A stretch of DNA of 36,297 bases from a virus. Both the position numbers and the translations under genes were made by a program. Of the stretch, positions 1-36,297 are shown one piece after another; positions within the stretch are counted from its first letter, which is position 1; each line of letters starts with the position of its first letter. The notes under the pieces are model-generated. The model saw nothing but the letters and a program-made list of their open reading frames with translations, was not told the origin of the DNA and made no database searches. Location of the stretch: positions 1 through 36,297 of IMG/VR virus record IMGVR_UViG_3300042922_000698; one strand, written 5' to 3'.

Positions 1-176
1 TGGTTGCCCTGATGGTGCTGGTGGCGCTGATTAACCGATACTGGCTGGTACCGCGATTCCGCCTGGCTGGCAGCGGGACGCAGCAAAAATTTATTCGCAT
101 GACGCAGCTTGAACTGCTGCTGGCGTGCGGAGTGGTTGGGCTGGTCAGCGTATTTGCCACGCTGTCGCCAGCCTGA
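1..176 (+). CDS. yebZ: CopD/YebZ-family membrane protein, C-terminal end (partial)
   Basis: The first complete codon is at position 3; the frame runs 58 codons to a TGA at 174-176. The visible end has one hydrophobic stretch, a basic cytoplasmic-looking segment ([13 protein letters not shown]), then a last membrane helix ending FATLSPA. This tail looks like the end of the CopD-family (copper resistance D) inner-membrane protein that precedes yebY in enteric bacteria. The family is linked to copper uptake or homeostasis in the inner membrane. The yebZ-yebY order is the known one, which supports the call; only the last fifth of the protein is in the window, so the name rests on context and a short match. 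Confidence 0.75.
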
Positions 177-204
177 ATGTGGTTTAAGAGAGAAAAGGGT
201 AGTT

Positions 205-552
205 ATGTTGCTGAAGAAAGTGATCCCCGCAATCCTGTTGTTATCCGTATGCGGCCAGGCGCTGGCGGCACAAATCATTACCGTCAGCCGCTTTGAGATC
301 GGTAAAGAGAAGTGGCCGTTTAACCGTGAAGAGGTGATGCTGACCTGTGAGAAAGATGGTGCGATGTTTGCCATCAACCCGAGCACGCTGATGACATACC
401 CCCTGAACGATATCGCCGACACACTGTTCAAAAACAAACAGGTGAAAGCGCAGCCGATCAGCGTGATTCAGGTTGAAGATAAAGCGCATCCGGGCCAGAT
501 GATGAGTCTGCAGCCGATTGTTGAGCGCACCCAGGCGCTGTGCGGTAAATAA
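205..552 (+). CDS. yebY: YebY family protein (DUF2511), secreted
   Basis: A 115-residue protein. The ATG at 205 was chosen over an upstream ATG at 109 because a purine-rich ribosome site (GAGAGAAAAGGG) lies just before it and the protein then begins with a clean signal peptide: Lys-Lys, a hydrophobic core, and a likely cut after LAA. The mature part keeps the family pattern seen in E. coli YebY (ITVSRFEIGKEKWPFNREEV, then INPSTLMTYPLNDIA). The role is unknown; periplasmic location is inferred from the signal peptide. It lies 28 bases after the copD-like gene, so the two are probably cotranscribed. It is intact and belongs to the host flank. Confidence 0.9.
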   Translation: MLLKKVIPAILLLSVCGQALAAQIITVSRFEIGKEKWPFNREEVMLTCEKDGAMFAINPSTLMTYPLNDIADTLFKNKQVKAQPISVIQVEDKAHPGQMMSLQPIVERTQALCGK

Positions 553-670
553 ACCTGTCGGGTGCAGCACCGCGCTGCGCCCAACCCCTCTTTTTTGCCG
601 TTGCGATCACAAACTGATCCGGTTTATGGTCCTGCGCCTCCCGTTTGCTGGCAATTCCACCGCGCTGTTC

Positions 671-676
671 TAATGT
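671..676 (+). promoter_or_regulatory. -10 element of sdsR
   Basis: TAATGT, six bases upstream of the inferred sdsR 5' end at 683, with a C directly before it as preferred by sigma-S holoenzyme. No good -35 match is visible, as expected for this class. Confidence 0.6.
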
Positions 677-682
677 TAAATG

Positions 683-782
683 GCAAGGCGACATCGCCTT
701 CATAAATGCCAACTTTTAGCGCACGGCTCCTTGAGAGCCATTTCCCTGGACCGAATATAGGAATCGTATTCGGTCTTTTTTT
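683..782 (+). ncRNA. sdsR: SdsR (RyeB) small RNA
   Basis: About 100 nt matching the sigma-S-dependent, Hfq-binding SdsR RNA of enteric bacteria: it begins GCAAGGCG, carries the conserved single-stranded target-pairing stretch AATGCCAACTTTTAGCGCAC, then a middle hairpin (GGCTC..GAGCC) and a terminator hairpin (GACCGAATA..TATTCGGTC) ending in seven T. The -10 element TAATGT at 671-676, with C at -13, fits a sigma-S promoter. In enterics SdsR represses several outer-membrane and mismatch-repair mRNAs. The distal arm of its terminator is the prophage attachment core, so the RNA stays complete after integration, but all DNA downstream is phage. Exact ends are inferred from the family. Confidence 0.9.
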
Positions 783-783
783 G
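766..783. other. attL core (18-bp direct repeat)
   Basis: GTATTCGGTCTTTTTTTG occurs here and again at 34373-34390, bracketing every phage gene. The copy here is the 3' arm and T-tract of the sdsR terminator. Identity ends sharply on both sides (C versus A before it, G versus T after it), as expected for a crossover core shared by attB and attP. Confidence 0.9.
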
Positions 784-851
784 GTTGGCATTTAAAAATA
801 GTAACTTACAATATAATCAATCAGTTAAGCCCAACCCTGTTATCTTCTGTT

Positions 852-1916
852 CTACTCTGCTGGACCCTGTGCCGCCACTTTGCCGCCATTTTTCTTTGCC
901 AATAACGCCAGCGGATTGCAGCGAATTGCATCCTCAAGATGATCGGGCGCGAAGTGCGCATAACGCATCGTCACCCTGATGTCGGAATGCCCGAGAATAC
1001 GCTGCAGCACGATGATGTTTCCCCCGGCCATCATAAAGTGACTGGCAAAGCTATGGCGCAGTACATGGCTCATCTGGCCTTCAGGTAATTCAATACCGGC
1101 CAGGCGAATGACCCGATAAAACTGGCGATAGCACTCTGCAAAAAAACGGCCCTCTTTGTCTTTTAATTCATTATACAGAGCGTTGTCGATGGGTACCGAG
1201 CGGTTCTTTTTGCCTTTGGTATTGATGAAAGTGATTTTGTTTGGGGACAATTGTGAGGCTTTAAGATTCGCGGCTTCACTCCATCGGCACCCGGTTGAAA
1301 GGCAGATTTTGATAATCAGCGTCAGATCAGGGTTATCGTGAACTTGGCAGGCGGCAAACAGCTTTTGTATCTGGGCTTCAGTCAACCATGCCATTTCTTT
1401 CTCTGGCTGATCAAACTCGCGTATATTTTTAAGTGGGTTGGGGTAGCTGATTTCGCCAAGCCGTTCCAGTTCATTAAAAAGAGCCCGAAGGAATGCATGT
1501 TCACAGTTAATGGTACCCGGTGAGACCTTTAACGATTTATCACTGGTTTTGTATCCGTTCTGTATGAGTCCCTGTAAACGCCGATCCCGATAATGTGCCC
1601 AATCCTTCGAAGTGATAGAGGCAGCAACGGGGTTTCCCATACCATTGCAAATAATATTGAGTTTGCCGAGTCGGCCTTTTCTGTCACTTAGCGAGCAACC
1701 GTGCAGTTTGTACCATAGCTCGATAAGTTCGCTAAGCTTGCGGTTATCCTCTTTCTCAGCCAGCCAGGGTTTAGCCTTCATTTCGTCCTGAGTGTATTGC
1801 TCAAAGGCAATGGCTTCGGCACGGGTCCTGAACTGTCGTCTCACTCGTTTACCATCCCTTCCATTGAGATAGCACTCGCAGAGCCACTTACCTGTATTTA
1901 ATTTCCTTATTGCCAT
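852..1916 (-). CDS. int: P2-type tyrosine integrase
   Basis: 354 residues, typical for P2-family integrases. It catalyses recombination between attP and attB, and excision together with a Cox-type factor. The N-terminal arm-binding part starts like P2 Int (MAIRKL, then RRQFRTRAEAIAFEQYT). The catalytic core shows Arg211 (STGCRWSEA), His284 and Arg287 (HVLRHSFASH), His310 (LGHS) and the nucleophile Tyr319 (MRYAHF), so it should be active. The start ATG has the ribosome site AAGGGGGA five bases upstream. The gene ends 68 bases from attL. It lies next to ogr, on the opposite side of the attachment site from cI, unlike P2, and a LexA box covers its promoter. Confidence 0.96.
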   Translation of the reverse strand: MAIRKLNTGKWLCECYLNGRDGKRVRRQFRTRAEAIAFEQYTQDEMKAKPWLAEKEDNRKLSELIELWYKLHGCSLSDRKGRLGKLNIICNGMGNPVAASITSKDWAHYRDRRLQGLIQNGYKTSDKSLKVSPGTINCEHAFLRALFNELERLGEISYPNPLKNIREFDQPEKEMAWLTEAQIQKLFAACQVHDNPDLTLIIKICLSTGCRWSEAANLKASQLSPNKITFINTKGKKNRSVPIDNALYNELKDKEGRFFAECYRQFYRVIRLAGIELPEGQMSHVLRHSFASHFMMAGGNIIVLQRILGHSDIRVTMRYAHFAPDHLEDAIRCNPLALLAKKNGGKVAAQGPAE

Positions 1917-1920
1917 GCAA

Positions 1921-1940
1921 TCCCCCTTGATAAAAGGGGA
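1921..1940 (-). promoter_or_regulatory. Hairpin covering the int ribosome binding site
   Basis: On the minus strand TCCCCTTT and AAGGGGGA can form an 8-bp stem (one G-U pair) with loop TATC. The 3' arm contains the int Shine-Dalgarno sequence. If the mRNA starts at or upstream of 1940 the hairpin would mask the site; with the promoter proposed at 1943-1971 the start would fall near 1936 and cut into the 5' arm. Confidence 0.4.
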
Positions 1941-1942
1941 TT

Positions 1943-1971
1943 AAATTACTGTATGTAAAAACAGTATTCAA
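1943..1971 (-). promoter_or_regulatory. int promoter overlapped by a LexA (SOS) box
   Basis: On the minus strand TTGAAT (1966-1971) and TAATTT (1943-1948) are separated by 17 bases. A LexA box fills the spacer: at 1947-1966 the plus strand reads TACTGTATGTAAAAACAGTA, which has CTGT-N8-ACAG and both flanking TA pairs of the consensus. Binding of LexA here would block polymerase. The -10 is a weak match (3 of 6), so the promoter is less certain than the operator. Confidence 0.75.
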
Positions 1972-1997
1972 TGTTTGATTATGGATTTTCAAACATG

Positions 1998-2018
1998 AAA
2001 AAGCCCTTTGAGCGGGCT
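1998..2018 (-). terminator. Rho-independent terminator after ogr
   Basis: Minus strand: AGCCC, 7-base loop, GGGCT followed by TTTTTC, three bases after the ogr stop codon. It would end the D-ogr tail transcript and insulate int from it. Confidence 0.75.
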
Positions 2019-2021
2019 AAA

Positions 2022-2237
2022 TTAATGCAGAAGGGAAGGTTGCTGTTGGCTGGTGTAGAGTGGCACCTTATTGATTTGCCCAGGCGAGACAATCATTCCA
2101 GTCACGGTCTCGTGTGTTTTGAATGTGCAGCTGCAATTAATATTCTGGCACTGGTGATAACGTTCTTTTGTTTCTTTTGAAACATAGCGGCTGCTTTTTG
2201 CGTGGGCTGCTGTCTGGCATAAAGGGCAGTGCATCAT
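2022..2237 (-). CDS. ogr: Late gene transcriptional activator Ogr/Delta
   Basis: 71 residues beginning MMHCPLC, the usual length of the P2 Ogr/186 B family (about 72). Ogr binds upstream of late promoters and recruits RNA polymerase through its alpha subunit. The zinc site is complete: Cys4, Cys7, Cys30 and Cys35 (C-x2-C-x22-C-x4-C), with the conserved stretch TKERYHQCQN. Three ATG codons in a row (2240, 2237, 2234) follow a GAGGA ribosome site; 2237 gives eight bases spacing and the family's usual N-terminus. The longer upstream frame has no support. It follows gene D as in P2. Confidence 0.93.
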   Translation of the reverse strand: MMHCPLCQTAAHAKSSRYVSKETKERYHQCQNINCSCTFKTHETVTGMIVSPGQINKVPLYTSQQQPSLLH

Positions 2238-2315
2238 CATCGATATCCTCAAAAAGGGCAGGGGAGAGCCACTTAGTTTGAATATGCAAATCGTGTTTTG
2301 CAAATTACACCCGAA

Positions 2316-3491
2316 TTAAGTAGTTTCCGTTTCACCCTCTGTTTCTGACTGATATTCAATATCTTTAAGCAGCACTTCAAACTCAAGCGTGGTTGTGTAT
2401 CCGCTGCCGCTCAGGCTATGCGTCACCTTACTGATAATCCACGGCTGTGCATCGATCACTGATTTAAAGCCGCTCACCCTGACCGGCGTTTCCGGGTACA
2501 GGTCGGCACGTCCCATCGCGAGCGTAAGCGAGAACTCAGCGACGCCGCGCTGCAGCTTATCCCATTTCGCTTTAGCCGCCCGCATCGCGGCCGCTTTCGT
2601 CGCATACACGGTCGTCAGGGTGAATATGTTGTCTTCCGTGCCAGCCAGATAATCACCCTCTCTGGCCTCCGGCGTCTTGGTCGCGGTCGCCTTTTTCTTC
2701 TTCGCAGCCGGGTGCTCCAGCGCGCGCAGATGCTTTTCTTTCGGCTTGCGCTTTACCTTAACTTTCTTTGGCTTCGGGTCTTTGGTATGCAGCCAGCTCG
2801 CAGAGACGCCAGTGTATGCGCCACGGTCGGCAATGCTGAAGCTGTGCCGGTCGCCATCCTGCCGCGTGATCGTCATCTGCGGGATTGGCTTGCCGCTGGC
2901 GGTTACACCGTTACCGGGCTTTATAAACAGAAGTCGTCCGGCCTTCACTGCCGCAACCGCGCCGTACAGCGTGGCGAGTCGCGTCAGGAATTTAGCGTCT
3001 GTCTCCTGCGTCTGGTCAATGTGAGCCACGGAAATTCCGGCGAATCCATCGGCCAGCATTGGCTTTAAGTTATTGCGCCCGGCAATCTGCGTCACGACTT
3101 CCCCCAGGGTGGTGTCGTGATAGGACACCTCCCGGCGGGAATTGAGTGAGCCACGGAAATCAGCGCTGCGGGCGCGGATTGTCATGGTGTCCGGCGCGCC
3201 GTGGTGCTCAACCTCATCAACGGTGAAATTACCTTTGCCGAAAAGCGTCTGGCCTTTCCAGCCGAGAAACAGCGTTATCACCGCACCGCGTACCGGCATA
3301 GCCAGCTGCCCGTCGGCGTCGTCCAGCTCAATATCCAGCTGGTCAGCCTCAAAGCCGCGATTATCGGTCAGCGTCATCGAGATAAGGCGATCCCGGATAT
3401 TGGTTGTGACGTCTTTAGAATTAACCTTCAGCATGAAATCCGGCGTCAGCTGCGCCCCGGCCTGCACAGGCAGGCTGCTTATCCCGATCAT
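2316..3491 (-). CDS. D: Tail protein gpD (late control D, baseplate hub)
   Basis: 391 residues, matching the P2 gpD family. gpD forms the hub of the baseplate to which the spike gpV is attached and is needed for tail assembly. The N-terminal half has the family fold (LTPDFMLKVNSKDVT, FEADQLDIELDD). A strongly basic, low-complexity insert of Lys, Pro and Ala (about residues 239-275) precedes the C-terminal domain; I cannot say whether it is typical. Its start overlaps the stop of gene U (ATGA), so translation is probably coupled in the FI-FII-E-T-U-D operon. Confidence 0.94.
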   Translation of the reverse strand: MIGISSLPVQAGAQLTPDFMLKVNSKDVTTNIRDRLISMTLTDNRGFEADQLDIELDDADGQLAMPVRGAVITLFLGWKGQTLFGKGNFTVDEVEHHGAPDTMTIRARSADFRGSLNSRREVSYHDTTLGEVVTQIAGRNNLKPMLADGFAGISVAHIDQTQETDAKFLTRLATLYGAVAAVKAGRLLFIKPGNGVTASGKPIPQMTITRQDGDRHSFSIADRGAYTGVSASWLHTKDPKPKKVKVKRKPKEKHLRALEHPAAKKKKATATKTPEAREGDYLAGTEDNIFTLTTVYATKAAAMRAAKAKWDKLQRGVAEFSLTLAMGRADLYPETPVRVSGFKSVIDAQPWIISKVTHSLSGSGYTTTLEFEVLLKDIEYQSETEGETETT

Positions 3492-4015
3492 CCGAGCAGC
3501 CCCCCTGCAGTTGAAATCAGGCTACCGGCCGCCGACTTCACGCCGTCAATTGCTGACGTGAGCTGCCCTGGCAGGCTGGCGGATCCGCTGATAAGACCAT
3601 CAGCCTGTTTCTTTAGATCGCCAAACATCGAGGTGAGCGACTCATCAACGCGCTTCAGGCTCAGGGTAAACATGATTTTACTGGCCGTCCCGTTTGGATA
3701 AAACTCGCTGAAGGTGTTAGAAATACTCTCGATCACGTACATGCCGTAAATCATGCCGCTGCCGCCAATCAGCGGCCATGCCATCCCCTCGTCGGCCATC
3801 AGGCGGACGGTCATCAGCGACACCGAGCCGCCTGTGATTTCCGGGCGCAGCTCCCCGGATAGCGTGATTTTTTCATCGCCCGGCCCGATAAACTGCGCCG
3901 CCGGACGCTGCCCGAACCGGCTGTTAGTGGGCCAGCGGTAGTCGATATTCTGCTGCATATCCCCGTAAGGCAGGGTCTGTCGCATAAACGGCATCATGCC
4001 GTAAATCATCATCAT
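3488..4015 (-). CDS. U: Tail protein gpU (tail terminator)
   Basis: 175 residues, P2 gpU family, containing the shared pattern FMRQTLPYGDMQQNIDYRWP and AWPLIGGSGMIYGMYVI. gpU caps the end of the contractile tail and is needed for joining to the head (known for the family). Three ATG codons follow the ribosome site GGGAGG; the first gives seven bases spacing and is used here. The T stop codon lies inside the ribosome site region, so T, U and D are tightly coupled. Confidence 0.93.
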   Translation of the reverse strand: MMMIYGMMPFMRQTLPYGDMQQNIDYRWPTNSRFGQRPAAQFIGPGDEKITLSGELRPEITGGSVSLMTVRLMADEGMAWPLIGGSGMIYGMYVIESISNTFSEFYPNGTASKIMFTLSLKRVDESLTSMFGDLKKQADGLISGSASLPGQLTSAIDGVKSAAGSLISTAGGLLG

Positions 4016-4018
4016 CGT

Positions 4019-6481
4019 TTAATCCTCCCAGCCCATTTTGCTGCGGTTCTGCGCCTGGCGGTTGCGCTGCTCTTTTGCCTGGTGCTGCGCCATCAGCGCC
4101 ATTGCGTCGTCTTTGGTCATACCCTCATGCATGTTGATTTCATACTGATAAGTATTCTGGCTGCGATCGGTGAATCCGCTCCCAGCTGACGGGGCTGAAA
4201 CCGGGCGGTAAGGCGCACCACCATAAGCGATGTTGTATTGCAGCCCGCTGGTATCTGCGCCCGCGCCACCGGTTGCTACCGGATCCGGGGACGGGACTTT
4301 GTCTTTGAGGCCATCGGATTTCGTGTCGATAATGCCGAGCTTATCCAGCACCCAGTTGATGCCGCCCATAAGCTGATCGAGCGCGTGGCTCGGGATTTTC
4401 AGCGCCTCAGCCAGCATGTTGCCGAACTTCTTACCCATGTCTCCGGCGGCGGCAAGTTCGGTCTGCGTGGATTTCACCGGCTCCAGCAGCTTGCCGAACC
4501 AGTCCCACAGCTCTTTGACCTTGCCGCCTACCCACTCAAAAACCGGCTTCAGCGAACCGAAGGAATCACTGATCGGCCCCATCGCTGCGGTAAACCCTTC
4601 GGCCATGCCTGCTATAAAGGCGCTGATAGGCTCCCAGTATTTGCGCACCAGTAGCGCCCCGGCCACGATTGCCGCCACGACGGCCACCACCGGCAGCGTG
4701 ATAGCGCCGAGCGCGGCCGTAATAGCTCCGCCAGCGATGCTGAATGCCGTGCCGAGAAACCCCGCACCGGCAATCAGGGTATTCACGCCCGCAATTACCG
4801 GCCAGGCTACCAGCCCGATTGCGCCCAGCGCCCCGGCCAGCATCAGCCCGCCCATTACCACTTTTGCTATACCGCCTGCCAGCGCAGGGTTAGCTTTAAT
4901 CCAGTTATCAACCGTCAGCAGCAGTGCCGCCGTGTCCTGGGTAAGTGCGCGCAGGCTGCCGTCGTTCTGATCAAAGAGATCGGTGCCAATAGCCTCATAA
5001 GCAGACTGCAGCTCTTTCAGGTCGCCGCCGAGATTATCCTGCATGACCTGGACCAGCTCGGCCGTTTTACCATCAGAGGCTTTAAACGTGGCGGTCAGCT
5101 GATCGAGCTTACCGGTTGAGGCGGCGGTCATCAGCACGGCGGCCGATGAGCTGGCCTCCTCGCCGAATATGGTTTTCATATACTCGGCGCGCTGACCTGT
5201 TCCCAGCTTGTGTCTATCAAAACTCGCCTGCATTTCTTTCAGGATGGTGAATATCGGGCGGGTATTTCCTTTGCCGTCTGCCGTTTTAATCCCCAGCTCT
5301 TTGATAGCCTTGGATGATTCGCCGGTAGGAGCCTGCAGCCTGCTCAGTACGGCGCGGCTTCCCGTACCGGCCATTGAGCCGGTTATTTTGGCATCGTGCA
5401 GAGCGCCGACCATCGCCGCCGCCTGCTCGATGCTGACACCTGCGTTTTTCGCTACCGGGGCGACGTAGGTCAGCGAGTCGCTGAGCCCGTCAAAGTCAGC
5501 GGCCGTTTTATTCATGGTCATCGACAGCACGTCGCCGATGTGTGCCACCTTATCGTTTGAAAGCTGGAAGGCTGACTTCATCCCCATCAGCAGCCCGGCG
5601 TTTTCCTCCATCGTGCGCTTGTTTGCCAGCGCCATGTTGAGCGTAACCGGCGTAACGGCCTGTACGGCAGCGGCATCACCGCCGCCTTTGGCGATAACGA
5701 TTTGCGCGCCTGCGGCATCATCGGCAGAGGCGGCGGTTGTATCACCCAGCTGACGCGCCTGCGCACGCAGGGCTTTCATTTCCGGCGATTCTTTCCCCAC
5801 GCCGAGCACGGCCTGCAGCTCGGAATTTTTCTGTGCAAAATCAAACCCCGGCATCAGCAGCGAGGTTGCTGCCATGCCGCCAACCGTGGCAGCACCGATA
5901 CCGGCCGCGCCCATGTTCCGCACCTTGCCTGACAGCTCCTGCCCTTTGCGGTAGCGTTCGCTGGTCTGGTTCAGCCGCTCCTGCTGCGCATTCAGCCGCT
6001 GCAGCTCCATTTTCTGCCGACTCAGACTGACGGTTGCCTGCGCTGAGGCGGATTTCAGGCGCTTCTGCTCGCTGCTTAGGGCTTTGGTGGAAATCCCCGC
6101 GGCGTTAAGTGCCTCGCGCTGCTGCTGCACCGAAAGGCGCAGGCTGTTGGACTTCGTCTGCAGCTCCGACGCTGCCTGGCGGGCCTTTTCCAGTGCGCGG
6201 GCCTGCTGTGTTGTCGGGCGCTCCGTGTTTTTAAACTGCACGGCCAGCGCCGCTACCTCCTGTTTTGCATCTTTGAGGCTCTGCTGCGTGACGGCCAGCT
6301 GCGCACTGGCCTTGCGGAAGCCATCAATTTTCCCCGCCTGTGCATCCAGCTCCTTAATCGTCGTCTGCGTCTGGCGTATGTCAGATGACAGATTTTTGGC
6401 AGCGGTCTGTACGGCTTTGAAGGGGCGCGAGGCTTTGTCTACAGCATTCAGCAGCACCTGAACCTTGAGGTTATTGCTCAT
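4019..6481 (-). CDS. T: Tail tape measure protein gpT
   Basis: 820 residues, as expected for the P2 tape measure protein, whose length sets tail length. The N-terminal 180 residues are a long Gln/Lys/Glu/Ala-rich coiled coil starting MSNNLKVQVLLNAVDKASRP. A TP901-type core follows (ALRAQARQLGDTTAASADDAA, then the Met/Gly/Ala-rich LLMGMKSAFQLS). Three or so strongly hydrophobic helices lie near residues 545-625 and could enter the host membrane during DNA ejection. The C-terminal end is polar (HQAKEQRNRQAQNRSKMGWED). The start overlaps the end of the E' frame by 11 bases, the usual P2 arrangement. Confidence 0.95.
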   Translation of the reverse strand: MSNNLKVQVLLNAVDKASRPFKAVQTAAKNLSSDIRQTQTTIKELDAQAGKIDGFRKASAQLAVTQQSLKDAKQEVAALAVQFKNTERPTTQQARALEKARQAASELQTKSNSLRLSVQQQREALNAAGISTKALSSEQKRLKSASAQATVSLSRQKMELQRLNAQQERLNQTSERYRKGQELSGKVRNMGAAGIGAATVGGMAATSLLMPGFDFAQKNSELQAVLGVGKESPEMKALRAQARQLGDTTAASADDAAGAQIVIAKGGGDAAAVQAVTPVTLNMALANKRTMEENAGLLMGMKSAFQLSNDKVAHIGDVLSMTMNKTAADFDGLSDSLTYVAPVAKNAGVSIEQAAAMVGALHDAKITGSMAGTGSRAVLSRLQAPTGESSKAIKELGIKTADGKGNTRPIFTILKEMQASFDRHKLGTGQRAEYMKTIFGEEASSSAAVLMTAASTGKLDQLTATFKASDGKTAELVQVMQDNLGGDLKELQSAYEAIGTDLFDQNDGSLRALTQDTAALLLTVDNWIKANPALAGGIAKVVMGGLMLAGALGAIGLVAWPVIAGVNTLIAGAGFLGTAFSIAGGAITAALGAITLPVVAVVAAIVAGALLVRKYWEPISAFIAGMAEGFTAAMGPISDSFGSLKPVFEWVGGKVKELWDWFGKLLEPVKSTQTELAAAGDMGKKFGNMLAEALKIPSHALDQLMGGINWVLDKLGIIDTKSDGLKDKVPSPDPVATGGAGADTSGLQYNIAYGGAPYRPVSAPSAGSGFTDRSQNTYQYEINMHEGMTKDDAMALMAQHQAKEQRNRQAQNRSKMGWED

Positions 6482-6907
6482 CCGTGGTTGCTCCGCTGCG
6501 GATAAAGGCTTTATGCCGCCAGCCCATCAGCTCGGCCAGCGGCATGTCGTACATCTCGGAAGGTTGCCAGTGAAATATCGTGGCAATGTCGGCCATCAGG
6601 TCGTTGACCGTCAGGCCGTGCGGCCAGTCTATTCGTCCGACTTCGACTGCAAAAAACCAATCACCTTGCCGCCCAGCGCAATCAGGTCAACCGGATCAAG
6701 GGCGTTACATTCGGCCTTTGTCAGTGCTGGCAGGGTAATGCGGGGCAGCACTGTCAGGAGTGAGTCAACATCCGACTGGCACAGATCAGCCAGGCGAACG
6801 CCGCGCAGGCTTCCGGCATTCGGCTTAATCAGCTCCACGCTTTTGATTTCGGTTTCGCCGCGCATCAGCGGGGTTTCAAACTCAACAACGTTATCTTTCT
6901 TTTCCAT
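6471..6907 (-). CDS. E': Tail assembly chaperone gpE+E' (frameshift product)
   Basis: A -1 ribosomal frameshift at the slippery heptamer T-TTT-TTG (plus strand 6650-6656, reading on the minus strand) joins the first 86 residues of gpE to a 59-residue extension that begins AVEVGR and ends at a TAA at 6471-6473. The extension carries the P2 E' pattern (DWPHGLTVNDLMADIATIF). The 145-residue product closely matches the P2 E+E' length of 142. Such short/long pairs help wrap the tape measure during tail assembly. The extension frame has no start codon of its own, which agrees with frameshift expression. The positions are read directly; the efficiency cannot be judged. Confidence 0.92.
6629..6907 (-). 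CDS. E: Tail assembly chaperone gpE (short form)
   Basis: 92 residues, the unshifted product of the same start as E+E'. It begins MEKKDNVVEFETPLMRGET and shows the family pattern LRGVRLADLCQSDVDSLLTVLPRIT. It ends six codons after the slippery site. It lies between the tail tube gene and the tape measure gene, the standard place for tail chaperones in P2, lambda (G/GT) and others. Confidence 0.93.
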   Translation of the reverse strand: MEKKDNVVEFETPLMRGETEIKSVELIKPNAGSLRGVRLADLCQSDVDSLLTVLPRITLPALTKAECNALDPVDLIALGGKVIGFLQSKSDE

Positions 6908-6965
6908 GATTATTCTCTGTTCACTGTAGTCAGTTAAAGCCAGCGCCGTGCGCTGGCGTCAGGGT

Positions 6966-7475
6966 TTATACCAGGCCGAGGTTTTTACGGCGCTGCTCAA
7001 GACGGTCAGTGCCGTTGACCTTCTCCACCATGTTGATGGTGTCGATTTCGATCAGCTCTTTGCCGTTAAAGGTCAGCTTGTAATAGGTGTTTTTGGAGGT
7101 GATTTTGGTTTCGGTATCTTCACCCTGTTTGGCTTCGCCAAAATCAAACGACTGATGCTTACCGCGCACCTCAATCTCTACCGCGATTTCCTCGCCGGTA
7201 TCGTCGCGCTGGTAAGAGCCGGTAAAGCGCAGGGGAATGTCAGACGCGCCCCATTGCGTGAGAACCAGCTCATCAATGCCGCCGATGCTCCATTCAACAT
7301 CGAGCGCGTCATCTTCCAGACCGTTATCGATAAAGGCCGCGCCGCTCATGCCGCCTGCGCGGAACGGGTCGAGCTTGCGCGCCAGCTTAGGCAGGGTCAC
7401 GGCGGTGACGACGCCCTGATAGCTGTTAGCGTTATTAAAAAGGTTCATGCCCTTCAGTTTGCGTGGCAGTGCCAT
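6966..7475 (-). CDS. FII: Major tail tube protein gpFII
   Basis: 169 residues, close to P2 gpFII (172). It polymerises into the inner tube of the contractile tail. The start MALPRKLKGMNLF and the C-terminal block KELIEIDTINMVEKVNGTDR match the family. It sits 12 bases after FI, and both are expressed from the same late transcript. Confidence 0.95.
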   Translation of the reverse strand: MALPRKLKGMNLFNNANSYQGVVTAVTLPKLARKLDPFRAGGMSGAAFIDNGLEDDALDVEWSIGGIDELVLTQWGASDIPLRFTGSYQRDDTGEEIAVEIEVRGKHQSFDFGEAKQGEDTETKITSKNTYYKLTFNGKELIEIDTINMVEKVNGTDRLEQRRKNLGLV

Positions 7476-7487
7476 TTATCCGGCTCC

Positions 7488-8657
7488 TCAGCTGTTTACG
7501 GATGCGGCGAAGTTCGCCAGATAGGTGTCGGTGATGCGCTGGCGCAGCGTCAGGTCTTCCAGCGGCGGAACCGGCGTATAGTCGTAATCGATAAAGAGCT
7601 TGCCCGCCTTCAGGGTGTCTTTATCGTTGGCGCTTTCGTCATACCAGGCAGATGCACCCAGCAGATAACCGGCGTTAACCAGCTCGCGGAACTTGGCATT
7701 AATGCCCGCAATAATTTCCTTAACGAGAACTGGCGTTAGCGGTTTATCAACCGCCCACATATGCGCCTCGGCCATCGTGTCAGCCAGCACCTGCGCGGTG
7801 CGGGTGTAGTTCTCAAACTGGAACAGCGGATCGTCACTGCAGGTGCGGTTGCCCCAGAAGCGGAAACCGTCTTTACGGATCAGCGTGGTGACGTCGGCCT
7901 CATTGAGCAGGTCGGCGTCGGTGCCGGTCTGCTGCAGATCCCAGAACACCGATGCGGAAATGCCGGTCACGCCGTTAACGCCGACGTTAGACAGGGTTTT
8001 ATGCCAGCCCGTGTCGTTGTCGATTTTGGCGCGCAGGCCCAGCGCACGGGCAGTGGCATAGGCGGTATCGGATTTGCTGGTCGCGGTGTTCCATGCAACG
8101 AAATCAGGCCAGATAACCATGATTTCGCGCTGGCTGAAGTTCTGGCGGTACAGGCGGGCTTCGGAAATGGTTTTACATTCCCATGCTGACACATAGGCAA
8201 AGGCGCGCAGCTGCTCCGCAATGCTGGCAAGCGCGGTTGCCACAGGCAGTGAATCCAGCCCCGGCACGCCGAGAATGCGCGGCTTAACGTCGAGCTGGGT
8301 CTGCGCGGCGAGCAGCGCTTTCATGCCGGTATACTGGCCGTTTTCATCCGTGCCGCCGATGATATTTGACGTGGTTTCGGCTTCGTCGGCACCTTCAGCC
8401 ACGCGCACGACGACGGTCACAGGTTTGGACTGGTCAGCAATGGCCTGCAGCGCGGCCGCAAGCGTGCCTTTTTTACCCGCCTTGCCGACTGCGCCCTGCA
8501 CGTTGGTGATAAGTACCGGCGTATTGAGTGGAAAGGTTGCCGCGTCAGCGTCCTGCGCGGTGCAGACCATGCCGACGATTGCGGTTGATACGGTTGTTAT
8601 GGTGCGCGTGCCGTCATTAACTTCGACGACGCGGACACCATGATGATAATCAGACAT
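7488..8657 (-). CDS. FI: Contractile tail sheath protein gpFI
   Basis: 389 residues (P2 FI is 396). It forms the contractile sheath around the tail tube. The protein starts [20 protein letters not shown] and keeps the core blocks [18 protein letters not shown] and [20 protein letters not shown]. The ATG at 8657 is chosen over a GTG at 8666 because the GGAG ribosome site lies eight bases before it and P2 FI begins at this Met. The 186 bases upstream, between FI and the accessory gene, should hold the late promoter for FI-D, but I could not identify an Ogr site with confidence. Confidence 0.96.
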
Positions 8658-8843
8658 CTGATGCACTCCGTTTTGAGGGTGTGCTCAGGGTGTCAGGTCA
8701 GGTTTAGCGGTGCATCTGATGGGGGTTTGCTGGTCGGTGAGCATGCAGAATTATCGATCTGCCGCTGATGCTAAGCCGGCATATACCGAAACTTAATAAG
8801 TTTATCCCTAAGGAATGATGTACGCTTATATAGTTATAAAAAA

Positions 8844-9671
8844 TTAGAGTGAAAGAGAGAGGTTTTCATTTTTCACTACAATCTTTTTATTGTTAATTAC
8901 TAGTAATGAAGTAGCACCTACACCAGTAAAAAGAGCATCGGCTTTGAAATAAACCTGACTAAGGTTGCCTGTCAAATGCCTAGCCATCTCCAAATCCGAA
9001 CCCTGTAACATTACAGTTATATTTGATTTTTTCACTCCGATATAAGTCATCCCTGCATCACTCAGTACAGGAGGCATGCCAGAGAACATAAAAAAGAAAA
9101 ACAAGCCACAGCCTACTACTAATCCTGCTAGGCTCTTTTTCTTCTGTTTCTGAATTTTCTTGTCATAATAAATATTTGGAATTAGCATGATGCAGAAGGC
9201 CGCCATAGCTATTGATAAAAATATTGAAAAGGCATCTATTTTACTTGAGGGTTTCATTAAAAAAATAATCACAATTCCTATTAAGGATATTAAAGAATGC
9301 GCAAAGATTGGTTCGTAAATTTTCATTAGTTTTGCCATTCTGTTTGTGCCTTTAAAAGTGCGAAGTAAATCTGACTTCTTTGTTCTGCGAAGGGTGAATA
9401 AAGCCACGCTCATAAATATTTTTGCGGTTATAATAGACATTGAATACCAGCAAAGAATAAAGAAAAACAAAAAAAGCGAGAACGATGCTATTACCATTAG
9501 AAAGAAAATTACATCAGACAAAGATAAGCCTGTTGGAAAAAATTGTATGCGCATACAATAGAACATAAAAACAACCACTCCTGCGCCTGTCAGACATAGG
9601 TAGATGTTTTTTGCAGTATCCATTGTTAGAAAACGTTTTAATGTGATCACTTTTCTCTCCTGATTCTTCAT
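8844..9671 (-). CDS. Accessory multi-pass membrane protein in the Z/fun locus
   Basis: 275 residues with no family I recognise. It has about six hydrophobic segments (roughly residues 24-44, 51-78, 80-94, 122-140, 149-168 and 182-202) and a polar C-terminal domain of about 70 residues (IGVKKSNITVMLQGSDLEM..) that is probably outside or inside as a unit. The DNA is strongly AT-rich compared with the tail genes around it, a sign of transfer. It lies between G and FI, exactly where P2 carries fun(Z), which blocks phage T5. A superinfection-exclusion or defence role is therefore an inference from position. Start uncertain: a GTG at 9650 has a good ribosome site (AGGAG, spacing about seven), the ATG at 9671 has none. 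Confidence 0.8.
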   Translation of the reverse strand: MKNQERKVITLKRFLTMDTAKNIYLCLTGAGVVVFMFYCMRIQFFPTGLSLSDVIFFLMVIASFSLFLFFFILCWYSMSIITAKIFMSVALFTLRRTKKSDLLRTFKGTNRMAKLMKIYEPIFAHSLISLIGIVIIFLMKPSSKIDAFSIFLSIAMAAFCIMLIPNIYYDKKIQKQKKKSLAGLVVGCGLFFFFMFSGMPPVLSDAGMTYIGVKKSNITVMLQGSDLEMARHLTGNLSQVYFKADALFTGVGATSLLVINNKKIVVKNENLSLSL

Positions 9672-9885
9672 TCATTTTTATTAAAGGCTGTTCACTCGTG
9701 CCATCTGTTCTTACTTCCATAACTAAGTGGCTTTGTATGTTAAGACATATCATGTGGCATGGTCCATTAATAGAATGATGCTAGTTTATGATTTTTAATT
9801 CAAAGCGCACATAGTTACTTAAGGCGATAATTGCAAAACAATTTTTATCAAGAACTCATATTGAATGAGATATTGCTAACAACTT
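9672..9885. other. AT-rich gap upstream of the accessory membrane gene
   Basis: No gene is supported here. A short open frame on the minus strand (from an ATG at 9720) runs into the start of the membrane-protein gene in another frame; see findings. The region probably holds the promoter of the accessory gene. Confidence 0.5.
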
Positions 9886-9919
9886 AAAAGAATGACAACT
9901 CCGGCTTGAGCTGTCACTC
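9886..9919 (-). terminator. Terminator of the V-W-J-I-H-G transcript
   Basis: Minus strand: a 12-bp stem (GAGTGACAGCTC with GAGTTGTCATTC, two G-T pairs), a six-base loop and TTTTAAG. It starts five bases after the stop codon of gene G. Confidence 0.8.
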
Positions 9920-9923
9920 TTGT

Positions 9924-10316
9924 TCATTGCGGCCTGGCCGGCCATTCGATATCTGGCGCCGTACTGGTATCGATCCGGCTGAGTGCCACCCGGTATCGCT
10001 TCCACTCTGCCAAGCGGGTGATCTCCGCATCTGTCGCAATGCTGATATCAACTACATCCTGCAGCGGTGCAATGGTCCGGTTTGCCTCATCCGTTTCTGC
10101 TGCCAGCCTGCTGCTGGCAATCAGCGCCGCGTTTTCAGCATCTGTTACCGGGGCAGTAAAGACGCCGTCACTGTAGCGATAATTTATATCGGGCTTTTCG
10201 GGCAGCGCGGTGATATCCACCCATACCAGCGAAGGGTGATAGAGTTTTTCAGGCTTCACATTCAGCGCGACAATTTCCGCGACGCGCTGATTTTCAATGC
10301 GGGCATACGTTTTCAT
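9924..10316 (-). CDS. G: Tail fibre assembly chaperone gpG
   Basis: 130 residues of the Caudovirales tail-fibre assembly family, shorter than P2 gpG (175). These proteins help fold or attach the tail fibre encoded next door. The N-terminus ([18 protein letters not shown]) and the C-terminal block [19 protein letters not shown] with a final DIEWPARPQ are typical. The stop of H and the start of G touch (position 10316), so they are coupled. Host-range proteins such as this and gpH are often exchanged together. Confidence 0.9.
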
Positions 10317-11548
10317 CAGCTGAATTCCTCAATAAAAATAACGCCGTCCGAACCGTAGTTACCAATAAAGGGATCGGATCGGGTATTACCGCCACCTCCG
10401 GCTCCAAAGGTTTTCCCTTTAACGGATAAATTACCGTCTCCGCTTCGCTTACCGCCGCCCCAGTAACTTACACCGCCATCACCAGAACCGCCTCGATAAG
10501 GGTTTGTGGTCGTCGAGATAATGCCGGGCGCATCGCTGCCGTCACCACCCTGAATATTTAAATCGCCGCCGACTGCCGTTCCGCCCGCGCCGCCCGCATC
10601 ACCTGATGAAGTATTCACGCCGTTGCCCGCAGTCAACAGGCCGTTGAATGTGCTGCTTGTTGCTGACAGATTTTCATCGCTGCCACGGCCTACCACGCCG
10701 GGGTAAGTTTTGGTGTCGTCCACGTTCAGCCATGCGATGACCGTTCCGCCCGCGCCACCACCTGCGCCACGGCTTGTGAAGCCGCTGCCCCATCCAAGAT
10801 AGCCGTAACCTCTGCCGCCGCCGCCGGTCAGGATAATCCTGATGCGTTTCGTTCCGGGCGTAGGCTTGTAGTTGATTGCTCCAGGCGTAGTAAAAATCTG
10901 GCGGCCAATAATACGCCCGGAAAACTTTTCTGTTAAACCGAGGTTTTTGAGAACGTCAGCAATCAGCCCGGCGTCTTTGATTTCTGCCAGGGCATTTGCG
11001 ATCTGCAGGTACTGGCTGTGGGGGTTATCAGCATCGAGATGCTTTTTCATTACGCCGTCAGCGTATGCCTTTACCTCGATCACGGCATCATCAACATACT
11101 TGCGCGTCGCCAGCACTACTGACGGATCAATTTTCAGCGTGACGGCCGTTGTGCTGTTCACGATTAAAATCATGCGCACAGTCTGCGTCCGCCCGCTGCC
11201 TTCAGCCAGCTGCGGCTTATAGGTTTCCGGGCAGTTAGCAACGGCAATCAGCACGCCGTCGGCGTCATACAGGCCGATTTCGCGGATCCAGAAACCGCCC
11301 TCGCTTTCCGGGATAATCTGCTCGGCGATAATCTGGCTGCTGTTTGCCGCGTCAACGGTCAGGGAATTAAGCTGCGCGCGACGCTTCTCGCCGATGAGCT
11401 TTGTCTGTGCCGCATCAGGCGTCGGCAGCGTGCCGCCACCATCGCCGACACCCATAGAGGCGATGTTCACTTTCGTGCCGAGTGCGGCGGCGTTCGCCAG
11501 CTTAGCCGCGCCCTGATTGGTCAGCAGGGCAAAATATTTTGTCGTCAT
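10316..11548 (-). CDS. H: Tail fibre protein gpH with glycine-rich tip
   Basis: 410 residues, much shorter than P2 gpH (669). The N-terminal 160 residues are the conserved baseplate-attachment domain ([69 protein letters not shown]). A short collagen-free shaft follows. From about residue 233 the protein becomes very rich in Gly ([30 protein letters not shown], then many GGxG runs) and ends [12 protein letters not shown]. This resembles the glycine-rich receptor-binding tips of some phage fibres and adhesins. It recognises the host surface; the receptor cannot be told from sequence. Confidence 0.92.
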
Positions 11549-12153
11549 GCGCTCACTTCCGTCAGGTCAATAAGATGCACCGCCGCGCCAGAATAGACCG
11601 GCCCGCCGACGCTGATAAGCTCAGGGGTATAAGGGTAAACAGTCAGCTCGTCGCCGCTGTAGCTGGCAACGGCGACCGGCAGAGTGCCGTTAGCATCGAG
11701 ATTAATGGACAGGCCAATAAGGTGACGGCTGCAGGGCTTGGCGTCAGCTATCAGGCGCTCCAGCTCGTTATACATCTCCTCGGTAATGCCGGTATCCAGT
11801 ACGCCCACGTCCAGCCGGAACGTGCCAGCCGCTTCACCGGTTTTCCACCACTCGATTATTTTGATGAGATAGCCCAGCGGCTCAACGACGCGCCGGATAG
11901 CGCCTATCGTGCCCTTGTGCCGGTGCACGTACTGCGAGGCGGCAACCACGGCACGCTTTGTCGATTCAGGCCAGGCTGAATCCCAGCGGTCAACTGACCA
12001 CGCCCACGCCAGATAGGGCAGAAGCTCCACCGGGCAAGTGTACGGATTCCATAACTGGCGCAGCGGCACGCTCATCGCGCCTGGACTTGCCAGCGCTTCG
12101 GCGGCAGCAATCTCAAGGGGTGTCGAGCCGGTCGGCAGCAGGCGCTCACTCAT
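11545..12153 (-). CDS. I: Baseplate/tail protein gpI
   Basis: 202 residues, P2 gpI family (176 in P2). It is part of the baseplate where the tail fibre attaches. The core NPYTCPVELLPYLAWAWSVD followed by KRAVVAASQYVHRHKGTIGAI is the family signature. It overlaps J by eight bases and H by four, so J, I and H are translated together. Confidence 0.94.
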   Translation of the reverse strand: MSERLLPTGSTPLEIAAAEALASPGAMSVPLRQLWNPYTCPVELLPYLAWAWSVDRWDSAWPESTKRAVVAASQYVHRHKGTIGAIRRVVEPLGYLIKIIEWWKTGEAAGTFRLDVGVLDTGITEEMYNELERLIADAKPCSRHLIGLSINLDANGTLPVAVASYSGDELTVYPYTPELISVGGPVYSGAAVHLIDLTEVSA

Positions 12154-13054
12154 CCGAGCCTCCCACGGTCAGCGTGTAGCCTGTGCAGTAAGCGGCCTGT
12201 GTTTTATCAAGCACCACATCTGCAGCAGGCTTAATCAGATTGACGCGCTGCACGCCCTCAACGTGCATAGCGGCATACAGCGCAGACAGGCGAATGTCGC
12301 GGCCGAGGCGCTTCTGCGCGCTGACAAAGGCGGCGAGCTTTGCCTCTGAGGCGGCGCGGATTGGCTCCGCTTCCGGCCCCGGATAGAGGTACAGCTCGGC
12401 CACGATTTCGTATTCCACAATCTTTGCTGACTGCACGCTCACCCGGTCGGCAACCGGACGAACGTCTTCGTCGTTGAGCGCAGCGTTAACCACGGACAGC
12501 AGATCATCACCGGCCACGCCGTTGCCTTCACGCGCGAGCACAGTCACCGTGACCACTGCAGGCGACGGGCTGATGGCTGATGCATCGGCTACGCGGCCGT
12601 CAGCACTTTTGGCATGATACTCATAAGCGCCGGTTGGCCCGGCCACGCTCAGCCCTTCAAAGGCGGAAGCGATGCGCAGCCGGAAATCATCGTTACTTTC
12701 CATCACGGCGGCGGTTGGCGGAATGGTTGTATCGTCGGCCGGGGTAATGATCAGGCGGGGTACGCCATTGTTCGCGCCGAGCTGGTCAAGGTCGCCATCC
12801 AGCGCATACGCAACCATGACGGCTTTTGCCGCTTCGTTGATGCGCTGACGCAGGATCAGCTCACGGTAGGCATTTTCCTGCAGCAGCTTAACGATGGGTT
12901 CCGACTCCAGCGTCAGCGTGCGGGCGACGGCGTCCTGCTGGTCAGCAGGGTAAAGGGAAATCAGCGTAGCCTTTCGCTCGGCCAGCAGGGTCTCATAGTC
13001 CAGCGACTCCACCACATTGGGCGCGGGCAGCTGGCTCAGGTCGATAGTTGCCAT
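12146..13054 (-). CDS. J: Baseplate assembly protein gpJ
   Basis: 302 residues, the same length as P2 gpJ. It forms the baseplate wedges with gpW and gpI. The start MATIDLSQLPAPNVVESLDYE and the blocks LRQRINEAAKAVMVAYALDGDLDQLGA and DGRVADASAISPSPAVVTVTVL fit the family. It lies four bases after W. Confidence 0.95.
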   Translation of the reverse strand: MATIDLSQLPAPNVVESLDYETLLAERKATLISLYPADQQDAVARTLTLESEPIVKLLQENAYRELILRQRINEAAKAVMVAYALDGDLDQLGANNGVPRLIITPADDTTIPPTAAVMESNDDFRLRIASAFEGLSVAGPTGAYEYHAKSADGRVADASAISPSPAVVTVTVLAREGNGVAGDDLLSVVNAALNDEDVRPVADRVSVQSAKIVEYEIVAELYLYPGPEAEPIRAASEAKLAAFVSAQKRLGRDIRLSALYAAMHVEGVQRVNLIKPAADVVLDKTQAAYCTGYTLTVGGSDE

Positions 13055-13058
13055 AGTC

Positions 13059-13409
13059 TCAGCTCACAGGAACGGTTAAGGAAAAAGGCTGCGCGCTGTC
13101 GGTGCGGTTGCCGGACAGCTCAACCACCATTGCGCCGCTGATATCCGACTCAAAGCTGATGGCGGTCAGCTTTACGCGCGGCTCCCATTTCAGGATCGCC
13201 ATATAGCAGGCCGACATAATCTGCAGGCGCAGCGCCTCGTTTTGCGGCTGGTCAATCAGCGCAGATAAAAGCGAACCATACTGGCGACGCATTACCCTGG
13301 TGCCGACAGGGGTCAGCAGAATGTCACGCACTGACTGACGGATATGATCGAGGTCGGTCAGCGCGCCGCCGGTTTCCCGGTTCATGCCGATATATTTCGC
13401 AGTTGTCAT
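13059..13409 (-). CDS. W: Baseplate wedge protein gpW (gp25-like)
   Basis: 116 residues (P2 gpW 115), of the T4 gp25 lysozyme-like baseplate family. The central block DHIRQSVRDILLTPVGTRVMRRQYGS is its hallmark, including the conserved ILLTPxGxR stretch that forms the sheath-initiation surface. Its start overlaps the end of V by four bases. Confidence 0.95.
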   Translation of the reverse strand: MTTAKYIGMNRETGGALTDLDHIRQSVRDILLTPVGTRVMRRQYGSLLSALIDQPQNEALRLQIMSACYMAILKWEPRVKLTAISFESDISGAMVVELSGNRTDSAQPFSLTVPVS

Positions 13410-13990
13410 ATCGGTTCCCCCGTCTGGCCGCCGCTATCGCCCGGATGGATATGCGAATGCAGTACCTTGCCGTTTGATGAAAGGTTGCCGCCGGTATGCG
13501 TAACGTTGCCTTTCATGGTGCCGCCCTTAGTGACTTCCAGCTGCGCGGTTTTGAGCAGCGTTGTGCATTCTACTTCTGGCGAGTCAAAGAGGATTTTTAC
13601 CGCCGCTTTAATGATTGCCGTCTGTATGCCGGTTGCGATCAACGCGCCGTTTTCCGGCTCGTACTCGATCACCGCACCGTCAGGAAATGACCAGTGCAGT
13701 GCATCGGCCGAGGCAGACGGAGCCGGGTTGGCATCCGAGAAAATGCCCGGCAGCACAAAGCCGGTATCGAGTTCGCCGCCGAGGCACAAAACAAGCACCT
13801 GTTCACCCACTGACGGCGCATTCCAGGAACGGGTTTTACCCGCGCGGGCGCTCAGCCAGTGCAGCCAGTTAGTTGTGTTTTTTCCGGTATCGACACGGCA
13901 GATCCCGCCGTCGAGATTGACGGCCGACACGGTTCCGATGCGGATTAGGTTGCGCAGCAGGCGCTGAATTTCAGAGATTTGTTCATTCAT
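13406..13990 (-). CDS. V: Baseplate spike protein gpV
   Basis: 194 residues (P2 gpV 211). It forms the trimeric membrane-piercing spike. The N-terminal OB-fold part includes LIRIGTVSAVNLDGGICRVD and NAPSVGEQVLVLCLGGELD; a beta-helix region follows (KTAQLEVTKGGTMKGNVTHT). The C-terminal tip has the HxH metal motif (LHSHIHPGD) that binds iron in the P2 spike. No clear Shine-Dalgarno is visible. V begins the V-W-J-I-H-G transcript, directly downstream of the accessory pair at 14103-15465. Confidence 0.94.
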   Translation of the reverse strand: MNEQISEIQRLLRNLIRIGTVSAVNLDGGICRVDTGKNTTNWLHWLSARAGKTRSWNAPSVGEQVLVLCLGGELDTGFVLPGIFSDANPAPSASADALHWSFPDGAVIEYEPENGALIATGIQTAIIKAAVKILFDSPEVECTTLLKTAQLEVTKGGTMKGNVTHTGGNLSSNGKVLHSHIHPGDSGGQTGEPI

Positions 13991-14083
13991 GTTCTGATTA
14001 TCAAATGGAGGCTAGAAAATCAGAAGGAAGTGTTGTTTGTTCTTCAACTAACAAGATGTGCAGGAGTGGGAGTATAAAGCCTA

Positions 14084-14104
14084 ATGGGGGCACCCCCCCA
14101 TTTT
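14084..14104. terminator. Perfect GC hairpin after the accessory nuclease pair
   Basis: AATGGGGG and CCCCCATT form an 8-bp stem around a three-base loop, starting just after the stop codon of the minus-strand gene at 14103. On the plus strand it is followed by TTATTCTT, on the minus strand only by AGGCTTTAT, so as a minus-strand terminator it is imperfect. Confidence 0.5.
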
Positions 14105-14522
14105 ATTCTTCTGTAGGTAGTAATTTATTCACTTCTAACCAAAAGTATCCTGTTGAAATGATGTCACCCAAAACACCTATCAAACCCTCCTCATCCCAAC
14201 AATCATTACGCTTACCATCAAATTCAATGACAAAGGGATAACCATCAGCTGCTTGCTCCCATTTTGCTAAGTTCGTTTCGTTACCTTTTTTGCTCCTGAG
14301 GACTAATCTGCCTCTTTTCTTTTTGGAAGACCTATCTGGTGAAGAGTTGGCGAATTCCACTAAAAAGCCAAGTGAAGCTCTTTCAAAACTAACTTCCCCT
14401 CCTGTTTTTAGCTTAATTTCTTGACTTAACTCGTCAAAGATAGAATTAATTTCGTCTAGATTTTTTCTGGCTGCTTCAGCATTTTTTATACCATTTTCTA
14501 TTGACAACGAGAACCTTGACAT
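14103..14522 (-). CDS. Accessory protein of unknown function, partner of EEP nuclease
   Basis: 139 residues of no family I recognise. The first 40 residues look like a helical pair (ENGIKNAEAARKNLDEINSIF), the middle is basic (SSKKKRGRLVLRSKKG), and the C-terminal part is compact and acidic/aromatic (YPFVIEFDGKRNDCWDEEGL), ending in a likely helix. It starts seven bases after the stop of the EEP nuclease gene, in the same AT-rich block, so the two are a unit. The position between S and V is the orf30 locus of P2. An accessory, immunity or regulatory partner role is inference only. Confidence 0.8.
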   Translation of the reverse strand: MSRFSLSIENGIKNAEAARKNLDEINSIFDELSQEIKLKTGGEVSFERASLGFLVEFANSSPDRSSKKKRGRLVLRSKKGNETNLAKWEQAADGYPFVIEFDGKRNDCWDEEGLIGVLGDIISTGYFWLEVNKLLPTEE

Positions 14523-14529
14523 ATGAACC

Positions 14530-15465
14530 TCAACTTATTGATATTGAACCAATTATTGGCAAGTGATCGAAATTATTGTCACTGCTCATTATTAATTTAA
14601 CATATTTCTCATCAGATATAACCTTACAGTTCTCTTCATTAATGTAATAATCTCCAGCCTTAAGAAAATCCCCTGAAAATAATATTTGATCGAAGCTAGA
14701 CCACGAATTTCTATTATTAGCCTTGCTATAGCACGTTCCAAAATCATGCTTCGCATCACTTAAACTAAACACACTCCTTGCATATAAAGTACGCCAAAAA
14801 GGGTTATAAAGCCAGTAATCAGGAGAAGTTATAACTAGTGAGCGGTCGTTAGTAGCCCGAAGATTATCAAAGATTGTCTCAGAGTAGGGATCATCATTAT
14901 AATCTCCTAGCAATATAAAACTTTCATTATTTTCCTGTAGATTAACAACACCCATCCTGAGACCAATCGAGCATTCATTCCTAAAGGACTTGCTAATATC
15001 TTGCAGGCGGCTGGGCCAATGAGATAATAAAAAATGAATTGGCTTCTCATTTTTGTCAAATATCACTGAGAAAGTTTGCGCCACTTTGATTCTAGATGTG
15101 CCAACTCGGCCTACATGAGTAAGTCCTTTCTCTATTTGAACATGTTCGGGTAAATATAAACATGCCAAATCAAACTTGCTACCCGTTGGTGTTGAATCAT
15201 TTGCAATGATTGACTCAACTCCAATATCTTTTGCCATTTCTTCTATCAAGGTAAATGAGTTTACGTTAATCTCACAGAGAAAAATAATAGCAAGTGCATG
15301 CTCTTCAAATAATGACTTTATTATTTCAAAAGCGGAAATTACCATCTCTGCATCTACAGGATCATTTTGACCTGGAGGAGATATGGCGCAATTCCAGAAA
15401 CCGAATGAAAAGTTCTTTCCCAAATGTTCCTCGATAGTCAGTAGTTTGAAAGAAACATTATACAT
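14530..15465 (-). CDS. Endonuclease/exonuclease/phosphatase (EEP) family protein
   Basis: 311 residues from the ATG at 15465, one base after the S stop codon (a TTG at 15495 inside S is the alternative). All EEP catalytic motifs are present: Asn25 (FWNCA), Glu65 (LCEI), His149 (LLSHWPSR), Asp188 and Asn190 (LLGDYNDDP), Asp259 (SSFDQIL) and Asp300-His301 (FDHLP). The family is Mg-dependent and cuts DNA, RNA or phosphoesters; substrate here is unknown. No signal peptide. AT-rich and unlike the phage tail genes on either side, so it is acquired cargo. No late function is known to need it; defence or lysogenic conversion is inferred. Confidence 0.88.
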   Translation of the reverse strand: MYNVSFKLLTIEEHLGKNFSFGFWNCAISPPGQNDPVDAEMVISAFEIIKSLFEEHALAIIFLCEINVNSFTLIEEMAKDIGVESIIANDSTPTGSKFDLACLYLPEHVQIEKGLTHVGRVGTSRIKVAQTFSVIFDKNEKPIHFLLSHWPSRLQDISKSFRNECSIGLRMGVVNLQENNESFILLGDYNDDPYSETIFDNLRATNDRSLVITSPDYWLYNPFWRTLYARSVFSLSDAKHDFGTCYSKANNRNSWSSFDQILFSGDFLKAGDYYINEENCKVISDEKYVKLIMSSDNNFDHLPIIGSISIS

Positions 15466-15466
15466 A

Positions 15467-15952
15467 TTAAAATGATTTATAGAAAATCCGAGCAATTAGT
15501 TGCATGTCATTTTCGCTGATGCCCAGCAGGGGGCGGGCCTCATACCGCACTTCTTTACCTTTGCGAGACGGCCGGTCACGCAGCCCGTAATGATGCACGC
15601 GGGCCATGCGCTGCACGTTACCCGCAAACTCGATCACTGCCTCATTCGGGCTGGCCTTCGTCTTCATGTACTTAGCGGTGCGCAGCTTTGCGAACATCTC
15701 GCGCTTTATCCGGCCCTTTTTGCTGCGCACCGGCTGAGTTTTGCTGCGCACCGGCTGAGTTTTGCTGCGCACCGGCTGCGTTTTGCGGGGCTTAAACGGC
15801 GTGCCGTCTGGAGCCTGCTGCCGCTTAATGTTCTGCTGCTGACTCGCTCGCAGCTTGCGGCCAATGTTGCGCGCCATTTCTTTGCGCGCCGGGGCTGACA
15901 GGCTGCTGATAAGCGCCTCAAGCCGATCATTTATCAGCTGCAGTTCGCTCAT
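15467..15952 (-). CDS. S: Tail completion protein gpS
   Basis: 161 residues (P2 gpS 150). It is required to complete tails and join them to heads. The family blocks are clear: KKGRIKREMFAKLRTAKYMK and RMARVHHYGLRDRPSRKG. Between residues about 57 and 78 the heptapeptide TQPVRSK occurs three times, encoded by a 21-bp tandem repeat. The last few residues (ARIFYKSF) adjoin the inserted AT-rich cassette and may have been altered by its insertion. It overlaps R by four bases. Confidence 0.93.
   Translation of the reverse strand: MSELQLINDRLEALISSLSAPARKEMARNIGRKLRASQQQNIKRQQAPDGTPFKPRKTQPVRSKTQPVRSKTQPVRSKKGRIKREMFAKLRTAKYMKTKASPNEAVIEFAGNVQRMARVHHYGLRDRPSRKGKEVRYEARPLLGISENDMQLIARIFYKSF
15718..15780 (-). 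repeat. Three 21-bp tandem repeats inside gene S
   Basis: Units at 15718-15738, 15739-15759 and 15760-15780; the first two are identical and the third differs by one base. 21 bp keeps the frame and gives TQPVRSK three times in a basic linker of gpS. Confidence 0.95.
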
Positions 15953-16416
15953 GTCTGCAACTCGCTGACCAGCTCGCCCTTAACGTAAAGCTGCACCGGC
16001 CGCGCGTCATTCTCCGGCAGCGGGTTCTCGCCGACGTGGGTCACGTGCAGCCCGTCTTCGGCCTGCTTCACGATCACGCGCTCGCTCAGCTGCAGCTCAA
16101 TGCTGATATCGCTGGCCGTGTCGCTGATAACATCCGCCTCAAAGGTGAAGCCTGTCCGGCGCTTTTCCTCGCTTGCCATAATATCGGGTTCATTCGTTCG
16201 CAGCCAGGCAAGCAGCGGCACGATCAGCAGGTCGATGTTACCGGCGTAGTCGGTAATAACCATGTTAAGCCGGTACTGGTATTCAAACGACAGCGAGCTG
16301 GCAAGCGTCGAGACAATGCGACCGCTGTCGATAAACACGTTCAGCGCGTCAGGGTTTCGCTGCAGCTCCGGCACGCTGTCGGTCAGCGCCTGGCGCAGTT
16401 GTTGTGGTTTCAGCAT
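15949..16416 (-). CDS. R: Tail completion protein gpR
   Basis: 155 residues, P2 gpR length. It begins MLKPQQLRQALTDSVPELQRN and has the family block NIDLLIVPLLAWLRTNEPDIM. With gpS it completes the tail before head joining. The first 68 bases overlap the 3' end of lysC in another frame. Confidence 0.94.
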   Translation of the reverse strand: MLKPQQLRQALTDSVPELQRNPDALNVFIDSGRIVSTLASSLSFEYQYRLNMVITDYAGNIDLLIVPLLAWLRTNEPDIMASEEKRRTGFTFEADVISDTASDISIELQLSERVIVKQAEDGLHVTHVGENPLPENDARPVQLYVKGELVSELQT

Positions 16417-16669
16417 CGTGTTGTTCCTGGCAGTCTTTGATTATTTCGACCTGCAGCCCGCAGGCGGCGAGTGCAGCCTCAAGCTGACGATTGTCAGCCG
16501 CCAGATCGCCAGCGGTTTTAAGGCTGTTTCCCGGCACCGGGCAGCTTGTCACGCGCGGACACCCAATCCAGATAATCTCTGGCGCTGGCGAAGGCCGGAC
16601 GGGCGTGCAGCCGGATAACATCGTCAGGCAGAGCAGCAGCAGACCAGTCACGCAGTCTCGGATTCGCAT
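16349..16669 (-). CDS. lysC: Outer-membrane spanin lipoprotein LysC (Rz1-like)
   Basis: 106 residues. It begins with a lipoprotein signal (MRIRDCVTGLLLLCLTMLSGC) with lipobox LSGC and Cys21 as the acylated residue. The mature part starts TPVRPSPAPEI and is rich in Pro near its N-terminus, as o-spanins are. It pairs with the inner-membrane spanin LysB to fuse inner and outer membranes at lysis. The gene starts inside lysB (+1 frame) and ends inside R, the nested layout of P2 lysB/lysC. Confidence 0.88.
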   Translation of the reverse strand: MRIRDCVTGLLLLCLTMLSGCTPVRPSPAPEIIWIGCPRVTSCPVPGNSLKTAGDLAADNRQLEAALAACGLQVEIIKDCQEQHDAETTTTAPGADRQRAGAAAKP

Positions 16670-16940
16670 CAGTTTCTCTCTGTATGGTCATTTCACGGTT
16701 AAGCGCGGCCGTGCTGGCACGGCCCTGCATCAGCCGCAGCTCGGCCTCGCGCTTCTGGCTGGCCCTCGCATCCGCATCCAGCCTGGCTATCGCCCTGTCG
16801 CGGCTCTCGATACCGGCCGACAGCGTGCCGATAATGCGCTGCGCGCTGGTCAGATCGTCTCTGGCAACTTTCCACTGCCAGCCGGTCACGCCCAGCGCCA
16901 GCAGAGCCACCGCCAGAAGCAGAGCTATCAGGCGCGTCAT
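16518..16940 (-). CDS. lysB: Inner-membrane spanin LysB (Rz-like)
   Basis: 140 residues with one N-terminal membrane helix (LIALLLAVALLALGVTGWQW) and a long periplasmic coiled coil (about residues 26-85, rich in Ala, Arg, Glu and Gln). This is the i-spanin layout. It overlaps the endolysin stop by four bases and contains the start of lysC in another frame. The C-terminal block DWSAAALPDDVIRLHARPA is common to this family. Confidence 0.9.
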   Translation of the reverse strand: MTRLIALLLAVALLALGVTGWQWKVARDDLTSAQRIIGTLSAGIESRDRAIARLDADARASQKREAELRLMQGRASTAALNREMTIQRETDANPRLRDWSAAALPDDVIRLHARPAFASARDYLDWVSARDKLPGAGKQP

Positions 16941-17446
16941 TTGACACCCCGCAGGCAGTAGGCTGTTTCCGCAGCGCGGCGGTTTTCCAGCCCGCGATTT
17001 TTCACGCCCTTAACGAACACCCAGCGCCGCAGCTCATTACAGGCATCGAGCCAGTGCTGCAGCCTGATGTAACGGGCAAAGGTCGAGCTGCAGGCCGCGC
17101 GCACGCCGACGTTAAAGGCGAATGAAACGGCCGTGTCATAGACCGGCTGTGGCATCTCAGCCGCCATACAGGCATCGATCCCGCGCTCGACGCGCATCAC
17201 GTCATACACAAGATTGACCGCCGCCTGTCGCTCGCTGATCTGGCTGTGCGGCGTCACGCCCTCTGTGTGACCGATGCCGTTAGTCCAGACTCCGGCGCTG
17301 CACTGATAGGGCGAGGTGCGGCACCCCTCGGCGTTGGCGATGAGCGCAAGCCCGGCCTCGGACGTTTTCAGGGTTTTGAACTGTGGCAGCAGCGCGGCAA
17401 TCGCCAGCACCGCCACCACGGCACAGCGTTTAACGGTCTGGCTCAA
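16937..17446 (-). CDS. K: SAR endolysin (P1 Lyz-type lysozyme, GH24) gpK
   Basis: 169 residues. A weak membrane segment with small residues (about 9-22, CAVVAVLAIAALLPQ) acts as a signal-anchor-release domain instead of a cut signal. The catalytic triad is Glu40, Cys49 and Thr55 (E-x8-C-x5-T), the P1 Lyz pattern with Cys where T4 lysozyme has Asp. Cys8 at the edge of the SAR segment, with Cys42 and Cys49, gives the set needed for the disulphide switch known in P1 Lyz, in which release from the membrane frees the catalytic Cys. It cuts murein glycan strands. P2 gpK is of another type of endolysin, so the lysis module is exchanged. Confidence 0.9.
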   Translation of the reverse strand: MSQTVKRCAVVAVLAIAALLPQFKTLKTSEAGLALIANAEGCRTSPYQCSAGVWTNGIGHTEGVTPHSQISERQAAVNLVYDVMRVERGIDACMAAEMPQPVYDTAVSFAFNVGVRAACSSTFARYIRLQHWLDACNELRRWVFVKGVKNRGLENRRAAETAYCLRGVK

Positions 17447-17648
17447 GGCTCACCCCCCGCAGGCGCTGCAGCTCGTAGGTTTTACGGCGGTAATGCCAGT
17501 TGATAAAGAACGTCGCCACGTTAGTAATGAGCGTGATAACGGCCACGCCGGAACCGACCATAAAGGCGATATCCTGTGGCGTATGACGGCCGAACCACAT
17601 CAGGATGAGGCCAATCAGGTAGTTGATCACAGAGCTGATTTTTTCCAT
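17430..17648 (-). CDS. HP1-family holin
   Basis: 72 residues from the ATG at 17648 (MEKISSVINYLIGLILMWFG), which follows GGGA by six bases; a GTG four codons upstream is less likely. Two hydrophobic segments (about 8-20 and 29-51) and a basic C-terminus (HYRRKTYELQRLRG) fit the HP1-type class II holin or pinholin family. It should depolarise or perforate the inner membrane and so activate the SAR endolysin next to it. Position equals P2 gene Y, but the sequence is unlike P2 gpY. The C-terminus overlaps the start of K. Confidence 0.85.
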   Translation of the reverse strand: MEKISSVINYLIGLILMWFGRHTPQDIAFMVGSGVAVITLITNVATFFINWHYRRKTYELQRLRGVSLEPDR

Positions 17649-17650
17649 TT

Positions 17651-17854
17651 TTAGTCCCACAGGTTGACGGTTTCACCTGCTGAAGATTCAGGCAGATCGG
17701 GCAGCGTCACCTCGCAGCCGTGTGGCAGCACCGGTCCGCTCTCGGCGAGGCCCGGATTAGCCGCGTAAACCAGCTCGACGGCCTGACCGGTTCGCCCGTA
17801 ATAGCGCTGACAGATGTCATCAACGGTATCGCCCTGCTGCGCGTAAATGTTCAT
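17651..17854 (-). CDS. X: Tail protein gpX (LysM-like)
   Basis: 67 residues, the same length as P2 gpX, with a LysM-like fold: ALQGDT-type start (MNIYAQQGDTVDDICQRYYG), then AANPGLAESGPVLPHG and the ending ETVNLWD. It is a small tail or baseplate component essential in P2. Its start overlaps the L stop codon (one shared base). Confidence 0.94.
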   Translation of the reverse strand: MNIYAQQGDTVDDICQRYYGRTGQAVELVYAANPGLAESGPVLPHGCEVTLPDLPESSAGETVNLWD

Positions 17855-18324
17855 CAGAGCAGATCCACAATGCAGCCAGGCTTACCGGCGATGCGGCTGA
17901 TACTGAATCGCGCGTCGCGCCAGTACTCGTCGGCGCTGGCCTCGATTTCGCCCGCCTTTTTTGTGCCGCTGGCGTCATAGCCGCGATAGCGCTCAACGAT
18001 GGTGGCGGCGGTCAGCGCGCCGACGGCGGCAAGGTAGGCCGTAATCTTTTCGCTCTCGTCGTCCAGCGACTCAGCAGGCACTTCGGCCAGCGCCTTAAAG
18101 CCCGCTGCCATCTGCGCGGCGCGCCAGTCGTACAGCTCGGCGTTCACTTCAGAAATTGCCGTCTTCACGGCCAGGCGCAGGCGCTGCGCCGTGACCGTTC
18201 CCTCATAGCGCAGTGAATCGCGCAGCTGCAGCAGGTCAACGTCAGGCCAGAAAAACGTATTTTTTACCGGCGGCTCGGCAGCGTCTGCCGGTCGCGGGGC
18301 GGGGATAACAACCGTGTTATTCAT
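17854..18324 (-). CDS. L: Head completion protein gpL
   Basis: 156 residues from the ATG at 18324, which is preceded by AAAGG at six bases; an in-frame GTG at 18369 has no ribosome site. P2 gpL is 169 residues. The conserved part begins FFWPDVDLLQLRDSLRYEGT and includes AATIVERYRGYDASG and the end ADEYWRDARFSISRI. gpL attaches to the portal vertex after packaging. Confidence 0.92.
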   Translation of the reverse strand: MNNTVVIPAPRPADAAEPPVKNTFFWPDVDLLQLRDSLRYEGTVTAQRLRLAVKTAISEVNAELYDWRAAQMAAGFKALAEVPAESLDDESEKITAYLAAVGALTAATIVERYRGYDASGTKKAGEIEASADEYWRDARFSISRIAGKPGCIVDLL

Positions 18325-18416
18325 AATCGGCCTTTGAAATAGGTGGGCGGTGGAGGACGGCGCAGACACTGAAAGTGCGTTGCCGTCCTGCCGCCCGTGC
18401 GCGGGGTCGCGTTCGG

Positions 18417-19085
18417 TCAGCGGCTGGCGATGGCCTGTTTTTTCATCGCCGTTCCCAGCCGCTCAATGTCTTTTTTGACGCCGCAGCCGTCGTGCAGCTG
18501 ATGCGCCCTTACAAGGTGGGTCATCGCCTCCGAAGCCCTGCCCGCATCGCGAAACACATACCCGGTTATCTTGTGCAGCTTGGCGCGCACCTGATCGGGC
18601 ATGTCTTCAGATTCCGTCATCGCAATGGTTGCCAGCAGCGGGTCAACATCAACCGGCTCTTTTGCCGTCCAGGCGCGCGTTGTCGCGCTGGCGACTTCCT
18701 CGGCCAGCAGGTAAGGCAGGCTGGCGCGCTTAAAGCCGTCTGGCGACACAAGGCCATGCGTCAGCGCGTACCGGGCAATCTCCAGCGCGCCGGGCACGTC
18801 GCCCGCATCGAGCCGCCAGATCATGACGGTCATCAGCACGGCATCCTGTGCGCCTTTGCCTTTCTCCAGCACGCCGGACACCCACGGCAGGTACTCAGGT
18901 AGCAGCTGACGCTTCATTTCCGCCTTGCGCTCGTTCGAGTGCACTTTCTTTAGGCGGCGCTTGTCGTCATTGAGCTTGATGAGCATCTGCTCATAGCCGC
19001 TGGCATGGCGCAGCGGGTTGTCGGCGTTCTGCGAGGCTTCGATAGCCTGCTGGCGCATGCGGTGACGTCGGGCAGGGCTTAACAT
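18417..19085 (-). CDS. M: Terminase endonuclease subunit gpM
   Basis: 222 residues (P2 gpM 247). It is the smaller terminase subunit in P2 and makes the staggered cuts at cos. Family blocks: MLSPARRHRMRQQAIEAS at the start, KKVHSNERKAEMKRQLLPEYLPWV, and VLMTVMIWRLDAGDVPGALE. It follows the capsid gene by three bases, as in P2. Confidence 0.94.
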   Translation of the reverse strand: MLSPARRHRMRQQAIEASQNADNPLRHASGYEQMLIKLNDDKRRLKKVHSNERKAEMKRQLLPEYLPWVSGVLEKGKGAQDAVLMTVMIWRLDAGDVPGALEIARYALTHGLVSPDGFKRASLPYLLAEEVASATTRAWTAKEPVDVDPLLATIAMTESEDMPDQVRAKLHKITGYVFRDAGRASEAMTHLVRAHQLHDGCGVKKDIERLGTAMKKQAIASR

Positions 19086-19088
19086 GCG

Positions 19089-20153
19089 TTACGCCTCCGG
19101 GGTTTCTGCAGCCGCGCTGAACTCACCGACTTCGATGTTTTCAACCAGGCAACCGGCCGCGTAATCCTCGATCACGTAGTCCTCGTTGATGGACTCATAG
19201 TTTTCGATGCGGTCGCGCTTCGGCACTTCGTCAATCAGGCGGCGGTGCGTGCCTTCCTGAAAGTAAATTGACAGGTTATCCGGGCGGGTAATCATCAGCG
19301 CGTTGGCCGGGAAGTACGGCACGCGCACCGCTGGCAGGTTGCCGATGCGTTTCTGACTGACGATCAGGTCGGCGGCCAGCTGCTCGGTGTTAGCCTGGGA
19401 CTGGTTAACGATCGGGAAATATTTGTCAGCCAGCAGCTGACGGCCCACGATGACAACCAGCTCCGGGTCTTCCTGATACCACGGTTCGATCAGGGTGTTG
19501 GTGGCATCCATCACCAGCGCATCAAGATTGGCGTAATCGCCGTTTTTGCCGACGCGGATTTTTGCAGACACCACGGTGCCGTTTTCGTCGGTGATTTTGC
19601 TCATCACGCGATCCGGCGCATCGTTGCGATACTTCTGCAGCCAGCCTACAGCCACGTCCTGCAGCATCGGGAACTTGGCGCGGTTCGAGGTTTTGGCGCG
19701 GGTCACGCCGTTGAAGCCGATCATGATGCGGTCAAGCGCCTGGCGCTTCACGATGGCGTCGCGCAGGCGGGCCTGAAAATCTTCATAACGCGCCCACAGG
19801 TCGAGGGTGTTATAGCGGATATGAAAGTCATAGTTGACCTGCACACACTCATAACCCTGCTTATCCAGCGCGGCAAAGTCAGCGGTTTCGCGCTCGTCGC
19901 CGCCTGCCGTATCGGTCACGCTGGCAATCGAGCCGGACACGCCGATCCCGATTTTCTCGCCCTTCATTTCGGACACCGGCACGATGTTGACGCGGGTCAG
20001 GAAGCCGGAAGACTCCTGCACGCGGTTCATCAGAGTCTGCGTGACCGTCGGCTCAACGGTAAACTTTTTGTTCATGTCGTCGGTTTCGACGCCGTTCAGC
20101 TCGGCGAGGCGGGTCATGAACTGGTTAAACTTGAAGCGGGTATTCTTACGCAT
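19089..20153 (-). CDS. N: Major capsid protein precursor gpN
   Basis: 354 residues (P2 gpN 357). Highly conserved blocks: VSEMKGEKIGIGVSGSIAS, NPMLQ-type FPMLQDVAVGWLQKYRN and LIEPWYQEDPELVVIVGRQL, and YESINEDYVIEDYAAGCL near the end. In P2 the first 31 residues are removed by gpO during maturation; the same region (ending MNKKFTVEP) is present here. It forms the icosahedral shell. Confidence 0.96.
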   Translation of the reverse strand: MRKNTRFKFNQFMTRLAELNGVETDDMNKKFTVEPTVTQTLMNRVQESSGFLTRVNIVPVSEMKGEKIGIGVSGSIASVTDTAGGDERETADFAALDKQGYECVQVNYDFHIRYNTLDLWARYEDFQARLRDAIVKRQALDRIMIGFNGVTRAKTSNRAKFPMLQDVAVGWLQKYRNDAPDRVMSKITDENGTVVSAKIRVGKNGDYANLDALVMDATNTLIEPWYQEDPELVVIVGRQLLADKYFPIVNQSQANTEQLAADLIVSQKRIGNLPAVRVPYFPANALMITRPDNLSIYFQEGTHRRLIDEVPKRDRIENYESINEDYVIEDYAAGCLVENIEVGEFSAAAETPEA

Positions 20154-20205
20154 TGGCGTTCCTGTTTATCTCTGTGTTGGGTTTTAACGTTCAGGCAACG
20201 CCTGA

Positions 20206-21054
20206 TTAGCAGTCGGTCTGCGCGCCGGACTTCGGATCACTGCCGGTTGCCGCCGGGCGGCGGGTAAAGCTGCCGTCGGTCTGCGAAAGCTGGCCCTGCA
20301 GCTCAGCGAAAGCGGCGCGGTCTTCCCCGGCCTGCTGCTCGATAGCCTCCAGGCGCTCGCTGACAGATTGCTCCAGCGCTGAAAGTTTCTGCGTCTGGCT
20401 CTCCGCGTTCAGCTGCACCTGCTCAGCTACGGCTGTTACCGCCGCGCCGACGTCGGCGAACTGCTCGCCATCGGTTTTCTTTTTGGCAGAGAACATCGCC
20501 GAGATTCGCGCCAGCAGGGTCGGTGACGGCTCCGCCACTTCCTCAAACTCGATCACGGTTTCTTCAGCGGCGCTGAAAAGGTTGTCTTTATGCTGCTTGC
20601 GGGATTCCAGCGGATTAACGGTCGCCGAGACGCTGAAGCTCAGGATTTCCGTGCCGAGGCTGGCAGGATTGTCGGTAACAGCCAGGCCGATCAGATATGC
20701 CTCACCGGTATCCGCGAACTTGGGGTTGTACTGAATTGATGTATAAATTTTCTGGCGTGCCTTTGTCATAGCAACCAGCTCATCTGTTGGATCGATATCC
20801 CCGAACAGCGCCAGCTTGCCTTTTAGCGGCCCGTCAGCAATTTCTTCAGCTGACAGCGCCACCACGTCACCAAAACGGCGGAATGGGCTGTCAGGCGTGA
20901 TGCCTTTGATGTGCTCAAGGTCAATCCGCGCCCCGTACATCGTCGGGTCATAGTTTTTCGCCATTTGCGCAATGTGCTCACGCGGAATTGCGCGGCCGTC
21001 AGTGGTTGCGCCTTCAACTGCGATACGAAAACGCTTTGCTTTGATAGCTGCCAT
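20206..21054 (-). CDS. O: Capsid scaffold and maturation protease gpO
   Basis: 282 residues (P2 gpO 284). The N-terminal half is a serine protease with the triad Asp19, His48 and Ser106 (P2: Asp19, His48, Ser107); the C-terminal half, rich in Gln, Glu and Ala, is the internal scaffold. The family blocks INLEH-type RIDLEHIKGI and GLAVTDNPASLGTEIL are present. It directs capsid assembly, then cuts gpN, gpQ and itself. It is transcribed away from P; the 144 bases between should hold the divergent late promoters. Confidence 0.95.
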   Translation of the reverse strand: MAAIKAKRFRIAVEGATTDGRAIPREHIAQMAKNYDPTMYGARIDLEHIKGITPDSPFRRFGDVVALSAEEIADGPLKGKLALFGDIDPTDELVAMTKARQKIYTSIQYNPKFADTGEAYLIGLAVTDNPASLGTEILSFSVSATVNPLESRKQHKDNLFSAAEETVIEFEEVAEPSPTLLARISAMFSAKKKTDGEQFADVGAAVTAVAEQVQLNAESQTQKLSALEQSVSERLEAIEQQAGEDRAAFAELQGQLSQTDGSFTRRPAATGSDPKSGAQTDC

Positions 21055-21198
21055 TAATCAGGCTCCGGTCAGGTGTTGGGTCGGTTCGGGGCCAGTTTCC
21101 CCGTCGCCACACAATCCCTCAACGAATGCCAGCCCGCTGATGCATCAGCAAACAGGGACAGCAGGCGCGCCATTTTCGGCACCGGTAGCCTTGCCGGT

Positions 21199-22962
21199 AT
21201 GAAAACGACACCGACAACCATCATCAGCGATCCGCGCCGTCAGGCCGCGCTGCTTTACTGGCAGGGTTATTCCGTGCGCCAGATTGCGGAGACGCTCGGA
21301 CAGAAAACGCCAACCGTGCAGAGCTGGAAGCTGCGCGACGCGTGGGATAACGTCGCGCCCATCAGTCGCGTTGAATCCAGCATGGAAGCCCGGCTGATTC
21401 AGCTCATCATGAAAGAGGTAAAGGGGAATTGTGATTACAAAGAGATAGACGCGCTCGGCCGTCAGATTGAGCGCCTTGCCCGCGTTGAGCGCTACCGTAG
21501 CAGCGGCAACGAGGCCGACCTAAACCCCAACGTGCGCAACCGCAACAAAGGCGAGCGCCAGCCGGTTGTTAAAAATGAGTTCAGCGAGGAACAGACAGAC
21601 AAGCTGACCGGCGTGTTTATGGATAACTGCTTTGAGTATCAGCTCAACTGGCATAAAGCCGGGCTGACTCACCGCATCCGCAATATCCTGAAGTCGCGCC
21701 AGATTGGGGCCACGTTCTATTTTGCCCGCGAGGCGCTGATCGATGCGCTGACCACCGGCCGCAACCAGATTTTTCTTTCGGCCAGCAAAGCACAGGCGCA
21801 CGTCTTTAAAAACTACATCATCGACTTTGCCCGCCAGGCTGACGTTGACCTGAAGGGCGATCCCATCGTGCTGCCGAACGGCGCGCGCCTGATATTCCTC
21901 GGCACCAACGTGCGCACAGCGCAGAGCTACACCGGCAACCTCTATCTGGATGAATATTTCTGGATCCCGAAATTCCAGGAGCTGCGCAAAGTTGCCAGCG
22001 GCATGTCGCTGCACAAGAAGTGGCGTACCACCTACTTTTCCACGCCGTCAGCCCTGTCGCACAGCGCTTATCCGTTCTGGTCAGGCGAGCTGTTTAACAA
22101 GGGGCGTCGCAGCAAAGATGATCGTATCGAGATAGACCTGTCGCATTCTCATCTGGCTAAAGGCGCGCTGTGCGGTGACGGGCAGTGGCGGCAGATTGTC
22201 ACGGTTGAGGATGCGCTGACCGGCGGCTGCAACCTGTTCGACATTGACCAGCTGCAGCTTGAATACAGCCCGGCGGAATATCAGAACCTGCTGATGTGTG
22301 AATTTGTCGACGATGAGGCCAGCGTGTTCCCGTTCGCCGAGCTGCAGAGCTGCATGATCGACAGCCTGGAGGAGTGGGAAGACTTTAACCCGTACCTGCC
22401 GCGCCCGTTCGCACACCGGCCGGTCTGGATCGGCTATGACCCGTCGCATACCGGCGACAGCGCAGGCTGTGCGGTAATCGCGCCGCCGCTCGTTGCGGGC
22501 GGTAAGTTCCGCGTGCTGGAGCGTCACCAGTGGCGGGGCATGGACTTTGCCGCGCAGGCGAAATCTATCGAGGACTTAACGAAAAAATACACCGTGGAAT
22601 ATATCGGCGTGGATGCCACCGGCATAGGGCAGGGGGTTTTTCAGCTGGTACGCCAGTTTTACCCGGCCGCGCGGGAAATCAAATACTCACCGGAAGTGAA
22701 AACCGCAATGGTGCTGAAGGCAAAAGACACCATCAGCAGCGGGCGGCTTGAGTATGACGCCGGGGCGACGGATATCACGCAGTCGTTTATGGCTATCCGC
22801 AAAACCATGACGGCCAGCGGCAACCGCTCAACTTATGAGGCGAGCCGCAGCGAAGAGGCCAGCCATGCTGACGTCGCCTGGGCCATCATGCACGCACTTT
22901 TAAACGAACCGCTTACCGCAGCCAGCGGCGGCGCTAACCCCTCAATTCTGGAATTTTACTGA
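21199..22962 (+). CDS. P: Terminase ATPase subunit gpP
   Basis: 587 residues from the ATG at 21199; the longer frame starting at 21073 adds 42 residues unlike the family, and P2 gpP also begins a few residues before DPRRQAALLYWQGYSVRQIA. That N-terminal region is a helix-turn-helix for cos binding. The ATPase core has the Walker A-like KSRQIGATFYFAREA and Walker B LYLDEYFWIP. The nuclease-like C-terminal domain has acidic motifs in WIGYDPSHTGD and YIGVDATGIGQG. It powers packaging of DNA into the head. The ribosome site is weak. Its stop overlaps the start of Q. Confidence 0.95.
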   Translation: MKTTPTTIISDPRRQAALLYWQGYSVRQIAETLGQKTPTVQSWKLRDAWDNVAPISRVESSMEARLIQLIMKEVKGNCDYKEIDALGRQIERLARVERYRSSGNEADLNPNVRNRNKGERQPVVKNEFSEEQTDKLTGVFMDNCFEYQLNWHKAGLTHRIRNILKSRQIGATFYFAREALIDALTTGRNQIFLSASKAQAHVFKNYIIDFARQADVDLKGDPIVLPNGARLIFLGTNVRTAQSYTGNLYLDEYFWIPKFQELRKVASGMSLHKKWRTTYFSTPSALSHSAYPFWSGELFNKGRRSKDDRIEIDLSHSHLAKGALCGDGQWRQIVTVEDALTGGCNLFDIDQLQLEYSPAEYQNLLMCEFVDDEASVFPFAELQSCMIDSLEEWEDFNPYLPRPFAHRPVWIGYDPSHTGDSAGCAVIAPPLVAGGKFRVLERHQWRGMDFAAQAKSIEDLTKKYTVEYIGVDATGIGQGVFQLVRQFYPAAREIKYSPEVKTAMVLKAKDTISSGRLEYDAGATDITQSFMAIRKTMTASGNRSTYEASRSEEASHADVAWAIMHALLNEPLTAASGGANPSILEFY

Positions 22963-23993
22963 TGAGCAAACGCAGAGGCCGCAAGGCTCACTCCGCCACC
23001 GCGCAGCCTGTACAGGCAACCGCACCGCAGCAGCACGCCGAGGCGTTTACCTTTGGCGACCCGACGCCGGTTATGGATAAGCGCGACATTCTGGATTATG
23101 CCGAGTGCATCGGTAACGGGCGCTGGTTTGAGCCGCCGGTCAGCTTTAGCGGGCTGGCTAAGAGCCTGCGCTCGGCCGTGCATCACAGCTCGCCGATTTA
23201 CGTAAAGCGCAACATTCTGGCCTCAACGTTCATTCCGCACCCGATGATGAGTCAGCAGGAGTTTAGCAAGTTTGCGCTGGATTATCTGGTCTTCGGCAAT
23301 GCCTTTGCCGAGCTGCGCCGTAACAGCTTGGGTAAGCCGCTGCGCCTTGAAACCACCCCAGCCAAATTTACCCGTCGGGGCGTGAAGGATGGTGTTTACT
23401 GGTTTGTAAATGACTGGAAAGAGCCGCACGAATTTTCGGCCGGCAGCGTGTTTCACCTGCTGGAGCCGGATATTAATCAGGAGCTTTACGGCCTGCCGGA
23501 ATACCTCAGCGCGCTTAACTCCGCCTGGCTGAATGAGGCGGCTACGCTGTTCCGCCGCAAGTATTACCAGAACGGCGCGCACGCCGGTTACATCTTGTAT
23601 ATGACCGATGCGGCGCAGAGCAGCAGCGACGTTGACCGGATGCGACAGGCGATGCGCGACACGAAAGGGCTGGGTAACTTCCGCAACCTGTTCATGTACG
23701 CGCCGAATGGTAAGCCGGACGGGATCAAGATTCTGCCGCTCAGTGAAGTGGCGACGAAAGACGATTTCTTTAACATCAAGAAAGCCAGCCGCGACGACCT
23801 GCTCAGCGCACACCGCGTACCGCCGCAGATGATGGGAATTATCCCGGACAACTCCGGCGGATTCGGTGACGCAGTTAAGGCGGCGCAGGTGTTTGTAAGG
23901 AACGAGCTGACGCCGCTGCAGGAGCGGATGAAGGAGATTAATAACTGGCTGGGTCAAGAGGTTATTAAATTCAAAGAATATCAATTAATTTAA
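22962..23993 (+). CDS. Q: Portal protein gpQ
   Basis: 343 residues (P2 gpQ 344). It forms the dodecameric portal through which DNA enters and leaves the head. The family blocks PVMDKRDILDYAEC, SSPIYVKRNILAS, NAFAELRRNSLGKPLRLE and LLSAHRVPPQMMGIIPDN are clear. The ATG overlaps the TGA of P. Its 3' end faces cos, as in P2, but a two-gene insert lies between. Confidence 0.96.
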   Translation: MSKRRGRKAHSATAQPVQATAPQQHAEAFTFGDPTPVMDKRDILDYAECIGNGRWFEPPVSFSGLAKSLRSAVHHSSPIYVKRNILASTFIPHPMMSQQEFSKFALDYLVFGNAFAELRRNSLGKPLRLETTPAKFTRRGVKDGVYWFVNDWKEPHEFSAGSVFHLLEPDINQELYGLPEYLSALNSAWLNEAATLFRRKYYQNGAHAGYILYMTDAAQSSSDVDRMRQAMRDTKGLGNFRNLFMYAPNGKPDGIKILPLSEVATKDDFFNIKKASRDDLLSAHRVPPQMMGIIPDNSGGFGDAVKAAQVFVRNELTPLQERMKEINNWLGQEVIKFKEYQLI

Positions 23994-24032
23994 ATTTGAA
24001 AATTTAATCTCCCTAGCTTTTGGATTAATCGT

Positions 24033-24071
24033 AAAAATAGCGTTACCCAGTCACCCATGTACGGTAACGCT
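24033..24071 (-). terminator. Terminator of the PARIS-like pair
   Basis: Minus strand: AGCGTTACC, a 15-base loop, GGTAACGCT, then ATTTTTACG. It closes the minus-strand defence pair and, being symmetric, may also slow readthrough from Q. Confidence 0.7.
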
Positions 24072-24097
24072 CTTAATTCATATATAAAATTAAGAGC
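24069..24097. repeat. Second inverted repeat overlapping the terminator
   Basis: GCTCTTAATT and AATTAAGAGC form a 10-bp stem with a nine-base loop. Its left arm shares three bases (24069-24071) with the terminator stem at 24039-24071, so the two hairpins compete. Confidence 0.7.
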
Positions 24098-24104
24098 ATT
24101 TCAA

Positions 24105-24854
24105 CTAAACCTGAGCCGTGATTACACGCCTGACAGCATCATGTAACCTCTGGAAATTAACGCCTTTCCTTGAAGCGCCAAACTCCATTAGCTGATGACC
24201 ACTAAACTTAGTGTCCCTTCTTTTGTCCGACAGCCGACGCGTCAGCAAAGCAAACAGGGACTTACCGCGAATTAAACTCCCTATATTTGATTGAATTTCA
24301 GCATATAGATGCTCAGGATAATGTTCACCTTCCTCCAAAACTAATGAGGAATGATAAAACTCTTGATCATCTAAAACCTTCCCTGGGTGTTCTCGAAAAG
24401 AAAAAGAGTTATTTTGCCTTTGGTATCTGTCCAGTGATAAAGCAAACCATCTTGAGAATAACTGAACTTCATTGACAAACAATCTTTTTTCATCGACAGT
24501 CAAGAGGCTAATCAAATCCCCATCAGAATATAGATCATTTTCAATTGAATACCCAGTGGTTGTAATAATATCATCGAAACCTTCAGGCTTCCCAAAATAA
24601 ACCCATGTATCATTATCTACTATGAAGGCAATGGGAGTTTTGATCTGGCTTTGAGTAATTCTTTGGCGTAATTCCAATACTGAACCTTTACATCCAGCTG
24701 GTAACATATCTACACCCAAGTCCGATAACCCCTCTTCAAGACGCCTATAGAAAATAATATCATCCTTTCCTTCAACTAAAACAGTGGGGATGCTAGTTCT
24801 TTTGAGTAATTCAAAAAGTTCATCCACAGATGGCCTGCGTTTTGCATTACTCAT
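24105..24854 (-). CDS. DUF4435 TOPRIM-like protein (AriB-like, PARIS)
   Basis: 249 residues from the ATG at 24854 (ribosome site AGGGGAG five bases before; an in-frame GTG at 24860 is poorer). The N-terminal TOPRIM-like core has Glu29 and Asp31-Asp32 (VLVEGKDD), Asp80 and Asp82 (FIVDNDTW) and the DUF4435 signature GYSIENDLYS with Glu105. In PARIS systems AriB is held inactive by the ATPase AriA, is released by phage anti-restriction proteins, and then acts as a nuclease (reported to cut tRNA). It starts within five bases of the ATPase stop. Smaller than the described AriB, so it may belong to a related subtype. Confidence 0.8.
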   Translation of the reverse strand: MSNAKRRPSVDELFELLKRTSIPTVLVEGKDDIIFYRRLEEGLSDLGVDMLPAGCKGSVLELRQRITQSQIKTPIAFIVDNDTWVYFGKPEGFDDIITTTGYSIENDLYSDGDLISLLTVDEKRLFVNEVQLFSRWFALSLDRYQRQNNSFSFREHPGKVLDDQEFYHSSLVLEEGEHYPEHLYAEIQSNIGSLIRGKSLFALLTRRLSDKRRDTKFSGHQLMEFGASRKGVNFQRLHDAVRRVITAQV

Positions 24855-24856
24855 TG

Positions 24857-25963
24857 TCACTCCCCTTTATCAACGCCCATCGAAACTTCTTTATCAGGAT
24901 ATTTACCATAAATAAACGGGGAGTGTGTAGCAAATATAAATTGATTAGAAGGATTTTGATTTTGAAGAATTGAAAATATCTGCCTTTGCCAATCAACATG
25001 TAAGCTAAGCTCAGGCTCATCGATGAAAATTACTGAATCTTGATGAAATGCATTATAACAAATAAAACTTAAAAGTTGTTTTTCGCCTGCGGACAAAACA
25101 TCACTATTTACGGCTTCTGCGGCATCGCCAAAATTTAGCCTCTTGCCGAATGAAATCCCCGAGTGTTGAAATAATTTTTCAACCAAGGCCCTAACAGCCT
25201 CATAAGGAACCATCGTTTGTGATCTAAATTCTTCAATCTTTTCTATTTCTTCTCTGGTTTCTGAGAGCAAAGAATCGGCATCTCCATGCTCTCCCTGAGA
25301 TTTTTGATGTCTTTTTATCTTATCAATAACGCTTCTAGATACTTCTTGCTGGAATGAGTTAATCTCCTCTGAAAATGCTGCGTAGCGTCTTAAAAGCAAG
25401 CTGTTAATATCCTTTGTAGATATAGCCGCTACAAATAAATTTGAAGGGTTACTAAATTTTCTTGAAAGAGAATCCAGTGCCTCATCGATTTCTGAAACAG
25501 GCCTTGCACCGGTACGAACCCTAGTATTGCTATTCTGTAATAATGAAAATCCACCTTCAATTCTACGGAATGTTGGAAAGAATATAGACCCACCATTTGC
25601 GAGTAAATAGGACTTGGCTTTTTCTTCAGCCGACTCACCAAAAAAACCTTCTTCGGGAAAGTCAGGGTCATCTTCTAAAGTAAAGCTCTCTCCATTTATG
25701 GTCATTTCTATCTTACAAAAAACATCACCCGTTCTTATGACGGTGCACGTATAAAGAGAGGTCACAACGGTACAAGATTTAAAATCGACTTCCCGCAACG
25801 CATAAATAATATTCCCACTTATTATGAACCAAACTAGTTTCATCAATGTGGTTTTACCGGAACCATTTCGGCCCGTAATCAAATTGAGATCTTCATTAAA
25901 ATTATATTTCTGTTGAGAATTTTTCCCAAATAAACCAACTACAGTAACTGACCTTAGTTTCAT
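24857..25963 (-). CDS. ABC-type AAA ATPase (AriA-like, PARIS)
   Basis: 368 residues with a complete ABC-type ATPase: Walker A GRNGSGKTT (31-39), signature LSAGEKQLLSF (290-300), Walker B VIFIDEPELSLH (311-322) and switch His347 (FATHSPFIYG). The middle (about 95-285) is helical. This architecture, paired with a DUF4435 protein downstream, is that of PARIS AriA, an ATPase that senses phage anti-restriction proteins; AriA is usually longer (over 400 residues), so the subtype is uncertain. Alternatives are other ATPase-TOPRIM pairs such as OLD-like systems. AT-rich, own promoter at 26051-26079, between gpQ and cos: a known type of position for P2-family defence cargo. Confidence 0.82.
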   Translation of the reverse strand: MKLRSVTVVGLFGKNSQQKYNFNEDLNLITGRNGSGKTTLMKLVWFIISGNIIYALREVDFKSCTVVTSLYTCTVIRTGDVFCKIEMTINGESFTLEDDPDFPEEGFFGESAEEKAKSYLLANGGSIFFPTFRRIEGGFSLLQNSNTRVRTGARPVSEIDEALDSLSRKFSNPSNLFVAAISTKDINSLLLRRYAAFSEEINSFQQEVSRSVIDKIKRHQKSQGEHGDADSLLSETREEIEKIEEFRSQTMVPYEAVRALVEKLFQHSGISFGKRLNFGDAAEAVNSDVLSAGEKQLLSFICYNAFHQDSVIFIDEPELSLHVDWQRQIFSILQNQNPSNQFIFATHSPFIYGKYPDKEVSMGVDKGE

Positions 25964-26050
25964 TTAAACCTCTTAGAAAGGGATAGTTCAAGGAATGCAT
26001 AACCTTGAAGGCGAGACTTATCTCATTTCATTAACATTGCTTGTCAACAT

Positions 26051-26079
26051 TTTATACATTTACAATTCGATACCGTCAA
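26051..26079 (-). promoter_or_regulatory. Promoter of the PARIS-like pair
   Basis: Minus strand: TTGACG (26074-26079), 17-base spacer, TATAAA (26051-26056), 88 bases upstream of the ATPase start codon. This is close to the sigma-70 consensus, so the pair is probably expressed in the lysogen independently of phage late control. Confidence 0.7.
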
Positions 26080-26147
26080 TCTTTACTGAGTAAGTTCTGA
26101 TTGGGAGAACATCAAACAATCAATTGGAGCATAACCCCTTGCGCGCA

Positions 26148-26166
26148 ATGCTATCCCCGCCACGCC
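26148..26166. other. cos: cos site (P2-like 19-base cohesive end)
   Basis: On the minus strand the 19 bases read GGCGTGGCGGGGATAGCAT, which differs from the P2 cohesive end (recalled as GGCGAGGCGGGGAAAGCAC) at three positions, and the next seven bases, TGCGCGC, fit P2 too. It lies between gene Q and the replication region, where P2 has cos. The exact nicks are inferred from P2. Confidence 0.85.
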
Positions 26167-26301
26167 TGCCCGCTTTGTGCATCGCTTTTCATGCATGTGC
26201 ATATAGTACCTCTGAACGCGCCAGCTCTGGCTTTACAAACGTTTAGTGATCCAATTTAGATCATGCGGATTCATGCAAGCATATGCACTTTGATGAAGAA
26301 G

Positions 26302-26325
26302 CAAAAAGCCACCTGAAAGGTGGCT
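26302..26325 (-). terminator. Terminator after the LexA-boxed small gene
   Basis: Minus strand: AGCCACCT, three-base loop, AGGTGGCT, then TTTTTGC. A perfect 8-bp stem with a T-tract, 28 bases after the small gene's stop. It stops right-end transcription before cos. Confidence 0.9.
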
Positions 26326-26352
26326 AGTGAACGGTAGGGAAGGGGCAATTAA

Positions 26353-26529
26353 TCATTCAGCCTGGCGGTATATGGCAGCTTCGAAAACAGATGTGTCGAT
26401 TGTTCCTGCCATGTCGCTGATCATCGACAGTGCCATTTTTAATTCATCTTCTTTGCAGTGTGCGATCAGTGATACGTCGGCAATGAACTGAATGCGTGCG
26501 ACCGTTTCACTTAGATTATCTATGCTCAT
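26353..26529 (-). CDS. Small SOS-regulated protein at the right end (58 aa)
   Basis: 58 residues: it begins MSIDNLSETVARIQFIADVS and ends EAAIYRQAE; predominantly helical, acidic, no known domain. The ribosome site AGAAGGAG lies 11 bases before the ATG at 26529, or eight before a TTG at 26532, so the TTG (one residue longer) may be the true start. A strong LexA box lies 30 bases upstream of the ATG and a perfect terminator follows the gene, so it is a self-contained SOS unit. In phage 186 the LexA-controlled antirepressor gene tum is at the same place, next to cos, but Tum is about 146 residues and I see no likeness. An antirepressor role is inferred from position and control. Confidence 0.7.
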   Translation of the reverse strand: MSIDNLSETVARIQFIADVSLIAHCKEDELKMALSMISDMAGTIDTSVFEAAIYRQAE

Positions 26530-26558
26530 CAAATGATTAACTCCTTCTGGTCAAAATA

Positions 26559-26578
26559 TACTGTATGTATAAACAGTA
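26559..26578 (-). promoter_or_regulatory. LexA (SOS) box upstream of the small right-end gene
   Basis: TACTGTATGTATAAACAGTA on the plus strand has CTGT-N8-ACAG with matching flanks, one of the closest possible matches to the enteric LexA consensus. It overlaps a likely minus-strand promoter (TTGAAG, 16 bases, TATACA). Confidence 0.88.
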
Positions 26579-26638
26579 TCATGGTGACTTCAAATCGTAA
26601 AGAATCGTGCGGTTCAGATTAGTCCGACTGCCGTTTTA

Positions 26639-28867
26639 TTAATCAGGCAGCTGTATGCCTCTTTTTCTCGCGAGCGCAATGAAGCGCTTTAGTGGTGTGG
26701 GATTTTTGCGCCGACTATGGAAGAGGTAGCCGCTTGTACCGCTCCAGTAAGAAAGCTCCCCAACCTTTATTGTATGGCCTTTCATCATGCGTACAGCTTC
26801 ACCGTCGGATAGTGTTAACCTGGAGATCTCAAAGAAACTCTTTTTCAACGTTTCCCGTTCTTTGTAATGACTCAGTTCAGAGTGAGATTTGTTCGGCTCA
26901 GGTTGCTCCTGCGCTGGCTTTTCTCTTAATCGCTTAAGAATCCTTCTGCGATCGGCGCGAGTAGGGGGTTTAGAGAAATCGATAGCAGCCTCGGAGTCTG
27001 TTGGCTCCGTACAGTTATTGACAGAACTCCGAGAGGACGCGGACGCGTCCTTAAATTCCAAACCCAAATCAACGGCACGTTTCGGGACAATCTTCCATTG
27101 CATCAGACGGGTTAAAATTGACGTATCGTCGCCAACTTCGGTTGCGTAAACACCCTTGATGCGCACGGTTTCCTCACCGTATTCATTAAAGTTTTCACTT
27201 GCCTGATACCAGGTGCGCACAGCCAGTTCGTCGCGGCGCACGAACGGGCCTCCCTGCGCGTTAACATATCCAGCCCAGTCTCCTGCATCGGCTGCATCAT
27301 GCGCTGCCGCAAACTCGACGCTAAGTCCGTGCGCGGTTTCGCTGTCAGCCATGCGGCGCAGTTCGCGGTAAACCGTGACCGGCGCGCCGCCCACAAACTG
27401 GAATTGCCGTATGTGCCAGCGTGCCGCCCATGCGGAAACGGCCGAGGCGGTTTCCTTCAGGTCTTTGCCGCTTTCGTCGTCCCTCTCGCCGTCCAGCGCG
27501 TAGCCATCGATATTCTTGGAAATGTATTTAGCAACATAACCCGTCGCGCTGCCTTTCTCCGGGTTAATAGCCTCGGCGTGAAAACGAGCCTTACGGGCCT
27601 TTTCGGTTGTCAGTTCGCTGCCGTCTTCCTGCCAGGCGTAGTCGCGGATAATCTCGCGCACGCGCTCAGCCTGCTCCGGGCGCATAAACATAAGCATGTG
27701 CCAGTGCGGGGTTGCATCATGATGAGGCTCAGCAACGCGAATCCCGAAGATGCGGATTTCTTCGCGGTGCAGCTTGGCGCGGATTTTCTGCCAGACACGG
27801 CAGAGATAACGCTGCGTGTCGGCCGGGCTGGCACCATTCCATTTACGGTTACGATGCCCGGTTTTGATTGTGGCGTGATAGCGCGCGGGGGCGGTCAGCG
27901 TGTAGAACTCGCCGATAAAGCCCATCTCATTGCAGATGTTTTCGAAGCCGCGAATGCGGGTCATCAGCTCGCAGCGGCGAATCGCCGGATTGGCCACACT
28001 GCCGTCGTATTTCTCAATCAGGCTGATGCGGTTGCCTTCTTCGTCTTCCAGCTCCATTCCCTTCAGAAATTCACGGGTGCGGCGCTTCTGCTCGCGCCAC
28101 TCTGAAACGGTCATGCTGCTGGCGTAGGGGGTGTGTTTTTTGCTGACGTTAGCCAGGGCAATCTGAAGATGCTCACGCCATGATGCGGCCACGCGGCGCA
28201 GTCGGCCTTTCCACCATTTTTCCGTCTGCATACGCATGATCGCCGGGGTAACTTCCTCCGGGTCAAATAGCCGCGACGTGACTTTATCCCACAATGGCGG
28301 CATCTGGTTCAGCTCGCGGGTAATAGTGGCGGCAGTCATGTAAACGCGGTGCGTGTATTTGTAATCTGACTCGGCGCTGGCCTGCGCGTGTGCCTGTACC
28401 AGCTCGGCGAGAATGAAATTAGCCACATCCCCAGCAAGCAAATCGACGTCAGCGCGAGCCATATCCGGCAGGCGGTTAAAGCGGCGCATCAGATTGAAAA
28501 GCTGACCACCTGCTACCGCCGCATTGTCACGCTCAGTTGCGTTACCGCCGAGTAACTTTAATGTGCTCCCCTTCATTACCCCGACACGATATTGAGCGTT
28601 AACGGTTTCAACGCGTGGCAATGTGCGCTCAACAAATGTCTTTACTAAGTACGCATTGGCGCGGGCTGTTCCCTGCGTCTTTTCCAGATCGCTGATGCGG
28701 CGTTTAACGTCGAGTTGTATCAGAGCAGGCTGCATAACGAGCAACTCCTGCGCACGCACTAAAGCCGCAATCATCTGACTGCGGCTGTGCATTTCCTCAT
28801 AGGTGGGATAGGGGCTGGCGATGGCTTCCCGTGGAGCATTCCACGGGTAAGCAAATTCCTCATGCAT
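26639..28867 (-). CDS. A: Rolling-circle replication initiation endonuclease gpA
   Basis: 742 residues (P2 gpA 761). It nicks the origin inside its own gene and starts rolling-circle replication. The HUH metal motif is His388-Trp-His390 (ATPHWHMLMF), and the two catalytic tyrosines are Tyr444 and Tyr448 (GYVAKYISKNID), matching the P2 pair spaced by four. The C-terminal 170 residues are variable and polar. The start ATG overlaps the stop of the TraR/DksA-like gene. Codon use is that of the phage core, not of the AT-rich cargo. Confidence 0.95.
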   Translation of the reverse strand: MHEEFAYPWNAPREAIASPYPTYEEMHSRSQMIAALVRAQELLVMQPALIQLDVKRRISDLEKTQGTARANAYLVKTFVERTLPRVETVNAQYRVGVMKGSTLKLLGGNATERDNAAVAGGQLFNLMRRFNRLPDMARADVDLLAGDVANFILAELVQAHAQASAESDYKYTHRVYMTAATITRELNQMPPLWDKVTSRLFDPEEVTPAIMRMQTEKWWKGRLRRVAASWREHLQIALANVSKKHTPYASSMTVSEWREQKRRTREFLKGMELEDEEGNRISLIEKYDGSVANPAIRRCELMTRIRGFENICNEMGFIGEFYTLTAPARYHATIKTGHRNRKWNGASPADTQRYLCRVWQKIRAKLHREEIRIFGIRVAEPHHDATPHWHMLMFMRPEQAERVREIIRDYAWQEDGSELTTEKARKARFHAEAINPEKGSATGYVAKYISKNIDGYALDGERDDESGKDLKETASAVSAWAARWHIRQFQFVGGAPVTVYRELRRMADSETAHGLSVEFAAAHDAADAGDWAGYVNAQGGPFVRRDELAVRTWYQASENFNEYGEETVRIKGVYATEVGDDTSILTRLMQWKIVPKRAVDLGLEFKDASASSRSSVNNCTEPTDSEAAIDFSKPPTRADRRRILKRLREKPAQEQPEPNKSHSELSHYKERETLKKSFFEISRLTLSDGEAVRMMKGHTIKVGELSYWSGTSGYLFHSRRKNPTPLKRFIALARKRGIQLPD

Positions 28868-29091
28868 CAGGAATTACCCTGCCGGTGTTTACTGCGATGT
28901 TCCTCAATTTCCTGGCAGGAAACGCAGCGAGTTACACCCAGATATGCGCGCCGGCGCTTTTCAGGAATTGGGGAATCACAGTCTTCACAAAATGAGGCGC
29001 TTACAGCAGGCGCGCGATTGACGATATTCGCAATGTTGCGAGCCAGCATTTCGTCGGTGCGCTGCTGTACGATGTCCATTGAGTCAGCCAT
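28867..29091 (-). CDS. TraR/DksA-type zinc finger protein
   Basis: 74 residues with a C4 zinc finger: C-x2-C (FCEDCDSPIP) and C-x2-C (TRCVSCQEIEEHR), the TraR/DksA family pattern. The N-terminal helix is MADSMDIVQQRTDEMLARN. Such proteins bind the secondary channel of RNA polymerase; P2-family phages often have one just before gene A. It shares a base with both neighbouring genes, so it is translationally coupled. Confidence 0.9.
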   Translation of the reverse strand: MADSMDIVQQRTDEMLARNIANIVNRAPAVSASFCEDCDSPIPEKRRRAYLGVTRCVSCQEIEEHRSKHRQGNS

Positions 29092-29321
29092 TAATGCGCC
29101 TCCTCAATCTGAGCATGGATTTTTTCCGCTTCCTGATTAAGCAGCTCGGCTGCTTCGATGTGTGTCATTCCATCACTACGGATTTTCCATGCCAATACAT
29201 TGAGGCGTGAGGCCATAAGTTCTGCACGAGCAAGACGCTCTTCGCGACGCGCATCATTCAGCATCATATCGAGTTCGATATAAGAATCAGGCTTAGTGGT
29301 ACGAGGTAATTTATTCAGCAT
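29091..29321 (-). CDS. DUF2732 family early protein
   Basis: 76 residues, mainly helical, with the pattern ELDMMLNDARREERLARAEL and VLAWKIRSDGMTHIEAAELL, matching the DUF2732 family of P2-like early regions. Function unknown. AAGGA lies seven bases before the ATG. It overlaps the next gene by one base. Confidence 0.82.
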   Translation of the reverse strand: MLNKLPRTTKPDSYIELDMMLNDARREERLARAELMASRLNVLAWKIRSDGMTHIEAAELLNQEAEKIHAQIEEAH

Positions 29322-29388
29322 GTGATTTCCTTGTATTCAGGCAAAGCGAATCCCGGCGGGTTTACGCCAATAAATCGCTTTGGGTTAT

Positions 29389-29730
29389 TTAGTTCGAAAG
29401 AGTCATATGTTTGGGGAAAAAACTCACAACGACTTTCAGGTGGTTCATTGCGCGAATCAGTGCGTTTCTTTCTTCGTTAGTGAGATCAGTAAAATTGGCT
29501 GAGTGCCGGTCTTTGCCGATATTCGCCAGGAAAAAAATAGCGCTTAACGCTCGCTTGTTATCCTGATAATTGTTGTCAGTCACATCGCGCATTTCAGCAA
29601 TAAAACGGGCCACATCTTTTTCGCAATTACCGCCCATCAGTTGCGCACGAAGCAGTGCAACATGATTCAGCGCGGCAACACGTTGACCGGCTGTCAGTTC
29701 GACCAACATGGAATCGCCTTCGATAGCCAT
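29389..29730 (-). CDS. DUF5347 family early protein
   Basis: 113 residues with the family pattern VAALNHVALLRAQLMGG and KRALSAIFFLANIGKDRH. This family is known from P2-like prophage early operons; the role is unknown. A GGGG ribosome site six bases before the ATG at 29730 supports the start, which lies within the 3' end of fil (37-base overlap). Confidence 0.78.
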   Translation of the reverse strand: MAIEGDSMLVELTAGQRVAALNHVALLRAQLMGGNCEKDVARFIAEMRDVTDNNYQDNKRALSAIFFLANIGKDRHSANFTDLTNEERNALIRAMNHLKVVVSFFPKHMTLSN

Positions 29731-29882
29731 GATTTGCCCCTTTTAGGTAATGCTTGTGCTTTTACTTCTGAAGCTAACGACGTTGCTGGATTCCAGCGCT
29801 TACCGTTTTCTCCCATGATCCAGCCGTGTCCGTATGACATGGATGGGCTTTGGCGTGTGAGTCTTGCTGCCAATGAGATCAT
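29694..29882 (-). CDS. fil: Fil family protein (host filamentation)
   Basis: 62 residues starting MISLAARLTRQSPSMSYGHG and WIMGENGKRWNP, the N-terminal pattern of the phage 186 Fil family. In 186, Fil inhibits host cell division and replication when the prophage is induced. The C-terminal part is short and not well conserved. AGGGGG lies four bases before the ATG. The position directly after cII is that of 186. Confidence 0.78.
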   Translation of the reverse strand: MISLAARLTRQSPSMSYGHGWIMGENGKRWNPATSLASEVKAQALPKRGKSWLSKAIPCWSN

Positions 29883-29891
29883 GATTCCCCC

Positions 29892-30401
29892 TCAACTCAT
29901 ACCAAATGATGCACCAATGCCGCTGATAGCATCGACAGTTGAGGATAAAGCCGGATTAGCCTGAATACGCGCCTGTACTGCCATTGCGGCCAAGGTTAAG
30001 CAGCGAATACCGCTATTAACGTTTTGCAAAAGGCCGTGTTTGCTGCTGGCGGTCATTGGTGCTGTAGAAATCGCACCTGCTGCCAACTGGCCGACTTCTG
30101 CAGTAGCTTTCATGACATACAGAGGAAATTTTTCATCAGCGACTTCGTTTACCGGCACACAGGGGAGGCACTGGATTTGCGCCAGCAGGCCATCAACTAA
30201 CGTTGCATCCTCAGTGACATCGGTAAGGGCTAAAACCTCTAAGACGGTAAGTTGATGTGGCTGGTCTGGATTCAACTTATTACGCAGCGTTTGCGCACGC
30301 ATGCCGGACTGCTTAGCGACGTCTTCCATGTTGTGAGCTAACGCGAATTTGCGACAGGCATCGTCGTAACGGGTATGGGTAGAAACCTTGAAATCAAACA
30401 T
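29892..30401 (-). CDS. cII: Regulatory protein CII (186 type)
   Basis: 169 residues from the ATG at 30401 (ribosome site AAGGA, seven bases), the length of 186 CII; the longer frame from 30515 is not supported. The N-terminus (MFDFKVSTHTRYDDACRKFA) and the helix-turn-helix (MEDVAKQSGMRAQTLRNKLN) fit the family. In 186, CII activates the promoter that establishes lysogeny by cI expression. It is the second gene of the lytic early operon after cox. Confidence 0.88.
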   Translation of the reverse strand: MFDFKVSTHTRYDDACRKFALAHNMEDVAKQSGMRAQTLRNKLNPDQPHQLTVLEVLALTDVTEDATLVDGLLAQIQCLPCVPVNEVADEKFPLYVMKATAEVGQLAAGAISTAPMTASSKHGLLQNVNSGIRCLTLAAMAVQARIQANPALSSTVDAISGIGASFGMS

Positions 30402-30432
30402 GCTCAGATCCTTTTTAACTTGCAAAATCAAG

Positions 30433-30834
30433 TTATGGTTTGATGTAGCGGCATTTGATTGCCTGCTGGCGGTTCTTTTCACGCCATGCAGCAACATTGA
30501 TAAGCGGATTGCCATGTTTCGTCATGGTGGTTTCTACCACTTCGCCTGTCTTACGATTAGTGCGGTTCTGTGTGTAGGTGAAAGATGGGGTAGGGGCGAG
30601 CAGCACAACCCCGTTAGCAATCCATTTCTCCAGCACCGACAGGCTAATGCGGTTGGCTGCAGCAAAGTCCTGCTTAGACATTGTTGGGGATGTGGCGAGC
30701 GTGACGGCTTTGTTTACGGCGTCGTTTACTGCTTCGCTGATGGCTGGCATCAAAATCGCTGCGACATTGGCAATAAAATCTTGAGATTGCACTAAGTCAA
30801 ATGCGTTCTGACTGTTTGCATTTTCAGTATGCAT
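30433..30834 (-). CDS. cox: Cox/Apl-type regulator and excisionase
   Basis: 133 residues from the ATG at 30834 (AGGAG ten bases before). The N-terminal 45 residues are an extension (MHTENANSQNAFDLVQ..) not present in P2 Cox. A winged helix follows (MSKQDFAAANRISLSVLEKW, then NGVVLLAPTP), ending NPLINVAAWREKNRQQAIKC as many Cox-like proteins do. Cox-type proteins repress cI and direct Int towards excision. The gene is divergent from cI across a 114-base switch region. Only modest likeness to P2 Cox, so the name rests partly on position. Confidence 0.75.
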   Translation of the reverse strand: MHTENANSQNAFDLVQSQDFIANVAAILMPAISEAVNDAVNKAVTLATSPTMSKQDFAAANRISLSVLEKWIANGVVLLAPTPSFTYTQNRTNRKTGEVVETTMTKHGNPLINVAAWREKNRQQAIKCRYIKP

Positions 30835-30892
30835 AACGCAGTATCTCCTGTTAGTTGAACGTGTTCTACGGTGTTGCATATGGTGTGCTAAC

Positions 30893-30929
30893 ACTTTAGA
30901 TCCGTTTTTCTTATCTGTAAATAAGAAAA
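30893..30929. promoter_or_regulatory. Lysis-lysogeny switch: lytic promoter and palindromic operator
   Basis: On the minus strand TTTACA (30916-30921), 17 bases, TAAAGT (30893-30898) form a good early lytic promoter reading into cox. A palindrome with 9-bp arms, TTTTCTTAT and ATAAGAAAA around six bases (30906-30929), covers its -35 element and lies 20 bases before cI. It is the best candidate operator for the cI product. Confidence 0.65.
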
Positions 30930-30948
30930 TAAAATCTAGGGTTAAAGG

Positions 30949-31785
30949 ATGCGCATTGAAAAAGCTGTTGGGCCTGAAGTTTTAGAGCGAATGCTTTCTG
31001 CATACGGCTTCAGTATGCAAAAGGAGCTGGCCGAGCATCTGGGTATAGCTAAAAGCAATGTTGCTGGCTGGGTGCAACGCGGGCAGGTTCCGGGTAATGC
31101 TATTGTGCAGTGCGCTTTAGATACTGGCGCTGATGTTAATTGGTTAGTAACAGGCGAACTTGAAAAAGCAAACTCTGTGCCTGAACTGCCTAACCTGACT
31201 GGTAAAGCTGTCTACGATGAAGTTTTGGCTAATGGTGGTAAACCTGTTCTTCGCCGTATCCTTGATGCATATGGATTTACACTGCAAAAGCAACTTTGTG
31301 AATTATTGGATATTTCATCAGGGACGGTCAGTACTTGGGTAAGGCGGAATTATTTTCCTGGTGATGTTGTTGTCACGTGTGCAATCGATACTGGTGTGTC
31401 TCTTAGATGGTTAGCAACCGGGAAAGGGAATTTAAACAAGGAACAAATTTCTATTGATGCTGTAAATGAAATCCCACGTAAGGTTTTAACTTCTGGAGTT
31501 CTAAGTGACTCTGGAAGTTGGACTGTTGATCTTAGCTTTATTAAGCATTCCTTCAAACAGCCAGTTTTTATATCCAGCAACTATGCTTCTTGGATTGTTG
31601 ATATGAATATCACAGATATAAGCAACGGAAAATGGCTTCTAGGTATTGATGATAAATACGACGTTTACGATATAACAGTCTTACCAGGCCGTAAAATTGA
31701 GGTTGTTAAAACTAATAATTTTATATGCGGAATCGATGAAGTAAAGGCTGTGGGTAAAGTAATTATTACCTTAGTAACTGACTGA
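30949..31785 (+). CDS. cI: CI-type phage repressor with two helix-turn-helix domains
   Basis: 278 residues; the phage 186 CI is 192. The N-terminal DNA-binding domain occurs twice in tandem, at about residues 11-70 and 100-159. The copies align without gaps and are 50 percent identical (30 of 60), both having AYGF..QK.L, a turn helix (KSNVAGWVQRG; GTVSTWVRRN), CA.DTG and W L.TG. The C-terminal domain (about 180-278, with LPGRKIEVV and FICGIDEVKAVGKVI) resembles that of 186 CI, which forms higher-order oligomers. It represses the divergent cox promoter. AGGG lies seven bases before the ATG. cI probably starts a transcript that continues into the cargo genes. Confidence 0.92.
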   Translation: MRIEKAVGPEVLERMLSAYGFSMQKELAEHLGIAKSNVAGWVQRGQVPGNAIVQCALDTGADVNWLVTGELEKANSVPELPNLTGKAVYDEVLANGGKPVLRRILDAYGFTLQKQLCELLDISSGTVSTWVRRNYFPGDVVVTCAIDTGVSLRWLATGKGNLNKEQISIDAVNEIPRKVLTSGVLSDSGSWTVDLSFIKHSFKQPVFISSNYASWIVDMNITDISNGKWLLGIDDKYDVYDITVLPGRKIEVVKTNNFICGIDEVKAVGKVIITLVTD

Positions 31786-31828
31786 TGTGGCGTATATCAG
31801 TGTTTTTTTGTTTTTTGAAGGAATTACT

Positions 31829-32872
31829 ATGAGGCGGGAGTCTTTAGATTTTGAATGTTTAGTTAAAGAAATATTCCAACACTTATCTTGTGATTTAAAA
31901 AGTGATTGGAATGATAAGTTTGATATGGTTTTTGATTGGAATGATTCTGAGTACGTTTCCGAGATAAAATATTATCGAACAATTAGGGCGCAGGTTTCTC
32001 TTATTAATCGTGCTATTTTTCAATTTAAGAGAATTAAAGATGCTCGGCAGAATTTTATTGATGATGGCGTTGGTGGGCTATTGATTATTTCATCATATCT
32101 TGAGTCAGGGTTAAAGAATGTTATAGAAAATGAAGAGGACATTGTAATTGTTGATTTGTATGATCTTCTGGCATTAACATCTGAATTACCCGAACATAGA
32201 GAGAAGCTAATAAAATTACTTGAGATTCCTGACGGGTTGATTGATGCAAATAAAGGAAGGGATTTAGAAGAAATATTTGCTCGAGAAGATAGTTTTCATG
32301 ACAGGGTTAATCGCTCTGTACCTGTTGAAGATGACCCTCAAAATAATGAGCAGTTGATATCCAGATTGTTAGACCTACCTGCTGGTAAAAAACATTGGAA
32401 GAGTTATGAGACTTTAATGATTGAAATACTAAAGTTCCTTTTTGAGGATGATTTAAAAGGATGGTATACGCAATATGAAAGTGAGAATAAATTAAACAGA
32501 TATGATTGTGTTTGCGGAATAAAGAAAACCACAGAGTTTTGGTCGTTATTAATTGAACAGTTAAAGTCTAATTATTTATTAATCGAATTTAAAAACTATA
32601 GTGATGAGATCACTCAGGGTGAAGTGTTGACCACTGAGAAGTATCTATTTGAAAATGCTTTTAGAAAAGTCGCTTTGATATTTTGTAGGAAAGGGGCTAA
32701 TCACTCAGCGTTGCAAATGTGCATGGGGGCTATGAGAGAAAGTGGGCGTCTTATACTTGTTCTCGATGATAAAGATGTTGTCGAGATGATTCATAGTAAA
32801 GAAAATGGGAGTGATCCATCTGATTTTTTGCATCAAAAAGTCGATGATTTTCTGATGAGATTATCCAGATAA
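31829..32872 (+). CDS. Cargo protein with two PD-(D/E)xK-like nuclease cores
   Basis: 347 residues from the ATG at 31829 (AAGGA, six bases before); a GTG-like upstream start at 31787 is not supported. I recognise no named family. The N-terminal domain looks Mrr-like: helix FECLVKEIFQHL, Asp32/Asp36 and Glu45-x-Lys47 (SEIKYYR), then IISSYLE. The C-terminal domain repeats the plan: helix YETLMIEILKFL, Asp226 (RYDCV), Glu253-x-Lys255 (LLIEFKNY), then TTEKYLFENAF and ALIFCRKGA. Both could be active nucleases of the restriction-endonuclease fold. AT-rich, 43 bases after cI, and reading the same way, so expressed in the lysogen. An anti-phage role is inferred. Confidence 0.82.
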   Translation: MRRESLDFECLVKEIFQHLSCDLKSDWNDKFDMVFDWNDSEYVSEIKYYRTIRAQVSLINRAIFQFKRIKDARQNFIDDGVGGLLIISSYLESGLKNVIENEEDIVIVDLYDLLALTSELPEHREKLIKLLEIPDGLIDANKGRDLEEIFAREDSFHDRVNRSVPVEDDPQNNEQLISRLLDLPAGKKHWKSYETLMIEILKFLFEDDLKGWYTQYESENKLNRYDCVCGIKKTTEFWSLLIEQLKSNYLLIEFKNYSDEITQGEVLTTEKYLFENAFRKVALIFCRKGANHSALQMCMGAMRESGRLILVLDDKDVVEMIHSKENGSDPSDFLHQKVDDFLMRLSR

Positions 32873-32960
32873 AGACTATCAAAATAATAATAAATGGTTT
32901 GCAACTCTAAGTGGCGCTATTCAATTTAAAAGTATAATTGAATGCAGGAGAAGAATTTCA

Positions 32961-33734
32961 ATGGTTTGGTTTCTAGCAAGTATAACCGAAGTTTTACAAC
33001 TGATGAAGTCAATTCCTATAGCATTTATCGGTGCAGCTTTTGGGATCTACTTTTCATATATGAAGTTAACTTCAAAAATAACTTATTCATTTTCAGTGTC
33101 CCCTAGGTTTTATGGTGACAAGCTGACCGATTTTGTCTTTCAAAATCGACGCGATAGGACTTATGTTATCCAGAAGGTTTTCTGCAAATATGCTGATGGT
33201 GAAATTTCAAGGTTGAAGGATTTTCATCCACCATTAATATTGAAACCTTATGAGGCTATTGTAGTAGAATTTGAAGATGTCAGCGAGTGGCAGAGTCTAG
33301 ATGGTATCGCTTATAAGCCTAATCATATGGACTCATTCGAAATTTTCGCCTTTACTCATGGTAAAGGTGTTATCAAATGCAAAAGAGAATATAAATCTAA
33401 ATACAAAGAATATACAGTAAAGCCATTTACATCAAGTTTTGATGACCTTATATTGCAGGGAGATATGTTTTTTGTTCTCGCCGGCTGGCAGGGGAAAAAA
33501 TCCGTTAAGATTGTTTTCTATCGTTCAGGCTTTCTTGACGGCTCAGAAAATTTTGGTGGGTATAACTATATAGATATTAAAGGTTCACCATGTATTAAAC
33601 TTGAGGATATAACCAAGGTTGTTTTTAAAAAAGGTTTTGATAAACAATGGGACTTCTTCAGAATTTATAGCGTTGAAAACTACAAACTAAATGTAGTTTT
33701 CACTCATCGCTCGAAAGATAACAATGAAGGTTAA
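32961..33734 (+). CDS. Cargo protein, one membrane anchor, unknown function
   Basis: 257 residues with one hydrophobic N-terminal segment (about 16-34, SIPIAFIGAAFGIYFSYM) and a large beta-rich soluble domain (PRFYGDKLTDFVFQNRRDRT, ILKPYEAIVVEFEDVSEW, MFFVLAGWQGKKSVKIVFY). It is probably anchored in the inner membrane; no catalytic motif is seen. AGGAG lies ten bases before the ATG. AT-rich, between the double-nuclease gene and the EACC1-like gene, all on the plus strand. I do not recognise the family. Confidence 0.75.
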   Translation: MVWFLASITEVLQLMKSIPIAFIGAAFGIYFSYMKLTSKITYSFSVSPRFYGDKLTDFVFQNRRDRTYVIQKVFCKYADGEISRLKDFHPPLILKPYEAIVVEFEDVSEWQSLDGIAYKPNHMDSFEIFAFTHGKGVIKCKREYKSKYKEYTVKPFTSSFDDLILQGDMFFVLAGWQGKKSVKIVFYRSGFLDGSENFGGYNYIDIKGSPCIKLEDITKVVFKKGFDKQWDFFRIYSVENYKLNVVFTHRSKDNNEG

Positions 33735-33964
33735 TATCGAAATGTCAAAGGTTAACGATCTTGTTATTCTTAGATAATATGACAGTTGCTTCATTTTTAG
33801 GGATAGTTAGTTGATTTACATCGACGATGCGATGATAGTTTTTTATTTTTAACGATGTTTTAAATGAAAAGGAAATGTTTCTTCCTAATAGAATAGTTAT
33901 TCCACTATTTAAAAATGCAAATGCTAGTGCTAATCTTTTAAAAAAAGGGAGTTTGTCAATTAAA

Positions 33965-34297
33965 ATGAAAAGTTTCACAGATTCAGTCCTCTTGAGAGCT
34001 CGATGGGACATTATAAATGAAATAAAAAAAGAACTCGAACAACATGGGCATAGTTTTTCAAGAGGCCCAATGTGTTTTTCAGTTGGCAACCTTGAATTTA
34101 TCAGTGTCGCGCTTCCAGTGGCAGGAGCTGTAGCTGGGGCACTAGCTACCATTATTGTTGCCTGCGTTAGCCGTGGTAAGAAGATACGTGTGGTTTTTGA
34201 AGGCGATAAGGTTAAAGAGATTGATGCTTCAAATTATAAACAAGAAGAAATAATTGAGATGATTAAGGAAGTCAAAAGAATTGACATCTGTGATTAG
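33965..34297 (+). CDS. Small cargo protein, EACC1-like (effector-associated)
   Basis: About 110 residues from the ATG at 33965 (MKSFTDSVLLRARWDIINEI); a longer frame starts at 33875. A helical N-terminus is followed by a glycine/alanine-rich hydrophobic segment (ISVALPVAGAVAGALATIIV), then a basic turn and RVVFEGDKVKEIDASNYKQE with a final helix. This order resembles the EACC1 domain (a short membrane or interface helix followed by a strand-turn-strand and helix) found beside effector genes in conflict systems; the likeness is weak and by eye only. The start is uncertain. A terminator follows, and attR is 75 bases away. Confidence 0.6.
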   Translation: MKSFTDSVLLRARWDIINEIKKELEQHGHSFSRGPMCFSVGNLEFISVALPVAGAVAGALATIIVACVSRGKKIRVVFEGDKVKEIDASNYKQEEIIEMIKEVKRIDICD

Positions 34298-34315
34298 AAG
34301 TCGCTAAAGAAAGTT

Positions 34316-34358
34316 GCAGCCATTTTATCGCCAATATATGACTTAAGTGGCTGTTTTT
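34316..34358 (+). terminator. Terminator at the right end of the prophage
   Basis: CAGCCATTT and AAGTGGCTG (one G-T pair) form a 9-bp stem with a long loop, followed by TTTTT. It ends the cI-side cargo transcript before attR. Confidence 0.7.
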
Positions 34359-34372
34359 AATGATATAAAATA

Positions 34373-34390
34373 GTATTCGGTCTTTTTTTG
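34373..34390. other. attR core (18-bp direct repeat)
   Basis: Exact copy of 766-783. Here the sequence before it is phage DNA (…GATATAAAATA) and so no sdsR hairpin can form; the sequence after it is host. Confidence 0.9.
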
Positions 34391-34513
34391 TTTGTGTGTA
34401 ACGTTCAGAAACTAACCAGAGTGCCTCAAGAAGATAAATTACTGGAGAGGGTAAGAGATTATCGCGTCCCGCACTTGTCCTCTGGAAGTAGCCGCAACAA
34501 ACAGAAGAAATAG

Positions 34514-34533
34514 ACGCCTGCGTTTGCAGGCGT
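34514..34533 (-). terminator. Hairpin terminator after the DUF1493 gene
   Basis: ACGCCTGC, four-base loop, GCAGGCGT: a perfect 8-bp stem four bases from the DUF1493 stop codon. The minus-strand tail CTATTTCTTC is T-rich; the plus strand has TAATTATTT, so it may work both ways. Confidence 0.7.
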
Positions 34534-34536
34534 TAA

Positions 34537-34836
34537 TTATTTACCCAACCAGCGTCCGGCCTGTGCAGACTCAATTAACAGACGAATAGTCAGCGGATCG
34601 TGCGGTGCGTTGAAATCTTCCGGGAAATATTCGGCAAACGTGATAGAGCCGGGATTAATACCAAATCTGTCAGCATACCGCTCTAGCAATTCATACGCGT
34701 CAAGAGGATCCATGCGAAAGTCATTGTTCAGAGCGGTATCCCGCTCAAGCTTATAACGTCTTAACGTAAACAAACTTCTGCCGTTATAATCTTCAACCAG
34801 CGCAAATACAGCTTTCTCTATATCCTCACTTACCAT
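34537..34836 (-). CDS. DUF1493 family protein
   Basis: 99 residues with the family pattern LRRYKLERDTALNNDFRMD, GYD-like DAYELLERYADRFGI and FAEYFPEDFNAP, ending ESAQAGRWLGK. DUF1493 proteins are acyl-carrier-like in outline and are encoded beside STM2901-type proteins in Salmonella and related bacteria; the function is unknown. Its start lies inside the last codons of the upstream gene (seven-base overlap), so the pair is coupled. Host flank. Confidence 0.88.
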   Translation of the reverse strand: MVSEDIEKAVFALVEDYNGRSLFTLRRYKLERDTALNNDFRMDPLDAYELLERYADRFGINPGSITFAEYFPEDFNAPHDPLTIRLLIESAQAGRWLGK

Positions 34837-35288
34837 ATCTTGTCGTCCTTATGAGCAATAAGGTTATATTTTACCGTAGTTTTCCAGCCAATTTCTGCCA
34901 CATCAACGGCCATAATTACCCAGCCTAAAACGGGGATTGTGCGACCGACGAACGTCCCCAGCTTGTGAGTCATTAACATCTTAATTTGAAGAGGATTTTT
35001 AGGGTTCTGTATCCACGTGGGTAATCTGAATGGAAGACGGTAATCCCGTAACAGCTTTCGAGAATAGACCGAAGCATAAGAGGTGCCTTTCCATGCTCCG
35101 TTTAGCTTACCGGATACGTCAATCGTATTTTGTCCCGAGTAAATCGCAACCAGAGCGATGATATCCTTTGTACCGCTGAAGTGCTCTGCAGTCACATCAA
35201 TCATTATCCAGAAATAAAGCTCTCCTGCAGAAAGGTTAGTAAGTCCGCCATAGAAGTAAGTTCCGTTTAACTGCTCCGTTGTATCCAT
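34830..35288 (-). CDS. STM2901 family protein
   Basis: 152 residues. The N-terminus (MDTTEQLNGTYFYGGLTNLS) and the blocks IALVAIYSGQNTIDVSGKL and RTIPVLGWVIMAVDVAEIGW match the STM2901 family from Salmonella. Two hydrophobic stretches (about 22-34 and 117-131) suggest membrane association. It is the first gene of a two-gene unit with DUF1493. Function unknown; the pair is often near horizontally acquired DNA, which fits its place next to the prophage. Confidence 0.85.
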   Translation of the reverse strand: MDTTEQLNGTYFYGGLTNLSAGELYFWIMIDVTAEHFSGTKDIIALVAIYSGQNTIDVSGKLNGAWKGTSYASVYSRKLLRDYRLPFRLPTWIQNPKNPLQIKMLMTHKLGTFVGRTIPVLGWVIMAVDVAEIGWKTTVKYNLIAHKDDKIW

Positions 35289-35859
35289 ACCATTCCCTTA
35301 AATGGGTACTGTAATGGTCAAAACTGTATCACATCAATTCCGGTCACTGCCAGATGCTGGCTGGCGCTATCTGATGCATTTTGCGACTCTCAAATCCATA
35401 GTTGTCGCTCCGCTGTATCAAAAGATCACGATGCCCACGCTCGGGTCGTTGAACGCTGCATGATCTATGCATCTTATCCCTCAGCCCACAATAGCTATCA
35501 TCGCAATGGCGGATCACTTGGTGCATGCTTTAAATGCAGTTTTACTAACGTTCATCTCATCATTGCTACTATGGCAGGATTTTCCAGCAAGAAGAAAAAG
35601 CAAAGAGTCTGTCAATATATAAAGGTCAACGCGCCTCATTACAGATATTTAGTTATTGCGAAACCAATGGGTTGATTTGTGAAAAAAGCAAATATAAGTT
35701 ATGGGGTTCTCTATGGCTGAATTACAGGATGTTTACTTATGAAATCTTTAATTCATATAGGTTGTTGAAATTGAGGGTAAAAATAAAAAAATATTGGGTG
35801 AAGCCTATGTATAACAGCGAAGGGAAAATTGCTGACGCTCTATATGAGATTCTGAATAA
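35289..35859. other. 571-base stretch without a supported gene
   Basis: It is AT-rich. Several short frames exist (minus 35344-35526; plus 35460-35675; plus 35672-35863) but none has a good ribosome site or a recognised product. Parts look like eroded coding sequence; see findings. Confidence 0.5.
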
Positions 35860-36036
35860 ATGAAGCGTGCTATTTTATGGCTGATTCAGTCTTTTTTCTA
35901 TTTATTACCTGCTGAAGTTATTGTGGCTGGCGTGTATATCTTCATCTGCTTTGTTCCGCAGTATGCAGCACTTCTTAGTTTTGCCTGGGTTATCGTAGTT
36001 TCTTATGTGTATATTAAATTTAACCGATGGTATTGA
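35860..36036 (+). CDS. Small membrane protein (58 aa)
   Basis: 58 residues (MKRAILWLIQSFFYLLPAEV..), with a hydrophobic span of about 40 residues broken by a Pro, enough for two short membrane helices, and a basic end (IKFNRWY). The ATG overlaps the stop of a short upstream frame (ATGA), which suggests coupling. No Shine-Dalgarno is visible. No known family. Confidence 0.5.
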   Translation: MKRAILWLIQSFFYLLPAEVIVAGVYIFICFVPQYAALLSFAWVIVVSYVYIKFNRWY

Positions 36037-36254
36037 TAAAATCCTGACATATTAGTGAGCTTAAAATTTGGGTTGAAAAGCGAACGCAAAATAACCCTAT
36101 TAGCTTAAGGTGCCCGGTCTCCATCCTAAAAACCCACTCCACTCTGCAAAAGCAGAAACAACCCTGCCAGCCTCGCACCCAAAGCTTACCTGTCATCTTG
36201 TCATCACCGCGGTTTGGCTTATCCTTAAAGCTTCAATCAAAAGGAGCATCGTTT
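36037..36254. promoter_or_regulatory. Leader and promoter region of the adhP-like gene
   Basis: 218 bases with no supported gene. It should hold the promoter of the dehydrogenase gene; no clear sigma-70 match stands out to me. Confidence 0.35.
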
Positions 36255-36297
36255 ATGAAAGCGGCAATTGCTAACAGTGAACACAAGGTTGAAGTGG
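36255..36297 (+). CDS. adhP: Zinc alcohol dehydrogenase AdhP, N-terminal end (partial)
   Basis: Only 14 codons are in the window: MKAAIANSEHKVEV. This matches the way propanol-preferring alcohol dehydrogenases (AdhP, MDR superfamily) begin. AAGGAG lies eight bases before the ATG. The enzyme would oxidise alcohols with NAD+. With so few residues the family is likely and the exact gene is not proven. Confidence 0.6.
   Translation, partial: MKAAIANSEHKVEV

Follow-up and report, generated by a model that had tools for sequence, protein, structure and literature searches.

The window, the whole stretch of 36,297 nucleotides analyzed here, contains a P2/186-like prophage that lies between att repeats in the 3′ end of an sdsR/ryeB small RNA gene. 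The markers of P2/186-like phages (Peduoviridae) are present, namely a gene A replicase, Ogr, gpD, and P2-type late genes, and the order from left to right is int, ogr, D, U, T, further late genes (mostly leftward), terminase and portal genes, cargo genes, tumA, A, cII, and cI.

762–787: attL core repeat, a 26-nt repeat matching 34369–34394 at 92%, in the 3′ end of sdsR/ryeB (Rfam SdsR_RyeB, 686–782)
852–1916, minus strand: int, tyrosine integrase of 354 aa, ATG at 1916 (Pfam Phage_integrase, 6.8e-24; Int_N, 4.6e-31; PHROG integrase)
2022–2303, minus strand: ogr, late gene activator (Pfam Ogr_Delta, 5.7e-19), directly upstream of int and in the same direction
26353–26529, minus strand: tumA-like gene of 58 aa (42% identity over 48 aa to PSP3 TumA, E = 1e-13; PHROG 1993)
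26559–26578: second LexA box, TACTGTATGTATAAACAGTA, in front of tumA
29892–30401, minus strand: cII, 169 aa starting MFDF (61% identity to 186 CII over 168 aa; PHROG CII)
30949–31785, plus strand: cI-type repressor with two helix-turn-helix domains
34369–34394: attR core repeat, pair of the repeat at 762–787

Cotranscription of int behind the repressor gene, which is typical but not obligatory in P2/186-like phages, is not found here: int and cI occupy opposite ends of the prophage, and cI is transcribed toward attR, away from int. The repressor has a duplicated helix-turn-helix (two Phage_CI_repr stretches) followed by one CI C-terminal domain. The att core falls in the terminator end of sdsR/ryeB (Rfam; 645–787), beside a yebY-like gene. 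Cargo genes fill 31787–34297 between cI and attR, the first of them matching the defence candidate PDC-M36A weakly, and an AAA ATPase and DUF4435 pair at 24105–25963, between the portal gene and tumA, resembles the PARIS defence system (AriA, 1.3e-29; AriB, 4.2e-8).

The tumA product is likely an SOS-controlled antirepressor. Its LexA box stands before a Tum-like gene behind gene A, the arrangement of 186-type Tum induction; a LexA box behind gene A also occurs in ENT90, PSP3, Fels-2, and 186, and the 186 counterpart is annotated as a putative LexA site of p95. In 186, the route from SOS through LexA to Tum, a LexA-controlled antirepressor, has been reported (PMC3121763). Fels-2 STM2728 was considered as a TumA homologue and rejected, as no alignment was obtained.

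The LexA box and core promoter of int

The region upstream of int holds a candidate promoter overlapped by a LexA box.

1943–1971, minus strand: predicted sigma-70 int promoter, TTGAAT (1971–1966), 17-bp spacer, TAATTT (1948–1943)
1947–1966: LexA box, plus-strand sequence TACTGTATGTAAAAACAGTA, 17 of 20 positions matching the consensus TACTGTATATATATACAGTA (three mismatches)

The CTG-N10-CAG core of the box (1949–1964) lies inside the 17-bp spacer, 30 nt separate the box from the int ATG, and a CTG-N10-CAG palindrome overlapping a promoter, as in the LexA regulon, is thus found at int. No match as good arose in 100 dinucleotide shuffles of the window, and a scan of the whole window found a second comparable box only at 26559, before tumA; the two boxes are identical at 19 of 20 positions. 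With a weight matrix of 22 E. coli sites, the int box scored 26.5, in the upper range of the known E. coli sites (13.0–27.6), and the top score over 100 whole-window shuffles was 18.8; the host LexA is assumed to be of the usual Enterobacterales type. Chance does not account for this box, which is a predicted LexA site. The original prediction of a near-consensus LexA box in the spacer of the int promoter was therefore borne out, and the clade conservation described below agrees with it.

Taken alone, the promoter hexamers are weak (−35, 4/6; −10, 3/6), and the promoter was not among the sites listed by a generic promoter scan; the case for it therefore rests on comparison and conservation. 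From the position of the −10 element, transcription is predicted to start near 1936. Across 17 representatives sharing less than 90% Int identity, conservation is largely maintained for the box, the TTGA, and a TA...T in the −10 position but does not extend to the flanks.

We scanned the upstream regions of about 150 integrase relatives for a LexA box. Of the 60 members of one clade in a 143-integrase tree, 53 carry a box 28–36 nt before int, a count that overstates independence because clade members share ancestry. This clade spans several genera of Enterobacterales, and the hosts of the prophage family are plant- and soil-associated enterobacteria, with natural lysogens in Rahnella and Buttiauxella, for example. 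Nearly all integrases more than about 68% identical have the box at this distance, whereas those below about 61% lack it, except at the Aeromonas locus L052. Among the phage records listed, none had an integrase at least 60% identical. In two loci (L007 and L020), the sequence appears to break off shortly before int, and the box is decayed in L122, L128, L130, L131, and L134. The decay in the sublineage formed by L122, L128, L130, and L131 indicates that LexA control of int is dispensable; L128 keeps the LexA box near tumA despite its decayed int box. This sublineage also has a decayed proximal half-site in the CII-type repeat described below. At L052 (3787–3806), a LexA-like box, AACTGTATATAATGACAGTG, lies 15 nt upstream of the integrase gene and is absent from the sister locus L049; it is possibly an independent gain. 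In Erwinia sp. 198 (L103/L104, L006/L008), a single contig carries two box-type int genes at a distance of about 31 kb, which fits tandem elements at one att site.

Gene order follows the same division. Box-type int genes lie behind ogr in nearly all loci, whereas the others lie behind cI, and wherever ogr was found upstream in the relatives examined, int followed it in the same direction. At one exception, L125, the box is present and the upstream neighbour is cI (about 1.7 kb) rather than ogr. The cI-linked int genes have, with single exceptions, neither a LexA box nor a CII-type repeat. The distances of the box to int, to the −35 element, and to the CII-type repeat remain constant even in loci with other genes, about 1 kb in all, between ogr and int.

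The CII-type repeat upstream of the −35 element

Alignment of the 17 representatives on the box revealed three conserved blocks: ATGTTT, CAAACATTGAA, and the LexA box itself. The first two together form an inverted repeat that stays at a constant distance from the LexA box.

1971–1996: CII-type operator at int, read on the minus strand as ATGTTTGA-N10-TCAAACAT, with half-sites as in 186 pE
30375–30401: CII-type site at the cII start (pE equivalent), ATGGGTAGAAACCTTGAAATCAAACAT

The annotated CII site of 186 pE is ATGTTTG-N13-CAAACAT. The int repeat matches its half-sites at 14 of 14 positions with spacing N12, and it is the only site in the window with at least 12 of 14 matches; the window's own pE site reaches 11 of 14, with a poor distal half-site. 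At least 12 of 14 matches were found in 44 of 51 distinct box-type upstream regions versus 1 of 84 others, with a spacing of 12–13 in relatives compared with 13 in 186. In most of the same genomes, the right half-site at pE, ATCAAACAT, is also the right half-site at int. At pE it opens the cII reading frame, but at int it is non-coding, so that its conservation at int is independent of coding. The CII site of 186 starts at a distance of 35 nt from the end annotated for the pE promoter. Counting the same distance from the int repeat gives 1936, which is also the start that the −10 element had separately predicted.

Inverted half-sites at N12–13 and an encoded cognate CII, the sequence hallmarks of a 186-type CII promoter, thus occur together here. 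From the half-site match, its conservation, the homology of CII, and the equal start distance, we infer that the int promoter is activated by CII at this predicted operator. Such an operator would explain how integrase is produced on infection, while LexA is intact. Whereas 186 CII is reported to drive both cI and int from pE (PMC8538670), these jobs appear to be divided here between pE and the int promoter. The claim that int has a private SOS promoter thus held as regards a promoter of its own with a conserved LexA box, apart from cI, but it overlooked the CII-type operator.

Two other assignments were rejected. An Ogr site has similar half-sites, but the spacing is wrong, and the candidate late sites are spaced differently; the Ogr motif reported for P2-like phages is TGTTGT-N13-ACAACA (PMC5694545). 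As for a CI operator at int, the one exact copy of the palindrome TTCTTATCTGTAAATAAGAA, a candidate CI operator, is at 30908, between cI and the early genes, and there is none at int. This absence supports, at the sequence level, the earlier view that LexA and not CI only controls int.

The ogr–int junction, rival readings, and a two-input model

Two predicted RNA structures flank the int promoter.

1919–1942, minus strand: leader hairpin, AATCCCCTTTTATCAAGGGGGATT, spanning the int Shine-Dalgarno sequence AAGGGG (z = −3.35)
2002–2018, minus strand: terminator-like hairpin between ogr and int, with stronger versions in relatives

Between box and ATG, the leader RNA folds more stably than shuffled sequence in most box-type members, with a mean z of −2.6, compared with +0.24 in cI-linked controls. 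The pairing sequences vary among lineages, and the ribosome site stays in or beside the 3′ arm; the hairpin is absent or weak in L005, L006, L009–L013, L019, L109, and L123. Transcription starting inside the hairpin, as a possible RNA switch, was also considered: in the window, the predicted start at 1936 falls within the 5′ arm, and deletion of this arm in folding frees the ribosome site in some lineages but not all. The simplest role of the hairpin is probably to block int translation from read-through RNA.

Could int instead depend on Ogr, through read-through of the late operon (D-ogr-int), with the box as a leftover? The position of int behind ogr, in the same direction, would suit this reading. 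The terminator-like hairpin after ogr, stronger in relatives, and the leader hairpin over the int ribosome site both argue against it, as do the better conservation of the box than of its flanks and a repeat spacing unlike that of the Ogr motif cited above; we give read-through very little credence. Hardly more probable is a LexA site with little effect on int, whose main target would be a gene on the opposite strand or nothing. The box is palindromic, and a 69-aa plus-strand open reading frame begins at 1971, but this frame is not conserved, being 3–20 aa long in nine of ten relatives checked and 136 in one, and an antisense gene was rejected on that ground. Moreover, the box holds its distance to int, the −35 element, and the CII repeat even with the intervening genes noted above.

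It is also conceivable, though unlikely, that LexA alone controls int, that the repeat is an Int or excisionase site or some other operator, and that infection-time integrase comes from leakiness. Int-binding repeats at int promoters do exist, an example being the promoter that KplE1 IntS itself represses (PMC2951348), and the CII operator at int is itself predicted from sequence. Against this, the half-sites agree in every letter with those of the CII site annotated in 186, they also match the pE sites of the same genomes, and the spacing of 12–13 is close to the 13 of 186. The repeat is unlike the arm consensus annotated for 186 Int, YAYCGCCAYTY; the Apl sites of 186 are located at attP and pR/pL, whereas the att site of the window is at the other end of int.

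We consider it probable, with good confidence, that the int promoter responds to CII as an activator on infection and to LexA as a repressor in the lysogen, with SOS releasing it alongside LexA-controlled TumA. In a lysogen, host LexA bound to the box in the promoter spacer would keep int off. DNA damage would remove LexA and release int directly; via the second LexA box it would also release the TumA antirepressor, which would inactivate CI, so that SOS would act on CI and int in parallel. Inactivation of CI would open the early operon, which is expected to encode the excisionase; release from LexA alone should therefore not suffice for excision, and the prophage would exit once Int and excisionase meet. 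The candidate excisionase gene is at 30433–30836. On infection, CII from the early transcript would bind the two half-sites upstream of −35 and activate int, as at pE for cI. The hairpin over the int ribosome site and the terminator after ogr probably prevent integrase synthesis from late read-through RNA. The kinetics of all these steps are predictions of the model. The original prediction that SOS raises integrase directly for excision was right in direction; the tumA LexA box, the leader hairpin, and the clade-wide arrangement were missing from it. With somewhat less confidence, we favour the broader reading that a P2-like clade split the lysogenic operon and acquired a two-input int promoter (CII on, LexA off) together with a leader hairpin that silences read-through RNA.

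Coliphage 186, PSP3, and Fels-2 share homologous CII and the CI type with the window phage; the CII half-sites of 186 are identical to those at int, and PSP3 has the TumA-like gene in common. In these phages, int follows cI directly or nearly, and there is no LexA box at int; in the window phage, int lies across the att site, behind ogr, with its own promoter. PSP3 has a DUF2511 gene between cI and int. By structural genes, the closest named phage is Erwinia phage ENT90 (late genes 81% identical over 61% of the compared stretch), but its int overlaps the repressor gene directly, without a LexA box there.

In lambda, int and the repressor have separate CII-driven promoters, pI and pRE, and the window phage resembles it in that each of the two genes would have its own CII-driven promoter. 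Lambda CII is unrelated to that of the window, SOS acts in lambda through CI cleavage, and we know of no LexA box at lambda int. A LexA box in an integrase promoter is reported for integron intI (PMC3108266), which differs in that it is not of a phage, has no CII, and shuffles cassettes. The Ralstonia phages phiRSA1 and phiRSY1 are P2-like with an inverted int gene; the available part of that report makes no mention of LexA or CII control of int (PMC5694545). SOS-controlled integrases in integrons and SOS-controlled induction of the P2-like phage 186 are thus already known, and we found no report of a LexA-controlled phage integrase in the open-access literature. Our reading would add a phage family to the integrons as carriers of SOS-controlled integrases, and it gives a 186-type phage a predicted CII operator at int, as a counterpart to lambda pI.

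In 186 and P2, int is on the lysogenic transcript, so that a lysogen can make integrase while excisionase is off. A lysogen of the window phage, by comparison, is expected to produce little Int, the supply coming from SOS. Two matters thereby become testable: the supply of Int at entry and exit from one promoter, and the stability of a lysogen whose integrase is repressed by LexA. If the model is true, integration on infection and SOS-coupled excision both draw on a single integrase promoter, and the signals for entry and exit would both reach the same enzyme.

Follow-up and report, generated by a model that had tools for sequence, protein, structure and literature searches.

A paired predicted EEP phosphodiesterase and small partner gene carried by phages, plasmids and chromosomes: a candidate anti-phage module

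The window analysed here, i.e. the whole stretch of 36,297 nucleotides of IMG/VR record IMGVR_UViG_3300042922_000698, represents a P2-like phage that carries, between two of its late genes, a cassette consisting of a gene for a predicted EEP phosphodiesterase and a gene for a small partner protein. Both genes are intact, as is the active site of the enzyme, and the two are strictly paired across replicons, co-vary, are under purifying selection and occur in mobile or defence-type locations. We propose that the EEP is an effector restrained by its partner in a toxin-antitoxin-like module that acts against phages or competitors, a model to which we assign roughly even chances. A wider proposal, held with somewhat less confidence than that, is that the cassette represents an undescribed, patchily widespread anti-phage system with an EEP effector, and that Acinetobacter baumannii phages have acquired its partner for use as a counter-defence antidote. 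The features of the window to which the text refers are as follows:

14530-15465, minus strand: gene for a predicted EEP (DNase-I-fold) phosphodiesterase of 311 aa (intact open reading frame, Pfam match and AlphaFold2 model)
14523-14532, minus strand: junction of the EEP and partner genes (EEP stop codon TGA plus seven bases)
14103-14522, minus strand: partner gene, 139 aa (open reading frame with ATG at 14522, and predicted structure)
15467-15952, minus strand: late gene S, tail completion/virion morphogenesis (annotation of relatives)
13406-13990, minus strand: late gene V, baseplate assembly (annotation of relatives)
13991-15512, no strand assigned: inserted cargo, approximate extent (homology break against Erwinia phage ENT90)

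The EEP reading frame runs on the minus strand from an ATG at 15465 to a TGA at 14530-14532, with an upstream TTG at 15495 as an alternative start that would yield a protein of 321 aa. Its product matches Pfam Exo_endo_phos_3 (PF19580) with E = 1.9e-11 and 44 bits against a cut-off of 27. The claim of the first-pass annotation that all catalytic residues are present was borne out by an alignment of 47 relatives, in which N25, E65, H149, D188, N190, D259 and H301 never vary and the conservation of D300 is 90% or more; as judged from this alignment, these residues constitute the catalytic set known from EEP enzymes of the DNase I/ExoIII type. The protein thereby carries the Asn, Glu, His, Asp-x-Asn, Asp and Asp-His set by which the superfamily is recognised, together with its DNase-I fold (Z about 22), which was modelled by AlphaFold2 with a pLDDT of 88 and a pTM of 0.88. 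The top structure matches of this model are nocturnin, TDP2, DNase I and ExoIII-like (Mth0212/ExoIII) enzymes, with Z scores of 21-22.6, while inspection by eye revealed no evident N-terminal export signal. The EEP is probably a metal-dependent phosphodiesterase and likely a nucleic-acid cutter. Nocturnin, however, is both its top structural match and its top PDB profile match (E = 4e-7), which would accord with a non-nucleolytic effector whose target, like that of nocturnin, is a small molecule (for example NADP(H)), or else some other phosphoester; since nocturnin, TDP2, DNase I and the ExoIII-like enzymes all lie within 1.5 Z of each other, the substrate is not readable from the fold, and we regard a non-nucleolytic activity as improbable. 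While the likeness to the EEP superfamily (PF19580; nocturnin, TDP2, DNase I, Mth0212/ExoIII) thus extends to the fold and the full catalytic set, the cassette EEP differs from the superfamily at large in belonging to a separate clade that has motifs of its own (SHWPSR and YNPFW) and is tied to a partner gene, whereas the more distant relatives sampled lack the partner.

The partner gene follows the EEP stop codon after seven bases, the spacing noted at first pass, and a TGAGG run resembling a Shine-Dalgarno sequence, as inferred from the letters, overlaps that stop codon; at the EEP start no comparable run is visible. The two genes have a GC content of 36% and 37%, as against 57% for the flanking S and V, so that their AT-richness and their placement between these late genes (annotated in relatives as gpR, gpS and gpV/W/J) were likewise upheld. 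The P2 ORF30 slot is located between V and S (PMC6823313). Erwinia phage ENT90, which is approximately 77% identical over the matched parts, lacks the cassette: its homology ends within the last S codons (~15513) and restarts at the V start codon (13990), and the final S codons are unlike those of ENT90, as if supplied by the cargo. In E. coli prophages the same slot is nearly empty, or holds two small genes or a pentapeptide-repeat gene, while it contains a regulator and a reverse transcriptase in Yersinia phage YenM_56.17 (L169:2457-3681) and a 354-aa open reading frame in another Yersinia phage. Since relatives have other genes or none in this slot, the EEP-partner cassette may be regarded as swappable cargo. 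The cassette is oriented in the late-gene direction, in which it differs from the E. coli cargo examined, and the stretch immediately upstream of the EEP gene yielded no sigma-70-like promoter. On both grounds its expression in a lysogen is putative, which counts against the proposed role in conflict. Gene S itself was observed to contain an in-frame 21-base tandem repeat at 15718-15786 (3.3 copies, 97% match) that encodes a repeated TQPVRSK.

Of the two conditions that together would have refuted the pair at first pass, one, an absence of linkage elsewhere, does not hold: linkage was found to be near-absolute in phages, plasmids and chromosomes. A scan of IMG/VR provided 72 loci, to which further loci from phage and plasmid collections were added, and after removal of near-duplicates 67 non-redundant EEPs remained, mostly from phages and plasmids. 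An open reading frame of the partner family is adjacent in 63 of these, the partner starting between -20 and +11 bases from the EEP end in 61 of the 63 pairs. In two of the four unpaired cases the partner is nonetheless visible, in an open frame at a contig end (L031) or inside a frame that had been started too early (L070), while the other two are an EEP at a contig end (L044) and a more distantly related EEP whose neighbour is a different gene (L083). In a scan of GTDB genomes a search of open reading frames showed the partner beside 37 of the 38-39 EEPs scoring above 140 bits and beside none of the generic, more distant EEPs below 120 bits (about 40). The exception among the high-scoring EEPs has the pair in swapped order, with the partner upstream of the EEP (L112, 9440-10996), and a further locus holds a broken, low-scoring EEP copy (L104). 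On profile matches, the partner belongs to a large family whose members almost always accompany EEPs of this clade, and two adjacent genes kept together across replicons, as in toxin-antitoxin modules, are found here by adjacency.

As the GTDB and IMG/VR loci had all been selected through the EEP, partner and EEP profiles were run separately on Pseudomonas. Among 298 genomes these scans identified eight partners and eight EEPs, in the same seven genomes and all adjacent, a result that is less surprising, though still surprising, given that the pair had been known beforehand from two of the genomes (G008 and G009). Among 295 Enterobacterales genomes the partner was found in five, four times paired and once alone, while in a class-wide sample of 369 genomes the pair was present in the centre genome only; the pair is rare and patchy. 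DNA queries with the lambdoid locus L006 and with plasmid pEC904 produced no match in 5,426 complete E. coli genomes, and screens centred on E. coli could thus easily miss it.

The evolution of both genes points in the same direction. A mirror-tree comparison yielded r = 0.68 (n = 96), a value reached by none of 1000 permutations (best 0.22); the correlation reflects shared descent in part and means only that both genes move together. The dN/dS ratio is below 0.2 for both genes wherever it is computable, most partner comparisons having a saturated dS, and both are under purifying selection where dS can be measured. The dN of the partner is 1.7 to 6 times that of the EEP. These linkage and co-variation data are fitted equally by the main rival to the antidote model, namely an obligate nuclease of two subunits, one of them the partner, which would confer specificity or activation by recruiting the EEP to, or switching it on against, invading DNA or RNA; the faster evolution of the partner is something that specificity subunits can show. 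We consider this rival unlikely overall, although it is better placed than the other alternatives.

The partner was modelled with a pLDDT of 91 and a pTM of 0.81, with a predicted layout of an N-terminal helix (residues 3-39), a five-strand sheet and two C-terminal helices, and it carries a conserved G-Y-P motif (G94, P96). According to this model it has a confident fold with no clear structural relative in the PDB: Foldseek returned nothing significant against the PDB (best E 0.21), and the sequence profile gave no PDB match with E < 0.2. Mediator subunits (VIA-align Z up to 8.9) and frataxin (6.3) were set aside as relatives, and the VIA-align matches were not used, since such Z scores fall in the range typical of common arrangements. 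Similarly, an LcrG-type chaperone was rejected (Pfam LcrG 14.2 bits, under the gathering score of 24.1), as were homologues in Bacillus phage G and Edwardsiella phage pEt-SU that the fold had suggested and the profile did not confirm. At their C-terminus, five partners (L045, L049, L053, L054 and L079) continue into long, histone-H1-like tails with an abundance of Ala, Lys and Pro. These tails hint at nucleic-acid binding, which would be compatible with either an antidote or a subunit; as they could fit a specificity subunit that binds nucleic acid, they count against the antidote model and in favour of the two-subunit nuclease.

A search of BFVD with the partner model identified an uncharacterised protein of Acinetobacter phage IME-AB2 (TM 0.60/0.72, E 0.02):

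18290-18640 of IME-AB2 (JX976549, L164), minus strand: stand-alone partner homologue, 116 aa (fold and profile)

This protein scores 52-54 bits against the partner profile, where accepted plasmid and phage partners (L007 and L001) reach 53.0 and 54.9 bits and the best unrelated open reading frame in the whole set reaches 9, and profile-profile comparison gave a probability of 98.2% over 113 columns. The homologue is present in 58 Acinetobacter phage records of the IME-AB2 type, as variants about 67% identical; three of these genomes were searched for an EEP and yielded none. The annotation of IME-AB2 lists no integrase and these phages are apparently lytic, while Acinetobacter, the genus of their hosts, carries the pair. 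The IME-AB2-type protein is accordingly named here as a candidate counter-defence antidote, and partner-only phages would then deploy the partner as an antidote mimic; if the EEP and its partner were instead two subunits of one nuclease, the lone phage partners would be dominant-negative decoys, and their retention by phages, which otherwise speaks for the antidote, would fit as well. Outside these phages the partner also occurs alone at L196/L200. In the Enterobacterales locus L200 (G937:C284:4000-14500) the partner lies at 4669-5205 on the minus strand with no EEP in the 10.5 kb examined, and may be a solitary antidote or a relic.

Damaged loci bear on the same choice. The EEP is frame-broken beside an intact partner in L002, L074 and L121 (L192 being apparently the same genome as L121), which is more easily explained by an antidote than by a subunit of a two-component nuclease, and it is truncated in L081. 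Conversely, in plasmid pEC904 it is the partner that is frame-broken and the EEP that is intact, which counts against a strict toxin-antidote model unless it is a sequencing error, while the partners of L085 and L110, both close to contig ends, are short. The pattern of damage, based on few cases, leans towards loss of the effector with the antidote kept.

The carriers of the pair are diverse. They include a filamentous Vibrio phage, Acinetobacter prophages in which the pair adjoins an integrase, Klebsiella ColRNAI plasmids of 3.5 kb (in pB18185_5, ColRNAI, 3541 bp, the pair is the sole annotated cargo beyond replication genes), a 3.1-kb E. coli plasmid, a 3.3-kb Edwardsiella plasmid and a chromosome-sized Proteus record. 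Small Col-type plasmids thus represent a minimal natural carrier. In a Photobacterium plasmid (L011:1207-10885) the pair stands between integrase/replication genes and the T6SS genes hcp and vgrG. Many tailed phages carry it next to integrases, portal genes, baseplate genes or the P2-type gene A: it follows the P2 gene A protein in L065 and adjoins portal genes in L021, L027 and L037, placements that we infer to be those of the P2 A-Q hotspot, both sides not having been confirmed in each. In L026 the pair adjoins an OLD-family ATPase/TOPRIM gene. Proximity of some copies to replication or integrase genes would be expected if the two genes served phage or plasmid DNA metabolism (replication, repair or packaging) outside any conflict, or were chance cargo; however, the carriers replicate by unrelated modes and relatives of the P2-like carrier lack the cassette altogether, making this explanation very improbable.

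Around chromosomal pairs, neighbouring genes match the PADLOC models DpdF, SduA, PsyrT, CBASS cyclase and 2TM effector, as well as reverse transcriptases, type IV restriction (REase) and methyltransferases. PADLOC families near the chromosomal pairs numbered 149 and 221, as against 46 in a control set around generic EEPs, although these counts are redundant and part of the difference may be taxonomic, the control being drawn from other taxa (largely Bacteroidota MAGs). Measured against this control of different taxa, the pair has its place in defence islands or in the defence hotspots of phages. Its presence on very small plasmids, a filamentous phage and integrated elements would also suit a selfish maintenance (addiction) module of mobile elements with no role in defence. 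Integrated prophages and multicopy Col plasmids have little need of addiction, which makes such a module less favoured; it is also at odds with the defence-gene neighbours and the P2 hotspot positions and leaves the partner genes kept by apparently lytic phages unexplained. We give it little credence.

The defence-type surroundings and the stand-alone partner in apparently lytic phages favour a nuclease plus antidote engaged in phage conflict. The defence or toxin/immunity pair postulated at first pass is partly supported by these two observations and by the linkage, and is the leading hypothesis. Under this antidote model the EEP would act as a metal-dependent phosphodiesterase effector, probably cutting nucleic acid, and the partner as its dedicated antidote or regulator, made from the mRNA of the EEP with translational coupling. 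The partner would bind the EEP and hold it off in the resident cell until an invading phage or plasmid upsets this balance; the freed EEP would then damage the nucleic acid of the invader and/or the host, thereby protecting the host population of the prophage through abortive infection or superinfection exclusion. Catalysis, the nucleic-acid substrate, co-transcription, binding, inhibition, the trigger and phage protection are all steps that we infer, and the effector-first gene order counts against an EEP effector with an antidote.

To our knowledge, no described system has the EEP and this partner as its components. Neither protein matches any model of PADLOC 2.0.0 at E values up to 10, no description of the system was found in NCBIfam or PADLOC, and the main texts of the papers covered on EEP enzymes in defence or toxin-antitoxin systems yielded none, which is weak evidence of absence. 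The cytolethal distending toxin contains an EEP enzyme as its CdtB subunit and shares with the cassette, besides this fold, its status as P2-like phage cargo; however, the cassette has a single small partner rather than CdtA/CdtC, and the pair occurs widely on plasmids and in defence islands. A further parallel is provided by the toxin DarT, a DNA ADP-ribosyltransferase. The DarTG toxin-antitoxin defence, which is countered by the phage antitoxin mimic AdfB, resembles the present case in being a two-gene mobile module for which a lytic phage carries a stand-alone antidote (PMC11481870), although the proteins are unrelated, and the functions of DarTG and AdfB have been assayed whereas those of the EEP-partner pair are predicted. 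The cytolethal distending toxin occupies about 2% of P2-like hotspots (PMC9122126), and the cargo loci of P2-like phages comprise the A-Q hotspot (PMC9122126), the fun locus (PMC9519451) and the reverse transcriptase at ORF30/S-V (Odegrip 2006, cited in PMC9519451). The cassette resembles such loci in that a short insert occupies a constant position among conserved genes, and the EEP pair is not mentioned among P2-like cargo in the portions covered of PMC9122126, PMC9519451 and PMC13092281, supplements aside.

If the proposal is correct, the EEP superfamily would join the nuclease effectors that are under the control of a dedicated partner in phage conflict. The superfamily is familiar from repair, mRNA decay and secreted DNases. 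Furthermore, the stand-alone partner in A. baumannii phages leads to a direct and testable prediction of counter-defence.

Finally, in three Methylococcaceae loci (L087, L090 and L092) two genes that match between the loci in size and order lie immediately ahead of the pair; in L087 they encode a TPR-repeat protein and a DinG-like helicase. A general larger operon with a DinG-like helicase upstream was rejected, as the arrangement was seen in these three loci only and other loci have unrelated genes at that position (peptidase M3, radical SAM, HlyD and transposase); in Methylococcaceae it may represent a larger variant of the module.

Follow-up and report, generated by a model that had tools for sequence, protein, structure and literature searches.

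A stand-alone TumA-type gene, probably encoding a LexA-controlled antirepressor, next to gene A in a virus sequence with a 186-type CI repressor

Introduction

Tum is an antirepressor, which binds its repressor and prevents it from binding to the operator (PMC3121763). The p95-tum module relieves the CI repression of pR after UV (PMC7708051), and lysis of a P2-like prophage is blocked either by deletion of tum or by an uncleavable LexA (PMC12055606). The Tum protein of phage 186 has 146 residues and carries a fused DinI domain. In PSP3 there are two genes instead, tumA (AAN08399.1) and, 3 nt downstream, tumB; the PSP3 record describes the first product as "similar to 5' end 186 tum; UV induction of prophage" and the second as "similar to dinI and 3' end of 186 tum". 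The antirepressor activity of PSP3 TumA is reported as a personal communication, quoted secondhand in PMC3121763. In the literature searched, which did not cover the primary Tum papers, we found no experimental mapping of the antirepressor activity to the N-terminal domain of Tum. GfoA, GftA, and GfhA of the Gifsy phages are also small, LexA-controlled inactivators of uncleaved prophage repressors (PMC3121763); the parallel drawn here with TumA is a functional one, and the repressors of these phages are smaller (136 aa in strain LT2; PMC3121763).

Here we describe a gene of this kind in a sequence of 36,297 nucleotides, IMG/VR virus record IMGVR_UViG_3300042922_000698, which as a whole is called the window. 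Related loci are designated by L numbers where they have to be told apart.

Results

The tumA unit. A preliminary description had placed between gene A and the putative cos an isolated unit formed by a LexA box, a 58-codon frame with a ribosome binding site, and a terminator. All these elements were confirmed, and they are listed here with gene A and the likely promoter.

26639 to 28867, minus strand: gene A (replication; Phage_GPA, E 1e-123), the upstream neighbour of tumA, which marks the tum position
26573 to 26601, minus strand: likely promoter of tumA, by direct reading of the sequence and analogy with the annotated p95 of 186
26561 to 26576, minus strand: predicted LexA operator of tumA
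26541 to 26546, minus strand: ribosome binding site AAGGAG, by direct reading
26353 to 26529, minus strand: tumA, coding for a putative 58-residue TumA-type antirepressor (phrog_1993 match, identity to PSP3 TumA, pN/pS, and three-helix model, given below)
26302 to 26325, minus strand: predicted intrinsic terminator of tumA

The frame runs from the ATG at 26529 to the stop at 26353 and has 58 codons, or 59 if the alternative TTG at 26532 is used. It lies directly after gene A and towards the putative cos, an order common to 186 and PSP3. The LexA box was rightly called near-perfect, with one mismatch to the consensus used; it reads CTGTATGTATAAACAG on the plus strand (26561-26576) and CTGTTTATACATACAG in minus-strand letters (26576-26561). 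The exact core CTGT-N8-ACAG was found twice in the window against 0.27 expected, and when up to 3 mismatches to the LexA consensus were admitted there were 7 matches against 0.25 expected, a number reached by none of 100 shuffles. The likely promoter would consist of TTTACG (26601-26596), a spacer of 17 nt, and the extended -10 TGATACTGT (26581-26573), and the latter overlaps the LexA box, as in the annotated p95 of 186. The terminator is located just beyond the stretch 26353-26578 of the preliminary description and shows a stem of 8 pairs, a 3-nt loop, and the run TTTTT (26325-26307), with a fold of -13.3 kcal/mol and a z of -3.2.

The spot between tumA and the portal gene (24105-25963, minus strand) is an accessory one and contains an AAA ATPase matching AriA together with a DUF4435/TOPRIM-like protein matching AriB, that is, a PARIS-like defence pair.

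Likeness to Tum and TumA. The window protein matches PHROG family 1993 (phrog_1993) with E 2.3e-20 and residues 1-61 of 186 Tum match the same family with E 1e-22, so the former is homologous to the N-terminal domain of the latter. Over this domain the two are no more than about 21% identical, and phmmer, run on a set of only 11 sequences, gave E 4.7e-4 for the pair. By tblastn against named phages, PSP3 TumA and its copies in SEN1, SI22/SW9, Midge, 613R3, and RCIP0057 were found; these proteins have about 60 residues and are 42-44% identical to that of the window (41.7% over 48 aa for PSP3 TumA). The protein had been said to show no likeness to Tum, which these matches contradict, and it had been proposed as a new minimal antirepressor; PSP3, SEN1, and others already have an annotated form of some 60 residues, and copies that stand alone are frequent. 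Searches of Pfam, NCBIfam, PADLOC, and PDB sequences with the 58-residue protein gave no usable match. The AlphaFold2 model is composed of three helices (residues 3-22, 27-41, and 47-57) with a mean pLDDT of 86.5, and Foldseek gave no significant match for it in PDB or BFVD. Judging from the sequence, the window protein is very probably a TumA-type, LexA-controlled antirepressor that has no DinI partner.

PSP3-type TumA resembles that of the window in its place after gene A, in the LexA box just upstream, and in its double-headed CI partner; the difference is that tumB (DinI) follows in PSP3, whereas in the window there is no DinI gene and the terminator comes at once. 186 Tum shares with the window protein the family, the position, the LexA control, and the CI family of the target, but its CI has a single HTH and its DinI domain is fused. 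The Yersinia phage vB_YenM_31.17 has a stand-alone TumA-type hypothetical protein, vBYenM3117_014, after gene A and with a LexA box; it is 46.7% identical to the window protein over 45 residues, its CI partner is single-headed, and no DinI match was seen within the 8 kb read. Taking all loci together, the family is fused to DinI in 186 and L201, split with an adjoining DinI gene in PSP3 and in L197, L198, L205, and L206, and alone in this window and in L196, L199, L200, L202, L203, and L207-L209 (flanks as read). DinI (PF06183) had no match anywhere in the window, nor was there any in the related Pantoea-type loci. The stand-alone form, in which the antirepressor half of Tum does without DinI, is common and hence not peculiar to this phage.

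Conservation of the gene. The pooled pN/pS of 84 copies of tumA from relatives, 59 of them distinct, was 0.12, and by this value tumA is a real gene under purifying selection. The exact core of the box was present 18-32 nt upstream of the tumA start in 88 of 92 loci, window included, the exceptions being L049 (one mismatch), L067, L085, and L002. A sample of Enterobacterales genomes added 15 loci, and 13 of these had a LexA-type box near the gene. One viral collection contained 350 relatives, and the hosts, where named, were Pantoea, Erwinia, and Winslowiella; blastn detected no copy of tumA in complete E. coli genomes.

The CI repressor. The presumed target of TumA is also coded in the window.

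30949 to 31785, plus strand: 186-type CI repressor, presumed TumA target (Pfam Phage_CI_repr in two stretches and Phage_CI_C)

This protein has duplicated HTH heads at about residues 8-70 and 98-162, followed by a 186-type C-terminal domain. Its residues 99-272 match the solved structure of 186 CI, 2fjr, with E 6e-23, and the front HTH is evidently a tandem copy. There was no peptidase among the 25 Pfam matches listed, and since no protease domain is recognisable CI is not expected to be cleaved. The two heads, to which the preliminary description had drawn attention, are real in the window, but a two-headed CI, 54% identical to that of the window over 265 residues, is also present in PSP3-type phages. 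In the literature examined we found no remark on the two heads of PSP3 CI. Among the deposited PSP3-type phages, a TumA match goes together with the best match to the double-headed CI, one that covers its full length. Single-headed CIs coexist with TumA in L092, L093, L098, L099, and Yersinia phage 31.17, so two heads are no requirement for TumA.

The TumA family was present in 11 of 295 sampled Enterobacterales genomes, and a Phage_CI_C repressor in all 11. For most TumA loci in these genomes CI was located within about 10 kb on the same contig; the exceptions were L199 (a short contig), L209 (the degraded prophage of L001), and L206 (CI on another contig of a fragmented assembly). Relatives lacking CI were considered as counter-evidence to the pairing and rejected: L001-L003 are degraded remnants whose A and portal genes are truncated, and in L076 the expected place of CI is occupied by host-like genes, a layout shared by L072 and L075. 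Since these places are degraded or hold host-like genes, they give no sign of another repressor.

In L223, L226, and L229 (G263:C11:15956-17547) three tandem genes for 186-type CI repressors occur near one TumA gene. Behind cI in the window (31787-32872) there is a 361-residue protein whose C-terminal part matches the candidate defence family PDC-M36A (E 4e-9) and which also matches phrog_31260, of unknown function.

Only 6-16% of gene A is left in L051, L053, L054, L074, L078, and L083, and CI and TumA are both kept. From their gene content, the elements without most of gene A are possibly SOS-inducible tailocins that keep the CI-TumA pair. The same six loci also keep Cox and CII, and in L074 a portal remnant runs straight into likely baseplate genes J and I (frames read by eye).

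Possible contact between TumA and CI. Phages at least 95% identical in TumA have double-headed CIs that are 49-100% identical, which speaks against tight pairing; because near-identical TumA proteins go with divergent or single-headed CIs, TumA does not track CI closely. Among 32 non-redundant TumA-linked double-headed CIs, the mean identity fell from 81% in the proximal head, as we call the HTH adjoining the C-terminal domain, to 63% in the other head and 46% in the C-terminal domain itself. GT[VI]STW, a motif of the proximal head, is also found in the single-headed CIs that accompany TumA in L092, L200, L203, and Yersinia phage 31.17, but not in the CIs paired with 186-type Tum. The similarity of TumA was correlated with that of the proximal head (rho 0.71; 0.68 after accounting for gene A and 0.61 after accounting for the C-terminal domain), and its correlation with the C-terminal domain was -0.13 when the head was accounted for. 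With the five 186-type pairs removed, the partial rho between TumA and the proximal head given gene A was 0.04, and thus coevolution was discarded as proof of the docking site: the signal rests on one deep split, 186-type versus TumA-type. Docking of TumA on the HTH adjoining the C-terminal domain of CI is weakly suggested by these comparisons. The occurrence of near-identical TumA proteins with very different CIs makes the site by which Tum grips CI directly testable.

A second LexA box. The other LexA box of the window is located at the integrase gene.

1949 to 1964, minus strand: second LexA box, upstream of int and outside the tumA unit (conserved upstream of int in relatives)
852 to 1916, minus strand: integrase, int (tyrosine recombinase matches; about 57% identity to integrases of PSP3-like phages)

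The box is 32 nt upstream of the int ATG at 1916, and a terminator-like stem behind ogr (2018-2002) separates int from late transcription. Compared with 186 and PSP3, in which int comes after cI, the int module of the window is inverted. A LexA box was found at 42 of the 45 related integrases that follow ogr and at none of the 22 that follow cI, in 67 loci, window included, whose upstream neighbour was classable; close relatives are among them, and the counts do not represent independent events. The deposited Klebsiella phage 4LV2017 has in front of int a box with one core mismatch (CTGGTTATACACACAG). The box and its distribution suggest that the integrase is under SOS control, and it is likely that this box belongs to the SOS-responsive set of the phage. 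Control by LexA is known for integron integrases (PMC3108266); for the integrase of a P2-like phage no description was found in our literature set, which is incomplete, so that this absence proves little. The int box may be the fresher lead.

Discussion

We consider it highly likely that tumA codes for a stand-alone, LexA-controlled antirepressor of CI, homologous to the N-terminal domain of 186 Tum and to PSP3 TumA. The idea of such an antirepressor at the tum position, already advanced in the preliminary description, is well supported by homology, by the operator, and by the CI gene nearby; what does not hold is its novelty. By analogy, TumA would act on this double-headed CI as Tum does on 186 CI. 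In the lysogen, LexA bound to the operator that overlaps the promoter would keep tumA off; DNA damage would remove LexA and TumA would be made; TumA would then bind the 186-type CI repressor, and when CI leaves its operators the early lytic promoter would fire and the prophage would be induced. If this role of tumA holds, the induction trigger has been identified for hundreds of related prophage sequences.

It is also conceivable, although we regard it as rather doubtful, that TumA is a broad antirepressor acting as well on heteroimmune prophages of the same kind, a reading that extends the one preferred here and is not its opposite. The near-identical TumA proteins that accompany CIs of very different sequence agree with it, as does the identity of the proximal head, higher than that of the other head and of the C-terminal domain, and the Gifsy antirepressors do act across prophages (PMC3121763). 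However, the head might just as well be conserved because of a conserved DNA site, and the covariation depends on the single deep split mentioned above.

The LexA control, and the fact that DinI is a fused or neighbouring domain in 186 and PSP3, would also fit a TumA that modulates the host SOS response through RecA or LexA and not through CI, as is assumed for the DinI half of Tum. This is improbable, for the half of Tum that the protein matches is the N-terminal one and not the DinI one, it has no Pfam match to DinI, and the window contains none either. That TumA is a small SOS-induced toxin or a host-takeover accessory gene merely placed at the tum position can be given hardly any weight: the spot does take up accessory genes, as the adjoining defence-like pair matching AriA and AriB demonstrates, but the protein is homologous to Tum, the gene is conserved with its operator in nearly all loci, and TumA is retained with CI in the elements that lost gene A.

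Returning to TumA as an antirepressor of CI, if the int box is functional, SOS would trigger derepression and, separately from it, the production of integrase. A two-part switch can then be put forward, tentatively and as less than probable: TumA would grip the proximal HTH of CI, whose conservation across divergent immunity types could allow a single TumA to induce several heteroimmune prophages, and the relocated, inverted int would have its own LexA promoter, the excision enzyme being made at the same signal.

Finally, some other features were noted. The left end of the window (1-600) resembles a host copD-yebY (DUF2511) region. PSP3-type phages have a gene between cI and int, annotated as DUF2511 in Midge and SI22 and also seen in L111 (3322-3660), which was perhaps picked up from a copD-yebY-like attachment region. 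A gene of the STM2901 family with a 99-residue partner is located at the right end of the window (34537-35288) and directly behind tumA in L074 (3599-4350); being placed differently in both, this pair moves between accessory spots.

Follow-up and report, generated by a model that had tools for sequence, protein, structure and literature searches.

A gene for a predicted tandem nuclease behind the repressor of a P2-like prophage, with a possible role in anti-phage defence

The prophage and the position of the nuclease gene

The window analyzed here, the whole 36,297-nucleotide stretch of viral record IMGVR_UViG_3300042922_000698, carries a P2-like prophage, the relevant features of which are collected in Table 1. 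The gene under study starts with an ATG codon preceded by a GAAGGA Shine-Dalgarno sequence. As originally predicted, it lies right behind the cI-type repressor gene, on the same strand and after a gap of 43 bp. This interval is overlapped by a weak terminator-like hairpin, which is not kept in locus L003, where a homolog with 94% identity is found. Judging by gene order, expression of the nuclease from the cI transcript in the lysogen is plausible.

The gene had also been placed where P2 carries int. In the linear prophage, the integrase gene is at the other end; given the att repeats and the position of int, the cargo region (31829-34297) ends at attR in the prophage and lies between cI and attP-int once the genome is circular. 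The integration site is the 3' terminator of sdsR/ryeA (645-787), recognized by the Rfam family SdsR_RyeB at 686-782 (E = 7e-18), and the 26-bp att repeat restores a terminator-like sequence. The AT richness pointed out for this region is apparent from its GC content, 33.6% for the cargo versus 55.8% for the late genes. Two further AT-rich genes (32961-33734 and 33875-34297) separate the nuclease gene from attR and accompany it only in the close relatives L001 to L003. Outside attR, two small genes (phrog_20802 and phrog_21993; 34537-35288, minus strand) separate the prophage from additional flanking DNA.

Rousset et al. 2022 (PMC9122126) describe an anti-phage hotspot between cI and int in P2-related phages of Vibrionaceae and give the A-Q (cos) interval as the main hotspot of P2. 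In the prophage studied here, the A-Q interval, bounded by gpA and the portal gene, carries a divergent PARIS-like pair, made up of a 368-residue AAA ATPase and a 251-residue DUF4435 protein. The best PADLOC matches of this pair are AriA (1.3e-29) and AriB (4.2e-8), and its Pfam matches are PF14491 (1e-6) and PF13304 (8.5e-22). PARIS and the other systems of the P2/P4 hotspots resemble the nuclease gene in genomic setting but not in their proteins, so that only the address is common to them.

Table 1. Positions of the prophage features discussed in the text (numbering of the window)
Feature	Position	Strand	Evidence
attL core repeat, 3' end (terminator) of host sRNA gene sdsR	762..787	+	direct repeat; Rfam
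Integrase gene, opposite prophage end	852..1916	-	phrog_1 integrase, 4e-79
PARIS-like AAA ATPase (AriA) and DUF4435 (AriB) pair, cos-proximal hotspot	24105..25963	-	PADLOC, Pfam
cI-type repressor gene, directly upstream of nuclease gene	30949..31785	+	PF07022, 6.6e-50; PF16452, 3e-19
Terminator-like weak hairpin and T-run, between cI and nuclease gene	31781..31807	+	-8.1 kcal/mol; z -0.9 to -1.4
Tandem nuclease gene (predicted), phrog_31260 family, 347 aa	31829..32872	+	ORF and translation
N-terminal Mrr_cat-type domain (predicted), ~residues 1-135 (D32, E45-x-K47)	31829..32233	+	AlphaFold, family profile matches
E45-I-K47 motif codons	31961..31969	+	E/D in 88/97, K/R in 97/97 family rows
Linker, ~residues 136-170, fast-evolving	32234..32338	+	pLDDT 55-60 around residues 151-170
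C-terminal FokI-like/PDC-M36A-type domain (predicted), residues 171-347	32339..32869	+	PDC-M36A match, AF2, Foldseek
E253-F-K255 motif codons	32585..32593	+	E/D in 97/97, K in 97/97 family rows
Downstream cargo gene, 257 aa, no assigned function	32961..33734	+	phrog_14996, 1.3e-13
Downstream cargo gene, 140 aa	33875..34297	+	no family match
attR core repeat	34369..34394	+	matches 762-787, 92% over 26 bp, including 18-20 exact bases

Evidence for two nuclease domains in one chain

The original prediction took E45-x-K47 and E253-x-K255 for the active sites of two nucleases, and both motifs are present at the positions claimed. The protein has six acidic-x-Lys sites with a preceding acidic residue, compared with 4.7 in shuffled sequences, and shuffled versions of this Lys- and Glu-rich chain reach two or more such sites in 97% of cases (P = 0.97); we therefore dropped the motif pattern alone as evidence for two nucleases. 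Searches with the protein itself gave no match to Pfam or NCBIfam profiles (PF04471, the Mrr_cat family, had 0 matches, the sequence being too divergent), to phages by tblastn, or to Escherichia coli DNA, and a sequence search of the PDB returned only noise. The PHROGs v4 search placed residues 6 to 347 in phrog_31260 (E = 1.4e-83), a cluster of unknown function. It is the homologs, rather than motifs in a single sequence, that make a strong case for the predicted two-nuclease architecture.

AlphaFold, run on an alignment of 85 sequences, returned a model with two complete REase-type alpha/beta cores (pLDDT 90, pTM 0.85), in which the strands spanning residues 40-47 and 249-255 carry the ExK motifs. 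When the two halves were compared by hhalign, EIK47 aligned with EFK255 (81% probability, E = 1.2e-5). Both domains have the features by which the PD-(D/E)xK superfamily is recognized, namely, an alpha/beta core with an acidic residue and a (D/E)xK motif on adjacent strands. The claim of two such cores in one chain is thus borne out by fold, by profiles and by conservation across 97 aligned family members.

The modeled N-terminal domain consists of a helix (2-18), two strands (33-37 and 40-47), a helix (56-72), a strand (82-87), a helix (93-103) and a last strand (105-108). Among the 85 family members, 68 match PF04471, the best with 2.4e-13; from these homologs and the model, the N-terminal half is predicted to be of the Mrr_cat type. 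The linker that follows is modeled as helical and poorly ordered. Since whole-chain Foldseek searches were weak, the placement of the domains being different, the C-terminal domain was folded and searched alone. The resulting AF2 model (pLDDT 93, pTM 0.90) has its site residues at E194, D226, E253-x-K255 and Q263, and its nearest enzyme according to Foldseek is the cleavage domain of FokI (TMq ~0.6). Matches to RPB5 in the same search we take to reflect the REase-like fold known in that protein rather than kinship. Profile searches led to Mrr_cat for the first half, through the homologs, and for the second to the C-terminal domain of the PADLOC candidate PDC-M36A, of which positions 282-450/457 match only residues 173-340 (E = 3.7e-9); the C-terminal domains of relatives match PDC-M36A with E values of up to 1e-15.

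Conservation, distribution and domain fusions of the family

Conservation was counted over 97 aligned family rows. At the N-terminal site, D32 is found in 94 of 94 (with 3 gaps), an acidic residue at position 45 in 88 of 97, and K or R at position 47 in all 97. The C-terminal site is invariant at E194, D226, E/D253 and K255 (97/97 each), and Q263 is kept in 96 of 97. About nine members have lost the N-terminal site, with the glutamate replaced by A, Q, T or S, and all of these retain the C-terminal site, from which we infer that the C-terminal domain is the indispensable cutter. In the pairwise comparison with the homolog in L003, dN/dS is 0.17 overall, 0.16 for the N-terminal domain and 0.08 for the C-terminal domain. 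The linker value of about 1.5 rests on few changes. Both nuclease domains are therefore under purifying selection, and the linker is relaxed. A near-identical prophage of an isolate (L002/L090, a single contig) has a nonsense mutation at codon 236 of the nuclease gene (L090 8001-9041), so the gene is dispensable at least sometimes.

The family was recovered at more than 100 loci from viral and genome collections, in Pseudomonadota, Bacteroidota, Bacillota, Acidobacteriota, Verrucomicrobiota and Cyanobacteriota, and RefSeq labels some of the relatives "restriction endonuclease." By tblastn, relatives with 39 to 24% identity were also found on plasmids of rhizobia and agrobacteria. Among 399 sampled Pseudomonadota genomes, both halves were matched only in the seed genome and in one degraded or split copy, a frequency of full-length genes of about 1 in 400. 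On the family tree, the viral label was gained or lost at least five times on supported branches. Taken together, these sequence data depict a family that is rare, patchy over at least six phyla and mobile, with several separate acquisitions by phages. An apparent 982-residue N-terminal extension of the L106 protein was discarded as a spurious open frame.

Such a distribution bears on whether the gene serves the phage itself. A junction-resolving or recombination/repair nuclease that helps the P2-like phage to replicate or integrate would be in keeping with the Mrr_cat fold, which is common to Hjc-type resolvases, and with the weak Hjc matches of a few members. Yet full-length copies are rare and patchy, the accessory sites that they occupy differ across phages and include bacterial plasmids, and one close prophage carries a broken copy. 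Rarity, scattered sites and a broken copy are unlike an essential phage function, and we regard this alternative as very improbable. A weapon directed at other mobile elements, such as P4-type satellites, plasmids or other prophages, rather than at phages would rely on the same mechanism and would suit the relatives that reside on large conjugative plasmids of rhizobia and in phages that have satellites; nothing direct separates it from anti-phage action, and we consider it improbable as an explanation in its own right.

In a set of other P2-like phages, the nuclease gene lies between tail completion gene S and baseplate gene V, another accessory (moron) site. Upstream of it at this site, several of these phages have a companion gene of about 280 codons (L094 7079-7882, L105 6968-7810, L016 6919-7779 and L098); a PHROGs search with the L105 companion gave no match. 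Bacterial copies (L012, L020, L006, L008 and L011) have OLD-like AAA/TOPRIM genes or OLD plus helicase genes (Gabija type) as neighbors. An obligate partner gene was considered and rejected, since no neighbor family recurs beside the nuclease outside related phages.

Some relatives carry further domains in the same chain. A C5-methylase-like domain is fused ahead of both nuclease domains in proteins of about 640 residues (L046, L050, L051, L064, L068, L071, L073, L083 and L088), mostly from Lachnospiraceae and related Bacillota, L083 being from Melainabacteria; these domains lack a recognizable catalytic PC motif. In L060 and L082, a TIR domain is fused to the tandem nuclease, whereas in L112 a TIR-Mrr protein and the C-terminal nuclease are encoded by two overlapping genes. 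Other relatives have a ResIII fragment as an N-terminal extension. The swapping of TIR, degenerate C5-methylase and ResIII-type domains is typical of defense proteins. A genuine PDC-M36A protein (L113 760-2127) and a P-loop ATPase-like protein (L115 1261-3285) likewise have the C-terminal nuclease domain as their last part, and the domain is therefore a portable module.

These fusions bring in the strongest rival to a restriction enzyme, an abortive-infection effector that would remain dormant until a phage signal, received through its N-terminal part or a partner, set it to degrade cellular and phage DNA and kill the cell. A TIR or degenerate C5-methylase domain ahead of both nuclease domains, the split genes of L112, and a C-terminal domain that behaves like a portable effector in L113 and L115 would all fit such a role, as would the absence of a visible self-protection gene. 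However, the prophage protein has no extra sensor domain, and no toxin- or antitoxin-like partner is conserved beside the family. We consider this rival unlikely, though with an appreciable chance of being correct.

Comparison with known systems and a candidate role in defense

Several known systems share part of this architecture. The likeness to Mrr lies in the N-terminal half, assigned to Mrr_cat through most of the homologs, with the D and the E-x-K in register and no cognate methylase; the difference is a second, distinct nuclease domain fused C-terminally. No scanned member has the winged-helix domain Mrr_N, and the chain begins with the nuclease core. PDC-M36A (PDLC04597/04598) has a homologous stretch of about 165 C-terminal residues, but its first 280 or so residues, in the place of Mrr_cat, are unrelated. 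While the true member in L113 matches its PADLOC model with 3e-223, the tandem nuclease matches by its C-terminal half only and not over the full length, and we rejected its membership of PDC-M36. No paper naming PDC-M36 was found in the open-access literature. The cleavage domains of FokI and Nt.BspD6I are the best enzyme fold match of the C-terminal domain, at about 10% identity. FokI, in contrast, dimerizes before it cuts and has both specific DNA recognition domains and a partner methylase; in the tandem nuclease, its extra parts are replaced by the second nuclease domain. Wolbachia CifB-type proteins are single chains with two PD-(D/E)xK modules, and they are alike in having two REase-type domains per chain but different in their biology.

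Other systems find no counterpart. Pfam detected no methylase domain of the type II or IIG kind in the nuclease chain, and a motif scan of the long ORFs of the whole window found no methylase-like DPPY or PCQ motifs. No McrB-type GTPase, as in McrBC, neighbors the gene, and the protein has no Pfam or PADLOC match to Shedu (DUF4263/SduA). The suggestion that the protein belongs to no named defense family is borne out, no full-length PADLOC model matching the chain; it needs qualifying in that the N-terminal domain is predicted to be of the Mrr_cat type and the C-terminal domain is common to the candidate PDC-M36A. The tandem architecture is found in no named defense system, nor do the literature titles and passages found describe it; the whole protein is listed in PHROGs, without a function, as phrog_31260.

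The explanation we favor, with slightly better than even confidence, is a single-gene anti-phage DNA nuclease of the prophage, acting in a type IV or methylase-independent style, as the sequence comparisons and models suggest. The nuclease would probably be produced in the lysogen from the cargo on the cI side. Its Mrr_cat-type N-terminal domain would engage or inspect DNA and, where the N-terminal site is intact, cut or nick it, and the strictly conserved FokI-like C-terminal domain would be the main cutter. With two sites per chain, the enzyme could break both strands of phage DNA, or of other mobile DNA, entering the cell without having to dimerize. Host and prophage DNA would be tolerated through some recognition rule, which may involve modification, DNA ends or replication state. 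No methylase or other means of self-protection is visible, and a constitutive nuclease would therefore need selectivity or gating. That the protein cuts DNA, that competing phages are its target and that it acts selectively is what we infer. Protection of the lysogen by the nuclease, as first proposed, is plausible in view of its context: the hotspot position, the PARIS-like pair and the OLD- or Gabija-type neighbors of relatives.

More tentatively, and with less than even confidence, the family may constitute an undescribed, widespread class of defense nucleases that combines Mrr-type inspection or nicking with FokI-like cutting in one methylase-independent chain, its core being fitted in other bacteria with different N-terminal sensors, of the TIR, inactive C5-methylase or helicase type. 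If phages are indeed restricted by it, a gene of 1 kb in a known prophage hotspot would be a compact single-protein defense with an architecture named in no catalog. This would raise the question of how a nuclease without a methylase spares its host. Relatives in which an inactive methylase, a TIR or a helicase-like domain is fused to the tandem nuclease suggest one core with varied sensors and would provide a natural set for comparison.
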